A stretch of 64,000 nt of DNA from Synechococcus sp. AG-670-F04 (GTDB lineage Bacteria > Cyanobacteriota > Cyanobacteriia > PCC-6307 > Cyanobiaceae). The notes below the pieces were generated by a model, which was given only the letters and a program-made list of their open reading frames with translations, searched no databases and was not told where the DNA came from. This document shows positions 1 through 64,000 of this stretch, piece after piece. The stretch covers positions 1 to 64,000 of the forward strand of contig QCSN01000006.1 of NCBI GenBank assembly GCA_003211515.1, written 5' to 3'. Within the stretch, counting starts at the first letter, position 1; the number at the start of each line of letters is the position of its first letter. The position numbers and the translations under genes were made by a program.

Positions 1-267
1 CGCCGGATAGGCCGGATTCCGGCGCTGAAACCCTTCCAACAGCGACAACCCTGTCACGGCTGTGAAACGACTGCCCACCCGCAGGAAGGGATATTTCAGA
101 CAATTGGTCAGAACAATCAGACCGACCAGGGCAAAGCCGAAGCGTGCCCCGGCGGTGGTCGAGGACATCAGGTGCGAACCACCAATACAGGCTGCTGCAA
201 ACAAAATTCCCGGGCCGATGCTCTTGCGCAAGGCAACGACACCTGAACCGGCCGCTTCCATGGCCAT
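1..267 (-). CDS. Nramp-family divalent metal transporter, 5' part
   Basis: The minus strand is open from an ATG at 267 to the window edge (89 codons), so only the N-terminus is present. It reads a short leader followed by GPGILFAAACIGGSHLMSST, which matches the first transmembrane helix of Nramp Mn2+/Fe2+ transporters (usual form GPG-hydrophobic-GGSH). A second hydrophobic helix (FALVGLIVLTN) and the KYPFLRVGSRF segment follow. A second in-frame ATG lies at 261. An inner-membrane proton-coupled metal importer is the likely role. It is divergent from flv3, with 83 bases between the two starts. The family call is fairly secure; the ion is not determinable here. Confidence 0.75.
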   Translation of the reverse strand, partial: MAMEAAGSGVVALRKSIGPGILFAAACIGGSHLMSSTTAGARFGFALVGLIVLTNCLKYPFLRVGSRFTAVTGLSLLEGFQRRNPAYPA

Positions 268-350
268 GGGATCTCTCGAGATCAATCCATCCTGCAGGGA
301 CAGCGACCCGGAAAGTCTTCGTACAGTCAACGCCGAAGAAGGCTGATTTC

Positions 351-2102
351 ATGGTCATTGCCCCCGTTGTCGAGTCGCGCCTGAGCCTGCAGAGCGAGGC
401 GATTGCCACGGACACGACCACCATCCGTTCTCTGGATTGGGATCGCAGTCGCTTCGACATCGAATTCGGCCTGCGGAACGGCACCACCTACAACGCATTT
501 CTCATTAGGGGCGAGCGCACCGCCCTGATCGACACCAGCCATGCCAAGTTTCGGGACACTTGGATACCTCTTCTGAAAAATCAGATCGATCCCAAATCGA
601 TAGATGTATTGATTGTGAGTCACACCGAACCCGACCATTCGGGGCTGATCGGTGACTTGATTGATCTCAATCCTGAGATTGAAATCGTGGGATCGAAAGT
701 GGCATTGCAATTTCTGAAAGATCAGGTTCACAGGCCTTTCCAATCCCGTGCCGTTAAATCAGGTGATGAGCTGAATCTCGGCACCAACCTGGAGAGCGGA
801 ATCGAGCACAGGTTCGAATTCCTCAGTGCCCCGAATCTGCACTGGCCCGACACGATTTTTTCGTTTGATCACGGCACTGGCATCCTCTACACCTGCGATG
901 CGTTTGGACTTCACTACTGCTCAGACGATCTCTTCGACAGCGATCCAGGGGCCATCGCTCCCGACTTTCGCTTTTATTACGACTGTTTGATGGGGCCCAA
1001 CGCCCGCAGCGTTCTGCAAGCCCTAAAACGCATGGACGGTTTGCCGGACATCAACACTGTTGCTGTTGGCCACGGTCCACTGCTGCGCCATCACCTCAGC
1101 CATTGGCTCGCCGATTACAAGGAATGGAGCAGCCAACGCAGCAAGGGTGAGAGCTATGCCGCAGTCTGTTATCTGAGCCAGTACGGCTTCTCCGATCGGA
1201 TCAGCCAGGCGATCGCCCACGGCATCGGAAAGGCAGAAGCCCAGGTGCAGCTCATCGACCTCCGGGCCACCGATGCCCAGGAACTGACGACACTGATCGG
1301 CGATGCCAAAGCCGTGGTCGCACCCACCTGGCCCGCGGAACCGGACGGCGACCTGCAGACAGCCATCGGGACCTTGCTTGCAGCACTGACCCCCAAGCAG
1401 CTGGTCGGCGTCTATGACGCCTTTGGCGGAAACGACGAGCCGATTGACGCGGTTGCTGATCAGCTGCGCAGCCAAGGACAGAAACAGGCCTTCGCGCCGC
1501 TACGCATTCGTCAGTTGCCCCAGGGCAGTGACTACCAACGCTGTGAGGAGGCTGGCACCGATCTCGGCCAGCTGCTCACAAAAGAGAAAACGATCGCAGC
1601 GATGAAGAGTTTGGATGGCGATCTCGACAAGGCCCTCGGCCGCCTGAGTGGGGGTCTGTATGTCGTGACCGCGAGCCAGGGGGACGGTGAGGCCCAGCGG
1701 CGGGGCGCGATGGTCGCCAGCTGGGTGAGTCAGGCGAGCTTCTCACCTCCTGGGATCACTGTTGCTGTGGCCAAAGACCGGGCGATTGAAGCCCTGATGC
1801 AAGTGGGCGACCGGTTTGTCCTCAACGTGCTGCGCCAGGACAACCACCAGGACTTATTGCGGCACTTTCTGAAGCGCTTCCCCCCCGGTGCCGATCGCTT
1901 CGCGGGCGTGAACCTGCTGGAGGGAGCGGCGCAGGGCGGGCCTGTGCTCAGTGAAGCCTTGGCCTTCCTGGGCTGCCAGGTGGAGCAGCGCATGGAGGGG
2001 CCGGACCACTGGATCATCTACGCCGTGGTGGAGCAGGGCAACGTGGCTGACGCCGACGCTGTCACCGCCGTACACCACCGCAAAGTGGGCAACCACTACT
2101 GA
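351..2102 (+). CDS. flv3: Flavodiiron protein Flv3 (canonical diiron site)
   Basis: A 583-residue cyanobacterial class C flavodiiron protein. Residues ~30-275 form the metallo-beta-lactamase domain with the diiron signature HTEPDH (H91, E93, D95, H96), plus the later LHWPDT, CDAFG and GHGP ligand regions. A flavodoxin domain follows (~285-430) and then the flavin reductase domain (~445-583, GAMVASWVSQASFSPPG). The start at 351 is preferred over upstream in-frame codons because AAGAAGG lies 9 bases before it and the protein then begins as expected. The family reduces O2 to water with electrons from photosystem I and works as an Flv1/Flv3 heteromer. The next gene starts on the base after its stop codon. 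The intact ligand set is why this copy is called Flv3 and its neighbour Flv1. Confidence 0.93.
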   Translation: MVIAPVVESRLSLQSEAIATDTTTIRSLDWDRSRFDIEFGLRNGTTYNAFLIRGERTALIDTSHAKFRDTWIPLLKNQIDPKSIDVLIVSHTEPDHSGLIGDLIDLNPEIEIVGSKVALQFLKDQVHRPFQSRAVKSGDELNLGTNLESGIEHRFEFLSAPNLHWPDTIFSFDHGTGILYTCDAFGLHYCSDDLFDSDPGAIAPDFRFYYDCLMGPNARSVLQALKRMDGLPDINTVAVGHGPLLRHHLSHWLADYKEWSSQRSKGESYAAVCYLSQYGFSDRISQAIAHGIGKAEAQVQLIDLRATDAQELTTLIGDAKAVVAPTWPAEPDGDLQTAIGTLLAALTPKQLVGVYDAFGGNDEPIDAVADQLRSQGQKQAFAPLRIRQLPQGSDYQRCEEAGTDLGQLLTKEKTIAAMKSLDGDLDKALGRLSGGLYVVTASQGDGEAQRRGAMVASWVSQASFSPPGITVAVAKDRAIEALMQVGDRFVLNVLRQDNHQDLLRHFLKRFPPGADRFAGVNLLEGAAQGGPVLSEALAFLGCQVEQRMEGPDHWIIYAVVEQGNVADADAVTAVHHRKVGNHY

Positions 2103-3905
2103 ATGATCGTGTCCAGCACCACTGACCAACGTCACACCATCCAATTGCCGATCGATGGAGGGGTGCTCAGCCTGCGTGGCCTGAGTCCGCGGCGTCATCG
2201 CTTTGAACTGGAATACGCCCTGGAGCGGGGCAGCACCGCCAACAGCTTTCTGTTCGAAGCGGACGACGACCATCCAGCTGTTCTGGTGCATCCCCCCGGA
2301 ACGGCGTACAGCGACGTGTTTCTTCCAGCGCTTGCGGACGTCCTCCCGAACTGTGACCAGCCGCTTCGGATCGTTGTCGGCCATGTAAACCCGAACAGGG
2401 TGGCTCTGCTTCGCAACCTGGCCGAAACCCACTCTCAACTTGAACTGATCGCCTCCAATGCTGGCGCCAAACTGCTGAGAGAACTCTGGAACCAGCGCAA
2501 ACCCACCCCACCGGGGCAGGGCACAGACCCACCACCGCTTCCGGACCTTCCACCCATGCGGGTGATCCGTCATGAAGAGACTCTTCCATTGGCGCATGGA
2601 CGAGATCTGCTGCTTCTGGCAGTTCCGACACCCCGATGGCCCGGAGGATTGCTCGCCTTTGAGGCAAGCCTCGGTCTCCTGATGAGCGACAAATTTTTCA
2701 GCGCCCATCTCTGCACCGACAACTGGGCTGAGACCAATCGCAGCAGCACGGACGAGGAGCGTCGGCATTTCTACGACTGCCTGATGGCCCCGATGGCTCG
2801 TCAGGTGGAGTCCCTGGTGGATCGTCTCGAGGAACTCGACATCCGCACGATTGCCCCGGGCCATGGTCCAGCCATCGACAGCAGCTGGAGGAGTTTGCTA
2901 AGCGATTACCGCCGCTGGGGAGAAAGCCACCAACAGGCCAGCTTGAATGTGGTTCTTCTGTACGCCAGCGCCTACGGCAATACGGCGGCCATTGCCGACG
3001 CCCTGGCCAAGGGCGTGAGCCGCACTGGGATCCGCGTGAACAGCCTCAACTGTGAATTCACCCCAAGCGACGAGCTGATCGCCTCGATTCATCAGGCAGA
3101 CGCCATCATGATCGGGTCGCCCACCCTGGGCGGTCATGCACCAACACCGGTCGTCTCTGCCCTTGGCACCCTGCTTGCGGAGGGCGACCGAAGCAAACCT
3201 GTCGGCGTGTTCGGCAGTTTCGGCTGGAGCGGTGAAGCGGTGGACCTCCTAGAGACCAAGCTGCGGGACGGTGGATTTCAGTTCGGATTCGAGCCGATTC
3301 GAGTCAAGTTCAGCCCGGATACAGCCAAGGTGAAGCAGCTGGAGGAAACCGGAACCCGCTTTGCACGCCAGTTACTGAAAGCCCAAAAGCGCGCACAACG
3401 GCGCAGTGCCGGTGGGCTGAGCGAAAGTCGCAGCGATCCGGCAGTGATCGCCCTCGGCCGTGTGATCGGATCCCTCTGTGTTTTAACGACCCGAAAAGGC
3501 GAACTCAGCGGCGCCATGGTCGCCAGCTGGGTGAGCCAAGCCAGCTTCTCTCCACCGGGGATCACCATCGCTGTAGCGAAGGATCGCGCCGTCGAAGCCC
3601 TGCTGCACAAAGGAGACCGTTTTGCATTGAACGTGCTGGCTGAAGGACGTGAAACCGGTCTGATGAGACAGTTTCTGCAGCCGTTCGACCCCGGTGCGGA
3701 CCGCTTTTCCGGGTTGGAGCTTCAGGACAGCCCAGCCGATCAGCCCCTTCTGCCCGATGCATTGGCCTGGCTTGAGGGGGAGGTGTCGCAGCGCATGGAG
3801 TGCGGTGACCACTGGCTGCTTTACGCCCGCGTCAATCACGGTGGAGTGTTTGACCTGACGGGTTCAACAGCTGTGCACCATCGCCGCAGTGGCGCCAACT
3901 ATTGA
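2103..3905 (+). CDS. flv1: Flavodiiron protein Flv1 (diiron ligands lost)
   Basis: 600 residues with the same three-domain order as Flv3: beta-lactamase-like, flavodoxin (~280-430, YASAYGNTAAIADAL) and flavin reductase (~450-600). The diiron motif is replaced by HVNPNR (residues 94-99), so only the first histidine of HxExDH remains. This is the known hallmark of Flv1-type partners. The ATG follows the flv3 TGA with no intervening base, so the pair is almost certainly co-transcribed and translationally coupled. It is expected to act only with Flv3 as a light-protective O2 photoreduction complex on the stromal side of thylakoids. The C-terminal reductase block GAMVASWVSQASFSPPG is identical in both proteins, which shows a tandem duplication origin. 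Confidence 0.92.
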   Translation: MIVSSTTDQRHTIQLPIDGGVLSLRGLSPRRHRFELEYALERGSTANSFLFEADDDHPAVLVHPPGTAYSDVFLPALADVLPNCDQPLRIVVGHVNPNRVALLRNLAETHSQLELIASNAGAKLLRELWNQRKPTPPGQGTDPPPLPDLPPMRVIRHEETLPLAHGRDLLLLAVPTPRWPGGLLAFEASLGLLMSDKFFSAHLCTDNWAETNRSSTDEERRHFYDCLMAPMARQVESLVDRLEELDIRTIAPGHGPAIDSSWRSLLSDYRRWGESHQQASLNVVLLYASAYGNTAAIADALAKGVSRTGIRVNSLNCEFTPSDELIASIHQADAIMIGSPTLGGHAPTPVVSALGTLLAEGDRSKPVGVFGSFGWSGEAVDLLETKLRDGGFQFGFEPIRVKFSPDTAKVKQLEETGTRFARQLLKAQKRAQRRSAGGLSESRSDPAVIALGRVIGSLCVLTTRKGELSGAMVASWVSQASFSPPGITIAVAKDRAVEALLHKGDRFALNVLAEGRETGLMRQFLQPFDPGADRFSGLELQDSPADQPLLPDALAWLEGEVSQRMECGDHWLLYARVNHGGVFDLTGSTAVHHRRSGANY

Positions 3906-4119
3906 GATCAGATCATGCACATCAACTGGCGTTGACGCTCTGACCAACGGGAGATCGACAACGCCATCGGTGACCGTAAGGGTTTCGGGCATCACAGCCT
4001 GACGGCCAGACGAAACAAGCCATGATCGATCGGGACGATCCTGGTTCAGATCAGCTAGCAGTGGGTTGTGGACCCATCTCAGGACGATCAGGATCAATAC
4101 AGAGGAATTGTTGAATCAA

Positions 4120-4644
4120 ATGGCTGACCAACCTGTTGACCTGCTCGTGATCGCGGCCAGCAATGGGGAAAATCTCAAGCTTGCAGAACGCTTTGTGGAG
4201 GGTGCATCCCCCAGAGGGGCAAGCTGCGAACTTCTGGACCTGACCACGCTGAGCTTACCGGTCTTCACACCAAGGATCAAAGGCGACACACCACCACAAG
4301 GTCTTTCTGCCCTTGAAAAGCAGTTGTCCAGGGCGCAGCGCTGGGTGATCTGTGCCCCGGAATACAACGGTTCAATCCCCCCTGTCCTGAGCAATGCAAT
4401 CGCATGGCTTTCTGTTCAGGGTTCCGATTTCCGCGCTCTCTTCAATGGTCGTCCTGTGGTCATTGCCAGCGTGTCGGGCAGTGGAGGAATGGAATTGCTG
4501 GTCAGCCTCAGGATCCAACTCATTCACCTCGGCGCCCAAGTAGTAGGCCGTCAGTTGCACAGCACAAAAAGCAAACCACCTCGCCAGGAGACCATCGATG
4601 ACCTGCTGGCACGCCTCCTGCAGCTCCAACCGTTGACCCTGTGA
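4120..4644 (+). CDS. NAD(P)H-dependent FMN reductase family protein
   Basis: 174 residues with a flavodoxin-like fold. The N-terminal phosphate-binding loop is AASNGENLKLAE and the family signature PEYNGSIPPVLSNAIAW sits near residue 80. Proteins of this SsuE/ChrR-like group reduce FMN or quinones with NAD(P)H in the cytosol. The ATG at 4120 is chosen because the motif then falls at the usual distance; a longer frame from 4066 adds 18 residues of no family character. AGAGG lies about 14 bases upstream. Its stop overlaps the GTG start of the pirin gene by four bases, so the two are probably one operon. Substrate is unknown. Confidence 0.85.
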   Translation: MADQPVDLLVIAASNGENLKLAERFVEGASPRGASCELLDLTTLSLPVFTPRIKGDTPPQGLSALEKQLSRAQRWVICAPEYNGSIPPVLSNAIAWLSVQGSDFRALFNGRPVVIASVSGSGGMELLVSLRIQLIHLGAQVVGRQLHSTKSKPPRQETIDDLLARLLQLQPLTL

Positions 4645-5372
4645 AACTTCGCCGCAGTTCCGAGCGCTTCCACAGTCAGAACGATTGGCTGGACTCCTGG
4701 CACAGTTTTGCTTTTGCTGATCACTACAGCCCGGATTGGAAGGGATTTGGCCCTTTGCGAGTCATCAATGACGACACCATTGCCGCTGGACGCGGGTTTG
4801 GCATGCACCCTCACCGCGATGTGGAAATCGTCACGGTGATGGTGGCTGGACGACTTACCCATCAGGACTCCATGGGGCATGAGGAGGTCCTGAACGCGGG
4901 AGAAGTGCAACGCATGAGCGCTGGAACCGGACTTGTTCACAGTGAAATGAACCGAGACGCTTCCGCCTGCAGGCTGATTCAGATCTGGATCGAACCCACA
5001 GACAACAACCTGCCACCGGCTTACGAACAGAAAGCGTTTGCGATCGGCCGGGAATGGACAGCCCTTCTGGATCCCAAAGGACAGCACGGAGCGATGGCCG
5101 TCGAGCAAACCGTTCAACTGTGGCGCGCTCAACCTCAGCCGGGTGATCGCCTATCGATACCCCGAATGGCAGAGGGATCAAAAATCTGGATGCAGGTCAT
5201 TGATGGAGCGATCGAATCGATGACTCAACAGGGAAAACAGATGCGCCTGGAACGAGGGGATGGCGTCGGCATCGATCGAGACGACCCAAGATTTGCGACG
5301 CTGATTGGGTCTGAATCAGGCGCTGACATCCTCCTGTTCAGCATGAGAGATACAGAGCAAGCAGGACACTAG
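4641..5372 (+). CDS. Pirin family protein
   Basis: 243 residues, GTG start overlapping the stop of the FMN reductase gene. Two cupin folds are expected. The N-terminal one carries the pirin metal motif (MHPHRDVEIVT near residue 56, then HSEMN near residue 101) and the SxRFHSQNDWLDSWHSF opening typical of YhaK/pirin proteins. Bacterial pirins bind iron or another metal; some have quercetin dioxygenase activity and others act as redox sensors. The tight coupling to an FMN reductase suggests a shared role in quinone or flavonoid-like redox handling, which is inference. The family assignment is secure. Confidence 0.88.
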   Translation: MKLRRSSERFHSQNDWLDSWHSFAFADHYSPDWKGFGPLRVINDDTIAAGRGFGMHPHRDVEIVTVMVAGRLTHQDSMGHEEVLNAGEVQRMSAGTGLVHSEMNRDASACRLIQIWIEPTDNNLPPAYEQKAFAIGREWTALLDPKGQHGAMAVEQTVQLWRAQPQPGDRLSIPRMAEGSKIWMQVIDGAIESMTQQGKQMRLERGDGVGIDRDDPRFATLIGSESGADILLFSMRDTEQAGH

Positions 5373-5374
5373 AT

Positions 5375-5566
5375 GTGGACAACCCAGCTCAATTTGGACG
5401 GTATCGTTTCATACAAACCGAGTCAATTGATACAGAGAAGGCATGGGTTGAAGTCGAAACATCGCAGTTGCCGTCAAGGGTCAGCTGCTTGAAGTTTGAA
5501 GATCAGAACCAAGCCGAAAAACTTTCCGTACAAACCGGCAACACCACATCTTGTGCGGTGAAATAA
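5375..5566 (+). CDS. Possible small ORF after pirin
   Basis: A 63-codon reading frame with a GTG start two bases after the pirin stop. The product is hydrophilic, with one pair of cysteines and no recognisable domain. Position suggests translational coupling. There is no own Shine-Dalgarno sequence and no recognised relative, so it may be a chance frame. Confidence 0.3.
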   Translation: MDNPAQFGRYRFIQTESIDTEKAWVEVETSQLPSRVSCLKFEDQNQAEKLSVQTGNTTSCAVK

Positions 5567-5608
5567 CGATGCCACGAATCAATGATCCCTCGAGCGATGG
5601 GATTTGTG

Positions 5609-5803
5609 ATGAATCATTCCGAAGCAATTCGCTACCGGGGCTTTCTCTTGCTCCCCCAAAACAATCAAAGCTGGTTGGTTCGCCCTGAACGAAGCCCAAT
5701 GGCCCTACTTCCATTCAGGACACCCACCTGCTCTCTTGAAGATGTCAAAGCGTTATTGGACTGGAGGCTTTCTCAGGAATCGATTGAAATCAAGGTGGCG
5801 TGA
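5609..5803 (+). CDS. Small conserved-type hypothetical protein (64 aa)
   Basis: The frame is taken from the ATG at 5609, although it is open from 5582. The product has a basic, aromatic-rich core (YRGFLLLPQNNQSWLVRPER, then LPFRTPTCSLEDVKALLDWR). This alternation of a beta-rich segment and a terminal amphipathic helix looks like a real folded protein, and it resembles small proteins of marine picocyanobacteria from memory. No function can be assigned. It is followed by a convergent small gene with a gap of only three bases. Confidence 0.6.
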   Translation: MNHSEAIRYRGFLLLPQNNQSWLVRPERSPMALLPFRTPTCSLEDVKALLDWRLSQESIEIKVA

Positions 5804-5806
5804 TCT

Positions 5807-6046
5807 TCAGGCTGCAGCCGGAGGGGGCGTTGGCGCTCCAGAAGGCTGCAGAGGGATGACAAGAGTGTGCCAATGAGCGGGTTTTGCCGGCCGGCTGCGC
5901 CTGGCTTGGCGAACACCGAAGGGAACCCTCACCACATTTGTGCCATCCACCTGCAGGGTATGACCGCGCTTGAAAGCCGATTCCAGCCCTTCGGGCAGAG
6001 GGGGAAGACTCGGTGATGGATTGGAATTGAGATTGATCCGATCCAT
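5807..6046 (-). CDS. Small proline-rich hypothetical protein (79 aa)
   Basis: The ATG at 6046 is preceded by GGAAG about five bases upstream, which supports the start. The product has a proline-rich N-terminus (PSPSLPPLPEG), a central segment FKRGHTLQVDGTNVVRVPFG that reads like a small beta hairpin, and a basic and then proline/alanine-rich tail. There is no signal peptide or membrane helix. It lies downstream of gcvP on the same strand (137 bases after its stop) and ends three bases from a convergent gene. Function unknown. Confidence 0.55.
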   Translation of the reverse strand: MDRINLNSNPSPSLPPLPEGLESAFKRGHTLQVDGTNVVRVPFGVRQARRSRPAKPAHWHTLVIPLQPSGAPTPPPAAA

Positions 6047-6183
6047 AGGTCTTCCGGGCTTACGCGCCAGTTGTCGGATAGTTTGATGACAAGCGCAAGG
6101 GGAACGCCCGAAATCAAACCAAATTTTCCGTTTTCCATGAAAATTTAACCTGCGCTGCGCCCGAAGACCAGATCAAAGAAGAC

Positions 6184-9057
6184 TCAAGCCGCCTCCGCAA
6201 GGTCTTCCACCGATGGACAGGTGCAGACAAGATTGCGGTCACCAAAAGCATTGTCAATCCGTGCGACAGCCGGCCAGATTTTGTTCTGCTCCTGCCCAGG
6301 CATCGGGAAAACGGCAACGGTCCGGCTGTAAGGACGATCCCAGTCATCGGCCAGGGCAGCTGCCATCGTGTGCGGCGCCCGCTTCAGGGGGTTGTTGAGG
6401 GGATCCATGCGACCGGATTCAATGTCCCTCGCCTCGGAGCGGATGGCGATCATGGCGTCGCAGAACCGATCCAGTTCACAAAGGCTTTCACTTTCCGTTG
6501 GCTCCACCATCACCGTGCCTGCAACAGGCCAACTGACGGTTGGGGCATGGAATCCGAAATCCATCAAACGTTTGGCAATGTCGTCCACATCGAGACCGGC
6601 ACTGCGCTTCAGGGGGCGAAGATCAAGAATGCATTCATGGGCTACACATCCCGTTGGTCCCCTGAACAGCACGGGGTAATGCTCGTCGAGACGATGCGCC
6701 AAGTAGTTCGCCGCGAGCAGAGCGACAGCACTGGCCTGACGGAGTGCCGTTGCTCCCATCATCCTTAAGTACATCCAACTGATCGGCAGGATGCCGGCAC
6801 TGCCCAAAGGAGCGGCCGACACGGGGCCGATCGCCGTTCCGGCAGATGTTGTGAGGGGATGCCCCGGCAGGAAAGGGGCAAGATGGGCCGCCACTCCGAT
6901 CGGACCGACCCCAGGACCACCCCCCCCATGGGGAATGCAGAACGTCTTGTGAAGATTCAAATGACAGACATCGGCGCCATAGGCCCCGGGCCTGCAGAGA
7001 CCAACCTGGGCGTTCAAGTTGGCTCCGTCGAGATACACCTGACCTCCGTTTTGATGGATCAAGTCGCAGATGCTCCGAATTCCTGGCTCAAAGACCCCAT
7101 GGGTTGAGGGGTAAGTGACCATCAGGGCGGCCAGGCGATCAGCGTGCTCGAGCACCCGTGCCGCAAGGTCCTCCTGATCGATGTTTCCCTCCTCGTCGCA
7201 GGCCACCGGCACAACACGCAAACCCGCCATCACCGCACTTGCAGGGTTGGTGCCGTGGGCACTGGTTGGGATCAGGCAAACATCACGATGGGATTCGTTG
7301 CGTGACAGGTGCCAGGCCCGGATCACCAGCAGCCCCGCGTATTCACCCTGAGATCCGGCATTGGGTTGAAGCGATACAGCAGAAAAACCCGTCAGCGCCG
7401 CCAACCAGGTTTCAAGATCCACTGCGAGGCGTGCGTAACCGGAGGACTGATCAGCAGGCGCGAAGGGATGAAGAGCTGCGAAATCCGGCCAGCTCACGGG
7501 CAGAAGTTCAGCAGCTGCGTTGAGCTTCATGGTGCAGCTTCCAAGCGGAATCATGCCGTGCACCAGGGACAGATCACGGCTGACCAGACGTTGGATGTAT
7601 CGCATCAGCTCCGTCTCGCTGCGGTACCGATGGAAGACCTCCTGCGTCAGCCAGGGACCGCTGCGGAGGGGAACGCCATCCAGATCCCCGGTCACGGTGG
7701 CGACAAGAGCCGGGGGATCCCGATCCACTGCAGCAGCCAGGGCACCGATCAGCGCCTTGAGTTCTTCATCGGTGCTGCATTCATCCAGTGCAATACCGAA
7801 GCCAGTCGCCTCAGCGAGGGCTGCCCCATGGGGGAGGACCTGAAGGTTGAAGCCCGCCGCCGCCGCTGCGCGATGCACGGCCGGCGCCCATGGAGTGTCC
7901 ACCACCAGGGAATCGAACCTTGGTTGAACCTCGAGAGGGAAACCCAGCGCTCGCAGTGCCGCTTCCAACCGCTGCCGACGAACAACAATTCGACGCGCAA
8001 TGGACGTCAAACCTTCCGGGCCGTGATGCACGGCGTAGAACGACGCCATTACAGCCAACAGCACTTGTGCCGTGCAGATGTTGCTCGTGGCCTTGTCGCG
8101 GCGGATGTGCTGCTCACGGGTCTGAAGAGCAAGTCTTAGAGCCGCTCGACCCTCAGCGTCTTTCGAACGGCCAACCAAGCGACCGGGAATCTGACGCTTG
8201 AAGGCATCCCGCGTTGCGAAGAAAGCAGCATGGGGTCCTCCGAATCCCATCGGTACACCCAATCGCTGGGCGCTGCCGACAGCGATGTCAGCACCCAGCT
8301 CCGCCACCGGAGCCATCAGGGTCTGGGCGAGGGGGTCGACTGCAACGGTGACCAGAGCACCGACGGCATGACACTCAGCGATCAATGACGTGGGATCCCA
8401 GAGACGCCCATCCGCCCCCGGCAATTGCAGGAGCATTCCGAAGACCTGCTCGTCGGGAACGACATCGTCAGGTTGAATCCGATCGAGCTGAATCCCAAGT
8501 GGTTGAGCACGGGTTTGAAGAACAGCCCAGGTCTGCGGCAAAACCGCCGCATCGACAAGAAAGCGTTTGGCCCCGGAACGTCGGCACACCGAATAACTCA
8601 ATGCCATCGCCTCAGCGGCCGCAGTTGCTTCGTCCAGCAACGAGGCATTGGCAATGGGCAGGCCCGTGAGCTCACTGATCAGGGTCTGAAAGTTGAGCAA
8701 GGCCTCAAGACGACCCTGGGCAATCTCCGCCTGGTATGGGGTGTATGCGGTGTACCAAGCCGGGTTTTCGAAGACGTGCCGTTGGATCAGCGCCGGCGTC
8801 GCTGTTCCGTGGTATCCGAGGCCGATGAGTGATCGGCGCCGTTGATTGGTTGCAGAGATGTCACGCAGGTCCTGCAACGCTGTGGCTTCATCGCAACCTG
8901 TCGGCAACACCTCGGCTGGTGGCTCTGAATCAAGGATGTCTCCGGGAACAACGTCTGCGATGAAGGCATCAAGATCGCTGTAGCCGAGTGCGGCAAGCAT
9001 CCGCTGCTGATCCTCTTCTCCGGGCCCGAGGTGGCGCTGCAGGAAAGGGGAAGACAA
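6184..9057 (-). CDS. gcvP: Glycine dehydrogenase (decarboxylating), P protein
   Basis: 957 residues, the usual full length for a fused GcvP homodimer subunit. The N-terminus [17 protein letters not shown] is diagnostic. The C-terminal half carries the PLP-lysine region [16 protein letters not shown] and the glycine-rich SHGTNP-type motif ([15 protein letters not shown]). The enzyme decarboxylates glycine and passes the aminomethyl group to the lipoyl arm of GcvH, the key step of the photorespiratory glycine cleavage system in cyanobacteria. It lies 54 bases downstream of gcvH on the same strand. No riboswitch-like leader was seen in front of either gene. Confidence 0.96.
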
Positions 9058-9111
9058 GTCCGCGGCCGCGTAAGTGCAGCAGATCGTAAAGAAGGATGAC
9101 CGGAACCGATG

Positions 9112-9501
9112 TCAGTCGGCATTCACCTTCATACCGTAGGCCGCCGCATCGAGCAGAGACTCCAGTTGAGTCAGGTCTTTGGGCCGCACAACGAGAAGCC
9201 ACCCCTCTCCATGGGGGTCGTTCTGCAATTGCTCCGGGCTGTCGAGAACAGCGTCGTTGCGTTCAACAACCTCTCCATCCAAAGGCGCATACATGTCCTC
9301 AACCGCCTTGACGGACTCAACGGAACCGAAGCTGCTGCCCTTGCTGAGATCAGCACCCACCTCTGGCAAGTCGACGAAAACGATGTCACCAAGCTGATCG
9401 ACGGCGAACGCGCTGATTCCAACCCGTACCAGTTCGCCATCAGCATTGGCGTACTCGTGGCTGTCGGCAAAGCGGAAGGAGGCAGGAAACTCGAACGCCA
9501 T
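9112..9501 (-). CDS. gcvH: Glycine cleavage system H protein
   Basis: 129 residues. The lipoylation site lies in the ESVKAVEDMYAP motif, with the lysine at about residue 65. The DIVFVDLPEVG strand and the NDPHGEGWL segment before the C-terminal helix are typical. It shuttles the methylamine group from GcvP to the T protein. Its start is only 11 bases from the end of the upstream PLP-enzyme gene and gcvP follows it. gcvT and the lipoamide dehydrogenase are not in this window. Confidence 0.95.
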   Translation of the reverse strand: MAFEFPASFRFADSHEYANADGELVRVGISAFAVDQLGDIVFVDLPEVGADLSKGSSFGSVESVKAVEDMYAPLDGEVVERNDAVLDSPEQLQNDPHGEGWLLVVRPKDLTQLESLLDAAAYGMKVNAD

Positions 9502-9512
9502 CGGTGAACGGT

Positions 9513-10853
9513 TCAGGCCTTCCCAGTCTGCGGGAGATCAATCAGCCCTGCCGCATCCAACGCCGTGAGCGCTTCGGTCAGAGCCAATCGAACATGGGTG
9601 CGATGGGTTCCACCCTGAACGAAAAGATCGAAAGGTTCACGGAGAGGGGCATCTGCGGAAAATTCGCTGGTGGATCCATCAATGAACGTGCCCCCGGCCA
9701 TCACCAACGCACTGGCATAGCCAGGCATTTCCGCTGGCACTGGATCGAGATATGACCCAACGGGCGAACAGGCCTGAAACGCACGACAGACGATCTTGAG
9801 GGCCTCAGGGGTGCCCAAGCGAACGGCCTGAATCAGATCGCTGCGCATGCCCCCCGCAACCGGTTGAACAGGGAAGCCAAGACGGGCGAAAACGCCAGCC
9901 ACGAGATCGGCACCGATCAGGGCTTCGGAAACCATTTGCGGCGCGAGGAAGATCCCCTGCAACACCAGGCGCTGGAGATCAAACCCGGTTCCGCCATCCA
10001 TACCGATTCCAGGGGCCGTCAACCTGCAGCACGCTTGGCGGACCAGATCAGCCCTTCCCGCCACGTACCCCCCCGCCGGCGCGATGGTGCCACCAGGATT
10101 TTTGATCAGGGATCCGGCGATCAGATCCGCGCCCACAGCGGGAGGCTCCACCGCTTCAACAAACTCTCCGTAACAGTTGTCAACGAAGCAAACGCAGTCG
10201 GGCTGACGATCGTGAATTCGCTCGCACAGGTCGCTGATCTGGGCGATGGACAGCGATGGCCTCCAGCTGTAGCCGCAGCTCCGCTGAATCAGAACCAGCC
10301 GCGCTGAACGGCTCAAGGCACAATCGAGCGCCAACCCATCAACCACTCCGCTGGGGCTGAGTGCAATTTCGTCGTAGATGATCCCGAATTCAGCCAAGGA
10401 TCCCTGCCCGTGGCCGCGCAAGCCGATCACTTCCTCGAGAGTGTCGTAAGGACGTCCCGTGACCGATAGCAGGCGGTCCCCAGGCCGCAGTACGCCAAAC
10501 AGAGCTGCAGCGATGGCATGGGTTCCACTGACGAACTGCAGCCGAACGGCAGCAGCCTCGGCGCCCAAAACGCGCGCGAACACCCGATCGAGAACGTCCC
10601 TCCCCTGGTCACCATGGCCGTAGCCGGTTAGCGAGGCGAAATGCTGCGTCCCAAGCCGCTCACCTCGGAAGGCATCAAGCACCCGCTCCAGTCCTTGCTG
10701 CACCGCAGCGGTGCGAAGCGCCGCCTGGGGCTCCTGTTCCCTGGCAACGTTCTCTACCAAATCCCGGGCTCGCGCCCGGGCGGGATGGTCCACTTCACCA
10801 CTCTTCACCGCGTCACTCCCGGCGCCAGCACTGCAGCATGCCCCCCCGGCCAC
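9513..10853 (-). CDS. PLP-dependent enzyme, methionine gamma-lyase / aluminium-resistance family
   Basis: 446 residues as the longest frame. The fold type I aminotransferase region carries the PLP lysine in AGSLIKNPGGT and a FVDNCYGEFVE motif, both typical of the cystathionine beta-lyase-like family often labelled aluminium resistance protein (PF06838 type). The first ~15 residues (CCSAGAG) look non-family, and a GTG at 10808 in front of KSGEVDHPARA is a good alternative start. It leads the gcvH-gcvP operon, so a link to amino-acid or one-carbon metabolism is plausible but unproven. Its true substrate is unknown; the names of this family are poor guides. Confidence 0.82.
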   Translation of the reverse strand: MAGGACCSAGAGSDAVKSGEVDHPARARARDLVENVAREQEPQAALRTAAVQQGLERVLDAFRGERLGTQHFASLTGYGHGDQGRDVLDRVFARVLGAEAAAVRLQFVSGTHAIAAALFGVLRPGDRLLSVTGRPYDTLEEVIGLRGHGQGSLAEFGIIYDEIALSPSGVVDGLALDCALSRSARLVLIQRSCGYSWRPSLSIAQISDLCERIHDRQPDCVCFVDNCYGEFVEAVEPPAVGADLIAGSLIKNPGGTIAPAGGYVAGRADLVRQACCRLTAPGIGMDGGTGFDLQRLVLQGIFLAPQMVSEALIGADLVAGVFARLGFPVQPVAGGMRSDLIQAVRLGTPEALKIVCRAFQACSPVGSYLDPVPAEMPGYASALVMAGGTFIDGSTSEFSADAPLREPFDLFVQGGTHRTHVRLALTEALTALDAAGLIDLPQTGKA

Positions 10854-10919
10854 AGATCAGCCCGGCAATTCCTTTAGATTTCGGTCGCTAATGGCACCAT
10901 CCGCTCCGGGGTTCCCTGC

Positions 10920-11852
<933 letters not shown>

Positions 11853-11880
11853 TTCAAGGTGGTGTTCGGGCCGATTCATC

Positions 11881-11897
11881 AGTTCACAGCCTGAACT
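11881..11897. repeat. Short inverted repeat between convergent genes
   Basis: AGTTCA-CAGCC-TGAACT forms a perfect six-pair hairpin in the 57-base gap between the convergent desC copy 1 and the HTH-like gene. It could assist transcription termination in both directions, but the stem is A/T-rich and has no T-tract, so this is a weak call. Confidence 0.3.
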
Positions 11898-11909
11898 GAA
11901 TTCAGCAGG

Positions 11910-12650
11910 TCACCGTTCACCCTCAAGGTTTTTGGCTCGGGCACGCAACTGAGTGAGAAAGCCATCAGCTCCGCTCTTTCCCGATCCACCCAACGCCTGA
12001 TGGGTGGCGAACAGGTCGAGCAGTTCACCATCCAGCTCCTCAGCGTTGTAGTCCCGCATGCCGGCCATAACCTCTGCAAATCGATCACGACGCTGATTCT
12101 TTTTGACTGGATAGGCCTTCATCACCTGCTCGCGACAAAAGCGCCAGCGACGGCCCCCACAAAGATGTTCAGCCAGGGCTGCACTCAGAGCCGAAGCTTC
12201 ATCAGCATCGATTCGCCAATCAAACCCTGGCGGAAGTGGAGCCAGACCAACGAAGATCTCAAACAAGGCACCTGCGCTTAGGGGGTCTCCTCCAGCATCC
12301 ACAAGAGGTGCATGACCATCAACGAGGATCTGGAGAAGTTCGGGGTGAGACTCCTCCAGACCAGTTCGGATGGACTCCAGCCCTCCCATCAACAACGCAT
12401 TGGCCTGACCAAGAGCAAGAAACACCTCCGGCCCGGGAGCTGCAAGCTTGCCGTTCCGCAGGTTGGAAATCTGGGAATTGTGCACACGGCCGAGATCAAG
12501 GGCATCGGCAAAGGTGGGCAACACCTTGTGGGACCAGCCGTTTCGTTCGTGCCAGACATGAACGAGATGAGCCATCGCACGGCGACCATCCGTCAATCGC
12601 TCGCGATACCCCATGGCCATGCGATCAGAGCACTGCCGAGAATCTACCAT
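11910..12650 (-). CDS. HTH-like hypothetical protein between two desaturase genes
   Basis: 246 residues from the ATG at 12650; alternatives are in-frame ATGs at 12620 and 12614. Residues ~45-85 (LDLGRVHNSQISNLRNGKLAAPGPEVFLALGQAN) resemble an XRE-type helix-turn-helix, with a two-helix DNA-reading core and a conserved Asn-Leu-Arg-Asn-Gly turn. The C-terminal half is acidic and helical with no recognised domain, apart from a basic patch (VKKNQRRDRF). It is divergent from desC copy 2, separated by about 50 bases, so control of that gene is a reasonable guess. No operator repeat could be identified by eye. Confidence 0.6.
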   Translation of the reverse strand: MVDSRQCSDRMAMGYRERLTDGRRAMAHLVHVWHERNGWSHKVLPTFADALDLGRVHNSQISNLRNGKLAAPGPEVFLALGQANALLMGGLESIRTGLEESHPELLQILVDGHAPLVDAGGDPLSAGALFEIFVGLAPLPPGFDWRIDADEASALSAALAEHLCGGRRWRFCREQVMKAYPVKKNQRRDRFAEVMAGMRDYNAEELDGELLDLFATHQALGGSGKSGADGFLTQLRARAKNLEGER

Positions 12651-12700
12651 TTGATACGGATTCTTATCGACTATAGTTTTGAGCAATTAATCAGATTGAG

Positions 12701-13633
12701 ATGTCGTCCACCGTGGTCGCAACACCCTCGCCCCCAAGTCGACCAACACCCTCAAACGACTCGAAAAAGCTTGCAGAACATCTGCGCCAACCCCGCAAAG
12801 GCCACGATCCAATCCGACCTGATCAGGCAAAACGCTGGGGGACGATCGGATTCATGATCACGATCCACGCTCTGTCGGCCGTGGCCCTTTCACCAATGTT
12901 CTGGAGCTGGCAGTCCGTCAGCGCCCTGGCGATCCTTTACTGGATCACAGCCTGTCTTGGCGTCACGATCGGTTACCACAGACTTCTGTCGCACCGGTCT
13001 TTTAAGGTGCCCCAATGGCTGGAACGTTTTTTCGCCACCTGCGGTGCCCTCAGCTGCCAGCACGGCCCGATTGACTGGGTTGGACTGCACCGCCACCACC
13101 ATAAGTTTTCTGATACGGATGCTGATCATCACAACAGCCACCGCGGTTTTTGGTGGAGTCACATGGGCTGGATGTTCCAACCCATTCCTGCCATGCAGGC
13201 GGTGCCCCGCCTGAGTGGCGACCTCGCCAAAGACCCTTACTACCGCTGGTTGAACACCTATTTTCTGCTATTGCAGCTCCCCCTCGGACTTCTGCTGTTC
13301 TGGATCGGAACGGCAACGGGCGCGGGTGGATGGGCGATGGTGCTTTGGGGGATTCCTCTTCGCCTCGTGCTCGTTTATCACGTCACCTGGCTGGTGAATT
13401 CAGCGACCCACTGCTGGGGCACGGTGGCCTACGACAGCGGTGACGCCTCCCGGAACAACGGCTGGGTGGCTGCCCTGACCTTTGGGGAAGGTTGGCATAA
13501 CAACCATCACGCCTTCCCTCACTCCGCCCGTCATGGTCTGCAACCCGGCCAGATTGACCTCACTTGGGAGCACATTCGGCTAATGCGGGCTCTTGGCCTC
13601 GCCACTCGCATTCGGCTACCTGTCGCATCGTAA
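12701..13633 (+). CDS. desC: Acyl-lipid desaturase, DesC-like (copy 2)
   Basis: 310 residues, the same length and layout as copy 1, with boxes HRLLSH, HRHHH and HNNHH. The core around each box is nearly identical to copy 1 (VTWLVNSATH, FGEGWHNNHHAFP, SARHGL), while the first ~45 residues differ, being rich in Pro, Ser and Thr. Marine cyanobacteria often keep more than one delta-9 desaturase with different chain-position or temperature roles; which is which cannot be told here. The upstream gap is short and AT-rich (TATAGTT around 12672). Confidence 0.92.
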   Translation: MSSTVVATPSPPSRPTPSNDSKKLAEHLRQPRKGHDPIRPDQAKRWGTIGFMITIHALSAVALSPMFWSWQSVSALAILYWITACLGVTIGYHRLLSHRSFKVPQWLERFFATCGALSCQHGPIDWVGLHRHHHKFSDTDADHHNSHRGFWWSHMGWMFQPIPAMQAVPRLSGDLAKDPYYRWLNTYFLLLQLPLGLLLFWIGTATGAGGWAMVLWGIPLRLVLVYHVTWLVNSATHCWGTVAYDSGDASRNNGWVAALTFGEGWHNNHHAFPHSARHGLQPGQIDLTWEHIRLMRALGLATRIRLPVAS

Positions 13634-13673
13634 ACTTGTCGATCGCTAAGAGCCGTCGTCAGGATCGTTCCCC

Positions 13674-14132
13674 ATGCCAAAACGTGTTCAGATCGTTCTG
13701 AATGAGGACATCCTCAGTCTCGGAAAGAACGGAGACATGGTTGAAGTCGCTCCCGGTTACGCCCGCAATTTCCTGCTGCCCTTCGGCAAAGCCGTGCCCG
13801 TAACGCCGGCCGTGATGAAGCAGGTTGAGCATCGGCGCGCTAAAGAAGCCGAGCGTCAGGCAGCCCTGAAGCAGGAGGCGATCGACTTCAAGACCGCACT
13901 GGCCACGATTGGACGCTTCACCGTGAAGAAGCAGACAGGAGAGGACAACGTTCTGTTTGGAACGGTCACCAACGGCGATGTTGCAGAGGCGATCGAAACA
14001 GCAACAAAGAAGGAGATTGACCGTCGCGACATCGTCGTGCCCGAAATCCACAGAACCGGCAAATACACCGTCCACGTGAAATTGCACAGCGAGGTCACCG
14101 CAGAACTGAACCTGGAAGTGGTGAGCTACTGA
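13674..14132 (+). CDS. rplI: 50S ribosomal protein L9
   Basis: 152 residues. The N-terminal domain [36 protein letters not shown] is the L9 signature, followed by the long connecting helix ([21 protein letters not shown]) and the C-terminal RNA-binding domain with [14 protein letters not shown]. It sits 40 bases after desC copy 2 and just upstream of dnaB, the common rplI-dnaB arrangement. A small GC-rich hairpin (GGCTC-TGCT-GAGCC, near 14159-14173) lies in the gap before dnaB. Confidence 0.97.
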
Positions 14133-14207
14133 TCGACACTCCACATGAGGTGCTGATCGGGCTCTGCTGAGCCAGAGTGAATAACCCTTGATCAGTGGCC
14201 TACCCCC

Positions 14208-15620
14208 ATGGTGAGCGTCCCCCTTTCTGACAACGGCGATAACGCCGGTGGGGGACGTACCAGGTTGAATCGGGGACGGGATCAAGAACCGAATTTCGAG
14301 GCTCTCCCGGATTCCGTTCCGCCCCAGAATCTTGAGGCGGAAGAAGCCGTGCTTGGCGGCATCCTCCTGGACCCTGATGCCATCGGCCGGGTTGCAGATG
14401 TGCTGCAGGCGGAAGCCTTTTACCTGAGCGCCCATCGCGAGATTTACAGAACCGCCTTGATGCTTCATGGCCAGGGCAAACCGACAGATCTCACCGCCAT
14501 GACCGCCTGGCTGGCAGATACAGGGTCCCTTGAGAAGGTGGGCGGCAACAACCGCTTGATTGAGTTGGTCGAACGCGTGAGCTCCACCGCCTCCATGGAA
14601 CAGGTGGCGAGGCTCGTGATGGACAAGTTTCTACGGCGGCAGTTGATCCGCTCCGGAAACGAGGTGATCAAGCTCGGATTCGACCAGACCCTGCCGATGG
14701 AGCAGGTGCTCGATCAGGCAGAACAAACGATCTTCGCCATCAGCCAGGAAAAACCATCCAAGGGGCTGACGCCCACAGCGGAGATTCTCACGCAGACCTT
14801 CGAAGAGATCGAAAGCCGGTCGCTCGGGACATCTGTGGCAGGAATTCCAGTGAATTTCTACGACCTGGATGCCATGACCCAGGGGCTTCAACGCAGCGAT
14901 CTCATCATCGTGGCTGGCAGACCGGCCATGGGAAAGACCTCGATTGTGCTCAACCTGGCCAAGAACGTGGCACAACTGCACGATCTGCCCGTGTGTGTCT
15001 TCAGCCTGGAGATGAGCAAAGAGCAGCTCACCTACCGCTTGCTGTCGATGGAAGTCGGGATTGAAGCTGGACGGCTACGCACCGGACGGCTTCAACAGGA
15101 GGAATGGCCCTTGTTGGGGCAGGGAATCAACAGCCTGGGACAACTACCCATCTACATCGACGACAAACCGAACTCAGGAGTCCTTGAGATGCGCTCACTC
15201 TGCAGGAGGTTGATGGCGGAACAAGGCAAAGAACTTGGACTGGTTGTGATTGATTACCTGCAGTTGATGGAGGGATCAAGCCCAGACAATCGCGTCCAGG
15301 AACTCTCGCGAATCACCCGTGGGCTCAAAGGAATGGCACGAGAATTGAATGTTCCTGTGATCGCTCTGTCTCAGCTCAGCCGAGGAGTTGAATCACGCAC
15401 CAACAAACGACCCATGCTCAGTGATCTTCGCGAATCCGGCTCGATCGAACAGGATGCTGATCTGGTGTTGATGATTTACAGAGACGAGTATTACAACCCC
15501 GAGACCCCCGATCGAGGAATCACCGAAGTGATCGTGACCAAACACCGAAATGGCCCAGTTGGAACCGTCAAGCTCTTGTTTGAACCGCAATTCACCAGGT
15601 TCCGCAATCTGGCAGCTTGA
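14208..15620 (+). CDS. dnaB: Replicative DNA helicase DnaB
   Basis: 470 residues without an intein. The N-terminal primase-interaction domain (PPQNLEAEEAVLGGILLD) is followed by the RecA-like ATPase domain with Walker A AGRPAMGKTS, Walker B region LGLVVIDYLQLM, and the SRGVESRTNKRPMLSDLRESGSIEQDAD arginine-finger and sensor region. It unwinds DNA at the replication fork as a hexamer. A longer N-terminal tail rich in Asp, Gly and Arg (first ~30 residues) precedes the conserved part. Downstream lies an AT-rich insert. Confidence 0.97.
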   Translation: MVSVPLSDNGDNAGGGRTRLNRGRDQEPNFEALPDSVPPQNLEAEEAVLGGILLDPDAIGRVADVLQAEAFYLSAHREIYRTALMLHGQGKPTDLTAMTAWLADTGSLEKVGGNNRLIELVERVSSTASMEQVARLVMDKFLRRQLIRSGNEVIKLGFDQTLPMEQVLDQAEQTIFAISQEKPSKGLTPTAEILTQTFEEIESRSLGTSVAGIPVNFYDLDAMTQGLQRSDLIIVAGRPAMGKTSIVLNLAKNVAQLHDLPVCVFSLEMSKEQLTYRLLSMEVGIEAGRLRTGRLQQEEWPLLGQGINSLGQLPIYIDDKPNSGVLEMRSLCRRLMAEQGKELGLVVIDYLQLMEGSSPDNRVQELSRITRGLKGMARELNVPVIALSQLSRGVESRTNKRPMLSDLRESGSIEQDADLVLMIYRDEYYNPETPDRGITEVIVTKHRNGPVGTVKLLFEPQFTRFRNLAA

Positions 15621-15658
15621 TCGTCCAGCTCTAAAAACCAAAACAAGACATCACACCG

Positions 15659-16954
15659 CTATACCGATCCCAATTCGACCTGCGCCTCGCCGATCAAAGC
15701 CAGTGGTGATTGGTCATGCGAACCAAGGGCAAAGGAGTGATCAGGCGATGCTTGTTGCGTCACAAAGGCATCCCACTCCAACGTCTCGAAAAAACCCAAT
15801 CGCTTGACGCGCTTCAGGCTTTTCTTAGCACTCCATGGCATATCAAGAACACGGGATAATGCCCCAGTATCACGTTGCGACGCGACAAACTCCTTGGAGG
15901 AACTATCCAAAGAAATCACCGCAACATTATCAAAAGGCCACACAATATCGTCAATAAATTTATATCCTTTGCACAACAACTGCTCATTCACATCATGCTG
16001 CGTAATCCCACTAGATTGGTTGACCACACCCACCAGACGCTGATAATTGATCAAGGGATCTGATGCTTGTCGCTCCACCCGTCTTGCATAGCGAGGCGAA
16101 GCCACATTATTGATTTTGCGAGTGTGAACAGCAGCCAGCGCGCCACCACTTTTACTTTTTCCAGCCAGCAGTGTAGAACCTTTAATCTGTGAAAATAACT
16201 GTTTTTCAACAAAAGAAGGCTTGGACTTAGGCTTTTTAGCATAAATCTTGGCGACATAAGCCGATACAATTGGCGCCGCCTGTGACGTACCACTTTTTCG
16301 AGACCTTGCGGAAACCGAAAAGGCATCCGCACTCAATATATTTTCACCAGGAGCAAAAAGATGCACTGATTTCTTGCCATAATTCGAAAACGAAGCAGCA
16401 TCTCCACCGGCAGAAGTTGCACCAACTGAAATCATGCCAGGTACATTTGCTGGAGTACACGGGACAACATCGTTGTCATTACCTTGATTACCCGCCGCCG
16501 CAATGAAGACTGCCCCGTAGCCTGATTTTCCCAAACGTACGGCCTCTTCCATAAATGAAAATTCAGAGGTTGGCAATCCAACTACCCCAAAACTGTTGTT
16601 AATAACCTTGGCACCATTTTCCAATGCATAAGACCATGCGAAAAGGGCATCTGAAAGCACGCCATTCCCCTGTTCATCAAGCATGCGTACCGGCATCAGC
16701 TCCGCTTTCGGGGCCAGCCTTGCAACAATCCCAGCCACATGGGTGCCATGGCCCTGAGGATCACCACTATTTGAAAGGGTTGTTGCTAAACCCGCGGATG
16801 AAAAAGTATCCAATCCATGGATGTCATCAATAGCCCCATTACCATCATCATCAATTCCATTATTTGGAATCTCGCCAGAATTAACCCAAAGGTTGGGCGA
16901 AATATCACGATGCTTTAAATTCAGCCCCGAATCGACGATGGCAACAATCGTCAT
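15659..16954 (-). CDS. Subtilisin-like serine protease, 5' end damaged
   Basis: 431 residues from the only available ATG. The catalytic triad of S8 proteases is complete: D8 (IVDSG), H72 (GHGTHVAG) and S224 (SGTSQAAP), with the oxyanion Asn in AAAGNQG. About 190 further residues follow with no recognised domain. There is no signal peptide or pro-domain in this frame. Subtilase-like sequence continues upstream of the ATG in the same frame (GYALNNAFDRGE, 16955-17014) until a TAA at 17015-17017, and that segment has no start codon. The gene is therefore probably truncated or frameshifted at its 5' end. It is clearly more AT-rich than dnaB next to it, which suggests acquisition by transfer. If functional it would be a cytosolic or leaderless protease. 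Confidence 0.75.
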   Translation of the reverse strand: MTIVAIVDSGLNLKHRDISPNLWVNSGEIPNNGIDDDGNGAIDDIHGLDTFSSAGLATTLSNSGDPQGHGTHVAGIVARLAPKAELMPVRMLDEQGNGVLSDALFAWSYALENGAKVINNSFGVVGLPTSEFSFMEEAVRLGKSGYGAVFIAAAGNQGNDNDVVPCTPANVPGMISVGATSAGGDAASFSNYGKKSVHLFAPGENILSADAFSVSARSRKSGTSQAAPIVSAYVAKIYAKKPKSKPSFVEKQLFSQIKGSTLLAGKSKSGGALAAVHTRKINNVASPRYARRVERQASDPLINYQRLVGVVNQSSGITQHDVNEQLLCKGYKFIDDIVWPFDNVAVISLDSSSKEFVASQRDTGALSRVLDMPWSAKKSLKRVKRLGFFETLEWDAFVTQQASPDHSFALGSHDQSPLALIGEAQVELGSV

Positions 16955-17013
16955 CTCGCCACGATCGAATGCATTATTAAGAGCATAACCGCTAGGACCG
17001 ACATCGACTTCAT
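16951..17013 (-). CDS. 20-residue signal-peptide-like reading frame over the protease start
   Basis: An ATG at 17013 opens a frame reading MKSMSVLAVMLLIMHSIVAR, then TGA, which overlaps the protease ATG by four bases (ATGA). It has a basic start, a hydrophobic core and an IVA end, as in a Sec signal peptide. It could be a leader separated from the protease by a one-base shift, or a coincidence in a hydrophobic-coding stretch. No Shine-Dalgarno sequence precedes it. Confidence 0.3.
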   Translation of the reverse strand: MKSMSVLAVMLLIMHSIVAR

Positions 17014-17311
17014 ATTAACAAGTTTAAAGAAATTGAAATGAGCCAAGAACTTAGCCTTGGTACATTCACGGACAAACCGAGGAAGTATCAGGACGTAAAA
17101 TACAATCATATATATATCTTTGACAACCCATCTCTCAATTAATCGCTTAAAAATTAAATTTAACCCGTTTCGGCAACGTCTTTTGCACTAAACACCCTAG
17201 AAAACAGGCAAACTCGCTTCAGTCTCCTGAATCACGGACGAATGGGCTCATCTTTGGTGAGTCGAGTGCTGGACGTAAGCAAAACTGTCTGCGGGTTACA
17301 AAGAGTCTCCC

Positions 17312-18295
17312 GTGCAGCTGCTTGACGCGACAGTCCGGAGCTGTGCCGACCTCCAAGAACTCTTCAAGCCAATTTCATCAGACCTTGCGGCTCTGCAACT
17401 GAGTAACGGCCCCTTGGATGGCCGGCTCCGCATTTACAGCCTCGGAGCATTTCGACTCACGCTGCTGGAAATCAATCAGTCGCTCTTCATTAGCGGTACA
17501 CGGAGACCAAAACCCTGCACACTTGCCCTTGATTTAGGGAACACAACCGAGCTTGGCGAAACCAGGGCCCAAGGGATTCAAATGCCTTGGAAGGGATTGA
17601 TGGGGTACAACTTTCAGCTCAGAGATTTCGACTTGCAACTACCAGCCCATTGCAAAGTGGCCACATTGATCATCAGCAAAGACCACCTCCTTGAACGACT
17701 AACAAGGCGAAGGCAGAGCAACCTGATCCTGGAACGCTGGGAGAAGACCAATCAGTTGGAATTGCAAGAGCCAAGCGGAAGCGTGTTCCAACAACAACTC
17801 CATGCATTTGTTAATGCCCCGAATCAGGACACTGCCCCTGATGCCGCTGATTGCCTGATTACAGCTCTGCTCGATTGTTTTGACAACCAAAACGCCGAAA
17901 CGCGCCCCATTGCTAAGCGACAGATTAGACATCAGGCCGCCATCGAACTTCTGCATTGGTGTCAACAAAATCCCCAACAAAGCATGACCATCGATGAGAT
18001 GAGTCAGGTGCTGTTCCAATCACGGACGTCGCTATTCAAGGGATGTCAGGAACATTTTGGTCGTACACCGCTGGAATTACAACGCTCGATTCGACTCGAT
18101 CTGGTGCGCCAACTTCTCCTCAACCCCGAGCGTTGCCAGCGCCTTGAACTGGAAGGAGTCGGCGCTATTGCAGCCAAACTGGGGTTTCAAAGCCGTAGCC
18201 ACTTTGCGCGACGCTATGAACAGCGATACGGGGAATTACCCCAAGACACCCTGCACCAGAACAGATCCAGGGATCACAACGCAGGCCCGTCATAA
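17312..18295 (+). CDS. AraC-family transcriptional regulator
   Basis: 327 residues with a GTG start. The C-terminal ~100 residues form the double helix-turn-helix of AraC/XylS proteins: MTIDEMSQVLFQSRTSLFKGCQEHFGRTPLELQRSIRL, then the second helix pair ending GFQSRSHFARRYEQRYGELP, a close match to the family signature. The first ~200 residues are a sensor region without a recognised fold (AraC-binding-like). Close in type to PchR-like regulators of iron uptake, but no target gene is nearby. It stands alone, flanked by AT-rich gaps on both sides. Confidence 0.85.
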   Translation: MQLLDATVRSCADLQELFKPISSDLAALQLSNGPLDGRLRIYSLGAFRLTLLEINQSLFISGTRRPKPCTLALDLGNTTELGETRAQGIQMPWKGLMGYNFQLRDFDLQLPAHCKVATLIISKDHLLERLTRRRQSNLILERWEKTNQLELQEPSGSVFQQQLHAFVNAPNQDTAPDAADCLITALLDCFDNQNAETRPIAKRQIRHQAAIELLHWCQQNPQQSMTIDEMSQVLFQSRTSLFKGCQEHFGRTPLELQRSIRLDLVRQLLLNPERCQRLELEGVGAIAAKLGFQSRSHFARRYEQRYGELPQDTLHQNRSRDHNAGPS

Positions 18296-18803
18296 CAAGC
18301 CGGGACAACCAACTCACCATCAACGCATTCCAACACCTCACCACAACTGCAGCCGACAGATCGATAATCTGTGTATTTAGCGTGGGGCGGGCTTGATTAA
18401 CACACAATGCTCGATATTACAGCTACAATATTTTCACACTGAATGAAACTCTATTGAAAAATTATTCGTCACTAGCCTTTAAAGCACAACGACTTAGACG
18501 AAATACCCTTCACAGCAGAGCCTATTTTCACATCAATACTGAATTGCTTCGCGTCTTTACACACCAAACATCGCATCAAAGACAACCGACAAAAAGTCAA
18601 CAAATACGTGACACGGCAAACACTCGAATCCATCTTGGTGACATTTCCAGGAGCAGCTGATCACCACAGACCACCAGCAACTGAGCTCTCACCATCTAGA
18701 AATCATCCAAGGGCATCCCTGTCGATCCGTAAAACTCTGAACCTGGAGCGACGTCACGCCCAGAAGAGCTAGCGGGCTGAACCAACTTGCTGATAATGAT
18801 GAG
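18296..18803. other. Intergenic region, no gene seen
   Basis: 508 bases, AT-rich in the middle. A weak 68-codon TTG frame (18454-18660) is rich in Arg, His and Gln and does not look like a protein. No tRNA, repeat or clear terminator was found. The 3' part should hold the mnmG promoter. Confidence 0.5.
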
Positions 18804-20744
18804 ATGAGCTTCAGCGCCATCCCAACCGAATCCTTCGATTGCATTGTGGTCGGGGGTGGGCATGCGGGCTGTGAAGCAGCAATCACCACAGCTCGACTCG
18901 GACTCACAACCGCCCTGTTCACCCTCAACCTCGATCGGATCGCCTGGCAGCCCTGCAACCCGGCTGTCGGCGGACCCGCCAAGAGCCAGCTTGTCCATGA
19001 AGTGGATGCCCTTGGTGGCGTGATCGGTCGGCTCGCCGATGCCACCGCCATCCAGAAGCGCATCCTGAACGCCAGCCGCGGTCCAGCCGTCTGGGCACTA
19101 CGCGCGCAAACCGACAAACGCCTGTACAGCCGCCAGATGCTGCAGCTTCTGCAGCACACACCCAACCTCGCGCTGCGCGAAGCAATGGTGACCGGCCTTG
19201 AGGTATGCGCTGAGGGCGATCAACAACGGATCACCGGCATCCGTACCTATTTCGGCAGCGTTTATGGGGCGGAGAGCGTCATCCTCACCGCCGGCACCTT
19301 CCTAGGGGGCCGCATCTGGGTGGGGCACCAATCCATGGCGGCCGGTCGTGCCGGCGAGCAGGCCGCCGAAGGCCTCACTGAAGCGCTCCAGCAGCTCGGC
19401 TTCCACACCGATCGACTCAAAACCGGCACACCGGCCCGCATCGATCGACGCAGCATCGCCCTCGACCAATTGGAGGAGCAGCCGAGCGATGCGTCCGATC
19501 GCTTCTTCTCCTTTGATCCGGCTGCCTGGGTGAGCGGTGAACAAATGAGCTGCCACATCACCCGCACCACCGACAAAACCCATCAACTGATTCGCGACAA
19601 CCTGCATCTCACTGCCATCTACGGCGGCGTGATCGACAGCAAAGGGCCGCGCTACTGCCCCTCGATCGAAGACAAGATTGTCCGCTTCGCCGACAAAGAA
19701 AGCCACCAGATCTTCCTGGAACCCGAGGGGCGTGACACCCCGGAGATCTATGTGCAGGGTTTCTCCACCGGCTTACCGGAACCAATCCAACTGCAACTGC
19801 TCAGAACACTTCCTGGACTTGAGCACTGCGTGATGTTGCGTCCTGCCTATGCCGTTGATTACGACTACCTGCCCGCCACCCAACTGAAACCTTCGCTGGA
19901 AACCAAGCGCGTGCGCGGCCTGTTCAGCGCCGGCCAGCTCAATGGCACCACGGGCTACGAAGAAGCTGCCGCCCAGGGGTTGGTGGCCGGCGTCAACGCT
20001 GCCCGGCTGATCGGCGGCCAGGAGCCGGTGCATTTCCCCCGCGAGGGGAGCTACATCGGCACGATGATCGACGACCTGGTGAGCCGTGACCTGCATGAGC
20101 CCTACAGAGTGCTCACCAGCCGCAGTGAATACCGCTTGATTCTCCGCGGCGACAACGCCGACCGACGTCTCACGCCGCTGGGCCGCGAGCTCGGCTTGAT
20201 CGACGATCGCCGCTGGACGTTGTTCGACGACAAACTCCGAGCCATGCAAACCGAAAAAGAACGCTTAGAGAGCCAACGGCTCAAAGTCAGCGACCCAGCC
20301 GCACCGGCGATTGAGAGGGAAACCGGTGCGGTGATCAAGGGATCAATCACTCTGGCCGATTTGCTGCGACGCCCTGGGATGCACGCCGCTGATCTGCTCC
20401 GCCATGGCCTCTCGGACAGAAACCTACCCTTGCCGGTGAGGGAGGGAGTCGAGATTGACATCAAGTACAGCGGCTACCTGCAGCGACAACAGCAGCAGAT
20501 CGACCAGGTCAAACGGCAGAGCCAGCGGAAACTGTCCGCTTGTCTGGACTACGCATCAATCAAGACCCTTTCCCGCGAAGCCCGCGAAAAGCTGACGGAC
20601 ATCCAACCCACCACTCTCGGTCAGGCGTCGCGCGTCCCAGGGGTGAGCAAAGCCGACATCACGGCACTGCTGATGTGGCTTGAACTGCAGCAGCGACACA
20701 AGTCGGACCCAATCAAGGCCACCGCGCCATCTCAGGAGTCGTAA
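18804..20744 (+). CDS. mnmG: tRNA uridine-5-carboxymethylaminomethyl modification enzyme MnmG
   Basis: 646 residues. The FAD-binding dinucleotide fold is [13 protein letters not shown]. The family blocks [33 protein letters not shown] and [10 protein letters not shown] are all present, as is the C-terminal helical domain with the [16 protein letters not shown] and [14 protein letters not shown] segments. With MnmE it makes the cmnm5 modification at the wobble uridine of tRNAs. Length is normal. It stands at the head of a run of plus-strand genes. Confidence 0.97.
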
Positions 20745-20866
20745 GGAACAAGCATCGGATCTTCAGGATGATCAACTTTCATCCATGCCCAACCCACAGT
20801 CTGGCGGTTCTACCCCTCGCCCTGCCAAGCGAAGCTCGATAGCGTTGGATCCCGTCCCTACTGACC

Positions 20867-21655
20867 TTGGTTTCACGGGTCCCTACCTCGAGCGCCTACT
20901 GGAACCTGCGGGCCGAGCAGGTGATGGACAAGGTTTTTGAAAAGGATGCCTTCCGCGCCAACCAGCCACCTCTGGTTGCGGTTGACGTCGATGTTGAGGA
21001 ACCCAGCGGCGATCTGCCAAGACAAACCGATGGTGGCAGTGGTTCTGAACGACCTCCAGCATCGAGGGCTGATGTCTGGCTCATCCCCTTGCTGAGTGGA
21101 CTTGCGGCAGCAGGAATGATCAGCAGTGGGTGGTTGATCGGCAGCTGGAGGCAGTCCGAATCTCAACTGGCGCAAGAACGAAATCTGCGCTTGATCGAAC
21201 GGCTTAGAACGCCTCCCCCGGCCGAGCCAATCAAGTCTCCCGTCAGGCCAGCGCAACCCATGACCCCGACGCCCCCGGCGCCAGGCCGCACCGGGGAGGT
21301 GCCACCGCCTCCCGAACCTGAATGGGTGACCAGCCTGGAACCTCTCACCCTTCCGATCCGCCGATCTCCTGACAGCGGTGCAGCCCCTGCGCCGGTGGTG
21401 TCATCAGCCCCATCACCAGGTCCAGCTGCAGTGGCTCGCCCTTCGGATGCACCGGTGCCTCAACTCACTGGGGTGGTTCAAGGTCCGGGGGGGAGCAGCT
21501 CGGCCATTTTCCAGTTGAACCAGTCCTCCCTTTCGGTGGGATTGGGAGATGGAATCGGGAACAGTGGCTGGACCCTGGAATCAATCAGCGAAACCGGCGC
21601 AGTGATCCATCGCAATGGTGAGCGGCGCAACCTATCGGTGGGAGGCGTGTTCTGA
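20867..21655 (+). CDS. Single-span membrane protein with proline-rich linker; start or frame uncertain
   Basis: 262 residues if translation begins at the TTG at 20867; the frame is closed upstream by a TAG at 20840. An N-terminal segment (YWNLRAEQVMDKVFEKDAF) is followed by one membrane helix (VWLIPLLSGLAAAGMISSGWLI, ~70-91), a long Pro/Ala linker, and a compact C-terminal domain (LTGVVQGPGGSSSAIFQLNQ to the end). The topology resembles secretion or pilus bridging proteins such as GspC/PilP, which is only an analogy. A second frame starting with ATG at 20785 reads a protein-like N-terminus and runs into this one, which suggests a frameshift (see findings). The stop is followed directly by the chorismate lyase frame. 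Confidence 0.6.
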   Translation: MVSRVPTSSAYWNLRAEQVMDKVFEKDAFRANQPPLVAVDVDVEEPSGDLPRQTDGGSGSERPPASRADVWLIPLLSGLAAAGMISSGWLIGSWRQSESQLAQERNLRLIERLRTPPPAEPIKSPVRPAQPMTPTPPAPGRTGEVPPPPEPEWVTSLEPLTLPIRRSPDSGAAPAPVVSSAPSPGPAAVARPSDAPVPQLTGVVQGPGGSSSAIFQLNQSSLSVGLGDGIGNSGWTLESISETGAVIHRNGERRNLSVGGVF

Positions 21656-21714
21656 GCAATAACCCAGTTCCGCTGCAGTCACCCCACCAGCTCTGGCAGG
21701 CTCCGACCCAGGCG

Positions 21715-22251
21715 GTGCTCTCTGGCGAGGGCCCGCGCCAGTTGCCTGGTCCCTGGCGCCTGATGCTGTTGGGAGACGGCAGTCCAACCCGTCACCTGCG
21801 CTTGCTGACCGGTGAACCGGTAACCGTCGACTTGATCGCCATGGAACCGGATCGCTCGGATCATTCCGGCGCACCCACGGAAGTGACGGATCTCAAGCCT
21901 CCGCTGCTGCGTCGCCAGGTCTGGCTGAACTGTGGTGGAAGCACTCTGGCCTGGGCGGAAAGCTGGTGGAATCAGGAGCAGGCCGATCATCATCTGCGCG
22001 ATCGCGAACAGCCGATCTGGCGGAGCCTCACCCAGGGCCGCTCCGAGTTGTTCCGCGAAGTGGATGGCTTGGCTCTCGTCGAAGCTGACTGGCTCCAGGC
22101 AAGCTTCGGCCTGCGAGGACCGTTCTGGAGCAGGCACTACCGGTTTTTTCGCGGGGGGAAAGCGTTGACGGTGATTCGCGAGGTATTCAGCCCTCAGCTG
22201 GAGACCTGGCTCGGCCCCACCCTGCGCCAGGAGCTCCACAAAAGTTCATGA
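21715..22251 (+). CDS. Chorismate lyase-like protein (cyanobacterial UbiC/DUF98 type)
   Basis: 178 residues from the GTG at 21715. The motif LPGPWRLMLLGDGSPTRHL near the N-terminus and the REVFSP tail element are typical of cyanobacterial chorismate lyases, which release 4-hydroxybenzoate for plastoquinone head-group synthesis. Coding character continues upstream of the GTG (HQLWQAPTQA) as far as a CTG at 21652 that overlaps the preceding stop codon as CTGA. That CTG would be the natural start if it replaced an ATG, giving 199 residues. Length and motif support the function; the active site was not checked residue by residue. Confidence 0.8.
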   Translation: MLSGEGPRQLPGPWRLMLLGDGSPTRHLRLLTGEPVTVDLIAMEPDRSDHSGAPTEVTDLKPPLLRRQVWLNCGGSTLAWAESWWNQEQADHHLRDREQPIWRSLTQGRSELFREVDGLALVEADWLQASFGLRGPFWSRHYRFFRGGKALTVIREVFSPQLETWLGPTLRQELHKSS

Positions 22252-22253
22252 AT

Positions 22254-22277
22254 AAATCCCTAGGAATGTTGGGATTT
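22254..22277 (+). terminator. Hairpin after the chorismate lyase gene
   Basis: AAATCCC and GGGATTT form a seven-pair stem around a ten-base loop, two bases after the stop codon at 22251. It is followed by GCTCTTG, not a clean T-tract. It could be a weak terminator or attenuator before the next gene. Confidence 0.35.
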
Positions 22278-22320
22278 GCTCTTGACAACTTGCCATCACC
22301 TATGCGCTAAGGATCATGGA

Positions 22321-22800
22321 ATGACACTGGTTCACCGTGTCATGGCAGCCTCTCCAATCTGGCTCAGCCTCACCGACCTCGGTCGGATCTTCGGCATTTC
22401 AGCTGTCCACTGCGGCCGCAACTTAGAACAGCTGGGCTGGCGAAATCGCCGCGGCCTCCCCTCTCCAGAGGCCCTCGAATCTGGAGCAGCAAAAACATCC
22501 GGTCCCCACGGACAGTCACAAAGCACGCTGTGGAACCGCGAAATCTGCGGTGGCGCTTTCGAGGACAAGGGGTACAGACCAATGCCGCATAGTCAGCAGG
22601 TGCAGCAATGGACCTATTTCCTCGAGGCGATGGCCGAGGGTTCTCCATCCATCAACGCCACCGTTGAGCAAATGGCGGAAGACATCCCAGGAGACCTTGT
22701 TGAAGATGTCAATCACCAGCTAGCCGCCCGCGGCTGTGGTTTCCGCGTTCCTCGAACAGGAGCAAGCCATCACACCAGACGCAGTGCTTCTGCCTGCTGA
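22321..22800 (+). CDS. Hypothetical protein, marine-cyanobacterial type (159 aa)
   Basis: The ATG at 22321 is chosen because AAGGA lies ten bases before it; an ATG at 22342 is possible. The N-terminal ~45 residues (PIWLSLTDLGRIFGISAVHCGRNLEQLGWR) look like a winged-helix or small HTH segment that chooses between states by copy of a conserved cysteine. A glycine/serine-rich linker and a second helical block (WTYFLEAMAEGSPSINATVEQMAEDIP) follow. No known family could be named. It stands between the chorismate lyase gene and a convergent DUF1269 gene. Confidence 0.6.
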   Translation: MTLVHRVMAASPIWLSLTDLGRIFGISAVHCGRNLEQLGWRNRRGLPSPEALESGAAKTSGPHGQSQSTLWNREICGGAFEDKGYRPMPHSQQVQQWTYFLEAMAEGSPSINATVEQMAEDIPGDLVEDVNHQLAARGCGFRVPRTGASHHTRRSASAC

Positions 22801-22874
22801 ACAGGCTGCATGCCCGATCAAGACGAGACCACAGGGATGCATCGCCAGCCGACAATCAACGCATCCCTGCCCTC

Positions 22875-23369
22875 TTAAGCCGCAGATTTCAGCAGTTCAC
22901 GCAGCTTGTCCTCATTGGCATGGCTGAGGCTGGTTTTCACTATCCGAGCATTGGGGGCATGGCTGCGAAGCCGATCCACGATCCGATCAGGGGTGCCGTC
23001 GCGCACCAGGAGCGCTAGAGCAGCACTGCCTTTGGGAAGGGTTTCACTGAGATCTCGCAAGAACTGATCATTGATCCCGATATCACTCAAAGCCCCGGAC
23101 GCCGCCCCGGCCCCAGCCCCCACCACGAGTCCAGCCAGTGGATTCAAGAAAATCAGGCCCACCAGCATTCCCCAAAACGTTCCACTGGCCGCACCTGCGG
23201 CAGCCATGTTGATCGCCTGCCGGAGATGAACATGACCATCCTCTCCGTGCTCCAGCACCACGGCATCCTCCAGAGCAATCAGGTGTTCTTGCTGCATCCC
23301 AACCAGCTCGCTTCTCACCTGCTCAGCCTCATCGGTTGTCGGGAAGCCGATCACCACCAGATTGCTCAT
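22875..23369 (-). CDS. DUF1269-family glycine-zipper membrane protein
   Basis: 164 residues from the ATG at 23369, which begins SNLVVIGFPTTDEAEQV as in the family. A central hydrophobic glycine-rich block (AAAGAASGTFWGMLVGLIFLNPLAGLVVGAGAGAASG) has the repeated small-residue spacing of a glycine zipper, suggesting a membrane hairpin. The C-terminal half (KGSAALALLVRD) is a ferredoxin-like alpha/beta piece. DUF1269 proteins are widespread and linked to stress, without a known activity. Last gene of the minus-strand SprT group. Confidence 0.8.
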   Translation of the reverse strand: MSNLVVIGFPTTDEAEQVRSELVGMQQEHLIALEDAVVLEHGEDGHVHLRQAINMAAAGAASGTFWGMLVGLIFLNPLAGLVVGAGAGAASGALSDIGINDQFLRDLSETLPKGSAALALLVRDGTPDRIVDRLRSHAPNARIVKTSLSHANEDKLRELLKSAA

Positions 23370-23419
23370 TAGATCTTGGAGTCGATGCCCCGAACGGTAA
23401 TCAGGGATCAGCATTCGGG

Positions 23420-23950
23420 TCAGGTGCGGCGCCGACTCGACCGTGGCAAGGCCCGCCTAGACGACGCTTCGTTGCCGCGCGTCCAGTGTTCAACGCGAAA
23501 ACTCTCATCGTCGGGCCAGGCATCGGCATCAGGCGATGACGCCGGGGTTGGGTCCTCCAACCCCGGCGAATGCGACAAGGGCGACGGCTGGAAAGATGGC
23601 TTTGGAGACGATGGCTGTTGGGAGGAAGGTCCCACTCCATTGGGTGATGAAGAGGGGCGTTGAACCCGTCTGGAAATGGCGTTCAAAGGGCGCTTAACAC
23701 TGCGATTCAGCACATCTTTCTCCCTGGGGTCCTGCCATGGCTCCCGCCAATCTTCATCATCCTCGAGCAGCCATTCGATCCGATCACCCACCCAGCGTCC
23801 GACCGAATCCAGGTCGATCGAGCTGCGCCGCTGTCCTGGGCGACGCCCCGAAACACCATCCACAAACTGTCGGCCAGTTTCAAGCCACTGATCCATGCGT
23901 CGATCGCGGCTGTCCTTCGACCGGAAACTTCGAGCGGGTCTGTCCTCCAT
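23420..23950 (-). CDS. Hypothetical protein with acidic core and disordered tail
   Basis: 176 residues. The first ~90 are charged and contain a likely folded part (MDQWLETGRQFVDGVSGRRPG, DRIEWLLEDDEDWREPW). The rest is low-complexity Pro/Ser/Arg and is probably disordered. No membrane helix. It starts 11 bases after the stop of a 31-residue miniprotein and is part of the same minus-strand run. Function unknown. Confidence 0.6.
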   Translation of the reverse strand: MEDRPARSFRSKDSRDRRMDQWLETGRQFVDGVSGRRPGQRRSSIDLDSVGRWVGDRIEWLLEDDEDWREPWQDPREKDVLNRSVKRPLNAISRRVQRPSSSPNGVGPSSQQPSSPKPSFQPSPLSHSPGLEDPTPASSPDADAWPDDESFRVEHWTRGNEASSRRALPRSSRRRT

Positions 23951-23960
23951 ACCTCTGACG

Positions 23961-24056
23961 TTACCGACGGCGATGCCGAAGCTGATGTTCCCGTCTCAGG
24001 CCAATCACGGCGATGACGACTCCCGCACATTCCAGGGCGATCAAAAACGTGGCCAT
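23961..24056 (-). CDS. 31-residue single-helix membrane miniprotein
   Basis: The ATG at 24056 lies three bases after the stop of the SprT-like gene (GGTGATCAATG). It encodes a hydrophobic helix, MATFLIALECAGVVIAVIGL, followed by a strongly basic tail RREHQLRHRRR. The charge pattern follows the positive-inside rule with the tail in the cytosol. It fills the gap between two genes of one operon with only short spacers. This is the size class of photosystem and cytochrome b6f small subunits, but the sequence matches none of those I recognise. Confidence 0.55.
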   Translation of the reverse strand: MATFLIALECAGVVIAVIGLRREHQLRHRRR

Positions 24057-24059
24057 TGA

Positions 24060-24593
24060 TCACCCCCTCCCATCGACCGGTTCATAGTGCAGCAGACAGC
24101 TGGCATGCCACTGCCCGCCATGGTGCAGATCGCAGCAGGAGCGACAAGCGACATTGCGTACACGACGGCGGTATGGCGTCCGACGTCGACATGTTGGACA
24201 TACGGCCCACCAGCGTGGAGCCTTCGCGGGAACCGGATAGCTGTGCCGCACGCTCAACTGAAAGCGATCCTGCGACGCGTTGATGACGTTCATTCTCCGG
24301 CGGAAGTGGGGACCGTGGCCCTCACGGCTATGCAAAACCAGATCAACCCAAGCGTGAATCATCTCGTGGCAAAGAGTGCTCTCCGTTGCCTCTTGCGGCA
24401 ACGGCTCGAGCACAGGCCTTGAGAGCACGATCTCGCAGCCACGACCTTCTGCGACCGCTGGGCCTCGCCGGTAAAGGCCTGCCGTCCGGGACATGCGTCC
24501 ATCGCTCCACCGAATAGCAGGCAAGGGCTTTCCCGCCCTAGCGAGTGCTCCATCGAAGTGCTCCCGGTTAAGGCGATGGAACAGCGGCAGCAA
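24060..24593 (-). CDS. SprT-like zinc metallopeptidase
   Basis: 177 residues from a TTG; CTG codons just upstream in frame could also serve. The catalytic zinc motif is LCHEMIHAWVDL (HExxH), followed by the third ligand in SREGHGPHFRRRM. A C-terminal zinc ribbon has paired cysteines (CPTCRRRTPYRR, CRSCC). SprT/Spartan-like proteins of this type are linked to cleavage of DNA-protein crosslinks in eukaryotes; the bacterial role is not settled. It heads the minus-strand group with the miniprotein, the disordered protein and DUF1269. Confidence 0.85.
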   Translation of the reverse strand: MLPLFHRLNREHFDGALARAGKPLPAIRWSDGRMSRTAGLYRRGPAVAEGRGCEIVLSRPVLEPLPQEATESTLCHEMIHAWVDLVLHSREGHGPHFRRRMNVINASQDRFQLSVRHSYPVPAKAPRWWAVCPTCRRRTPYRRRVRNVACRSCCDLHHGGQWHASCLLHYEPVDGRG

Positions 24594-24681
24594 CGGCAGC
24601 AGCGACAGCGGCGAACCTGATCAGGAAGTCCCACCATCCTGCCGTGGTCAGTCAGACTCTGCCCTGGTCTGAAGACAGCTG

Positions 24682-27293
<2,612 letters not shown>

Positions 27294-27318
<25 letters not shown>

Positions 27319-27917
27319 AGGGCCCGCCGGGCAGCCCTGCTCACCAGCCAGACCACCGCCAGCGTGGCGAGCACTCCCGCCACCCGCAGGGCCCAGGTGC
27401 CGGCATCAGCCTCACCCCCCAGCACCTCACCGAAACGGGCCACATCACCGGCCAACGCCCCCAACCCGCAGAACAGCACCGTGCCGGGGAGGATGCCGAT
27501 CAAGCCGATGCTGTAGTCCCGCAGGCTCACCTCACTGAGGCCGTAGGCCAGGTTGAGCAGCGAGAAGGGAAAGGCAGGCGAGAGGCGTGTCAGCAACACC
27601 AGCTTCAGGCCCTCCTTGCTGACGGCCCGCTCCACCGCCTGCAGCCTGGGAAGCTGCTCCAAGCGGCGCCGGGCCCAGTCACGCAGCACCGAACGCCCCA
27701 GCAGAAACACCACCACCGCCCCGAGGCAGGCCCCAACGAACACCAGGCCACTGCCAAGCCAAGTGCCATAGAGCACACCGGCCAGCATCGACGCCCACAC
27801 CCCCGGCAGCAACAACGTCACCCAGAGGGCGTAAAGCGGAACAAACAGCAGTGCTCCGACAGGCGAGCGCAAAAGCTCCAACACATCCGGCAGCCAGTGC
27901 TGAACCAAGGAGATCAA
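27294..27917 (-). CDS. TVP38/TMEM64-family membrane protein
   Basis: 207 residues with about six hydrophobic segments. The SNARE-associated (DedA-superfamily) core is present: LLPGVWASMLAGVLYGTWLGS early, an amphipathic stretch, then LTRLSPAFPFSLLNLAYGLSEVSLRDY, the signature loop. Proteins of this group are thought to be membrane transporters or lipid scramblases. It lies 34 bases downstream of the ABC permease genes on the same strand and may be the last gene of that operon. Confidence 0.86.
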
Positions 27918-27951
27918 GCGAACTCACCCACGCATGGCGTGGAGCATTGCA

Positions 27952-28740
27952 CTAACTGGATGCTGAGGTGTAAAACCGCAGGGCAAACAACCAGAAGGCA
28001 CGCGCCACCGAAAAGAACAGCACCGCCAGCGCCAAGCCCGCCAGCAGCATTGGTGCTGCAGCCTCACCAAGCAGCACCTGGGCGGGAACCGTGGTGAGAA
28101 ACGCCACCGGCAACACGAGGGTGAACAGCAGGCGCAAGGCCGGAGGGTAGGCGTTGAGGGGATAACGGCCGGAGGCCAGCAGGGCGCGCAACACCTCCGT
28201 GGCATTCCAGGTCTTCACAAACCAGATGCTGGTGGCGGCAATCAGAAACCAGAGCGAGTAGAGGATCAAGCCCCCGGCCAGCAACATCACCAGCACGGTG
28301 AACAGGGAGGGCAGGGTGAGCACCACACCGGCCTGAACGCTGCCATAGATCAACAACGCGAACCCCAGAGCGATCTCAGGCAGCCCCCCCGGCGACAACG
28401 TGCGCAGTGACAGCCAGAACTGGCTGTCGATCGGTTTGAGCAGCACGAAATCCAGGGTTCCCTCGCGCACATGGGTGACGATCGCGCCGAGGTTCGGGCG
28501 CAGCCAGGTGCTGGCCATGCCGTCGAACACGGTGTACAGCCCCTGCACCATCAGAGCCTGGGCCCAGCTCCAGCCACCCAGGGTCTGATCCGGGCCATAG
28601 AACAGCGAGAGCAGAAACAGGCTGCCGCCGAGGCTCATCGCCACCGCCAGCAACTCAATCAACACGTTGGCCTGGTACTCCAACTGCACCGCCACGGCGG
28701 TGCTCCAGAAGCGCCGCAAGGTTCGCCAGTAGCGCCCCAT
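27952..28740 (-). CDS. ABC-2 type exporter permease, subunit 2
   Basis: 262 residues from the ATG at 28740. Six hydrophobic stretches, with the segment between helices 2 and 3 (REGTLDFVLLKPIDSQFWLSLR) typical of the ABC2 membrane-6 / DUF990-type permeases. The start overlaps the stop of subunit 1 by one base. A longer frame upstream is only an alternative reading of subunit 1 and is rejected. It pairs with the next two genes as an exporter; substrate unknown. Confidence 0.88.
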   Translation of the reverse strand: MGRYWRTLRRFWSTAVAVQLEYQANVLIELLAVAMSLGGSLFLLSLFYGPDQTLGGWSWAQALMVQGLYTVFDGMASTWLRPNLGAIVTHVREGTLDFVLLKPIDSQFWLSLRTLSPGGLPEIALGFALLIYGSVQAGVVLTLPSLFTVLVMLLAGGLILYSLWFLIAATSIWFVKTWNATEVLRALLASGRYPLNAYPPALRLLFTLVLPVAFLTTVPAQVLLGEAAAPMLLAGLALAVLFFSVARAFWLFALRFYTSASS

Positions 28741-29537
28741 CAGGCCCCCATGGCGCTGTAGCGCCGCACGCCGGCCCGCCAGAGCAGCAGCACCAGCGGC
28801 AGCAACAGAGCCACCCAAGCCAGTTGCGCCGCGAAGCCCGCGATCAGATCCACCGGCTGGCCGGCCAGCAATCGAGCTGGAAAGTCGATCAAATAAGGGA
28901 AGGGGGTCCACTGGGCCAAAGCCCGCACCCCCGGCGGAAACGCCGTGAGCGGCGCCAGCAACCCGGAGAGAAACACAAAGGGAATGAACTGGAGCCGCTC
29001 CAGGGCGCTGGCCTTCTCGCTCCAGAAGCAGAGAGCGGCGATCAGGCTCTGAAACAGGAAGGCGATGGCAAAGGCCAACCAGGTAGCGAGCCAAGCCAAC
29101 AGGAACCCGCCCAATGACGGCAACCAGAAGGCCTGGGGCTGCGCCACAAAGAACACCGCAGCAATCAGCGCAGCGAAAGGCAAGCGTGTGAGCTGCTCGC
29201 CGAGATGAGCTGCGACGTAGCGCCAGAGCGGATGAAGCGGCTGCAAGAGATAGGGAGAAAGGCGCCCGAGGAGGGCGTCTTCCTCGAAGGCATACACCAC
29301 CCACACCACCGAGAACTGGCGCACCAGAAAAGCGCTGAGGAAATAACGATCAAGCGCCACCCCATCGAGCCCCAGTCCGAGGCGGGCCTCACTGCCGCTC
29401 CAGACACTGAGCATGATGAACGGCAGCACACCGGAGAGCGCCCAGAGGGCAATCTCGGCGCGGTACTCGAGCATGTGGGCGTACTGGGAGCCCAACAGCA
29501 CGCGGATGATCCGCCGGTTCAGCCCGAAGATCCGCAT
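28740..29537 (-). CDS. ABC-2 type exporter permease, subunit 1
   Basis: 265 residues with six hydrophobic segments. The block FEEDALLGRLSPYLLQPLHPLW is the cytoplasmic coupling region seen in this permease family. The ATG overlaps the ATP-binding gene's TGA by one base (TGATG). Subunits 1 and 2 are unlike each other outside the general layout, so the transporter is a heterodimer with the ATPase as a homodimer. Exporters of this type are annotated for drugs, polysaccharide or lipids, with no clue here. Confidence 0.88.
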   Translation of the reverse strand: MRIFGLNRRIIRVLLGSQYAHMLEYRAEIALWALSGVLPFIMLSVWSGSEARLGLGLDGVALDRYFLSAFLVRQFSVVWVVYAFEEDALLGRLSPYLLQPLHPLWRYVAAHLGEQLTRLPFAALIAAVFFVAQPQAFWLPSLGGFLLAWLATWLAFAIAFLFQSLIAALCFWSEKASALERLQFIPFVFLSGLLAPLTAFPPGVRALAQWTPFPYLIDFPARLLAGQPVDLIAGFAAQLAWVALLLPLVLLLWRAGVRRYSAMGA

Positions 29538-30517
29538 CAGACGCGCCCCTGGCGGAACAAACCGCCAATCAGCTCTTCAATGGGTGGGTCCTTCACGTCC
29601 AGGTCCCGGACAGGAAAACGTTCCAGCAACTGCGCAACCACGATGGTGAGCTGATCTCTCGGTACAAGGAGCCGCACCTCACAGCCCTCGATCCGTTCCA
29701 GCCGACCAAGGCCTTCAAAGGCATCCGACTGAGCAGGACGCTCCAGCTCGAGATGGACCTCTCGCTCCGGCGCCAGCTGATCGGCCAGGACCTCAAGGGG
29801 ACCGTCATGGAACAGACGCCCTTGATGAATCAGCAAGACCCGCTGGCAGAGAGCGGTGATGTCAGCCATGTAATGACTGGTCAGCAACACCGTTGCTCCG
29901 GTGCGCCTGTTGTATTCGGCCAGAAACTGGCGGACGCGGGACTGGGCATTCACATCCAAGCCAAGGGTGGGCTCATCGAGAAACAACACCTCCGGCTCAT
30001 GAAGGAGTGCAGCCAGCAGCTCTGCTTTCATCCGCTGCCCAAGAGACAACTTGCGGACCGGCCGGGTGAGCTCCTCGCCGAGCTCCAACAGGTCCGCCAA
30101 TTCAGAGGTACGCCGACGTGCCACATCATCGGGAATGCCGTACACCGCAGCGTTCACCCGAAGCGAATCCAACGGCGGCAAATCCCACATCAGTTGCTGC
30201 TTCTGGCCCATCACCAAAGTGATACGACGCAGAAACTCGGCCTGGCGCCGCTGCGGTCGGTGACCTGCCACCTGCACGTCACCATCGCTTGGGTAAATCA
30301 AGCCGCAAAGCATCTTCAATGTGGTGGTTTTCCCGGCCCCGTTCGCACCGAGGAAACCAACCATCTCGCCGGGAGCGATTTGAAACGACACATCCTGTAC
30401 CGCCGCGACATCGCGATAACGACGCTGCAGGAAATGACGAAGGGTGCCTGCAAACCCGGGTTGCTTATCGGCCACCTTATAGGTCTTGCTTAAACCTCTG
30501 ACATCGATCAATGCCAT
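29537..30517 (-). CDS. ABC exporter ATP-binding protein
   Basis: 326 residues from the ATG at 30517, after which the typical MALIDVRGLSKTY opening follows. Walker A GANGAGKTT, Q-loop GQKQQL, signature LSLGQRMKAEL, Walker B VLFLDEPTLGLD and the switch histidine TSHYM are all present. A C-terminal ~85-residue extension is typical of ABC-2 exporters (DrrA/CcmA group). Energises the two permeases encoded directly downstream. A frame extending to 30694 adds residues unlike the family and is discarded. Confidence 0.93.
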   Translation of the reverse strand: MALIDVRGLSKTYKVADKQPGFAGTLRHFLQRRYRDVAAVQDVSFQIAPGEMVGFLGANGAGKTTTLKMLCGLIYPSDGDVQVAGHRPQRRQAEFLRRITLVMGQKQQLMWDLPPLDSLRVNAAVYGIPDDVARRRTSELADLLELGEELTRPVRKLSLGQRMKAELLAALLHEPEVLFLDEPTLGLDVNAQSRVRQFLAEYNRRTGATVLLTSHYMADITALCQRVLLIHQGRLFHDGPLEVLADQLAPEREVHLELERPAQSDAFEGLGRLERIEGCEVRLLVPRDQLTIVVAQLLERFPVRDLDVKDPPIEELIGGLFRQGRV

Positions 30518-31131
30518 GGCAACCGAGTCAACATGTTCTGCCGCCTCAACACAAAACAGTAACGGACGTTCAGGGGGAGTGACGCCCGACCACCGAGCTT
30601 TCAAGAACCACGATGAAGATGCACAGACAACACCAGCAACGATCACTTGAAGCCAATAACAATTCAACAGAAGTACCCGATGGTCACAAGACAAAATTCA
30701 CGCCCAAGAAAACAACCAGTTGATCAAGGACACATCCCGAGCCACCAATCAGACAAGGCCGCGACTAACGGTGCAACGGATGACCTTTTGCCCGCCTCAT
30801 AGATCAGTGGAAAGACCATTCACCAATGGCCTCAAAACAGGCCAAGAGGCAGGACTTTAACCAACACATTCTCTACACAGAAATCAAAATAGAACTCTTG
30901 GCTTGCAAATAAGCCAAATTTCATTATTTAACTTAACTAAAAATCAATTTAAAACCCCTAGCAAAATGCATGGAAACCCGAGATTAAAATATGCAACATC
31001 AATCCAAGTTTAATTCAAATAGAGGAGAGAAAAATTCAAGAATGATTCAACCTCAAAAGCTCAACCAGTGAATTAATTTAATGATCGAGCTTTAAACAAA
31101 CAAACTTCAGTGAGCATAAGGCTGGTCAAGA
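30518..31131. other. AT-rich intergenic region upstream of the ABC exporter
   Basis: 614 bases, very AT-rich between ~30840 and 31130. No tRNA or long reading frame. It must hold the ABC operon promoter on the minus strand. On the plus strand a strong Shine-Dalgarno-like AGAGGAGAG (31021-31028 area) precedes a nine-codon frame (31042-31071), listed in the findings. Confidence 0.5.
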
Positions 31132-31581
31132 TCAAACTGTCTTGAAAGCCGAAATCGGCGCATAAACCACATTTAAATCACCAACCTGATACTTTTTGAC
31201 GTAGGAATACCAATCGTTAAAGTGCGTGGAGGCCAAATGCGTCTGCAAAGCATCATAACTAGACCATTCCTCGTCCCAAACATACATAGTCGGATCGTTC
31301 AAATCACGGCTACAGGTGTAGAGTTTCGGTCGATCAATTTTCGCTGTCGAAGAAAATAAAGCGTCGGTTTTTAGCATATATTCCTCGTACTTACTCTCCG
31401 GTATTTCAAGGCGAATACGGCCAATTACGTGAATGGGAGCAGTCGCATCAGCCCCAGAAGGACCAGAAAGAGCAGGCATCCAGCTCACGCAAGCGGCAAG
31501 GATGAGAGCAACAAGCGATAGGGATAAATATTTGCTCCAACGGGATCCTGAAAGCAAAGCCGACGACCAAAAACCTTTCAC
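31132..31581 (-). CDS. ABM-domain lipoprotein
   Basis: 149 residues. The N-terminus has a basic stretch and a hydrophobic helix ending in the lipobox LAAC (cysteine at ~31), so it is predicted to be a lipid-anchored exported protein. The mature part (IHVIGRIRLEIPESKYEEYML to the end) reads as an antibiotic-biosynthesis-monooxygenase-like dimeric alpha/beta barrel: a first strand, a helix, then YVWDEEWSSYDALQTHLASTHF and a terminal strand VVYAPI. Such domains act on quinones, haem or polyketides, or as sensors. It lies next to a giant protein with two similar domains, which points to a common job. AT-rich. Confidence 0.72.
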   Translation of the reverse strand: MKGFWSSALLSGSRWSKYLSLSLVALILAACVSWMPALSGPSGADATAPIHVIGRIRLEIPESKYEEYMLKTDALFSSTAKIDRPKLYTCSRDLNDPTMYVWDEEWSSYDALQTHLASTHFNDWYSYVKKYQVGDLNVVYAPISAFKTV

Positions 31582-31942
31582 AACAAAAAGAAGCTTCTAT
31601 CTTTATAGCCTAGCAATAATTCCTAGACTAAGGCAAAATCAAAGCCTAGAAAACATATCCACCCCAGGCAAAACCCAGACTTCTCAAGACATTCATGCAT
31701 GAGGACGATGGATAGAAATGCGCACGGACCTGAGCTGTCGGTCCAAAGGAGCAAGGATTCACCACCAATAACATGGATCCCATCTCAGCATGACCTGCTT
31801 TTCCAAACAGATCAGTGCCGTGATCAGCGAAGACAGGCCTAGATCGGGCAATCTGAACAGCATCAGATCAAATGATTCCATCCAACAATTGATAACAAAC
31901 TTTTGAGCCAAGTGAATCGCACTTGGCTTGATGTAATTAACC
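31582..31942. other. Intergenic region, no gene seen
   Basis: 361 bases, AT-rich, between the ABM lipoprotein start and the stop of the large cupin protein on the same strand. Short frames here have no protein character. A promoter for the lipoprotein gene is expected near 31590-31650. Confidence 0.5.
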
Positions 31943-34801
31943 TCAAGCAAGAACTGGGAGTTGTCCACTCATCAAAAGATCCATCGATGTAATATACAAT
32001 TCATCAATGGTTTGAAAAGCGAATGAATTCTCGCCAAGCTGTGAGAACTCCTTGGAGAAGGGAGTATAAAATTTCCGATTAATCTTGAGGTAAGGAGCAT
32101 ACAAAGCACCACCTTCAACACTGAATGATTTGTGATTAGCAGGATCAGCTTCTGCAAGAGCATCCTGATCTTCCAGAGAAGCCAAAGCCTCACCAAATCG
32201 TTTCGATTGATTTGGGGAAATAGATTTTCCTGTCAGTGGATCCTGAATCGATCCACTTTGATCGATCAATTCAAAAAGACCATAACCAACTTTTTTATCA
32301 TGTAAATGTGTTCCAGCAGAATCAAGGAGATGGAATTCCCCAGACAATGTTCGCCGTGGTATCTGCACGAGATCGACAACACCTGGAGCATCCATCTGGA
32401 TGGAACTACTCACTTCCGAAAGGCCTTGAGTTGGTGAATCCAAAGAAACAGTCAGCCCGTCAAACTTGACAGACTTTTTACCGGTCTTGGCTTCTGCAGG
32501 GTTGAGGAATAACGTTTCACTATCAACGAGTCCGTTATCAGTGATATCAGCAGCAGACTGTGCCGAAGCAAAGAATCGAAGCTGATCACCAGAAATAAAA
32601 GGAATCATCCGGTGGTTAACTTGTTTCAAAAATCGATTATTTTTCATTGCTTTCGGCTGCTCGAATAAAATCTTTGGCGAGGAGTCTTCAGAGGTCAAAT
32701 ATCCATAAGTTAAATTCTCTGGCGAGGGCACTTTGGCTTTAATCGCCAGATAGCCGCCAACATCATTCGTCTTCGTTTGATTGGTTGGGATGACAAATTT
32801 TTCATCGACCTGCAAAGAAAGCATCAAGTCTGGCATTGACTTCAGAATATCCGTCAATTGTTTTGTCCCAGCAACCTGCTCGGGATAAAACTGAGAAATA
32901 TTTGAATTAACTGGATAAATCACAACGTCACGACTGGCAAGTTGACCAGTCTTCAACATGGGGCCAAAATCGGATGCAAACTGGTTATAAGCAGTGGATG
33001 TTAAATATTGGTTGACCTGTGGGCCTCCAGAATAACTTTCGATAAAAACAAGTGTATTGGGATTATTAGAATCAACATAAAAATCAGATTGCACAGAAAG
33101 GCCTTGCTCGTTCACAGCATCCATAAAATTCGCACTTAAAGCAACCGCTTCTTCGAAATGACGAGGCTTGACTTTTGCAACACCAACCAACACTTGCCCA
33201 TTACTTTCGGACCCTACATCTGCATTGACAGTATTGTTTGCAACATCAAGTTCAGACACCTTCAAAAGATCACTCGCGGTTTCTTCAAACTCAGAGGAAT
33301 CTTGAAGAGCAGACAGTGCTGAATAAGTCTCATAGGTAGATTGAATGACGTAAGAAGGAGAGTCGGTACTCTGCGAGGATTTCTGTAACAAGTAAGAATT
33401 CAGCACTCCATCACTTGTTGAAATCACATCATGGAGCTGCTCCAGGCTATCGACAAATGATCGCCTACTTTTTTTAGAACTAGGCCCAACATATGTATAT
33501 TCAGCTGTCTGAACTACTGTCGGATCAAAAGGCGTCGAAAAATCTACATAATCCGAGGGGGCATTGGGTGCAGGAGGCAAATAGAAAGGAGAGGAATCAG
33601 GATCATCTTCCTCTGTTAGCCAGGGCGTTTGAGACGTTTTGGACCAATAGGAAGGCGGGGGAGTACTGATCGCGGCAGTATCATTAGGAATTTCAGGATT
33701 CCAATTTCCTCCTGCACTATTTGGATCAGCAAATGAGCCAAAGTTACGGCTCATAGCGACATGATAGTCAGGGAAAGTATTGAAATAATCAACAAATCTC
33801 TGTTGATTCTCAATTCCAGTTTCACTACCAATATTTTTATTATTCAAATTTCCGAACGAAGCAGCATCATTCGATGTATCAAAGAAATATCCGATCCTTG
33901 GATCAGGCAAAGTGAAAAATTCTTCAATACCTCCCTCTGGGTAGCCTGGAGTGCGAGACCAAATGGTTAAAAAGACCAATGGATCTCCACTCGGGCTCGC
34001 ATTTCGATAGGCGTGCGCATGCCCCCGAGGGAGATAAACAGATTGTCCAGGCATCAAATGCCCGTAATAGAACGTGTCAATATTGTCAGATGTAATAACC
34101 TTCCCAGAATAATATTCATCTGATGGTTCCGAACCCTCTGGGAATTCGTTTAATTCATAGGGTTCATCCAAAGGATCTCCGATCCAGGAATCCATCTCAC
34201 CCTGAAGGAGAATGAACCACTCATCTTCTGCCCAGTGAATATGAGGAATCGGGCCTGCGTTGTATGGAGTAACGGACAGTGAGATCGTAAATGGACGCTG
34301 AGTTTTAGAACTGGACAATGCATCTAAAACAACCGGTGTTTCTCCGTTGTTTTCACCGTTGTAGAGGTCTTTATCGTTGATGGTGTCTTGGTCGACACTG
34401 AACGTTAAAAATTGCTGTGCTTCTCCGGCTGGAAAGCTATCCCATTGGAAGGAACCCTCTGATGCGAGATTGGGAAGATCAATATAAAGAGGAAGGCCTT
34501 GGCCAGTCTCATTTGTTTCCGTATTGTTGGCCCAAGTTGTCTTGATAAACGATTGGTAATCAAAATTCTTAGCGATTGGCAAAGCCAATCCCTTGGGAAA
34601 CGTATATGCAGGAGCTAAGTTATAAGCTGCATTGGGATTGTAACGGTCTTCCTTACTAAAATTGGGGATTTGAAAATAATTTGGCTGCGACTGAGTGGGC
34701 TCATACGTTGAATCATGACCACCAGACGAAGAATGGCCATCATGATGGTCATGCCCTGGCCCTTGCAAGACGTGACCCAGAATATTCCGCTCAGAAATCA
34801 C
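31943..34801 (-). CDS. Large cupin / tandem ABM / DUF4114-like protein
   Basis: 952 residues, AT-rich. The N-terminus is His-rich (HDHHDGHSSSGGHD, 17-29). Residues ~105-290 form a quercetinase-like cupin: H187, H189 and E194 in PHIHWAEDEWFILLQGEM and H261/H263 in YLPRGHAHAYRN are the likely metal ligands. Residues ~433-530 and ~535-632 each read like an antibiotic-biosynthesis-monooxygenase domain. The C-terminus (~810-935) resembles DUF4114: VGYGLFELIDQSGSIQDP, then GALYAPYL and LGENSFAF, but the usual final GDRDFND acidic motif is missing. No signal peptide was seen; export by a type I system with a C-terminal signal is possible but unproven. The ABM lipoprotein lies downstream on the same strand. 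No close relative could be named. Confidence 0.75.
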   Translation of the reverse strand: MISERNILGHVLQGPGHDHHDGHSSSGGHDSTYEPTQSQPNYFQIPNFSKEDRYNPNAAYNLAPAYTFPKGLALPIAKNFDYQSFIKTTWANNTETNETGQGLPLYIDLPNLASEGSFQWDSFPAGEAQQFLTFSVDQDTINDKDLYNGENNGETPVVLDALSSSKTQRPFTISLSVTPYNAGPIPHIHWAEDEWFILLQGEMDSWIGDPLDEPYELNEFPEGSEPSDEYYSGKVITSDNIDTFYYGHLMPGQSVYLPRGHAHAYRNASPSGDPLVFLTIWSRTPGYPEGGIEEFFTLPDPRIGYFFDTSNDAASFGNLNNKNIGSETGIENQQRFVDYFNTFPDYHVAMSRNFGSFADPNSAGGNWNPEIPNDTAAISTPPPSYWSKTSQTPWLTEEDDPDSSPFYLPPAPNAPSDYVDFSTPFDPTVVQTAEYTYVGPSSKKSRRSFVDSLEQLHDVISTSDGVLNSYLLQKSSQSTDSPSYVIQSTYETYSALSALQDSSEFEETASDLLKVSELDVANNTVNADVGSESNGQVLVGVAKVKPRHFEEAVALSANFMDAVNEQGLSVQSDFYVDSNNPNTLVFIESYSGGPQVNQYLTSTAYNQFASDFGPMLKTGQLASRDVVIYPVNSNISQFYPEQVAGTKQLTDILKSMPDLMLSLQVDEKFVIPTNQTKTNDVGGYLAIKAKVPSPENLTYGYLTSEDSSPKILFEQPKAMKNNRFLKQVNHRMIPFISGDQLRFFASAQSAADITDNGLVDSETLFLNPAEAKTGKKSVKFDGLTVSLDSPTQGLSEVSSSIQMDAPGVVDLVQIPRRTLSGEFHLLDSAGTHLHDKKVGYGLFELIDQSGSIQDPLTGKSISPNQSKRFGEALASLEDQDALAEADPANHKSFSVEGGALYAPYLKINRKFYTPFSKEFSQLGENSFAFQTIDELYITSMDLLMSGQLPVLA

Positions 34802-35139
34802 ATTGTCGCAAGCGTTACAAACACATTCTAGTCACGAGAAAAGATCACCGCCAAAAAATAAAGAGACCCTTTACGTTGATCATCATCAATTCCTGGGGGA
34901 TGAACGGAATCCAAAGGCTTGGGTTCCGAATCAGATCAAAAATCCAACGACATCCCCATTCACCTATAAATCATGGGCTGCGCAGATCACACACAGATGC
35001 TTCTCATTTTTAAATCTTCAGAAAAGATCGCCAAGCCAAGATTTGGACGCAACTGGGGTTAGAAACTCTTTGACAGGCTGGAAACATCGAGCAAAACACC
35101 TAACCCCCTTAAACCCTTGCTTCAACAACCACCCATCCG
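34802..35139. other. Intergenic region, no gene seen
   Basis: 338 bases between divergent genes. It must hold promoters for the large cupin protein (minus) and the dienelactone hydrolase (plus). A 116-codon plus frame is His/Ser/Pro-rich and lacks protein character. Confidence 0.5.
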
Positions 35140-35961
35140 ATGAGCCCACGTAACGTGAACCAGCCTGATGGGTTGGAAGATTTCAAGGTCAGAAACATGA
35201 CCTTCGAGACCACAACAAAACGGGTCTTTTGTTCAGGAACTGGGCCAGCCGTTGTTGTAATCGCTGAAATCCCAGGGATCAGCCCCCATGTGGCACGCTT
35301 CAGCCGCTGGGTGAGAGACGCGGGGTTCACCGTTTACATGCCATCTCTATTCGGGCGGGATGGGGCCATTCCCAGCGGATCAGAAGGCAAGGAGATTTTC
35401 GAAAGAGCTTGCATCAGCCATGAATTCAAGGCCTTTGCCAGCAACGAATCCAGTCCTGTTACGTCATGGCTGCGTGGGTTAGCCAAATTGGCCCATCAGG
35501 AATGCGGAGGGCCTGGTGTGGGCGCCGTCGGCATGTGCTTCACAGGAAATTTTGCGCTGTCGATGATGCTTGAACCGGCCGTGGTTGCGCCTGTCATGTG
35601 CGAACCATCGCTTCCCCTCGACAATCCCTCGGCACTCGCCATCTCAACGGAAGAGATCAGCACGATCGCCGAGCGTATGAAGACCGATCAGCTCACCGTG
35701 CTCGGCTATCGCTTTGAGGGTGATTCGTTCTGTCGGGCTGAACGGTTTGCTGCCTACTCCGACGCCCTCGGCGACCAATTCATTGGCCGCGTGCTTCCCG
35801 ACAGCGCTGGCAACACCAAGGACCTGCCACCGTTCACCAAAGAGGTGGTGGGCCATCCACACAGTGTTGTCACGACGCATCTCATCGATGAAATCGGGGA
35901 ACCGACCCTGGCGGCACGCGATGAAATCATTGCCTTCTTCAAGGAACGGTTGCTCCAGTAA
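35140..35961 (+). CDS. Dienelactone hydrolase-family protein
   Basis: 273 residues. The alpha/beta hydrolase nucleophile elbow is VGMCFTG, a Gly-x-Cys-x-Gly motif with a cysteine nucleophile as in dienelactone hydrolases. The catalytic histidine is probably in EVVGHPHSVVTTHL near residue 245. N-terminal AVVVIAEIPGISPHVARF is the typical family opening. In bacteria this fold opens lactone rings in aromatic degradation, but many members have other ester substrates. It is G+C-rich again compared with the genes to its left. Confidence 0.85.
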   Translation: MSPRNVNQPDGLEDFKVRNMTFETTTKRVFCSGTGPAVVVIAEIPGISPHVARFSRWVRDAGFTVYMPSLFGRDGAIPSGSEGKEIFERACISHEFKAFASNESSPVTSWLRGLAKLAHQECGGPGVGAVGMCFTGNFALSMMLEPAVVAPVMCEPSLPLDNPSALAISTEEISTIAERMKTDQLTVLGYRFEGDSFCRAERFAAYSDALGDQFIGRVLPDSAGNTKDLPPFTKEVVGHPHSVVTTHLIDEIGEPTLAARDEIIAFFKERLLQ

Positions 35962-36009
35962 AAAAACCGCTGCGGCATCCATGCAGATGTTTATCTGGAG
36001 CGCTGACTC

Positions 36010-38754
36010 TCAACCAAGATCCGCCAAACGCTGGCGCGCCAGCTGAGCTTGCGCTTCGGCTTCAGCGAGATTGGTCTTGCATGCTTCAACCACCGCGGCC
36101 GGTGCCTTGTCAGCAAAGTTGGGGTTGCCCAGTCGGCCAGCCAAGCCCTTGATCTCCTTCTCGGCCTTGGCAATGTCCTTCTCGAGCCGACCTCTGAGCG
36201 CATCGAGATCCACCAGTCCCTCGATCGGCAACAGCACCTGCAACTCACCATTCACACCGGCCAGAGCCTTGGCCACTGGTGCGGCATTGGCCTCCGCGAG
36301 TGACATCACCGCCACCGACTCGGCTCGCGTCAACGCCGTGATCTCGGCTGTGCCCTTGGTGAGCACATCCGCCAGCGCACCACGGCCGGTGACGAAGCGC
36401 ACCGGCACCCTCTGAGACGGCTTCAGTCCCGCGACCGCCCTGAGATTGCGCACCACCCGGATCGCCGCAATTAACTCTGCAAACGACGTCTCAAGACCAT
36501 CGTCCAGCGCTGCCTCATCCACCGCCGGCCAGGGCTGCAACGCCAAAAAAGTGCTTTCGGGCGCTGCGGTGACGCTGTGCCACAACTCTTCGGTGAGGTG
36601 AGGCATCAGCGGATGCAACATCAGCTGCATTTGGCTGATCACTTTGGCCAGCACCTGCTTGGCGGTGCGCTGATCAGCCAAGGCTTCCGGCGTTGGACTC
36701 TCGCCGGGATTCAAGCGGCGCTTGCTCAGCTCCAGATACCAGTCGCAAACGTCGTTCCAGGCAAATTCATACAAGCCCTTGGCCGCTTCACCAAGGGCGT
36801 AGCTGCCATAACGCACGGCGGTTTCACGATTCACCCGCGCCAACCGGGACAGGATCCATCGATCCGCCAACTGCAATGCATCAGGATCGGGATCGCCAAG
36901 CAGGGTTGGCGTCTCACCGCCCAGATTCATCAAGGCGAACCGGGTGGCGTTCCACAGCTTGTTGGCGAAGTTGCGCGAGGCCTCCACCGTGGCGGAGGTG
37001 TCTTTCTTCCGGTCGTAGTCGAGGCGAATGTCCTGTCCGGCACCCGCCACTTCCCGCACCAGGGCAAAGCGCAGAGCATCGGTGCCATAACGCTCGATTA
37101 AGAGCAAGGGATCGATGCCGTTGCCAGCGCTCTTGCTCATCTTGCGGTTCTGCTCGTCCCGCACTAGCCCGTGGATATAGACGTCCTGGAACGGCATCTC
37201 GCCGGTGAAGGCGCCAGCCATCATCGTCATCCGGGCCACCCAGAAAAAAATGATGTCGAAACCTGTCACCAGGGTGCTGGTGGGGTACCAACGCTGCAGG
37301 TCTGCACTGTCCATATCCGGCCAGCCCAAGGTCGAAAAGGGCCACAAACCACTAGAGAACCAGGTGTCGAGCACGTCTTCGTCCTGCTCAATCTCAGCGG
37401 CTGAGCCGTATTCAGCCTTGGCCTTCTCAAGCGCTTCGGCTTCGTTGCGTGCCACCACATAGGGAGTCTTGTCGGTGTATCGACCGCCGGTTTCGCTGAT
37501 CACGAACCAGGCGGGGATGCGATGACCCCACCAGAGCTGACGGCTGATGCACCAATCGCGAATGTCGGTGAGCCAGTCGCGGTAAACCTTCTCCCAACGC
37601 TCCGGAATGAAGCGGGGATTCTGCGTCTCAAGAGCTTCGCGGCAACGGGCCGCCAAGGGCTCGGTCTTCACGAACCACTGGGTGGACAACAGCGGCTCCA
37701 CAGGCACCTTGCCGCGATCGGAGAAGGGAACGCTGTGGCGATAGTCCTCCACCTTCACCAGCAGCCCCAATTCCTCGAGCCCTGCCACCACCGCCTGGCG
37801 AGCCTCGAAGCGATCCAGCCCCTCGAACTGACCGGCCTCCTTGTTCATAGTGCCGTTCTTGCGCATCACCGTGATCTGGGGCAGACCGTGGCGTTGGCCG
37901 ATGGCGAAATCGTTGGGGTCATGGGCCGGCGTCACCTTGACGCAGCCGGTACCGAAATCCTTCTCCACGTGGTCGTCGGCCACAATTGGAATCTCCCGCC
38001 CCACAAACGGCAGGGTGAGGGACCGGCCCACCAGATGGGCATAGCGCTCGTCTGTGGGATTCACCGCCACCGCCGTGTCGCCCAGCATCGTTTCGGGCCG
38101 GGTGGTGGCCACCTCCAGATGCCCCTCGCCGCTGCTGAGCGGATAGCGGAAGTGCCAAAGGTGGCCGTCCACCTCTTTCATCTCCACCTCCAGATCGCTC
38201 ACCGCCGAGCCCGAGGCGGGGCACCAGTTCACCAGATATTCACCGCGGTAAATCAGCCCCTGCTCGTGCAAGCGCACGAAGGCCTCCTTCACCGCCTCAC
38301 TCAGCCCCTCATCGAGGGTGAAGCGCTGGCGCTTCCAATCAACGGAATAGCCCAGCCGCCGCAGCTGGCCGACGATCCGTCCGCCGCTTTCAGCCTTCCA
38401 TTCCCAAGCCCGCTTCAGGAAGGCGTCGCGGCCGAGATCGTGGCGAGTCTTGCCCTCGTCCTTGAGCTGCTTCTCGAGGATGGTCTGCACCGCGATCGAG
38501 GCGTGGTCGGTGCCCGGCAGGCAGAGCACGTTCTTTCCAGCCAGGCGCTGGTAGCGCACGATCGTGTCAATCAGGGCCGTATTGAAGGCATGGCCCATAT
38601 GCAGGCTGCCGGTCACGTTCGGCGGTGGAATCACCACCGAGAAGGGTTCACCAGGCGCCTTCGGGTCGGGATGGAACGCCCCCTGGTCCTCCCAGGCCCG
38701 CTGCCATCGGGTTTCCGTGCCAACCGGGTCATAGGTCTTAGCCAGTTCGGACAC
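36010..38754 (-). CDS. valS: Valyl-tRNA synthetase
   Basis: 914 residues from the GTG at 38754, which gives [26 protein letters not shown], the normal opening. The class I signatures are HMGH in [13 protein letters not shown] and KMSKS in [14 protein letters not shown]. The editing domain ([17 protein letters not shown]), the anticodon-binding region and the C-terminal coiled coil ([27 protein letters not shown]) are present. The longer frame to 38805 starts with a Cys-rich stretch unlike ValRS and is rejected. Divergent from the solute-binding gene with an 88-base gap. Confidence 0.97.
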
Positions 38755-38842
38755 GGAACGCTCACATACACAGCGGCACATGCTCGCAAAGCCCAGCCCA
38801 TCCAAGCCAACGCCCCTAACATCCCCGAACTTCCATTAAGTA

Positions 38843-40096
38843 ATGAACCCAATCCGGATCCGGCATCTGGCCTTGGGCATCGCCTTAGCTGCGCTGACGA
38901 CTGGTTGCAGCGGTCCGTGGAAACCACCCGTTGTCGTCAAGGTGGTCCGGACGATCAACAGCGCAGAAACCGTTTCCAGTCGGGATTACGAGCGCCTACG
39001 TGAAATCACTGAGGACGCCATCAGCCACATCAAGGGAGTGGACCCGTCCATTCGTCCCCAACTCACCCTGTCATCCCAAGCCAATTTCGTCGAGGAGATT
39101 GCTGCACAGACCCAGAGTGGATTCGGACCGGACCTGTTAATCACCGACAGCGATACGGCCTTGGAGCTGTACAACCGCAACCTGGTCGATCCGATCACAC
39201 TTTCAGCAGAGGATCGAGCCGATACCCCGCCCTATCTCTTCGAATTGGTGACGGCGCAGGACGGTCAGCTCGTGGGTCGACCGGTCAATCAATTTGTCCA
39301 GCTGGCCTGCTTCAACAAGGAACGCCTGGCGTCACCACCCGAAACGCTGAAGGAAATGCAACAGGACAGCGATGAGAACAATTTCGGGATGGCCCTGCAA
39401 CTGAAAGATCTGTTCTGGAGTGCGGAATCATTTGATGCCGGCGAAGCCATGGAAGCTGCGCTGAACAATCTGCCCCCGAGTCCTGAACGGCAGCTCAATG
39501 TGACCAACTGGCTCCGCTGGCTGGAAGCCGCGAGTTACCAACAAAACATCCGCTTCCTTAACGATCAGCGCAGCCTCCGCAAGGCCCTGATCAACGAAGA
39601 GTTGGACTGGATCACCTGTTGGAGCAGCAGCCTGCGTGAGCTGCGCGAGAAATTCAAGGACAAACTCGAGCTCGCCCCCTTACCCAAGGGACCTTCAACG
39701 CGTCTGAAAGCCACCACCAAGCTGCAGGTGTGGTCGCTCGGACGGAACTCCAGCCCCAAGCAACGTGAAAAAGCGCTGGTGATGATCGACTTCATCAGCA
39801 AACCCTGGGCGCAGAAAACCTATGCCCTAGCGGGGCGCAATTCCCTGCCGGTCAATCGGAAAGCAGCCAAAATCGTTGCGTCCAAAATCCCTGGTGGGAC
39901 TGAAGCGTTGGTGATGTATGCCCAACAGTCCCTTCAGGAAAATGCGGCGAAAGGGCAGTCGAAAGCCAGGGTGTTCCGCGACCCGGTGCAATACGAAGCG
40001 ATCTCAGATGCCCTGCTCGACACCATCTACGACATCCGCAGCCCCGAAGAGGCAACACAGGACATCCTCAAGAGCCTGCGGGAGAGCGGTCAATGA
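38843..40096 (+). CDS. ABC-type extracellular solute-binding lipoprotein (family 1)
   Basis: 417 residues. Signal peptide with lipobox LTTGC (cysteine at ~22). The body is a periplasmic-binding fold of the sugar family type: GPDLLITDSDTALELYNRNLVDPI, then VNQFVQLACFNKERLASPP, the hinge strand, and AGRNSLPVNRKAA at the C-lobe. No ABC permease or ATPase is adjacent. Instead it overlaps an MscS-type channel gene by four bases (ATGA). Sugar, compatible solute or other ligand cannot be decided. Confidence 0.85.
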   Translation: MNPIRIRHLALGIALAALTTGCSGPWKPPVVVKVVRTINSAETVSSRDYERLREITEDAISHIKGVDPSIRPQLTLSSQANFVEEIAAQTQSGFGPDLLITDSDTALELYNRNLVDPITLSAEDRADTPPYLFELVTAQDGQLVGRPVNQFVQLACFNKERLASPPETLKEMQQDSDENNFGMALQLKDLFWSAESFDAGEAMEAALNNLPPSPERQLNVTNWLRWLEAASYQQNIRFLNDQRSLRKALINEELDWITCWSSSLRELREKFKDKLELAPLPKGPSTRLKATTKLQVWSLGRNSSPKQREKALVMIDFISKPWAQKTYALAGRNSLPVNRKAAKIVASKIPGGTEALVMYAQQSLQENAAKGQSKARVFRDPVQYEAISDALLDTIYDIRSPEEATQDILKSLRESGQ

Positions 40097-41400
40097 TCAG
40101 CGCTCTGACCTCTGAAGCCACCACCTGGCTCGGTTATCTGCAACGCGGTTCGGTCCTCCTTCAAGTTGGGGTGTTCGTCATCGCGATCACCAGCGAATCG
40201 AGGCTGAAGCGCAAGCTGCAGAACTCATTGCATTCCAGCCTCACCCAACTCATCGTTCCAGCGATGCTGTTAGTGGTTACCTCAATCCTCACAAGACTTG
40301 GGGTAACGGCCGGCTATTTGCAGTACCTGGCTTTGCTCTGGACGATCTGGCGCTGTGTGGAACCCACCAAGCAGCTGATCAGCAGTCGCTATCCGAAGGT
40401 GCCAGTCGAGGAGATCGACAAATCCTTCTTCAGGCCAATCCTGCTGGTGGGAACGATCCTCACGTTTTTCCAGATGCTGGGGAGCCGGGAATCAATTTCA
40501 CTCATCTCGCTTGGCGACGTGTTTGGAGTGACCCTCACGATCGGCAAATTCTTCACCGCCCTCGTCATCGTTTACCTGGTCATCTCCCTGGCCAGTCGCC
40601 CTGCCGCCTTTGCCGCCTGGCTGGGTGGAAGCTTCTTTGGCATCAAGCCACAAGGCCGCAAGGCGCTCGAGGTGATCGTGCGTTACTCAGTCGTCGGAAT
40701 CGGCGTGATGGGAGTGGCGTATTACATGGGCATCAACGGAACAGCGATCGTGGCCGTGGCCGGTGGCCTCTCTGTGGGTATTGGCTTCGGCATCAAAGAA
40801 ATCATCTCCAATTTCATCAGCAGCCTCTGGTTGTTGTTCGAAGGCTCCGTTCGTCCAGGGGAAATACTGATGATCAATGGTGATCCCTGCACGGTTCGCA
40901 AACTGGGATTGCGTGCCACCCAACTTCGCCGTGGTCGCGATGGTGCCGAGCTGCTGATCCCCAACCAGAATTTTTTCACGCAAGAAGCGGAATCATTCAC
41001 AGCCGAAGAAACATCCCGGCGTGATTCGGTCATAGTTGGTGCCGCTTATCACCACGAGCCACAGCAGGTGATCGCACTTCTCGAAGAAGTCGCAAAGCAG
41101 CATGAAAGGGTGCTGCAATACCCTCCACCAGCAGCATTCACGGTCGATTTCGCCGATTCCTCAATCAATTATCGACTGCTGTTCTGGGTTCGAAATCCCT
41201 TGGAAGCCTTTGGGGTGGGGAGTGATCTAAGGCAGGCAATTTGGCACAGTTTCGAAGACAATGGCATCGGTATACCCTTTCCCCAACGCCAGGTGTATCC
41301 CATGGAATGGCCACCGTCCAAAGACCAGACGCTGCGGCTTGGATCCCAATCCAACCAGCTCCAACCTGAACAGAATGAGCACGCCGAGACCGACGAATAA
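40093..41400 (+). CDS. Small-conductance mechanosensitive channel (MscS family)
   Basis: 435 residues with about five hydrophobic segments before the pore helix. The pore-lining and beta-domain region is clear: NGTAIVAVAGGLSVGIGFGIKEIISNFISSLWLLFEGSVRPGE, then INGDPCTVRKLGLRATQLRRGRDGAELLIPNQNFF, the Sm-like domain. MscS channels release solutes on hypo-osmotic shock from the inner membrane. Longer N-terminal membrane part than E. coli MscS. Translation is coupled to the solute-binding protein. Confidence 0.9.
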   Translation: MISALTSEATTWLGYLQRGSVLLQVGVFVIAITSESRLKRKLQNSLHSSLTQLIVPAMLLVVTSILTRLGVTAGYLQYLALLWTIWRCVEPTKQLISSRYPKVPVEEIDKSFFRPILLVGTILTFFQMLGSRESISLISLGDVFGVTLTIGKFFTALVIVYLVISLASRPAAFAAWLGGSFFGIKPQGRKALEVIVRYSVVGIGVMGVAYYMGINGTAIVAVAGGLSVGIGFGIKEIISNFISSLWLLFEGSVRPGEILMINGDPCTVRKLGLRATQLRRGRDGAELLIPNQNFFTQEAESFTAEETSRRDSVIVGAAYHHEPQQVIALLEEVAKQHERVLQYPPPAAFTVDFADSSINYRLLFWVRNPLEAFGVGSDLRQAIWHSFEDNGIGIPFPQRQVYPMEWPPSKDQTLRLGSQSNQLQPEQNEHAETDE

Positions 41401-41700
41401 ACGCCCAACGAATTAACACCTTCAATTCCAGATCGAGCGAGCCACCTTTCAGACATTCATCGGTTCACATGCATCTGAACACAACAATCAACATAAAAAC
41501 AAGAAATAAGAGTTTGGGGATATTGCAATCCACGCCCATTTGCAATGCACGTCCAGTTATAATCCAACGGCTGACAACACCTTGGTTGGTCCAATTCAAG
41601 AGACAAAAAGTGGCAATGAATAATCAATGTTGAGCAAGGAGCGATGCTGCGCAAAAGCCAGTGATTGCCGTCGCAATGAACAACGCCGCAGACACACAAT
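41401..41700. other. Intergenic region between convergent genes
   Basis: 300 bases with mixed composition and no reading frame of protein character. A TATAAT near 41555 has no gene to serve on the plus strand. No clear terminator hairpin was found. Confidence 0.45.
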
Positions 41701-42324
41701 TCATTGCGCCAAGCGCTTGAAATAATCCTCTTGCCGCCCGGCATTGATCCACCCTGTCGCAATCAATTTGCTCGACTGATGATTCACACGACCGCGGTGA
41801 ATATGCGATGGTCCGGCCGGAAAAATCAGCAGTTTTCCCCGTTCTGCTGCTTCATGGTGGCCCTGCCAGTGGAATTCAGTGCCAGCCTCATCAACATCAT
41901 TGCAATACAAAATCCAAGCCAGGACTCGATGCACAGGCTCTGTGGCCTCATCACTGATGGTCCAATCGCAATGCCATCGCTTAAAACCTTCACCCGGCGC
42001 GTAATGCTGCAGATTGAAGATCGGGTTAACAAACAGGGACTGATCGGGACAACAGTCACGAAAAAGAGGGCGATCCGCCAGGTAGCGCTCCAAACCTGCC
42101 GTGACACCGCGCAAGATCAGTTGAGCCAAGGCAAAGGACTCAGCATCACTGCGATCAATCGCCACCAGGCTGATGTCGGTACTGAGCTTGGCGGAATCGC
42201 TCTCTCCAGAAGGACCAAAGGCCACGCCCGGCCGCTGAAGATCCAACCGGCGGTTAAAAAAATCCGAAACCGCATCGGCAACGGCCACAAAACCGGCATT
42301 GCGGTAACCACAGATCAGGGTCAT
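41701..42324 (-). CDS. 2-oxoglutarate/Fe(II)-dependent oxygenase
   Basis: 207 residues. The iron site is RWHCDWT (HxD, the His at ~115) with the distal histidine in GPSHIHRGRVNHQSSKLIATGWI, where Lys or Arg of the last segment would bind 2-oxoglutarate. AGTEFHWQG is the strand seen in prolyl-4-hydroxylase-like enzymes. Likely a protein or small-molecule hydroxylase in the cytosol. The next gene ends within its start codon (four-base overlap), so the two are co-transcribed. Confidence 0.85.
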   Translation of the reverse strand: MTLICGYRNAGFVAVADAVSDFFNRRLDLQRPGVAFGPSGESDSAKLSTDISLVAIDRSDAESFALAQLILRGVTAGLERYLADRPLFRDCCPDQSLFVNPIFNLQHYAPGEGFKRWHCDWTISDEATEPVHRVLAWILYCNDVDEAGTEFHWQGHHEAAERGKLLIFPAGPSHIHRGRVNHQSSKLIATGWINAGRQEDYFKRLAQ

Positions 42325-42779
42325 GGCGCCGACTCCCTGCGCGGGATCGCCACCACCCCATCGAGGTGTTGCCAGCGATCCTGATCTAGCACCACCTGCT
42401 CCTCCAGCTGCATCCGCTCGATCACCACAGCGACCCGCGACAGATCCAACGGTGCTCCCGGCCCCATCGGCAGCACCAAGACCTGCGGCTCAGCAGGGTC
42501 CGCCATCAGTTGCAGATCCAGATCCTCCAGTTCCCTTTCGAAAAACACCCGCCGCATCCGCGTGGTGAGGCTGGGGCCCAGCGCCTCAGCGAAACACTTC
42601 ATCCCGTCTTCATCGCCTCGGCAACCGCAATTGAGCGACAGCCAAATCAGCAGCTTCACCCAGCTGTCCACCGACCAGATCGGCTGAAAGCTCTCCCTGT
42701 GCTGACGGACCAGTTCAGCGATTGCGAAATCAAACAAGGTGGCCTGTAACTGGACCGGGTCGGAAGACGGCGTGCTCAT
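42321..42779 (-). CDS. Hypothetical protein coupled to the 2OG oxygenase (152 aa)
   Basis: 152 residues from the ATG at 42779; the frame extends further but without a better start. The middle reads as helical and contains a CGCRGDED stretch. The C-terminal half is beta-rich (LDLQLMADPAEPQVLVLPMGPGAPLDLSRVAVVIERMQLEEQVVLDQDRWQHLDGVVAIPRRE). It looks like a small binding domain conserved in marine cyanobacteria. Partner of the oxygenase by operon; role unknown. Divergent from the GST gene with a 36-base gap. Confidence 0.65.
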   Translation of the reverse strand: MSTPSSDPVQLQATLFDFAIAELVRQHRESFQPIWSVDSWVKLLIWLSLNCGCRGDEDGMKCFAEALGPSLTTRMRRVFFERELEDLDLQLMADPAEPQVLVLPMGPGAPLDLSRVAVVIERMQLEEQVVLDQDRWQHLDGVVAIPRRESAP

Positions 42780-42815
42780 AAACGCCATCTTGAATGAGAG
42801 TCCACACCCCCTCCA

Positions 42816-43511
42816 ATGCCCTCGCTGCAACTGTTTGGATGCTGGCGATCAAGTGCATCCCACCGCCTGCAGATCGGCCTTCGGCTCAAACAACTTGCGT
42901 TCACCTACACACCGGTCTGCCTCGATCGAGGCGAACAACACAGCGGCTGGTATGTGGCGCTCAATCCTCGAGCCGAAGTTCCCACCCTGCTTGTGGATGG
43001 AGAGCCTTGGGTTCAAACACTGGCCATCCTCGAGACCCTGGAGGAAACCCTGGATGGACAAAGCGACGCTCTGTTGCCGAGCTCCAAAAAGGAGCGCTGG
43101 ATCTGCCGAGCAATCGCCGAGCACGTCAACAGCTCGCTGCAACCTCTCTTGCTCCCGGCAAGGCTGCGTCAACCCATCCTGAACGCCGGCCGGCACCTCG
43201 GTCCGACCCTGGCAGCCGCTCTCCAGACCGGTGTGCGTCATCACCAGCTCGATGCTCTAGACAGCCTCAATTCCTGGCTGGACTCTTTGCCGGGCCCTTT
43301 CTGCATCGGAACACGACCGACGCTGGCCGACGTGTTCGTGATACCCCACCTCGAAGCAGCAAGGCGATTGGGCCTTGATCTCTCACCGTTCACACGCCTG
43401 AACGCACTGCACATCCAGTGCCTATCTCTCGCTGCTTTCGCCGCAGCCGCCCCGGAACAACAACCTGATGCCCCAGGCCAGAACGAAACCAGCAGCGCCT
43501 CCACCAGATGA
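42816..43511 (+). CDS. Glutathione S-transferase, zeta / maleylacetoacetate isomerase-like
   Basis: 231 residues. The N-terminal thioredoxin-like domain contains RSSASHRLQIGL, the S-S-x-x-x-R motif of zeta-class enzymes, and NPRAEVPTLLVDGE. The C-terminal all-helical domain is recognisable by PFCIGTRPTLADVFVIPHLEAARR. Zeta enzymes isomerise maleylacetoacetate in tyrosine breakdown, but cyanobacterial members often have other roles. The last ~15 residues are a low-complexity tail. Convergent with the sulfotransferase gene, 15 bases apart. Confidence 0.83.
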   Translation: MPSLQLFGCWRSSASHRLQIGLRLKQLAFTYTPVCLDRGEQHSGWYVALNPRAEVPTLLVDGEPWVQTLAILETLEETLDGQSDALLPSSKKERWICRAIAEHVNSSLQPLLLPARLRQPILNAGRHLGPTLAAALQTGVRHHQLDALDSLNSWLDSLPGPFCIGTRPTLADVFVIPHLEAARRLGLDLSPFTRLNALHIQCLSLAAFAAAAPEQQPDAPGQNETSSASTR

Positions 43512-43526
43512 GACAAAAGCTCGAAA

Positions 43527-45080
43527 TCAGTGCGCCATCGCGGTGAGATAGGGGCCGACCAGGGGATGCTCTTCCAGATCAACCCATTGCTGTCGAGCAG
43601 CATTCACAACAAGTTTCTCGGCGTAAGGAGACAGATGCTGGCGCCAGTTGTCCGTGGTGCCCGCCCGAAAATAGAGCTTGGGATTGAGGTGAAAACTGCC
43701 AGGGTTGGCTGTGATGCCCTGCTTCATGGTCTGAAATTCCGTCGCGGCAGCGATCTCCGCTGCCCGGTCCGCTGACAGCGATGCCGATGGGAACAGGAAC
43801 CGCTGAAGCTTCTCCACCGTGTCCGCTTTGCGCTCCACCATGTCCTCATAACGAAGAGCACAGATCTGCGAAGCCTGCAGTCGAGGTTCCGGCGTCAGCC
43901 ACTCGCGCACATGTTTGAAATAACTGCCGAAATAAAGATCCCCTTCCACGAAAAGCTCAGCGAAGCGATCCATGTCGAGCTCTGGATCCACCTGAAGCAG
44001 AGGGTGACGGACCCAGAAGAAGTACTGAGAAACCAATGCTGCGCGTGGATCGCGGATGGCGACCACAAAACGCGTCTGCGGGTGGATACGGCGACAGGGC
44101 AAATCCTCAACGGCACAGTGCAGGTACCAAAGGCGCGGACGATCCGACGTTGCCGCCTGAAATCGCTGCCACTCTCCAGGCGTCTCCTGAGACAGCAAAA
44201 CCTCGGGCCAGGGCATGGCTCCATGGCCGATATCTCCCTCAGCCATCGGATGCCGATCTGGGAGATCAACATTCGCTCGCACCAGCTCCACCAGAAATTT
44301 CTTGGCCAGGTGAGTTCCTACCTTTTGATGCGTCGCAAGGAGGACATCATTCGGCTGGGTGTCCCAAGACTGGGTGAGGTGTTCGGTCGCTCTCCGGTCA
44401 ATGAACGGGGGATAACAACGGCCGTTCCACCGATGATGCAGAAATCCCTCCGCATGGGCGAGGTGAGCAGGTTCAAACGTGCGAAAGCTGTGCCCAGGGC
44501 GCATCGCCTCCAGGCGTTCGCGTAGGACCTCAATGGTGCGGTCCAGTTTCAGCGAACGCTGCTGCAACTGGCGACTGGCATGCATTCGCTGCACCGAAGG
44601 CTGAATGGCGTGAGCCACAGCCTCGAGCTGAGCCTGATCCGCCTCAGCAAAACTCTGACCATCGAGGCGGTTCAACACCTGCAAAGCACCGACCACCATG
44701 CCGTCGACACCATGGATGGGCACGGTCATCGCAGTGGAGACGGAATAAGAAAGCTCCTCACCCGCCTGCTGGTGAGCCCCCTGCAACTGCTCCAGGCCTG
44801 AGCGATTGACGCAAGTCCCCATGCGGACGCATTCACCAACCATCGAACCATCGAGATCAGCGCAGATCTGACGCTGCATCACCCCTGTTCCCGCCTCCAG
44901 CCACAGCTCATCCGCATCTGGATCAAGAACAAACAACCCGCATCGCTCCGCCCGCAACAGACCTGGCAGGGTCACTACCAACAACTGCAGCAGGTCGTTA
45001 TTGCGCAGTGCATCCCAACGGAGCGCAAGCTCCTGGCGACGCGCCACAACGCGTTGCATGCGTTCATCTAGGGACTGCAT
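43527..45080 (-). CDS. GAF-domain sulfotransferase fusion
   Basis: 517 residues. Residues ~25-165 are a GAF domain (LLRAERCGLFVLDPDADELWLEAGTG, then TVPIHGVDGMVVGALQVLNR). A short helical linker (~165-195) leads to a sulfotransferase domain (~240-515). Expected PAPS-binding pieces are HQKVGTHLAKKF (251-262, 5'-phosphosulfate loop), IRDPRAALVSQYFF (342-355, 3'-phosphate) and FRAGTTDNWRQHLS (471-484, like the G-x-x-G-x-W element). No membrane segment. The enzyme would transfer sulfate from PAPS, with the GAF domain sensing a ligand, perhaps a cyclic nucleotide or tetrapyrrole. Substrate unknown. I do not recall this fusion as a described family. Confidence 0.8.
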   Translation of the reverse strand: MQSLDERMQRVVARRQELALRWDALRNNDLLQLLVVTLPGLLRAERCGLFVLDPDADELWLEAGTGVMQRQICADLDGSMVGECVRMGTCVNRSGLEQLQGAHQQAGEELSYSVSTAMTVPIHGVDGMVVGALQVLNRLDGQSFAEADQAQLEAVAHAIQPSVQRMHASRQLQQRSLKLDRTIEVLRERLEAMRPGHSFRTFEPAHLAHAEGFLHHRWNGRCYPPFIDRRATEHLTQSWDTQPNDVLLATHQKVGTHLAKKFLVELVRANVDLPDRHPMAEGDIGHGAMPWPEVLLSQETPGEWQRFQAATSDRPRLWYLHCAVEDLPCRRIHPQTRFVVAIRDPRAALVSQYFFWVRHPLLQVDPELDMDRFAELFVEGDLYFGSYFKHVREWLTPEPRLQASQICALRYEDMVERKADTVEKLQRFLFPSASLSADRAAEIAAATEFQTMKQGITANPGSFHLNPKLYFRAGTTDNWRQHLSPYAEKLVVNAARQQWVDLEEHPLVGPYLTAMAH

Positions 45081-45156
45081 GGGGCGACGTAAGGCAAGAC
45101 CAACCTCTTTTCACTGTCGCCAACCCACTGCTTGCTGACAATCCACAAGGCAAACT

Positions 45157-45441
45157 GTGGTGAAGGAGAAATGGACGCATCCGATGGCCCTGGATCTGAA
45201 TGATCCCGAACTCGAGTTCTCGGATCTCGTATATGCCTACCAGAGCTGGGTGATGGCGGTGATCAACGACGAGAAACTCGACAGTGAGGAGCAACTTCTC
45301 ACGGACGACATCGCCGAAGATGCTCTGAATTCAATGCGTTTCCTTCCCGGTGAAGTGACGAGCGCCATCGAAACCAGCCTGGCGAGGGTGTATGACGTCG
45401 ATGCCGACGAACTCGCGGAACTGCTCTTCCCTGAAGAATGA
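45157..45441 (+). CDS. Small acidic conserved-type protein (94 aa)
   Basis: 94 residues from the GTG at 45157, which has ACAAGG five to seven bases before it; an internal ATG at 45184 would give 85. Acidic, helical, no cysteine or membrane segment; core ELEFSDLVYAYQSWVMAVINDEKLDSEEQLL. Likely a cyanobacterial adaptor protein. It starts 76 bases from the divergent sulfotransferase start and lies six bases before the SDR gene, so it may be cotranscribed with it. Confidence 0.65.
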   Translation: MVKEKWTHPMALDLNDPELEFSDLVYAYQSWVMAVINDEKLDSEEQLLTDDIAEDALNSMRFLPGEVTSAIETSLARVYDVDADELAELLFPEE

Positions 45442-45447
45442 TGCGCC

Positions 45448-46368
45448 ATGGGATGGAGAGCTGAAGACATCCCGTCCCAAGACGGTCGGATTGCGCTCGT
45501 AACTGGTGCCAACATTGGTCTTGGGCTTGAAACCGTTCGAGCTCTGGCCCAGCGGGGTGCCACGGTGCTGATGGCGTGCCGTTCCCGGCGCAAAGCCGAA
45601 TCAGCCCGGATGGGTCTGATCAAGGAGGGGCTGAACGACCTGGATCTTCTGGATCTGGATCTTGCGGATCTCAACAGCGTTGCAACAGCAGCTGAAACGG
45701 TGAAATCCCGTTACGGCCAATTGGATCTGCTGATCAACAACGCCGGGGTTATGGCACCACCGCGGCAGACCAGCGCCCAGGGCCATGAACTGCAATTCGC
45801 CGTTAATCATCTGGGGCACATGGCCCTCACCACCCAGTTGCTACCACTTCTCGAAGCCCAGCGTGGGGCCAGGGTCGTGACGGTGACCTCAGGGGTGCAG
45901 TACTTCGGCCAAATCCGCTGGGACGATCCCAATTGGCAAGAGTCCTACAACCGCTATGGCGCTTACAGCCAAAGCAAACTGGCCAACGTGATGTTCGCGC
46001 TCGAACTGAACGCACGTCTTGTTGCCGATGAGAGTTCCGTGCGCTCTCTGGCCGCACATCCGGGGATGGCGCAGACCAATCTGCAGCCGACGGCCGTGCT
46101 GAGCGGTGGCAGTCGTACGGAAGCGATCGTCTATCAATTAATGCAACCCTTGTTCCAAAGTGCAGCGATGGGGGCACTGCCCCAGTTGCATGCCGCCACA
46201 GCGCCCACTGCATCAGGGGGTGAGCACTACGGCCCTGGACAGTTGGGAGGCATGCGCGGCGCTCCCGGACGCTGTCGGGTGGCCGGTGCGGCCCTCGACC
46301 CCGACCAGCGCCAGCGGCTTTGGACAATGAGTGAAGCGCTGATCAACACCAGCGCAGCACGTGACTGA
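45448..46368 (+). CDS. Short-chain dehydrogenase/reductase
   Basis: 306 residues. Rossmann motif TGANIGLGLE, then LDLDLADLNS (NADP-binding acidic position), NNAGVM, the catalytic SGVQYFGQIRW serine region, and YGAYSQSKLAN (Tyr-x-x-x-Lys). Overall pattern resembles the retinol-dehydrogenase/protochlorophyllide-reductase-like SDR branch, with a C-terminal extension. Substrate not predictable. Its last bases overlap the start of the broken sigma54-like gene. Confidence 0.9.
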   Translation: MGWRAEDIPSQDGRIALVTGANIGLGLETVRALAQRGATVLMACRSRRKAESARMGLIKEGLNDLDLLDLDLADLNSVATAAETVKSRYGQLDLLINNAGVMAPPRQTSAQGHELQFAVNHLGHMALTTQLLPLLEAQRGARVVTVTSGVQYFGQIRWDDPNWQESYNRYGAYSQSKLANVMFALELNARLVADESSVRSLAAHPGMAQTNLQPTAVLSGGSRTEAIVYQLMQPLFQSAAMGALPQLHAATAPTASGGEHYGPGQLGGMRGAPGRCRVAGAALDPDQRQRLWTMSEALINTSAARD

Positions 46369-47946
46369 TCGCGAAGCCCAGCTGGTGCCTTTGGCTCCCC
46401 ATATGGTGGGTCAAGTCCGGCGGGGAGTGGCGGGAGACAGCCGTTATGCCAAGCGATTGCGGCAGGAGATTCATGCGGCAGCCGTAGATCCAGGCCGCTG
46501 TCCAGTGCTGATCAGCTGCGAACCGGGACTGGAAAAAGACAACCGCGCAGCCTTGATCCATTACGGCTCCAACCAGAGGCGATAGCTGCTGATCAGCCTC
46601 GACGCCGAAGATCTCAAACATCGCAACGCGAATCGACTCCTGAACTCGCTTGGTGAGAACACAGTCCTGAACAAGGGGATCGATCGGATTGAAGGCCACC
46701 TGCGCGTGGAATTGATCGTGATGGCAAGAGGTCAATCCCCCGGGTTCAGCGGACGCATGCTGTGTTCAAGTGAAACCACGCAACCGGATTTGGTCCGGTT
46801 CACACTGCAAATCCGCGTACCACCGCTACGGGTGCGCCGTTCCGATCTGGGCGCTTGGTTGGGCTATTTGCTGCTGCTGAAGAGTTCCAGCATGGGCTGG
46901 ACGCGCCCACCACAGTTACCCGAATCCGTCGTGCGGCGCCTGCAGAACCACGACTTCGCGAACAATCTGCGGGAACTGGACGATCTGATGAAACGGGCCC
47001 TGCGACAGGTTCGCCAGCGGCAGCAGACCTCCCTGCCTGAAGCGTTGCCTGAGGAGATGTTCTGGCTCGACAACAAAACCACTCGCCACCGGTTTGATCT
47101 TTGGCGCTGGCGGCCAGCCTTGCGTTACCCGATGCGATCACCACGGCTCTGGAACGGCCTTCTGTTCGGCCTTGTCAGCTGGCTGTTCATCGCCGTCAAT
47201 CTCGCCCTTTGGCTTGGCCCGCAAACCTTGGCCCAAACCAGCATCCTCAAGCTGTTCTGAGCCTGGTGGTGGCCTTGATCCTCTGAGCCTGCCACTGGTG
47301 AGTCGCCTGTGGTGCTGTGATCAGCTCACTGCTGTTTGAAAAGCGCTTCTGGTGCAGGTACCTCTGTCCTGTCGGAGGGATGAACGGCCTCTTCGCCAAA
47401 TTGACCATCTTGGAATTGCGAGCTGAGGTCGGCACCTGCAGCGGCAGCTGCAACAGTTACGCCTGTTTCAAGGGTGGGCCCGCCGAGGGAGAGGGTCTGA
47501 TCCTCGTTCTGGCAGGCGGCATCAGTCTTCATCACTGGGACAAGCTTCTCGGTTGGCTGCCGCGAGCGCCGGTCACGATGCACGGAGGACCGCTGCTGCC
47601 GCGCCTCAGTTTCGCGCTCCTCGCCTTGGCTCTCCCCATGGCGGCCGGCTTATGGCTGAACAGATGTTGGCTGTATGCAGGCTTACCGATGCTCTGGGCT
47701 GTACTTCTGGCAAGTCATCTGCCTCTGAGCATGCGCGAAGCAGGAATGGTGCTGCCAGCTGGATGGCCGCACTGGAGTGCGGAACCGCACGTGATCGGCT
47801 TCTGCCAAACCACAACCGTGCTGATCGGTGCAGTTGGAGCGATCATCCTGGGGCGTCGGATGCTGGAACCGAACCGCAAAACATGGCTGCTGGGCAGCAT
47901 GATGGTTGGGCTGGCCTGCGCCGGTCGCTGGTTGGTGACGTTCTGA
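46361..47946 (+). pseudogene. Broken sigma54-activator-like / NapH-like Fe-S membrane protein gene
   Basis: Three reading frames together spell one protein. From the GTG at 46361 one frame runs to 47260, interrupted by TAG at 46583-46585, and coding character continues straight through it. This part resembles the AAA+ sigma54-activator core (IRVPPLRVRR, then NHDFANNLRELDDLMKRAL) without its Walker motifs, followed by membrane helices. Around 47250 it shifts frame into LSLVVALIL, then two TGA codons (47284-47286, 47299-47301) within a Cys-His-rich stretch, and the last part (47317-47946) reads as the NapH-like membrane ferredoxin region RFWCRYLCPVGG with further helices. The ferredoxin-type four-cysteine repeats expected in NapH-like proteins are not seen between GGPAEGEGL and ILVLAGG. 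Cyanobacteria lack sigma54, so the family is odd even when intact. Confidence 0.75.
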
Positions 47947-47950
47947 CGCC

Positions 47951-48358
47951 ATGCCCCTGGCCTCTCCATCGATGAACAGCCGTCAAGAACACCTTCTGAA
48001 GGTTCTGCAGAGCCAGACCGATGAAATGAGCGGTCAACAGCTGCATCGAAGCCTTGAGGGAGGACCGATCGAAATGGGGCTTGCCACGGTGTATCGGAAC
48101 CTGCGCCGCATGCAACAACGTGGATTGGTCCGCTGCCGCCATCTCCCTAGTGGAGAAGCCCTCTACGCGCCTGTGGAGAGGGATCGCCATCACATCACAT
48201 GTGTGGACTGTGGTCAGACGCGACCGCTGAAACATTGCCCAATTCACGACGTAACGATCCCGGCTGAGGCCTGCGGCGACTTCAACCTCCTGTTTCACAC
48301 GCTCGAGTTCTTTGGGCTCTGCGACAGCTGCCGGCAGCGCCAAGAATCTCTCTCATGA
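47951..48358 (+). CDS. Fur-family metal-dependent regulator
   Basis: 135 residues. DNA-reading helix GLATVYRNLRRMQQRGLVRC, metal-binding histidines in HHITCVDCGQT, and C-terminal structural cysteines FGLCDSCRQRQ. It represses metal-transport or oxidative-stress genes when loaded with metal; zinc (Zur) is the likeliest of the cyanobacterial subtypes, from the conserved Cys pairs, but this is not decisive. An internal ATG at 47972 would remove seven residues. It sits four bases after the broken Fe-S gene and overlaps the next gene by four bases. Confidence 0.88.
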   Translation: MPLASPSMNSRQEHLLKVLQSQTDEMSGQQLHRSLEGGPIEMGLATVYRNLRRMQQRGLVRCRHLPSGEALYAPVERDRHHITCVDCGQTRPLKHCPIHDVTIPAEACGDFNLLFHTLEFFGLCDSCRQRQESLS

Positions 48359-49095
48359 CTCTCGCGGCAACGTATCTGGGCGCCAATGGCTGGTTGCTCG
48401 ACTTCGCAGGCCTGAGAGTTCTGGTGGACCCATGGCTTGAAGGATCGCTCAGCTTCCCTCCTGGCCCGTGGCTGCTGGAGGGAACGTTGGGAGCACCACA
48501 ACCCGTTCCTGAACAACTCGACCTGCTTCTCCTCACCCAGGGGCTGGCCGATCACGCTCACCCGGACACGCTGAAGCTGTTGTCGAGGACTCTTCCGGTG
48601 GTGGGATCCAAGGCGGCGAGCCGGGTTGTTCATGATCTGGGATTTGAATCCGTCACCAGCCTCAAACCGGGAGAAAGCGTGAACCAGCAAGGGTTGCGCA
48701 TTCAGGCCACCGCAGGAGCTCCAGTGCCGGCGGTTGAGAACGGATATCTGCTCGAACACAGCAGCGGAACGCTCTACCTGGAACCCCATGGATTTCTCGA
48801 TCCCGCAATCCCCAAACAACAACTGGATGCTGTGATCACTCCGATGGTGGATCTTGGCTTGCCCATCTTTGGCTCCTTCGTCAAAGGGAAAAGCGTCCTG
48901 CCGCAACTGGTGGAGCGTTTCCAACCCCGCACTGTGCTGGCCAGCACCTCTGGTGGAGACGTCCGATTCGAAGGGGCCTTAAGTGGCATCCTGCAAATGC
49001 AGGGATCGATCGCGGAATCGGGCCAACGGCTACCAGAAGGCACCCGTTGGATCGACTCACAACCTGGTGAGCGTTACTCCCTCAGCCAAACCTGA
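48355..49095 (+). CDS. Metallo-beta-lactamase-fold hydrolase (UlaG-like)
   Basis: 246 residues. N-terminal AATYLGANGWLLDFAGLRVLVDPWLEG is the typical beta-hairpin and Asp-Pro-Trp motif of the UlaG/metal-dependent hydrolase branch. The canonical HxHxDH is replaced by a short variant, LTQGLADHAHPDTL, where D and two His remain. Activity is uncertain. It overlaps the Fur gene by four bases (ATGA), so the regulator and hydrolase are expressed together. Confidence 0.78.
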   Translation: MTLAATYLGANGWLLDFAGLRVLVDPWLEGSLSFPPGPWLLEGTLGAPQPVPEQLDLLLLTQGLADHAHPDTLKLLSRTLPVVGSKAASRVVHDLGFESVTSLKPGESVNQQGLRIQATAGAPVPAVENGYLLEHSSGTLYLEPHGFLDPAIPKQQLDAVITPMVDLGLPIFGSFVKGKSVLPQLVERFQPRTVLASTSGGDVRFEGALSGILQMQGSIAESGQRLPEGTRWIDSQPGERYSLSQT

Positions 49096-49256
49096 TTCCG
49101 TTACAAGGAACAGAGGCAGCATCTTGCTCTGGCCCTGTCGTTCAGATCGCGTCTGAGCATGCACTGTGCGGAGAATCACAGGACGGCTTGACCAGGATCA
49201 AACGCATACAAACCTGCTGGAACGAGGCTTTGCACAGAGCAAACACCTCCGAAGTC

Positions 49257-49454
49257 ATGCCGATCAAAAGTCTTGCCATTCTCTCGGTGCTGGCATCAAC
49301 AGCACTTCCAGTCAGCATGTTGTGCCTTCACGCCTATCAAGAGTCTCAAATCCCAGATTGCAGTTCCGATCTCCCTGCAACAACCACAACCTGCAGCGAA
49401 CGAATCACAGGCATGAAATACACCCCCACTGAATACCGGAGGATTTACAGCTGA
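49257..49454 (+). CDS. Small exported hypothetical protein (65 aa)
   Basis: From the ATG at 49257 the first ~28 residues (MPIKSLAILSVLASTALPVS) form a basic, hydrophobic signal peptide. The remainder is small and Cys/Thr-rich (IPDCSSDLPATTTTCSERI), so an exported peptide with one disulfide is possible. No family known. Frame and start are reasonable, but no Shine-Dalgarno was found. Confidence 0.45.
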   Translation: MPIKSLAILSVLASTALPVSMLCLHAYQESQIPDCSSDLPATTTTCSERITGMKYTPTEYRRIYS

Positions 49455-50369
49455 GGTAACTCCACACAATGAATCCAACACTGCATCATCCAAACGACGT
49501 CCCTAGCAGACATTTTTAAGCAGGCCTGATTGGGCCAATTCAAGCCAAACAGATCAACAGGAAAAACAAACATTGCTCCCATAAAACTCGGAATCTTTAC
49601 AACAATACACAACCAAAAACAATCCCCGAACGATCCTAATCACTATGCAATAAATTCAATTACACCAAGGACAGCTCTTCAACGACAAGCTACAACAATA
49701 CGCCATCATTAGGATACAAGTTTTACAAAATCAGGCAGCCAATCAGTCCAGGGAAACTCACACCAAAGGATGAACGAAATCAGCACAAAAACCACATACT
49801 GAGCGAGGCTCAATAAAAAGCGGCAGAGAGATGCGTTGACTTTTCATGGGCATTAAGGCTGCTGCGCGACGCGACAGCACACCAAAAGACCTCAAAGAGT
49901 TCCTTGCAAACGTAGGAGCCCATGAGGAATGACCACGCAAACATGAAGCGATGGAGGGGATCGAGGCATGGCCAAACAACGGGCTGAATCCACAACCGCT
50001 GAGCACCACTGCCGAGCGTCACAACCGCCCAACATTTCGCCTGCCTCACCACAGCGGCGATACATCCGTGATCCGATCGGCGCACAAATTTGACGCCAGA
50101 AACGCGCAAAGACCCGGTTCTTGATCGACTCGCAATGAAGTCTTCGGCCGCTTGAGCCGCCGATTTAGGCAGACGACAACCTCTTGCCACCAGGATTCTG
50201 CACGCGTTTAGCCGCAGCGGCTGACGCGGAAGGCCGACCAGGACTCATGCGGTTGTCAGCAAGGGCAAACAAAAGTCTTGGGGTTACTGTTCAACACCTC
50301 TAAATTTCTCCGTCAAACCGCTGGCGTCGCCGAAAGGGGCTCAACGGCCATCGCGAAACCCTTCAACTG
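49455..50369. other. Intergenic region without a convincing gene
   Basis: 915 bases. AT-rich to about 49800, then more G+C-rich. A minus-strand frame of 126 codons (49810-50190, GTG start) has two hydrophobic stretches and unusual Cys/Trp use; it could be a decayed membrane protein but is not supported. No tRNA or repeat was found. Confidence 0.4.
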
Positions 50370-50519
50370 ATGGACAAGACAGCAGCGATCAGGGAAGCCC
50401 AGCTCCAACGCCTCGAGGCGACCCTGGCATCCGGCCAGCCACAGCAGACAAAGACCCAACCGCAGCCAAAATCCCGCGAGCATTCCGAAAGCAAGGCCAT
50501 CGATCCCAACCAAAGCTGA
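50370..50519 (+). CDS. Possible small hydrophilic protein (49 aa)
   Basis: From the ATG at 50370 the frame reads MDKTAAIREAQLQRLEATLA, a helical start, then a Gln/Pro/Ser-rich tail. Coding character continues upstream in the same frame (NRWRRRKGLNGHRETLQL) to a TAA-ATT at ~50304, so the original start could be an ATG that has changed to ATT. The minus strand has a 73-codon hydrophobic frame across the same bases which I judge to be a shadow. Confidence 0.35.
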   Translation: MDKTAAIREAQLQRLEATLASGQPQQTKTQPQPKSREHSESKAIDPNQS

Positions 50520-51217
50520 GCGGTCCTGCCACACCAGGAGACCTCGCGAGGCATGGATCAGCCCTCATGCACCATGACCGCGCTGCTTGGCAGCTGAACA
50601 GCTGTTGATCAATAGAAGTGATTGTGGCTCGTGCGGACCCAATCTCATGGCCCACCAGGAAGGAAGGCTGGGATTAAATCCAGCCCCAAAAAGAACGGTG
50701 TCGTGATCCTAACGAACCGCCACAAAACAGATCAATTAATCACAAGACATTTTTCGAGCAGACGAGGATCCTTCTGTTAAATAAATAAAGCAATGGCAGA
50801 ATCGCTAGTCATTACAATGGCTTAGCGTCCATTCATCAAAAGCTAATCACCAATAGGTTGAGGCATTGTGCTTGTAATTCTCTGCACGCCAGGTGTTTCA
50901 GGTTGCATCTTGGCTCAGAAGGCTATCCAGGTTGGTGATCAAGCCCAGACCAAAGACACATCTTGTACGGGCTGACGGCATAGAGAGAATTGGGACACAT
51001 CCAAAACCAATCTGGCAAGCCAGCAGCAAGCCAAGCAAGACGATGAGCGATGACTGGGAATGCGGGCAGCGGCGAAAAGCGCGACCGCATCAAAGCCCGT
51101 CGCCGATGGGGGATCTGCACGGCTCAAGCTCAGCCCTCGGTTGCCGGGACATGTGATCCGATAGTGACAACAAGCGGGCAGGGATGCCATGACAAGAGAA
51201 AGGATGCGATCCATTTC
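50520..51217. other. Intergenic region without a convincing gene
   Basis: 698 bases. The 50700-50900 part is AT-rich. Overlapping frames on both strands have low protein character. No tRNA, terminator or repeat was found. Confidence 0.4.
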
Positions 51218-51466
51218 GTGAACACAACGCAGAGGCTGGCGACTCATCAACCGGTCGAAGACACACTGATCGACGCCTTGAGGGGGTGCAGACGCACAGA
51301 AGAGCTTCAAACGTTGGAGCAACGCCTTGCTCAAAACAGCACGATGCCGCCTTTATTCGACTGGATCTGCGATCTCCTAGTTCAACGCCGCATCTCCCGG
51401 GCATTAGCAGCAAGACTTCTCAAACAACTTCACGATGGCCAATCAAGTTGTGATTTGCAGTTGTGA
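51218..51466 (+). CDS. Small helical hypothetical protein (82 aa)
   Basis: From the GTG at 51218 the product reads as helical and basic at the end (LFDWICDLLVQRRISRALAARLLKQL). The upstream part of the longer frame (from 51050) has no protein character. No domain recognised. Confidence rests on amino-acid make-up only. Confidence 0.4.
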   Translation: MNTTQRLATHQPVEDTLIDALRGCRRTEELQTLEQRLAQNSTMPPLFDWICDLLVQRRISRALAARLLKQLHDGQSSCDLQL

Positions 51467-51618
51467 TTGTGGAAAGACGACAAATTAAGGCATGGTTCGT
51501 TCCTGAAGACAAACAGAACGAATATTGGTTTTAAAGTATCAAGCAAAGTGTGTATCTAACAAGAAGTCACAAAAAATAATACAATATAAATCAAGGGGAT
51601 TGCAGTCAACCAAAAAGG

Positions 51619-52020
51619 TCAAAACATCCCTAAACCTCGGAACAGACCCTTGCTCAGGACAACCAAAACGGTAATAGACGTAAATGCGACCAAATTCACA
51701 TTAGCCAGTGTAAATATTGCCGGACTACTCTGAACATTTTCAGCACTACCTTCTTGAGAAGAAACGCTATCTTTACCCCAATAACCAAAGACAAAGAGAT
51801 TTTTCTGAGTCAATCTACGAGGTCGTGAGATTGCTCCATAACCATATTTCTCAATTGTCGCCTGCTGCTGAGCAATGATTTCTGATTCTTTCCTGAAAAT
51901 CCGAAGAACCCAATCAGCATGGGAAAGGATTCCAATCGAAACCCAAACAATGCTTGATATGCCTACCAGTGCAGGGAGCGCATTCATGTTGATATTCAAA
52001 ATTAAATCATGACGAGGCAT
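51619..52020 (-). CDS. Membrane protein with two predicted helices (133 aa)
   Basis: 133 residues, AT-rich; a second start at residue 12 (MNALPALVG) is possible. The first helix is ALVGISSIVWVSIGIL and the second NLVAFTSITVLVVLSKGLF near the C-terminus, with a charged loop (RKESEIIAQQQATIEKYGYGAISRPRRL) between. No known family. Likely inner membrane or thylakoid. Confidence 0.6.
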   Translation of the reverse strand: MPRHDLILNINMNALPALVGISSIVWVSIGILSHADWVLRIFRKESEIIAQQQATIEKYGYGAISRPRRLTQKNLFVFGYWGKDSVSSQEGSAENVQSSPAIFTLANVNLVAFTSITVLVVLSKGLFRGLGMF

Positions 52021-52252
52021 GATCGCGACATTACAACAAAAGAGGCAGTCGACACTATCTTATGAGTCAAATCAAAAAAACAATGAGCCAATTTGGCGAG
52101 AACTATCTTCCCGATTGCGTAACATATGCATTGCGACAAAGAAAATATGTCATCAACACTTGGCAGATTACTCACATAGAAGATGGGACAAACTGCGTTG
52201 AGGAGCCGTGAACTTGAAGACCTTCCTCACACCGCACTCCTTAACGGACAGA

Positions 52253-52762
52253 TCACTGTTTAATCCGCGTCAGATTTGGCAACCCTTCCACAGAGGCAAA
52301 GGTCACCAATAAAACAACCGGTTCTACCCCTTGATTAACGACGTAATGGGGTTCATCTGGAGAGCCTTCAAGAAAACCTCCGCCAGCGGGAATCACATCC
52401 CTGAGTTCTTGCCCATCAACAAGGCGAACATTGGTCAACGTTCCTTCCTGAACATAAACAATGACAGGTGAAGGGTGAACGTGCAGGGGAAATTTCGCGC
52501 CAGCGGGCAGCGTCGCCCGAAAAAATCTCATTTCCGGTTTGCCCGCTGGATATTGAACGTGCCGTCCGCCAAGCGTCTGATTAACACTGAGGAGCTCTTC
52601 CAAAATCGGCTTTGGAGCCGCCAAAACAGGGGTCAGGAGCAAATAGAGAGACGCACCGATGGCACCGGCACTTTTAATCAACAACGACTTCAAGGCAAAA
52701 CAGAAGCAAATGAAAGTATACTCGCGCAATTTAAAATTAAACCCCTCAGGCAAGACATTCAT
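52253..52762 (-). CDS. Exported cupin protein
   Basis: 169 residues. N-terminal hydrophobic helix (SAGAIGASLYLLLTPVLAA) is a likely signal peptide ending near residue 48; a shorter start close to it is possible. The mature part is a small cupin with metal ligands in FPLHVHPSPVIVYVQEG (His-x-His, Glu-type position), then PHYVVNQG. Metal-dependent small-molecule enzyme or sensor in the periplasm is likely. AT-rich neighbourhood. Confidence 0.78.
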   Translation of the reverse strand: MNVLPEGFNFKLREYTFICFCFALKSLLIKSAGAIGASLYLLLTPVLAAPKPILEELLSVNQTLGGRHVQYPAGKPEMRFFRATLPAGAKFPLHVHPSPVIVYVQEGTLTNVRLVDGQELRDVIPAGGGFLEGSPDEPHYVVNQGVEPVVLLVTFASVEGLPNLTRIKQ

Positions 52763-52964
52763 CCAACGAACTCATGGCATAGCCATTCTGAGGAGATCGG
52801 TGAGCGATAAAAATTCAACTGCATTGACGAACGGTATCACGATCGCGCTGTACAAAAACAAAAATGACGACATAAAAGCTAAAGATATGACCAATCAAAT
52901 GCATCTCTTAGAAACAAAGGATGAAACAAAAGATAAAGCTCACTACCAAGACAAAATTATGCCC

Positions 52965-53165
52965 TCAATCCTTCATTCGGCCAAGCCGTATTTGACGGCG
53001 GATCACGTTTTCAAGATGCTGCACCCTGCGTTCTAGCTCTTCAATCCTGGCCTGCAGAGACAACTCCTGAGCGTCACGGCCGTCGTCAATGTACTGACGC
53101 CCTTCATTCATCATCTCCGTATACGTGAGCGCGCGTGGTGGTTCAGGAACATTCTGACTAGCCAT
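52965..53165 (-). CDS. Coiled-coil small protein (66 aa)
   Basis: From the ATG at 53165 the product is ASQNVPEPPRALTYTEMMNEG, then a heptad-patterned coiled coil (LQARIEELERRVQHLENVIRRQIRLG). This compact shape is typical of small cyanobacterial proteins. A longer frame to 53507 carries 114 extra residues with unusual composition and is treated as non-coding, though not excluded. Confidence 0.6.
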   Translation of the reverse strand: MASQNVPEPPRALTYTEMMNEGRQYIDDGRDAQELSLQARIEELERRVQHLENVIRRQIRLGRMKD

Positions 53166-54206
53166 CAAAATCTCAAAGGGGTAACAAACGCGCTGCCATC
53201 GTGATTCAAGCAGGATGTTCTCCAGAAGGCAAAACAGTGACAGAGTCCAAAGCACGTCGGGGAAACCCTCCCGAACTCGCCTAGAGAGTGCCAGAAGAGC
53301 CCCCAAATTAAATAGGTGAAAAACCTTGCCATAAACGCGCCTATTAATCATATCTCGACACACAGCACGGAGGCAAGACAAACTGGGCCAAACTGTATTG
53401 GTAGCGAGACATTGACGATTTACATATAAGGAGGGTACAAGCATCACCTTCTTTGCTTGATCGATTGCATTGTTGATCAGTCTTTCTTCAGTCTGCAGTC
53501 CATACACTTAAGTACAGTGCTACAGAATAAAGGGTTTGCCTGGGTTTTATTAGCCAGCTACAACTGAAATAGTGTATCAAGATTGCCATCGACTAACGCT
53601 TTAACGCGAGTGCAGATCTGGTTGGAGCCCCCTAAAATGAGGCATCATTACCGCACCTTGCAGCACCTTAAATTAATGGAAGCCATGAAATAAAAAACCC
53701 ACAGTGGGCAGAGCTAGTAAGTGTGTATTTTTTGAGGGGAGATCGATAGCAACACAGCAATGCCACCTGCTTGGCCCGATGATTCGCTTTCCGGTTCACC
53801 GTAATGGGTTTTGTATAGCTTTCAGCTCTAGTGGCATAGGACATCAGGGCTTCCGCGTTGCCAACATAACCTGTAAAGCCCAAGATCTTGGCCATACGCT
53901 CTGTAGGTGCCAATAACGACAACAAAAGCGATTGAAATGAGTGGTTACACTCGACAGATAGGGGATGTGGAGAGCATCGATCCGATATGCATATAACCCA
54001 TAGTCACTGTCAGAGTGCTTTACCATTCGGGTAACTTTGCTTCCAGATCCCCTCTATTTGGGGTGGGGTGTGGGCACTGGTTAACCGCAATCAATTGCGT
54101 TTAGAAGTGCATTAAAGAGGATTATCCCTAATTAAGGTTAAATAGATATTGCCAAACGGCTTTAGGGCTGGTAAAAAATTAAAATCAAAGTGCTAAACAT
54201 CACAAA
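53166..54206. other. Long AT-rich stretch without a convincing gene
   Basis: 1041 bases. On the minus strand a frame from 53895 (MAKILGFTGYVGNAEALMSYA) to 53668 has acceptable composition but no known relative and no Shine-Dalgarno. The T/G-rich block TTTGGGGTGGGG near 54057 is not a recognisable element. No tRNA found. Confidence 0.35.
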
Positions 54207-54434
54207 ATGTATGGACTTGACCAATATTTCCTCCTTGAATGGTTATCTGCCTGGCTTGTCCTCAATTGGGGAGCCCACCTTGCCTTAAGCCGGCAAACAG
54301 ATGAGGAGAATTTCAGCGGGCAAGACAAACGCCAATGGCCAAGGCTGAACGAACAGTTCATTTTCATACTCAACTCAGCATTCATTGCCTGGTTGATCCA
54401 GTGGAGCTGGCAGCTGCTCCCACCAATAGGTTGA
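54207..54434 (+). CDS. Small membrane protein (75 aa)
   Basis: 75 residues with two hydrophobic helices (FLLEWLSAWLVLNWGAHLAL and FILNSAFIAWLIQWSWQLLP) and a hydrophilic charged loop between them. Trp-rich. No family recognised. Stands alone. Confidence 0.55.
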   Translation: MYGLDQYFLLEWLSAWLVLNWGAHLALSRQTDEENFSGQDKRQWPRLNEQFIFILNSAFIAWLIQWSWQLLPPIG

Positions 54435-54610
54435 TCTGAACAAAAAATGCGATACAAAATTAATCTTGAAGATCCTAATTCATTGATCTATATCACCTAA
54501 TTGAGTGAACCACTCCGATACACAAAAAAGCACTGCATGACGTCTGGGCAATAAAAACCTCCGCCATTTCTGACGGGGCTGGTGATTGCATTGATTCTGC
54601 AAGGAATTGA

Positions 54611-55601
54611 TCAGGAACCGCACGACCTGTCCTGTTGTTCAAGACCTACGCTGGAATTCAAACCCTGTATTTCTGCCAGGACACCGGAAACACGTCGTCG
54701 CTGATCATCATCCATAAACTCAACATCTGTCGAAACAACAAGACTGCCTGCTGCATTAAAAGCAAAATCTAAATCTTGATATGATAGATTGCGATAAGAC
54801 ACGACTTCAAACTGAATTCTGTCACCAAGATTTTCAAAGTCTGTCATCAGATCCCTGCTGATTCCATAAAGATGGTCATTGCTTTGACCAACAACGAAAT
54901 GATCAACGCCTCGTCCCCCTGTCATTGTGTCCGAGTCACTGGCACCCTTGAGATAATCATGATCAGCCCCTCACAACAACGTATCTCTTTCTTGACCGCC
55001 GTTTAAACGATCATCACCAATACCACCGTCTAGATAGGCTCCTCCGAAGTGTGGTGCATAAAGGGAGTCGTCTCCCTCTTCTCCGTATGCATAATCTGCC
55101 CTGATTGTGTCATCCCCTCGACCGCCATACACGGAGTCAACTCCTTCGGTTGGTCGGTTTCTTAGGCAATCGCCGTAAAGATGATCATCTCCATCACCAC
55201 CATAAATCAGATCACTTCGATGGAAACCGTTAATCGTCTCATCGCCATTCGTCCCAGGAATATAATCATTATAGCTTGTACCATTAATCTCTCCATCTTC
55301 ATCTGTATTTTCACTCGGCTCGATCAAATTAAAGTCTTTCCAGATCGACTTGGGTGGATTCTTGGGGTCCTACCAAAGCTTGGGTTGTAAGTCGCTAAGA
55401 TCAATCTTGGATGCATCATAAATCTTTTTGAATTTTTCGCTGGGCTTGAACTGCTTTGATTCCGGATTGAAAGAAAAAGAGGGATACATAGTGATTCAGG
55501 GTATGGCTTTTGTCGTTGGGGTCTTCCCCGCCGATGCACACACCATCTCCGGAATCACTGCACCACTCGATGACCTGAGTCGACTCTATCTGTGAGGTTG
55601 G
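54611..55601 (-). pseudogene. RTX calcium-binding protein gene with two nonsense codons and a frameshift
   Basis: The minus strand carries nonapeptide repeats of the GGxGxDxxx type: LIYGGDGDDHLYGD, SVYGGRGDDTI, YLDGGIGDDRLNGG, TMTGGRGVDHFVVG. Counting from an ATG at 55489 one frame runs to 54611 (293 codons) but is stopped by TAG at 55370-55372, after QPKLW, and by TGA at 54971-54973, in RDTLL-stop-GADHDYLKG, where GGA for glycine would restore the repeat. Further upstream, coding character continues in the next frame (VIEWCSDSGDGVCIGGEDPN up to HTLNH, to 55601), so a one-base shift lies near 55489. The C-terminus (DFENLGDRIQFEVVSY) is the normal end of RTX proteins, which are exported by type I systems. 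AT-rich neighbourhood. Confidence 0.8.
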
Positions 55602-55996
55602 TCACAGCCACGAACAACTGTGGCAAAGGCTTTTTTTTCCACGACCCGAGAGTGGAAAGTAGCCAAACTGAGATGAGCATTGCCAGATGAATCAATCTGA
55701 AAAAAAATGGGAATCCCTGGCCAACTCAGCTCAAGGACTCGAAGCGTTGTGGGCAACGAACCAACAGCACCAGTAAGCCTGGAATGGCGTGAGGGATGTC
55801 TTGGAGAGAAGGATCAGCTCTACAGAACCCTGTTGCGCCGCAACATCAGAAGAAGCAAGTACCGCAGGGTTCAACTGACAATGAGAGTCAAGCTTTTATC
55901 ATCCTGCTGGCTTTAAGTATGAGATCAACTTCGGGAGCAGAGAGCCATATCCCGATTGGGACGTGTCTCGTCAGATGACGGAGCGAGGAATCTTGA
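55602..55996. other. Gap between RTX pseudogene and tRNA-Val
   Basis: 395 bases with a T-tract at 55631-55638. A plus-strand 29-codon frame at 55687 (MNQSEKKWESLANSAQ) and an overlapping 69-codon frame at 55707 have no support. No other RNA gene was seen. Confidence 0.4.
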
Positions 55997-56068
55997 TGGG
56001 CGATCACAGGATCGAACTGTGGACAGCCTGCTTGTAAGGCAGGTGCTCTACCGCTGAGCTAATCGCCC
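55997..56068 (-). tRNA. trnV: tRNA-Val (anticodon UAC)
   Basis: Read on the minus strand, the sequence folds to a full cloverleaf: acceptor stem GGGCGAT pairs with ATCGCCC, the D arm is AGCTCAGCGGTAGAGC, the anticodon stem CTGCC/GGCAG-like (CCTGC with GCAGG) holds a seven-base loop CTTACAA with anticodon TAC, and the T arm has TTCGATC. Discriminator base A. No CCA is encoded at the 3' end. About 72 bases. Confidence 0.95.
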
Positions 56069-56127
56069 AATCAGGTCAATTTTGCCAGAACGCGGCAACC
56101 TAACCCTAGTGCGTCAACGAGCTCGAC

Positions 56128-56685
56128 TTGGCATCCGGCCGACAACACGATCGCGCCACCTGGTTTTGGAGCCTGCCGCTGGGAGCCGCAGTGGGCTTGA
56201 TCTGGGGTTGGACGGACGGGATCACTGCGGCAATAGCCTTTCTGTTTGGTGGCCTATGGCTTTCCCCTGATCTCGACACCCGCTCCAAAGCACTGCATCG
56301 ATGGGGACGGCTGGGTTTTATCTGGTGGCCCTATCGGCGTCTGATCCGCCATCGATCCATCTGGTCCCACGGTCCGCTGATCGGTACGACAGTTCGCCTG
56401 GTAAATCTGCTGGGTTGGCTGATCCTGGTGATCTTCCTGGTGCCATCTCTCAACTTGACGGTCGTAACCGAGAGTGCACAGCAATGGATGAACAATCACC
56501 CTCGACAAATCATCACCATCGCTTTGGCGCTGGAGAGCAGCACCTGGTTGCACCTCGTCCTCGACGGAGATCCCTGGCCTGTGGAATGGTCACATCGCCG
56601 CAATAGGTCATCAAACAAACTTTGCACGCGAGACAAGCGTGTTCAACGACACAGCATCTCTTCATCAAGATCGACAAATTCGTGA
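56128..56685 (+). CDS. DUF2227-type membrane metal-binding protein
   Basis: 185 residues from a TTG. Four hydrophobic segments and the family signature FLFGGLWLSPDLDTRSKALHRWGRLGFIWWPYRRLIRHRSIWSHGPL, with Asp and His residues likely to bind a metal ion. Such proteins form a cyanobacterial and bacterial family of unknown activity; the layout resembles phosphatase-like membrane hydrolases. The last ~30 residues are polar. Confidence 0.75.
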   Translation: MASGRQHDRATWFWSLPLGAAVGLIWGWTDGITAAIAFLFGGLWLSPDLDTRSKALHRWGRLGFIWWPYRRLIRHRSIWSHGPLIGTTVRLVNLLGWLILVIFLVPSLNLTVVTESAQQWMNNHPRQIITIALALESSTWLHLVLDGDPWPVEWSHRRNRSSNKLCTRDKRVQRHSISSSRSTNS

Positions 56686-56705
56686 AGCCATGAATTGCGT
56701 CACGA

Positions 56706-58139
56706 ATGGCGGGTAATCACGGACATCACCACTACCACGACAACACCAGCAGTCATAACAGCAAGGGGAGAGGTCAATCACCCAGCCCGATAATTGGATT
56801 GTGCGGTTTTCTCAAAGATGACGATCGCAAGTGGGACAATACTTTTAGAGCGACCATTCAATCATGGAAGCTGACAATCAGAAATTCAAAGGAATTTCAC
56901 GCCGGAAATATCACTTTACTCGAGAAAATACAATCTAAAACCGCGGATAAACGCACCAAAAAACATGGCAATGCCGACCATACTATTGCGATCGACAGCG
57001 GCTGCCCGCCGCACAACAATCGGAATATCAACAATGAGATCAAAAACACCAAGAATTCATTTTATCTGATCAATACCCACGGCCATCATGATCACATCCT
57101 CGGAAATTCCATTTTCAGCGATGCCGGGGCCAACATCATCGCCCACGCCAACGCCAGGAAACAGATGGTGGCACTGAAAGATTTTGATCCTACTGGCCTA
57201 CCTGATATTACCTTTAGAGATGAAATGAGCTTGTTTGTTGACGACATCGTCGTACGATTGATACACCTTCCTGCAGGGCATACAAATGGAGATTTAGCCA
57301 TTTGGGTACCCAAACTCAATCTTCTCTTCACAGGCGATACTTATATGACGGGCGGCTATCCTTTAATTGACCTTAGGAGTGGAACAATTCGCGGCCTGAT
57401 CAAGGCGATCACAACAATGATTCGACTTGCAGGAGACGACACGTTAATCATCCCAGGCCATGGCAATCTCGAAAAAAAAGCCGATGGAACTATTGAAGGC
57501 CCAAATCGAGAGGACTTGATTCAATACCGCCACATGTTGCGTACAGTGACAGCAGAGGTTGAGAAACTCAAGCAGCTAGGTTATAGCCTACAGGAAATCA
57601 ATACCCAAAAACCAACTCAAAACTTTGACCGAGAATGGGATAAAAATTTAATCTGCCCTGAAAACTTTGTATCATTTATATACAACTCATTACCAGGGAA
57701 GAAAGACACGATTACGCCTTGCTCAGACAGCCATAGAGTCGATTTCTCACCACCCAGACAGCAGAAAAAAGCATCAAAAAAGCGATTTAAAACCGAACAA
57801 CTTGACCGCAAAAATAAGATAATCCCACAAGATTGCCTTGCAAAAGAAGGAATAATATTACCTCACGACGAGCTCATTGGAACAAGCAAAGCCAGGACAA
57901 TCCTCGACGTTGAATCAACCCAGTCAAGTGGTTGGAGGCAAATGAACACATCAGGTCATCAATGGTTCGATGATCGCTCCAGAAAGAACAAGCTTGTACT
58001 AGAAATAAACACCTCTGAGCCCAACACTGTCTTTAACGACTCACTGAATCCCAGCGACATCGCATTAACGGGGTTGAACTTCTTCCACACCACACCAGAA
58101 AATGTAGCGAACCTTTCAAGCAACCTACAAATGACATGA
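56706..58139 (+). CDS. Metallo-beta-lactamase-fold protein with long C-terminal region
   Basis: 477 residues, AT-rich. Metal ligands are complete: H125, H127, D129 and H130 (NTHGHHDH), H192 (AGHTNG), D211 (FTGDTY) and H252 (IPGHGN). The domain spans ~70-260 and looks like the quinoprotein-relay/SoxH branch. The N-terminus is His-rich (HGHHHYHD), as in the 952-residue cupin protein. The C-terminal ~200 residues have no known domain. No signal peptide. The substrate is unknown. Starts 20 bases after the DUF2227 gene. Confidence 0.8.
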   Translation: MAGNHGHHHYHDNTSSHNSKGRGQSPSPIIGLCGFLKDDDRKWDNTFRATIQSWKLTIRNSKEFHAGNITLLEKIQSKTADKRTKKHGNADHTIAIDSGCPPHNNRNINNEIKNTKNSFYLINTHGHHDHILGNSIFSDAGANIIAHANARKQMVALKDFDPTGLPDITFRDEMSLFVDDIVVRLIHLPAGHTNGDLAIWVPKLNLLFTGDTYMTGGYPLIDLRSGTIRGLIKAITTMIRLAGDDTLIIPGHGNLEKKADGTIEGPNREDLIQYRHMLRTVTAEVEKLKQLGYSLQEINTQKPTQNFDREWDKNLICPENFVSFIYNSLPGKKDTITPCSDSHRVDFSPPRQQKKASKKRFKTEQLDRKNKIIPQDCLAKEGIILPHDELIGTSKARTILDVESTQSSGWRQMNTSGHQWFDDRSRKNKLVLEINTSEPNTVFNDSLNPSDIALTGLNFFHTTPENVANLSSNLQMT

Positions 58140-58173
58140 ATTGCTTGATGCAACCCTTTCGAACAAAACAGAA

Positions 58174-58422
58174 TCACCCGCCATTGCAGTAGCGCACAGC
58201 CATTGCTTTGACGCCACGTTCGAGCGTCTTTGGGGCCTCATCCTTCTTCAGAGACATCATCGTGCTCACACAATCGTTGAAGTTTTTTGCCTGCTGAGAA
58301 CGCTGTGCATCATTACTGAGTGCCGCATCAAGTTGCAAAAAGATTCCAATTAACGTTCCCGTTGAGACCAAAGCAAGAACAGGAAATAAATGACCATTAA
58401 CTAGATCACGTGCTTTTGACAT
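58174..58422 (-). CDS. Small membrane-anchored hypothetical protein (82 aa)
   Basis: From the ATG at 58422 the product has one N-terminal hydrophobic helix (HLFPVLALVSTGTLIGIFL) and then a polar part with two cysteines (NDCVSTMMSL, RYCNGG). One-helix anchor or uncleaved signal. No family known. The frame continues upstream to 58461, but without a family argument. Confidence 0.55.
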   Translation of the reverse strand: MSKARDLVNGHLFPVLALVSTGTLIGIFLQLDAALSNDAQRSQQAKNFNDCVSTMMSLKKDEAPKTLERGVKAMAVRYCNGG

Positions 58423-58527
58423 TGGATCTTTCACCCCGCTGTCCCCAAAACATTGCCACAAAATTCTGTATATGGTCGAAATTTGGATGACCTTTCTTCC
58501 ATTTCACACCCGTTGCGTCGAGATGAG

Positions 58528-59382
58528 ATGGTGGGCGCACCCACTGCAGCAGCCATGGCCAGCACTTCAACCGAGGCTCTCGAGCAGCTGATCGATGTTG
58601 TGGCTCAACTGAGGGATCCAAATGACGGCTGTCCCTGGGACCTCGAACAGAGCCATCGGTCCCTGGTTCCTTACGTCCTCGAAGAAGCCCATGAAGTCGC
58701 AGACGCGATTCGTCATGGAGACGACAACCATCTGAAGGAAGAGCTCGGCGACTTACTTCTGCAGGTGCTGCTACATGCACAGATCGGCAGCGAAGAGCAA
58801 CGGTTCAACCTCGCGGATGTGGCGGATGCCATCCGCACCAAGCTGATTCGCCGCCACCCCCATGTCTTCGGCGACGACGACGCCAAAGACAGTGCATCCG
58901 TCCGCAAGAGCTGGGAGCAAATCAAGGCGGCGGAACAGGCCAGCGCACTGGAAAACTCCAACAGCCCATTGAGTGACAGGCTTGCCATAAAAATCCGAAG
59001 CTCACCCGCTCTGGCCGGCGCCATGTGCATTTCCAAGCAGGCAGCAAAAGCTGGATTCGAATGGGAGAACTTCGCTGGCGTCTGGGACAAGGTGAACGAA
59101 GAGCTCGACGAACTCAAAGAGGCCGTGTCCAGAGGTGACACGACGCATGCCCAAGATGAACTAGGGGACGTTCTGTTCACGCTTGTGAATGTGGCCCGAT
59201 GGATCGGTATCGACCCAGAGGAGGGACTTTCGGGGACCAATCAGCGCTTCCTGGATCGATTCTCCCGCGTAGAAGCAGCCCTATCCGGCAATCTTCAAGG
59301 ACGCAACATCGATGAACTTGAACAACTCTGGAAACAGGCCAAGGCCGATATCAAAGCGGAAAACAATCTTCCAAGCAGCTGA
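58528..59382 (+). CDS. mazG: Nucleoside triphosphate pyrophosphohydrolase MazG
   Basis: 284 residues from the ATG at 58528; a nearby ATG at 58555 is equally possible. Two MazG domains: LVPYVLEEAHEVADAI and KEELGDLLLQVLLHAQ in the first, NEELDELKEAVSRGDTTHAQDELGDVLFTLVNVARW in the second, with the Glu/Asp metal-binding residues of the family. It hydrolyses NTPs, with a housekeeping or (p)ppGpp-lowering role. Convergent with arfB, 110 bases away. Confidence 0.94.
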   Translation: MVGAPTAAAMASTSTEALEQLIDVVAQLRDPNDGCPWDLEQSHRSLVPYVLEEAHEVADAIRHGDDNHLKEELGDLLLQVLLHAQIGSEEQRFNLADVADAIRTKLIRRHPHVFGDDDAKDSASVRKSWEQIKAAEQASALENSNSPLSDRLAIKIRSSPALAGAMCISKQAAKAGFEWENFAGVWDKVNEELDELKEAVSRGDTTHAQDELGDVLFTLVNVARWIGIDPEEGLSGTNQRFLDRFSRVEAALSGNLQGRNIDELEQLWKQAKADIKAENNLPSS

Positions 59383-59492
59383 CCATGTCAATCGAAGATT
59401 GCAATGCATAGATCTCTCACAACCTCATACTCAGAAGAATAAATGACCAATTAATCCAACGATCATCCATATTGTTTCTGAGACGGCCTCTC

Positions 59493-59927
59493 TCAATCGT
59501 CGATTGCAGGACGCGATTGACGACGTTGCTTAACAGCACCACGCTGCTTTTTCGTCTCCACCCGCCTGCGTTGAGAGCGACGTGTCGGTTTTGTTGCTTT
59601 CCGGGTCGGCGGAGCAGGCAGGAATGCCTCACGAATCAATGCAGCCAGACGTTTCAGCGCAATTTGCCTGTTGTGAAATTGAGACCGTTGCTCAGAGACC
59701 GAAACTCGTAATGAACCATTCGCAATTCGAGATCGATAAAGCTCGGACAGACAACGTTTTCGAAAGGGGCCGATCACGGTTGAATCATCCAAGCTCCAGG
59801 ACAATTCAACAGCGGTCTCAACTTTATTGACATTCTGCCCTCCAGAACCGGAGGAACGGCAAAACGTCCATGACAATTCCTTGCCAGGGATGGTCAACTT
59901 GTCATTGATCCATAGATCATGCTCCAT
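59493..59927 (-). CDS. arfB: Alternative ribosome-rescue factor ArfB (YaeJ)
   Basis: 144 residues. GGQ catalytic motif SSGSGGQNVNKVETAVEL near residue 27-44, typical of class I release-factor domains, and a basic C-terminal tail (TRKATKPTRRSQRRRVETKKQRGAVKQRR) that inserts into the mRNA channel of stalled ribosomes. It releases peptides from non-stop complexes. Length agrees with ArfB. Confidence 0.93.
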   Translation of the reverse strand: MEHDLWINDKLTIPGKELSWTFCRSSGSGGQNVNKVETAVELSWSLDDSTVIGPFRKRCLSELYRSRIANGSLRVSVSEQRSQFHNRQIALKRLAALIREAFLPAPPTRKATKPTRRSQRRRVETKKQRGAVKQRRQSRPAIDD

Positions 59928-60260
59928 TAAGGCAATCTATCTCAAAATGGCACGCCACATATCATCTTGTTCTGAATCGCTTTTGAAATCATAGCGCAAT
60001 GCAGATCGCCGCAACTTGATCGGCCACATCCTGGCCGTTCATAAAATCGACAAGCCGTCTTCATTAGAATATTAGCGCCCTTCTTTCATGCTGCGAGACG
60101 ATCACACTGAATATCATCCGCAGCCAGAGGGTGATGAACCACCGATCCTGGGATCACCTCAATCAACACCGAGACAAGTTACGTAAGTCCACACCAAAAA
60201 GAGCGTTGTTCACAAAGATCTGCTTAGGTGTCAGTCACTTGAAGCGCTCCACCCCACAGC
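59928..60260. other. Intergenic region, possible 32-residue ORF
   Basis: 333 bases. A plus-strand ATG at 60089 opens 32 codons (MLRDDHTEYHPQPEGDEPPI) of polar character, without Shine-Dalgarno; it could be a small protein or a chance frame. Nothing else was seen. Confidence 0.35.
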
Positions 60261-61169
60261 GTGACCCAGCAGCTCGAGGCGACGCAATCCTGGTTCCCGA
60301 TCAGTCCTGGAGCGAAGAGTCTGATTCTGAGCTGTCTAGCCTTCAGCTTGATGACGGCGTGCGTCAAACAGCTCTCAATCAGTGGCATTCCAACCCAGGA
60401 AACCATCCTGATCAGAGCACTGATCAGCCTCATCCTCTGCGGAGTGACTCTCCGTCGCCTGGGAATCTCCCCCTGGGGGAACAATCGGTTCCTACTGCTC
60501 TTGCGTGGCGGAACTGGGATCCTGGCCTTGTTCTGCTTCTTTGAAAGCATCGCCAATTTGCCCCTCGCCGCAGCGACCGTTCTTCGTTACACCTATCCGA
60601 CATTCACAGCCCTGACGGCATGGCTTTGGCTGGGCGAACCACTAAAAAAAAGCATCATGGCTGCCATCAGCCTTGGGTGGCTTGGGATCACTCTCGTCGC
60701 GAGGCCGGACTGGTTGTCATCCGGCGCATCCAGTCTCACACCCTGGCCAGTGGCCATCGCCGTCTTCGGAGCCTTCATGGCGGCAGTGTCATTTGTAACC
60801 GTCAGAAAAGCATCCAAGAACGATCACAAAGTTGTGATCGTTCTCTATTTCCAGGCCATTTCTATTCTTTTCATGCTGCCTTTTGTAATCCGTGATGGCA
60901 TTTGGCCAGAGCCAACACAATGGCTTTTGCTGGTGTGCGTTGGAGGATTAACGCAACTTGGCCAGATCTGGCTGACGGAAGGACTTGGATCGATCCCCGC
61001 TGCTCGCGCCACTGCCATCAATTACGTTCAGGTCTTGTTCAGTGCCGTCTGGGCATATCTTCTACTTGGTGAGCAATTGAACAGTGGCATGATTCTTGGT
61101 GGTCTTCTCGTGCTGGGAGCGACTCTAATCAGCGTATCGGCAAGCGATAGAAACCATCAGACCAAATAA
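60261..61169 (+). CDS. EamA/DMT-family transporter
   Basis: 302 residues from a GTG. Ten hydrophobic segments in two EamA repeats, e.g. LILSCLAFSLMTACVKQL and the LTAWLWLGEPLKK motif at the end of the first repeat, AYLLLGEQLNSGMILGG at the end of the second. Likely a metabolite exporter. Convergent with the PhnD-like gene with a six-base gap. Confidence 0.9.
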   Translation: MTQQLEATQSWFPISPGAKSLILSCLAFSLMTACVKQLSISGIPTQETILIRALISLILCGVTLRRLGISPWGNNRFLLLLRGGTGILALFCFFESIANLPLAAATVLRYTYPTFTALTAWLWLGEPLKKSIMAAISLGWLGITLVARPDWLSSGASSLTPWPVAIAVFGAFMAAVSFVTVRKASKNDHKVVIVLYFQAISILFMLPFVIRDGIWPEPTQWLLLVCVGGLTQLGQIWLTEGLGSIPAARATAINYVQVLFSAVWAYLLLGEQLNSGMILGGLLVLGATLISVSASDRNHQTK

Positions 61170-61175
61170 ACAGCA

Positions 61176-62156
61176 TCATGTTTCGCAGGATGGCTCCTCT
61201 CCATACTCAGCAATCAACTCATCAATATCCTGATTAATAGGCGCCGGGAATTCATCGTTGGGAACTTCAAAACCCAATGCTCCTTTGCTCAAACCATCTA
61301 ACACCTTTTTTTGATCAACATCTTGTGGGTTCAAATCAATGATTGCCTTTTGAAGACCTTCCTCAAGACGTTGTTGATCAAGATCCTGGAGACGCTTCGA
61401 AACAATGAAGTAATTGTTTCGCTTCACCTCTGGGCTTTGCCAAGCGACATAAACTCGGGAAAGATCTTTTTCTTTGACGCGCCCCAGCAAGGACACAGAA
61501 TTCCCCTTGATAAAAGCATAATCAAGCTGGCCATCGGCCACCATTGCAGGCAAATCATATTGGTTGGTAATATGTGCACATTCCTCAGTATCCGCCAAAA
61601 AGACGGATTGCCGCCTCATATCCAACAATGGATGCATCAATGTTGAGCCCGAATATAAACTTCCAAAGCCAACTCTTTCCCCTTTAATCGCTCGAAGGCC
61701 TTGATCAGCACTTCCTTGCTGGGATTTGCTCCTCAACTTTTTATTGCCAATCAACACAGAAACATAAGAAGGTTTCTGGATCGCAAGAGTCTTGGCCTCT
61801 GGATTCTGTTTCAAAACCTTATAGCCACCATAAATTCCCACGCGAATCATGTCAATCTTCCCAGCCTTGAAGAGCTCATAAGCATGCAAATAACTAATTG
61901 CCGGTTCATATCGAAACCGGACGCCCGTCGTTTTGGTTAAGTAATCAGCAAATACATTCATCCCCTGATTCAAGGTTTTCTGATTCCGTCCTGGCTCTGT
62001 CGTAAAAGCAATCTCCTGCCCCGCCTCAGATTGATCGCCTGCACCCGATAGACGTGCCCCCTGGTCGAGGCCACAGGACTGAATCGCAACGCAGCCGATT
62101 GACACCAACAACCATCTCAAGTGGCGTGATCGCCAGTTACTCAGGAAAATGAGCAA
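61176..62156 (-). CDS. PhnD-like phosphate/phosphonate-binding lipoprotein
   Basis: 326 residues. A lipobox AIQSC (Cys at ~28) gives a lipid-anchored protein. The body is the PhnD/PtxB periplasmic-binding fold: YLTKTTGVRFRYEPAISY, GKIDMIRVGIYGGY and GERVGFGSLYSGSTLMHPLL. No phnC or phnE gene is nearby, so it is an orphan; a separate ABC unit elsewhere or a sensing role is possible. Ligand could be phosphonate, phosphite or another anion. AT-richer than its neighbours. Confidence 0.82.
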   Translation of the reverse strand: MLIFLSNWRSRHLRWLLVSIGCVAIQSCGLDQGARLSGAGDQSEAGQEIAFTTEPGRNQKTLNQGMNVFADYLTKTTGVRFRYEPAISYLHAYELFKAGKIDMIRVGIYGGYKVLKQNPEAKTLAIQKPSYVSVLIGNKKLRSKSQQGSADQGLRAIKGERVGFGSLYSGSTLMHPLLDMRRQSVFLADTEECAHITNQYDLPAMVADGQLDYAFIKGNSVSLLGRVKEKDLSRVYVAWQSPEVKRNNYFIVSKRLQDLDQQRLEEGLQKAIIDLNPQDVDQKKVLDGLSKGALGFEVPNDEFPAPINQDIDELIAEYGEEPSCET

Positions 62157-62518
62157 TGAAAACCGTTGCTATTTAAATTAATTGGATCACTTATAAGCCG
62201 TCAAGACAATCACCAATTTTGAAAAGAACGCCATCAGCCAAAATTATTGCTACCCATATCACGTGCAAAGGGATCGGAGTGAGGCTGTTGTTAAGCCGCC
62301 TGCCAAGGACATGAAACACATGACCCACAGGCTGGACTGGTGATTCGAGAAAACAGGTTTCGTCACCTTGAGGAGGGAAGGCAACGAAACCGAAACCATC
62401 TTGACACCAGATTTAGCGCTTAGCAATGCATCTGTCCCCAGATGTAGTCCTATGTGGCATTGATTTTCGTCGGAGATCAACGGCGGCCTTAGCTGGTCCA
62501 TCTCACCTGGACATCGCC
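62157..62518. other. Intergenic region, no gene seen
   Basis: 362 bases between divergent genes. Nothing of protein character precedes the speE start. A 31-residue extension of the speE frame from 62426 is judged non-coding. Promoters for both flanking genes should lie here. Confidence 0.45.
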
Positions 62519-63358
62519 ATGGGCTGGATTGACGAGCCGCATCAAGGGGTGCGTTACGGCCTCAGAGGCGAGCTGCTGGTGGAGGAGTCCACCGCTTTCC
62601 AGCACATCACCGTGATTCACAGCGAGCGCTACGGCAATGGGCTTCTGCTCGACGGGTGCTGGATGACTGCCGAAGACCAGGAACGGCCGTATCACGAAGC
62701 CCTCGTCCATCCGGCTCTCTGCAGCGCCCATGCAATCGAGCGCATCCTTGTGATCGGTGGTGGTGATGGCGGTACCGCCCGTGAATGCCTGCGGCATTCG
62801 GAGGTCCAGCATCTCGACATGGTGGAGATCGACGGACGTGTGGTGGAGCTCTGCAAAGAACATCTGCCCGGGATCGGTGGAGCAGCCTGGACTGATCCGC
62901 GCTTCCAGCTCACGGTGGGCGATGGCATCGCCTGGGCAGCAGAAGCACCGGATGCCAGCTACGACGTGGTTTTGGTGGATGGTTCTGACCCAGCAGGACC
63001 TGCAGAAGGCCTGTTTAATCGACGCTTCTTCCAGCACTGCCGTCGCATCTTGCGACGCGGTGGGGTCTTCGCCACCCAGAGCGAGTCACCCGAAGCCTTC
63101 CGCGCAGTCCATCTCGCCATGGTGCGCCTGATTCGTGAGGTTTTTGGCCATGCGGATCCCATGTACGGCTGGGTGCCGATGTATCCCAGCGGCTGGTGGA
63201 GCTGGACCTTCGCAGCCGTTGATGGCCCGAGGTACCGATCCCCCAAAGCGGAACGCGTCTCATGCATCGCCTCGGATTGTGAAGTCTGGAGTGAACGCTG
63301 GCAGCAGGGGGCCTTCCTGGCCGTTCCAGCATTCATCGAACGTGACTTGAACCCATGA
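62519..63358 (+). CDS. speE: Spermidine synthase (aminopropyltransferase)
   Basis: 279 residues from the ATG at 62519, which gives [31 protein letters not shown], the family opening. The decarboxylated-SAM site is [16 protein letters not shown], the catalytic loop [17 protein letters not shown], and the C-terminal [12 protein letters not shown] is normal. It makes spermidine from putrescine and decarboxylated S-adenosylmethionine. Overlaps speB by four bases (ATGA). Confidence 0.95.
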
Positions 63359-64000
63359 AGGTGCCTTTTAATCAGGAGGGAACGATCTTCATGGGATCCA
63401 GCAGGGATCCCATGAATTGCCGTGTTGGTCTCTTCGGTGTGCCGTACGACGGAACCACCACCTTCCGCCCCGGAACACGCTTCGGACCTGCCGCGATCCG
63501 TGAGGTGAGCCAGGGCATCGAAACCTATTGCCCGCAGTTGGATCGCGATCTCGAAGATCTGGCCTTCACCGATCTCGGGGCTGTAGACATTGGCTTCGGA
63601 GCCCCGGAACCGGTGATCAAGGCCGTGCAACAGGCCACAGACGCCGTGCTGAGCCTTGGCCTGAGTCCCCTGATGCTCGGCGGAGAGCACTCGATCAGTT
63701 CCGGAGCCGTAGCGGCAGTGGCGCAACATCACCCGGATCTTGTTCTGGTTCAACTGGATGCCCATGCGGATCTGCGCGAAAGCTGGTTGGGCTCGCGTCA
63801 CAGCCATGCCTGCGCGATGCGTCGATGCCTTGAGGTGCTGCCAAGTCAGGCGCTGCTGCAGTTGTCGATCCGGAGCGGGACTCGAGCAGAATTCAAGGAA
63901 CTCCACAGCAGTGGTCGGCTGATTCGCGACGTTGCCGGTTTGCGTGATGCACTCGCTCCGTTGAACGGGCGTCCGATCTACCTGACCGTTGATCTGGATT
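63355..64000 (+). CDS. speB: Agmatinase / arginase-family ureohydrolase, 5' part
   Basis: 215 codons to the window edge, running on. The manganese-binding blocks are LMLGGEHSI and [13 protein letters not shown], typical of the family. Agmatinase makes putrescine, the substrate for the neighbouring speE, so function fits the context, although guanidinobutyrase or arginase cannot be excluded. Three in-frame starts exist: ATG 63355 (overlapping the speE stop), ATG 63391 with a strong AGGAGGG ten bases upstream, and ATG 63412. The Shine-Dalgarno favours 63391. The coordinates given use the first. Confidence 0.88.
63391..63413 (+). promoter_or_regulatory. Perfect hairpin over the likely speB start codon
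   Basis: ATGGGATCC (63391-63399) and GGATCCCAT (63405-63413) are perfect complements around a five-base loop. The first arm begins with the favoured speB ATG, ten bases after AGGAGGG (63374-63380). A hairpin here would hide the start codon, so it may tune speB translation. Confidence 0.35.

Follow-up and report, generated by a model that had tools for sequence, protein, structure and literature searches.

A cupin-ABM-ABM-DUF4114-type protein, predicted to be secreted, encoded on an AT-rich insertion in Synechococcus sp. AG-670-F04

Results

Gene content of the locus

In the window, by which we mean the whole 64,000-nucleotide stretch of Synechococcus sp. AG-670-F04 DNA analyzed here, the interval between an ABC-transporter ATPase gene and valS holds genes for a giant protein of 952 residues, a small ABM protein of 149 residues, and a dienelactone-hydrolase-like protein. 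Both the 952-residue (31943-34801, minus strand) and the 149-residue (31132-31581, minus strand) open reading frames lie where the first-pass annotation had placed them.

30518..36009, no strand: 5,492-bp interval flanked by valS and the ABC-transporter ATPase gene, holding the giant, small ABM, and dienelactone-hydrolase-like genes
31132..31581, minus strand: 149-residue ABM protein, downstream of the giant gene, with an export-type N terminus and a lipobox (LAAC, by eye)
31943..34801, minus strand: cupin-ABM-ABM-DUF4114-like protein gene (952 residues, GTG start, Cys-free, acidic pI of 4.46)
32012..32623, minus strand: DUF4114-type C-terminal region (residues 727-930), lacking the terminal GGGDxD(F/Y)xD motif
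32906..33199, minus strand: ABM domain 2 (ABM2, residues 535-632), modeled as an ABM fold
33212..33505, minus strand: ABM domain 1 (ABM1, residues 433-530), lacking the helix-2 His
33932..34330, minus strand: metal cupin core (residues 158-290), with PHIHWAEDEWFILLQG (His187, His189, and Glu194) and GQSVYLPRGHAHAYRN (His263)
34715..34774, minus strand: N-terminal segment rich in His (6 of the 20 residues from 10 to 29)
35140..35961, plus strand: dienelactone hydrolase family gene, a divergent neighbor whose membership in the system is uncertain

The giant gene is indeed AT-rich, with a GC content of 43% (46% in the small ABM gene) against 56-66% in four neighboring genes. In 15 of 20 relatives, the alignments of valS and the ABC gene end 7-11 bp apart. 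In the window, the giant and small ABM genes sit as a pair on an AT-rich insertion between the two. The dienelactone hydrolase gene was found in one of 34 genomes of the genus, namely its own, at an E-value of 1e-20.

A family of eight genes in four genera

Besides the giant gene of the window, the searches turned up seven more members of the family: one elsewhere in the same genome and a single one in each of six other genomes (G243 and Tychonema sp. BBK16, L003, were taken as one genome and counted once). Since G150 and G243, G236 and G196, and G777 and G778 share genera, the eight family genes represent four genera and are not independent. The same-genome gene encodes a paralog (L012) ∼43% identical to the window protein and resides on a second AT-rich island, with the order MFS-OprB-giant / GMC-ABM and a GC content of 36-51% against 55-57% on its flanks; a GMC oxidoreductase gene adjoins the paralog gene.

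The full domain order is kept in six of the seven other members, the seventh (from G777) having RTX repeats after its cupin, and seven of the eight family genes have a small ABM gene nearby; around the G236 gene, none lies within the 19.9 kb examined. The family thus withstands the refuting condition named in the first-pass annotation, homologs with one domain and no conserved neighbor. The same annotation had looked to other marine Synechococcus genomes for this order and neighbor; both recur elsewhere, but the giant protein is absent from all 33 other genomes of the genus and is therefore not a marine Synechococcus trait. In one of these genomes (G009), the small ABM gene stands alone at the same site, without the giant gene. 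The viral contigs searched held no relative of either protein, and the plasmid and phage records searched gave no match to the giant protein.

In Tychonema and G150, an icfG-type cluster ends with the family gene. This neighborhood was rejected as a functional context, as no such cluster was seen at either locus of the window genome and it may reflect shared descent of the site; moreover, such a cluster concerns carbon regulation, not aromatics, which is a point against the chemistry proposed below. An RTX-DUF4347-CHRD protein is encoded near the G778 family gene.

The architecture appears to be undescribed

The domain order given by the first-pass annotation, a cupin followed by two ABM domains and a DUF4114-like end, was borne out. 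NCBIfam profiles gave no match to the giant protein and only sub-threshold matches to its two neighbors. As the annotation had surmised, no described family with this architecture emerged, and our literature search did not find the cupin-ABM-ABM-DUF4114 order described; the accessible portions of PMC4894872 and PMC7020235 make no mention of a cupin-ABM-ABM protein, and PMC9846622 names a DUF4114 protein and a cupin as products of two separate genes. The combination is apparently a rare and undescribed one. Whole-chain AlphaFold modeling of the giant protein from a three-row alignment reached a pLDDT of 35, and the resulting fold matches are meaningless.

The cupin resembles the copper protein CucA

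A metal cupin in the giant protein was confirmed. The Pfam Cupin_2 profile (PF07883) matches the window protein at 6.1e-7 (29.5 bits, above the cut-off of 27.2), and it lies above the cut-off in four of the eight members (the window protein, L008, L009, and L031) and below it in L012, L003, L011, and L030. The metal residues, HxH-(x)4-E and the motif-2 His, are invariant in all eight. The textbook motif 1, with a Gly six residues before the first His, occurs in none of them; instead, the Gly precedes by four, as in CucA, while the textbook motif 2 is present in seven, the paralog being the exception.

Searched against solved structures, the family profile matches CucA (Sll1785 of Synechocystis PCC 6803, PDB 2xl7) in its cupin part at 5.4e-11, making this copper cupin the nearest solved relative. 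Both proteins have GPxPHIH-(x)4-E, a downstream GG-(I/M)-x-E-(F/Y)-F, and the same metal residue pattern, and the GGIE-FF segment, partly shared with CucA, is kept in the family cupins. As judged by these sequence matches, the window protein contains a cupin of the CucA type in which the His-His-Glu-His pattern is complete; the fold assignment is likewise made by sequence, because the whole-chain model failed (pLDDT 35). Unlike the window protein, CucA consists of one cupin chain of 239 residues, which Sec exports, and has no ABM or DUF4114 domain. It is described as binding Cu(II) and as folding once Sec has exported it (PMC4192464), and is termed a quercetin 2,3-dioxygenase in PMC4335983. 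That CucA uses Sec, whereas the giant protein shows no signal peptide, is a point against the proposal made below.

Tandem ABM domains and the small ABM protein

In the giant protein, the Pfam ABM profile (PF03992) matches residues 447-508 in ABM1 at 1.1e-4 (22.7 bits, slightly below the cut-off of 23.1); with the window protein taken by itself, Pfam does not find ABM2. All six other full-length members exceed the cut-off (34.4-77.7 bits), five with two ABM stretches and the own-genome paralog with one, and the G777 protein has no Pfam ABM match. Further, positions 425-612 of the family profile span the two domains of the tandem-ABM chain 3mcs (FN1347), at 7e-10 over 188 positions. AlphaFold modeling of residues 418-645 (mean pLDDT of 46) gave a usable fold for ABM2 only (pLDDT blocks of 56-79), with ABM1 below 50; the best Foldseek match of the ABM2 model was 2fb0 (E 8.7e-6, TM of 0.79 on the target). 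An intramolecular ABM pair is therefore argued by sequence, from 3mcs, since the segment model built ABM2 and not ABM1. The two tandem ABM-like domains that had been annotated thus stand, by their match to a solved two-ABM chain, except that ABM1 lacks a confident model.

FN1347 resembles the giant protein in carrying two ABM domains in one chain, but it has 219 residues and no cupin or secretion domain. Rv0793, LsrG, PA3566, and 4hl9, which we take to be cytosolic, share the fold of ABM2, although they are single-domain proteins and 11-16% identical in the ABM2 fold search.

A helix-2 His (EEW...AL..H) is usual in ABM enzymes. It is absent from ABM1 in all seven full-length members, at the position where the small ABM proteins carry theirs, and present in ABM2 in six, missing only in the window protein. 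ABM1 thus looks non-catalytic, and the loss of the residue from the window ABM2 as well is a point against catalysis by the fused domains.

The small window protein matches Pfam ABM at 4.9e-5 (23.9 bits, above the cut-off of 23.1) and, weakly, 4dpo and 4hl9 (0.004 and 0.03). Its N terminus is hydrophobic, and L-A-A-C forms a lipobox by eye. By the same inspection, the His is kept in seven of eight small ABM proteins (unclear in C25), and an export-type N terminus occurs in five and not in three, which is a point against general export of the partner. An ABM lipoprotein neighbor, as first annotated, therefore holds for the window, but a good lipobox is present in this one of the eight small ABM proteins only.

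The C terminus and the route of export

Pfam DUF4114 (PF13448, cut-off of 27) does not match the window protein, and a profile search of its own genome gave no match, with the controls silent as well. Among the six other full-length members, four have matches (L003, 25.9; L009, 22.7; L011, 22.5; and L030, 30.4 bits), of which L030 alone passes the cut-off, and L008 and L012 have none. Eight DUF4114-type proteins (L032-L039) from the same cyanobacterial family nevertheless have ends that align with residues 727-930, with an hhalign probability of 97.6% and phmmer values of 3.7e-11 to 2e-5, the latter for a set chosen because the family profile matched them. These proteins, from eight genomes, have open frames of 413-4,356 residues, some cut by contig ends; L035, the one scanned, has an N-terminal part with VWA, Calx-beta, and RTX, other than that of the window protein. 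The annotated DUF4114-like C terminus is thus upheld by alignment and by the relatives, but the window protein itself has neither a Pfam match nor the final GGGDxD(F/Y)xD motif of those eight, and its C terminus may therefore be decayed. For the paralog C terminus alone, the best match to a DUF4114 protein (0.005) is not convincing, a further point against the proposal below.

The window protein shows three traits of type I secretion, namely (i) no visible signal peptide, its best 19-residue hydrophobic mean being 0.9 and C-terminal, (ii) no Cys, and (iii) an acidic composition. Cys is absent from all eight family proteins; for the window protein, the chance of this is roughly 5e-6 at the mean of 34 window ORFs, a mechanical list that may include spurious frames. 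RTX nonapeptide repeats are absent from the window protein and present in the G777 relative. No type I exporter gene adjoins the giant gene, the neighboring transporter genes being two of ABC-2 type that belong to the host backbone; HlyD-type matches occur in all eight genomes, above the family cut-off in two and weakly in G000 (50.8 bits), and the window genome has its weak match away from the giant gene. Type I secretion out of the cell is the best reading of these sequences, because Cys is absent throughout the family and the window protein shows no signal peptide. The first-pass annotation had proposed extracellular or periplasmic work: a place outside the cytoplasm remains likely, whereas we rejected the periplasm for want of a visible signal peptide, and an extracellular location appears better argued, given also the DUF4114-type end aligned in seven members (Pfam match in four) and RTX repeats in one.

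Discussion

Horizontal acquisition of the giant gene forms part of a joint reading, to which we assign a probability of about 0.5, of the product as an extracellular metalloprotein with its exporter route and chemistry. The giant protein would exit unfolded through a type I exporter and fold outside, a fairly strong proposal drawn from its lack of Cys and of a visible signal peptide, its acidity, and the DUF4114-type and RTX ends in the family. Under the MncA/CucA rule, by which the place of folding sets the metal, folding outside would lead one to expect Cu(II) or another strongly binding metal in the cupin, and the His-rich N terminus (six members have 3-6 His among their first 50 residues and two have none) would perhaps help in metal loading. 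More weakly, we infer that the cupin would oxidatively open or decarboxylate a small phenolic or quinone-like compound, in CucA- or quercetinase-like chemistry probably with Cu(II); that the two fused ABM domains may form one intramolecular pair binding substrate or product; and that the separate exported ABM protein may perform a second oxidation or isomerization near the cell surface. The OprB porin and MFS genes of the paralog island, on the same strand, suggest that the product could then be taken up. In its entirety, as a mobile kit built on a type-I-secreted copper cupin dioxygenase, metallated only after export, whose own ABM pair adds another active or binding site and whose product goes to a surface ABM enzyme and a dedicated porin/MFS route, the scheme is speculative and we consider it unlikely to hold throughout.

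Much of the same evidence would fit a non-enzymatic extracellular binder, in which the cupin and the His-rich N terminus capture copper or another metal and the ABM domains bind a small ligand, for uptake or protection. The His-rich start in six of eight members, the additional His-rich loop that the C-terminal regions of the G236 and G196 proteins carry, the ABM1 domains without the usual His, and the OprB gene beside the paralog are all compatible with it, as is a non-catalytic ABM role reported for ForS (PMC6689052). We regard such a binder as possible, if on the doubtful side: the invariant cupin metal residues and the retained GGIE-FF segment are as in an enzyme, the His is kept in most small ABM proteins, and the GMC oxidoreductase adjoining the paralog points to redox chemistry. 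A surface or adhesion role, with the cupin and the ABM domains carried along as decayed passengers on a DUF4114 protein, is rather improbable. The DUF4114-type region shared with proteins of eight genomes, the weak ABM1, and the divergent C terminus speak for it, but the metal residues are invariant in eight of eight members over four genera, and seven of the eight genes have a small ABM gene close by.

ABM-type barrels include IsdG, and a haem-degrading system of the IsdG/MhuD type was considered and rejected as extremely improbable. The IsdG and IsdI matches to the low-confidence whole-chain model (E of 0.6-0.75) are not meaningful; in sequence and fold searches the ABM domains match 3mcs, 4hl9, 4dpo, LsrG, and 2fb0 best, IsdG is absent among the matches listed, and no haem transport gene was noticed at the loci. 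Equally set apart from the joint reading is a biosynthetic tailoring protein acting on a secondary metabolite, like the cupin cyclase and ABM proteins of aromatic type II polyketide clusters, which we hold to be very unlikely. WhiE-ORFI (9lmn) is among the fold matches of the ABM2 model, and proteins of both Pfam families occur together in such clusters, as the RemF-like cupins (PF07883) RemF/ForR and the ABM proteins ForS/ForU (PMC6689052); unlike the giant protein, these are separate genes in a PKS cluster, without a secretion domain. Moreover, visual inspection of the ORF lists for the loci read, most of whose ORFs were unscanned, revealed no polyketide synthase gene, the nearest solved cupin relative is CucA and not a cyclase, and the DUF4114-type and RTX ends fit secretion.

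The secreted metalloprotein reading makes the family a testable case, with a CucA-like site in a protein expected to fold outside and a predictable metal, Cu(II). If true, the complete kit would put the rule linking the metal to the place of folding to a new use and would be, to our knowledge, the first exported cupin-ABM relay. Were the giant protein an enzyme, some cyanobacteria would process phenolic or quinone-like compounds extracellularly, with the genes for such processing coming and going together with the ABM partner. More generally, the giant protein suggests that the cell handles some small molecule beyond its wall.

Domain organization and distribution of the giant protein

The first-pass annotation had named two ORFs at this locus, and our ORF listing places both exactly where it put them:

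31943-34801, minus strand: giant protein of 952 residues, GTG start
31132-31581, minus strand: small ABM protein of 149 residues

Pfam detected a Cupin_2 domain (6.1e-7) and a single ABM domain, narrowly below cut-off (1.1e-4), in the giant, as well as an ABM domain in its small neighbor (4.9e-5). The two genes have GC contents of 43% and 46%, respectively, while ligA, the ABC ATPase gene, the dienelactone-hydrolase-like gene, and valS lie at 56-66%. The giant's domain order had no earlier description in our literature search.

A paralogue, about 41-44% identical to the giant (41% by BLASTP), is present on another contig (C25) of the same genome, whose assembly comprises 2.25 Mb in 130 contigs at 68% completeness. 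The giant matched 5 of 386 genomes drawn from the phylum at E 1e-10, its own included; in a set of 59 relatives, its own included, it matched only its own. Among 400 genomes from its family, nine were hit by a three-sequence profile: the window's own at full length and the eight others in the C-terminal part alone. Matches were also found in two of five genomes of the genus of G236 and in 4 of 61 genomes of the family of G150 (one of these, G777, in pieces), and a contig scan yielded one locus, in Tychonema sp. BBK16, which we took as the same genome as G243.

Our family comparison took in eight genes (window, C25, Tychonema, G150, G236, G196, G778, and G777). By alignment, six of the seven other members retain the full order, from the cupin through a pair of ABM-like domains to the long C-terminus; among these six, Pfam found two ABM stretches in five and DUF4114 in four. 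The G777 member consists of a 545-residue cupin followed by RTX repeats (HemolysinCabind, 3.2e-25), and its position in the tree is unsure. The window and C25 proteins cluster with support of 93/97, not starred.

Cupin and ABM domains

Residues 187, 189, 194, and 263 of the giant form a His-His-Glu-His pattern that is invariant in all eight members. With the family profile, the best solved relatives of the cupin are Synechocystis CucA (5.4e-11), whose match extends through the GGIEEFF segment, and MncA (7.2e-6). According to passages of PMC4192464 and PMC11742986, CucA binds Cu(II) and is exported by Sec before it folds, and MncA folds inside the cell with Mn trapped; a passage of PMC4335983 names CucA a quercetin 2,3-dioxygenase on the authority of a 2008 paper.

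Two tandem ABM domains occur in the solved chain 3mcs, and the family profile aligns across the pair (7e-10). A model of residues 418-645 was poor overall (pLDDT 46), with ABM2 modeled better (blocks of 56-79) and ABM1 lacking a confident build. A Foldseek search with the ABM2 model matched 56 structures at E ≤0.001, and the best 50 of these were mostly of ABM type, led by 2fb0. The histidine of helix 2 is usual in ABM enzymes and may matter for their function. By eye, it is present in seven of eight small ABM proteins; ABM2 retains it in six of seven members, the exception being the window protein, and ABM1 lacks it in all seven, from which we would expect ABM1 to be structural. ABM proteins can function without catalysis, as ForS does according to a passage of PMC6689052.

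C-terminal region and probable secretion

Pfam gave no DUF4114 match in the G236 protein or in either protein of the window's genome (window and C25); of the other full-length proteins, that of G778 alone scored above cut-off, and those of Tychonema, G150, and G196 scored below it. When the window and C25 C-termini were combined in one profile, window residues 727-930 nevertheless aligned with the terminal parts of eight DUF4114-type proteins (hhalign, 97.6%). Alone, the window C-terminus matches all eight of these proteins, a set preselected by family-profile match (3.7e-11 to 2e-5), whereas the C25 C-terminus fails to find them (best 0.005). The terminal GGGDxD(F/Y)xD-type motif is missing from both marine copies (window and C25); a shorter (D/S)(F/L)ND version is retained in the Tychonema, G150, G236, G196, and G778 proteins.

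Type I secretion of the giant is favored on sequence grounds, although the adjoining transporter genes are of the ABC-2 type, because of (i) this C-terminal alignment, (ii) the absence of cysteine from all eight family proteins, (iii) the window giant's pI of 4.46 and lack of a hydrophobic N-terminus, and (iv) HlyD-type matches in all eight genomes searched, above cut-off in two and weak in the window's own, incomplete genome.

The G196 protein (L009:7840-11307) carries a His/Asp-rich loop in its C-terminal region from about residue 888, the G236 protein has a His-rich loop at the matching position, and both end in a DUF5648 domain. ORFs of 3,593-4,242 residues with DUF4114-type ends (by end motif) and 0-6 cysteines occur in other members of the same cyanobacterial family (L036:3835-16563, L037:446-11227, and L039:46-11604).

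Genomic neighborhoods

A small ABM gene lies close to seven of the eight family genes: it adjoins them in the window, G196, G778, and G777, is separated from them by a CMD gene in Tychonema and G150, and is ~5 kb off on the opposite strand in C25. Around the G236 gene, the 19.9 kb that we read showed none. By eye, an export-type N-terminal segment is present in five of eight small ABM proteins, that of G009 counted, and absent from those of G196, G777, and C25; of the eight, only the window's has a good lipobox.

The C25 paralogue lies in a second AT-rich island (GC 36-51% versus 55-57% on its flanks), and matches to the GMC gene there are limited to 30% identity, in 2 of the 33 other genus genomes:

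L012:9470-17969, one strand: MFS and OprB porin genes upstream of the paralogue
L012:9470-17969, other strand: GMC oxidoreductase and ABM genes

In Tychonema, the order is STAS, isoamylase, STAS, exported ABM, CMD, and then the giant, and G150 has the same order by eye:

L003:3887-7884: Tychonema STAS-isoamylase-STAS run (icfG-type cluster)

This run resembles the icfG cluster (slr1856, slr1857, slr1859, slr1860, and slr1861) as it appears in a passage of PMC12329169, and a regulatory link of the Tychonema giant to carbon status is possible. Near the G236, G196, and G778 genes, we saw no such run; a CMD gene is present there, together with a gene of roughly 189 residues resembling one near Tychonema's. 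A DUF4347-CHRD-RTX protein is encoded between the giant and CMD genes of G778 (L030:12154-14328), and G777 has a similar ORF (L031:2927-5074).

Twenty-five other genomes of the genus had a valS match, and from 20 of them we extracted the region beyond this gene. The valS and ABC ATPase alignments end 7 bp apart in 14 of these 20, 11 bp in one, 135 bp in one, and >1 kb in four (valS ends counted one residue plus stop short); the gap in the window is 5,492 bp. At this site, G009 has a small ABM protein (59% identical) and no giant, with two further features between valS and the ABC gene:

L054:6693-6956: partial copy of the valS 3' end
L054:7063-9561: subtilase with P-domain

A similar subtilase of equal length occupies the same site in G021 (L058:6949-9447). 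The locus resembles an insertion hotspot, at which the giant was either gained or, having been acquired earlier, lost in G009. The small ABM gene occurs in 2 of 34 genus genomes, the window's own included. The dienelactone-hydrolase-like gene divergent from the giant (window 35140-35961) occurs in 1 of 34, with no match at E 1e-20 in the 33 others; its GC content of 56% is host-like despite this restricted occurrence.

In summary, the giant is most likely an exported enzyme in which a cupin of the CucA/quercetinase kind is fused to a pair of ABM domains. Its location outside the cell is argued from sequence, its metal is predicted from the MncA/CucA rule, and its substrate is a guess from protein families; the separate small ABM protein would act as its partner at the cell surface.
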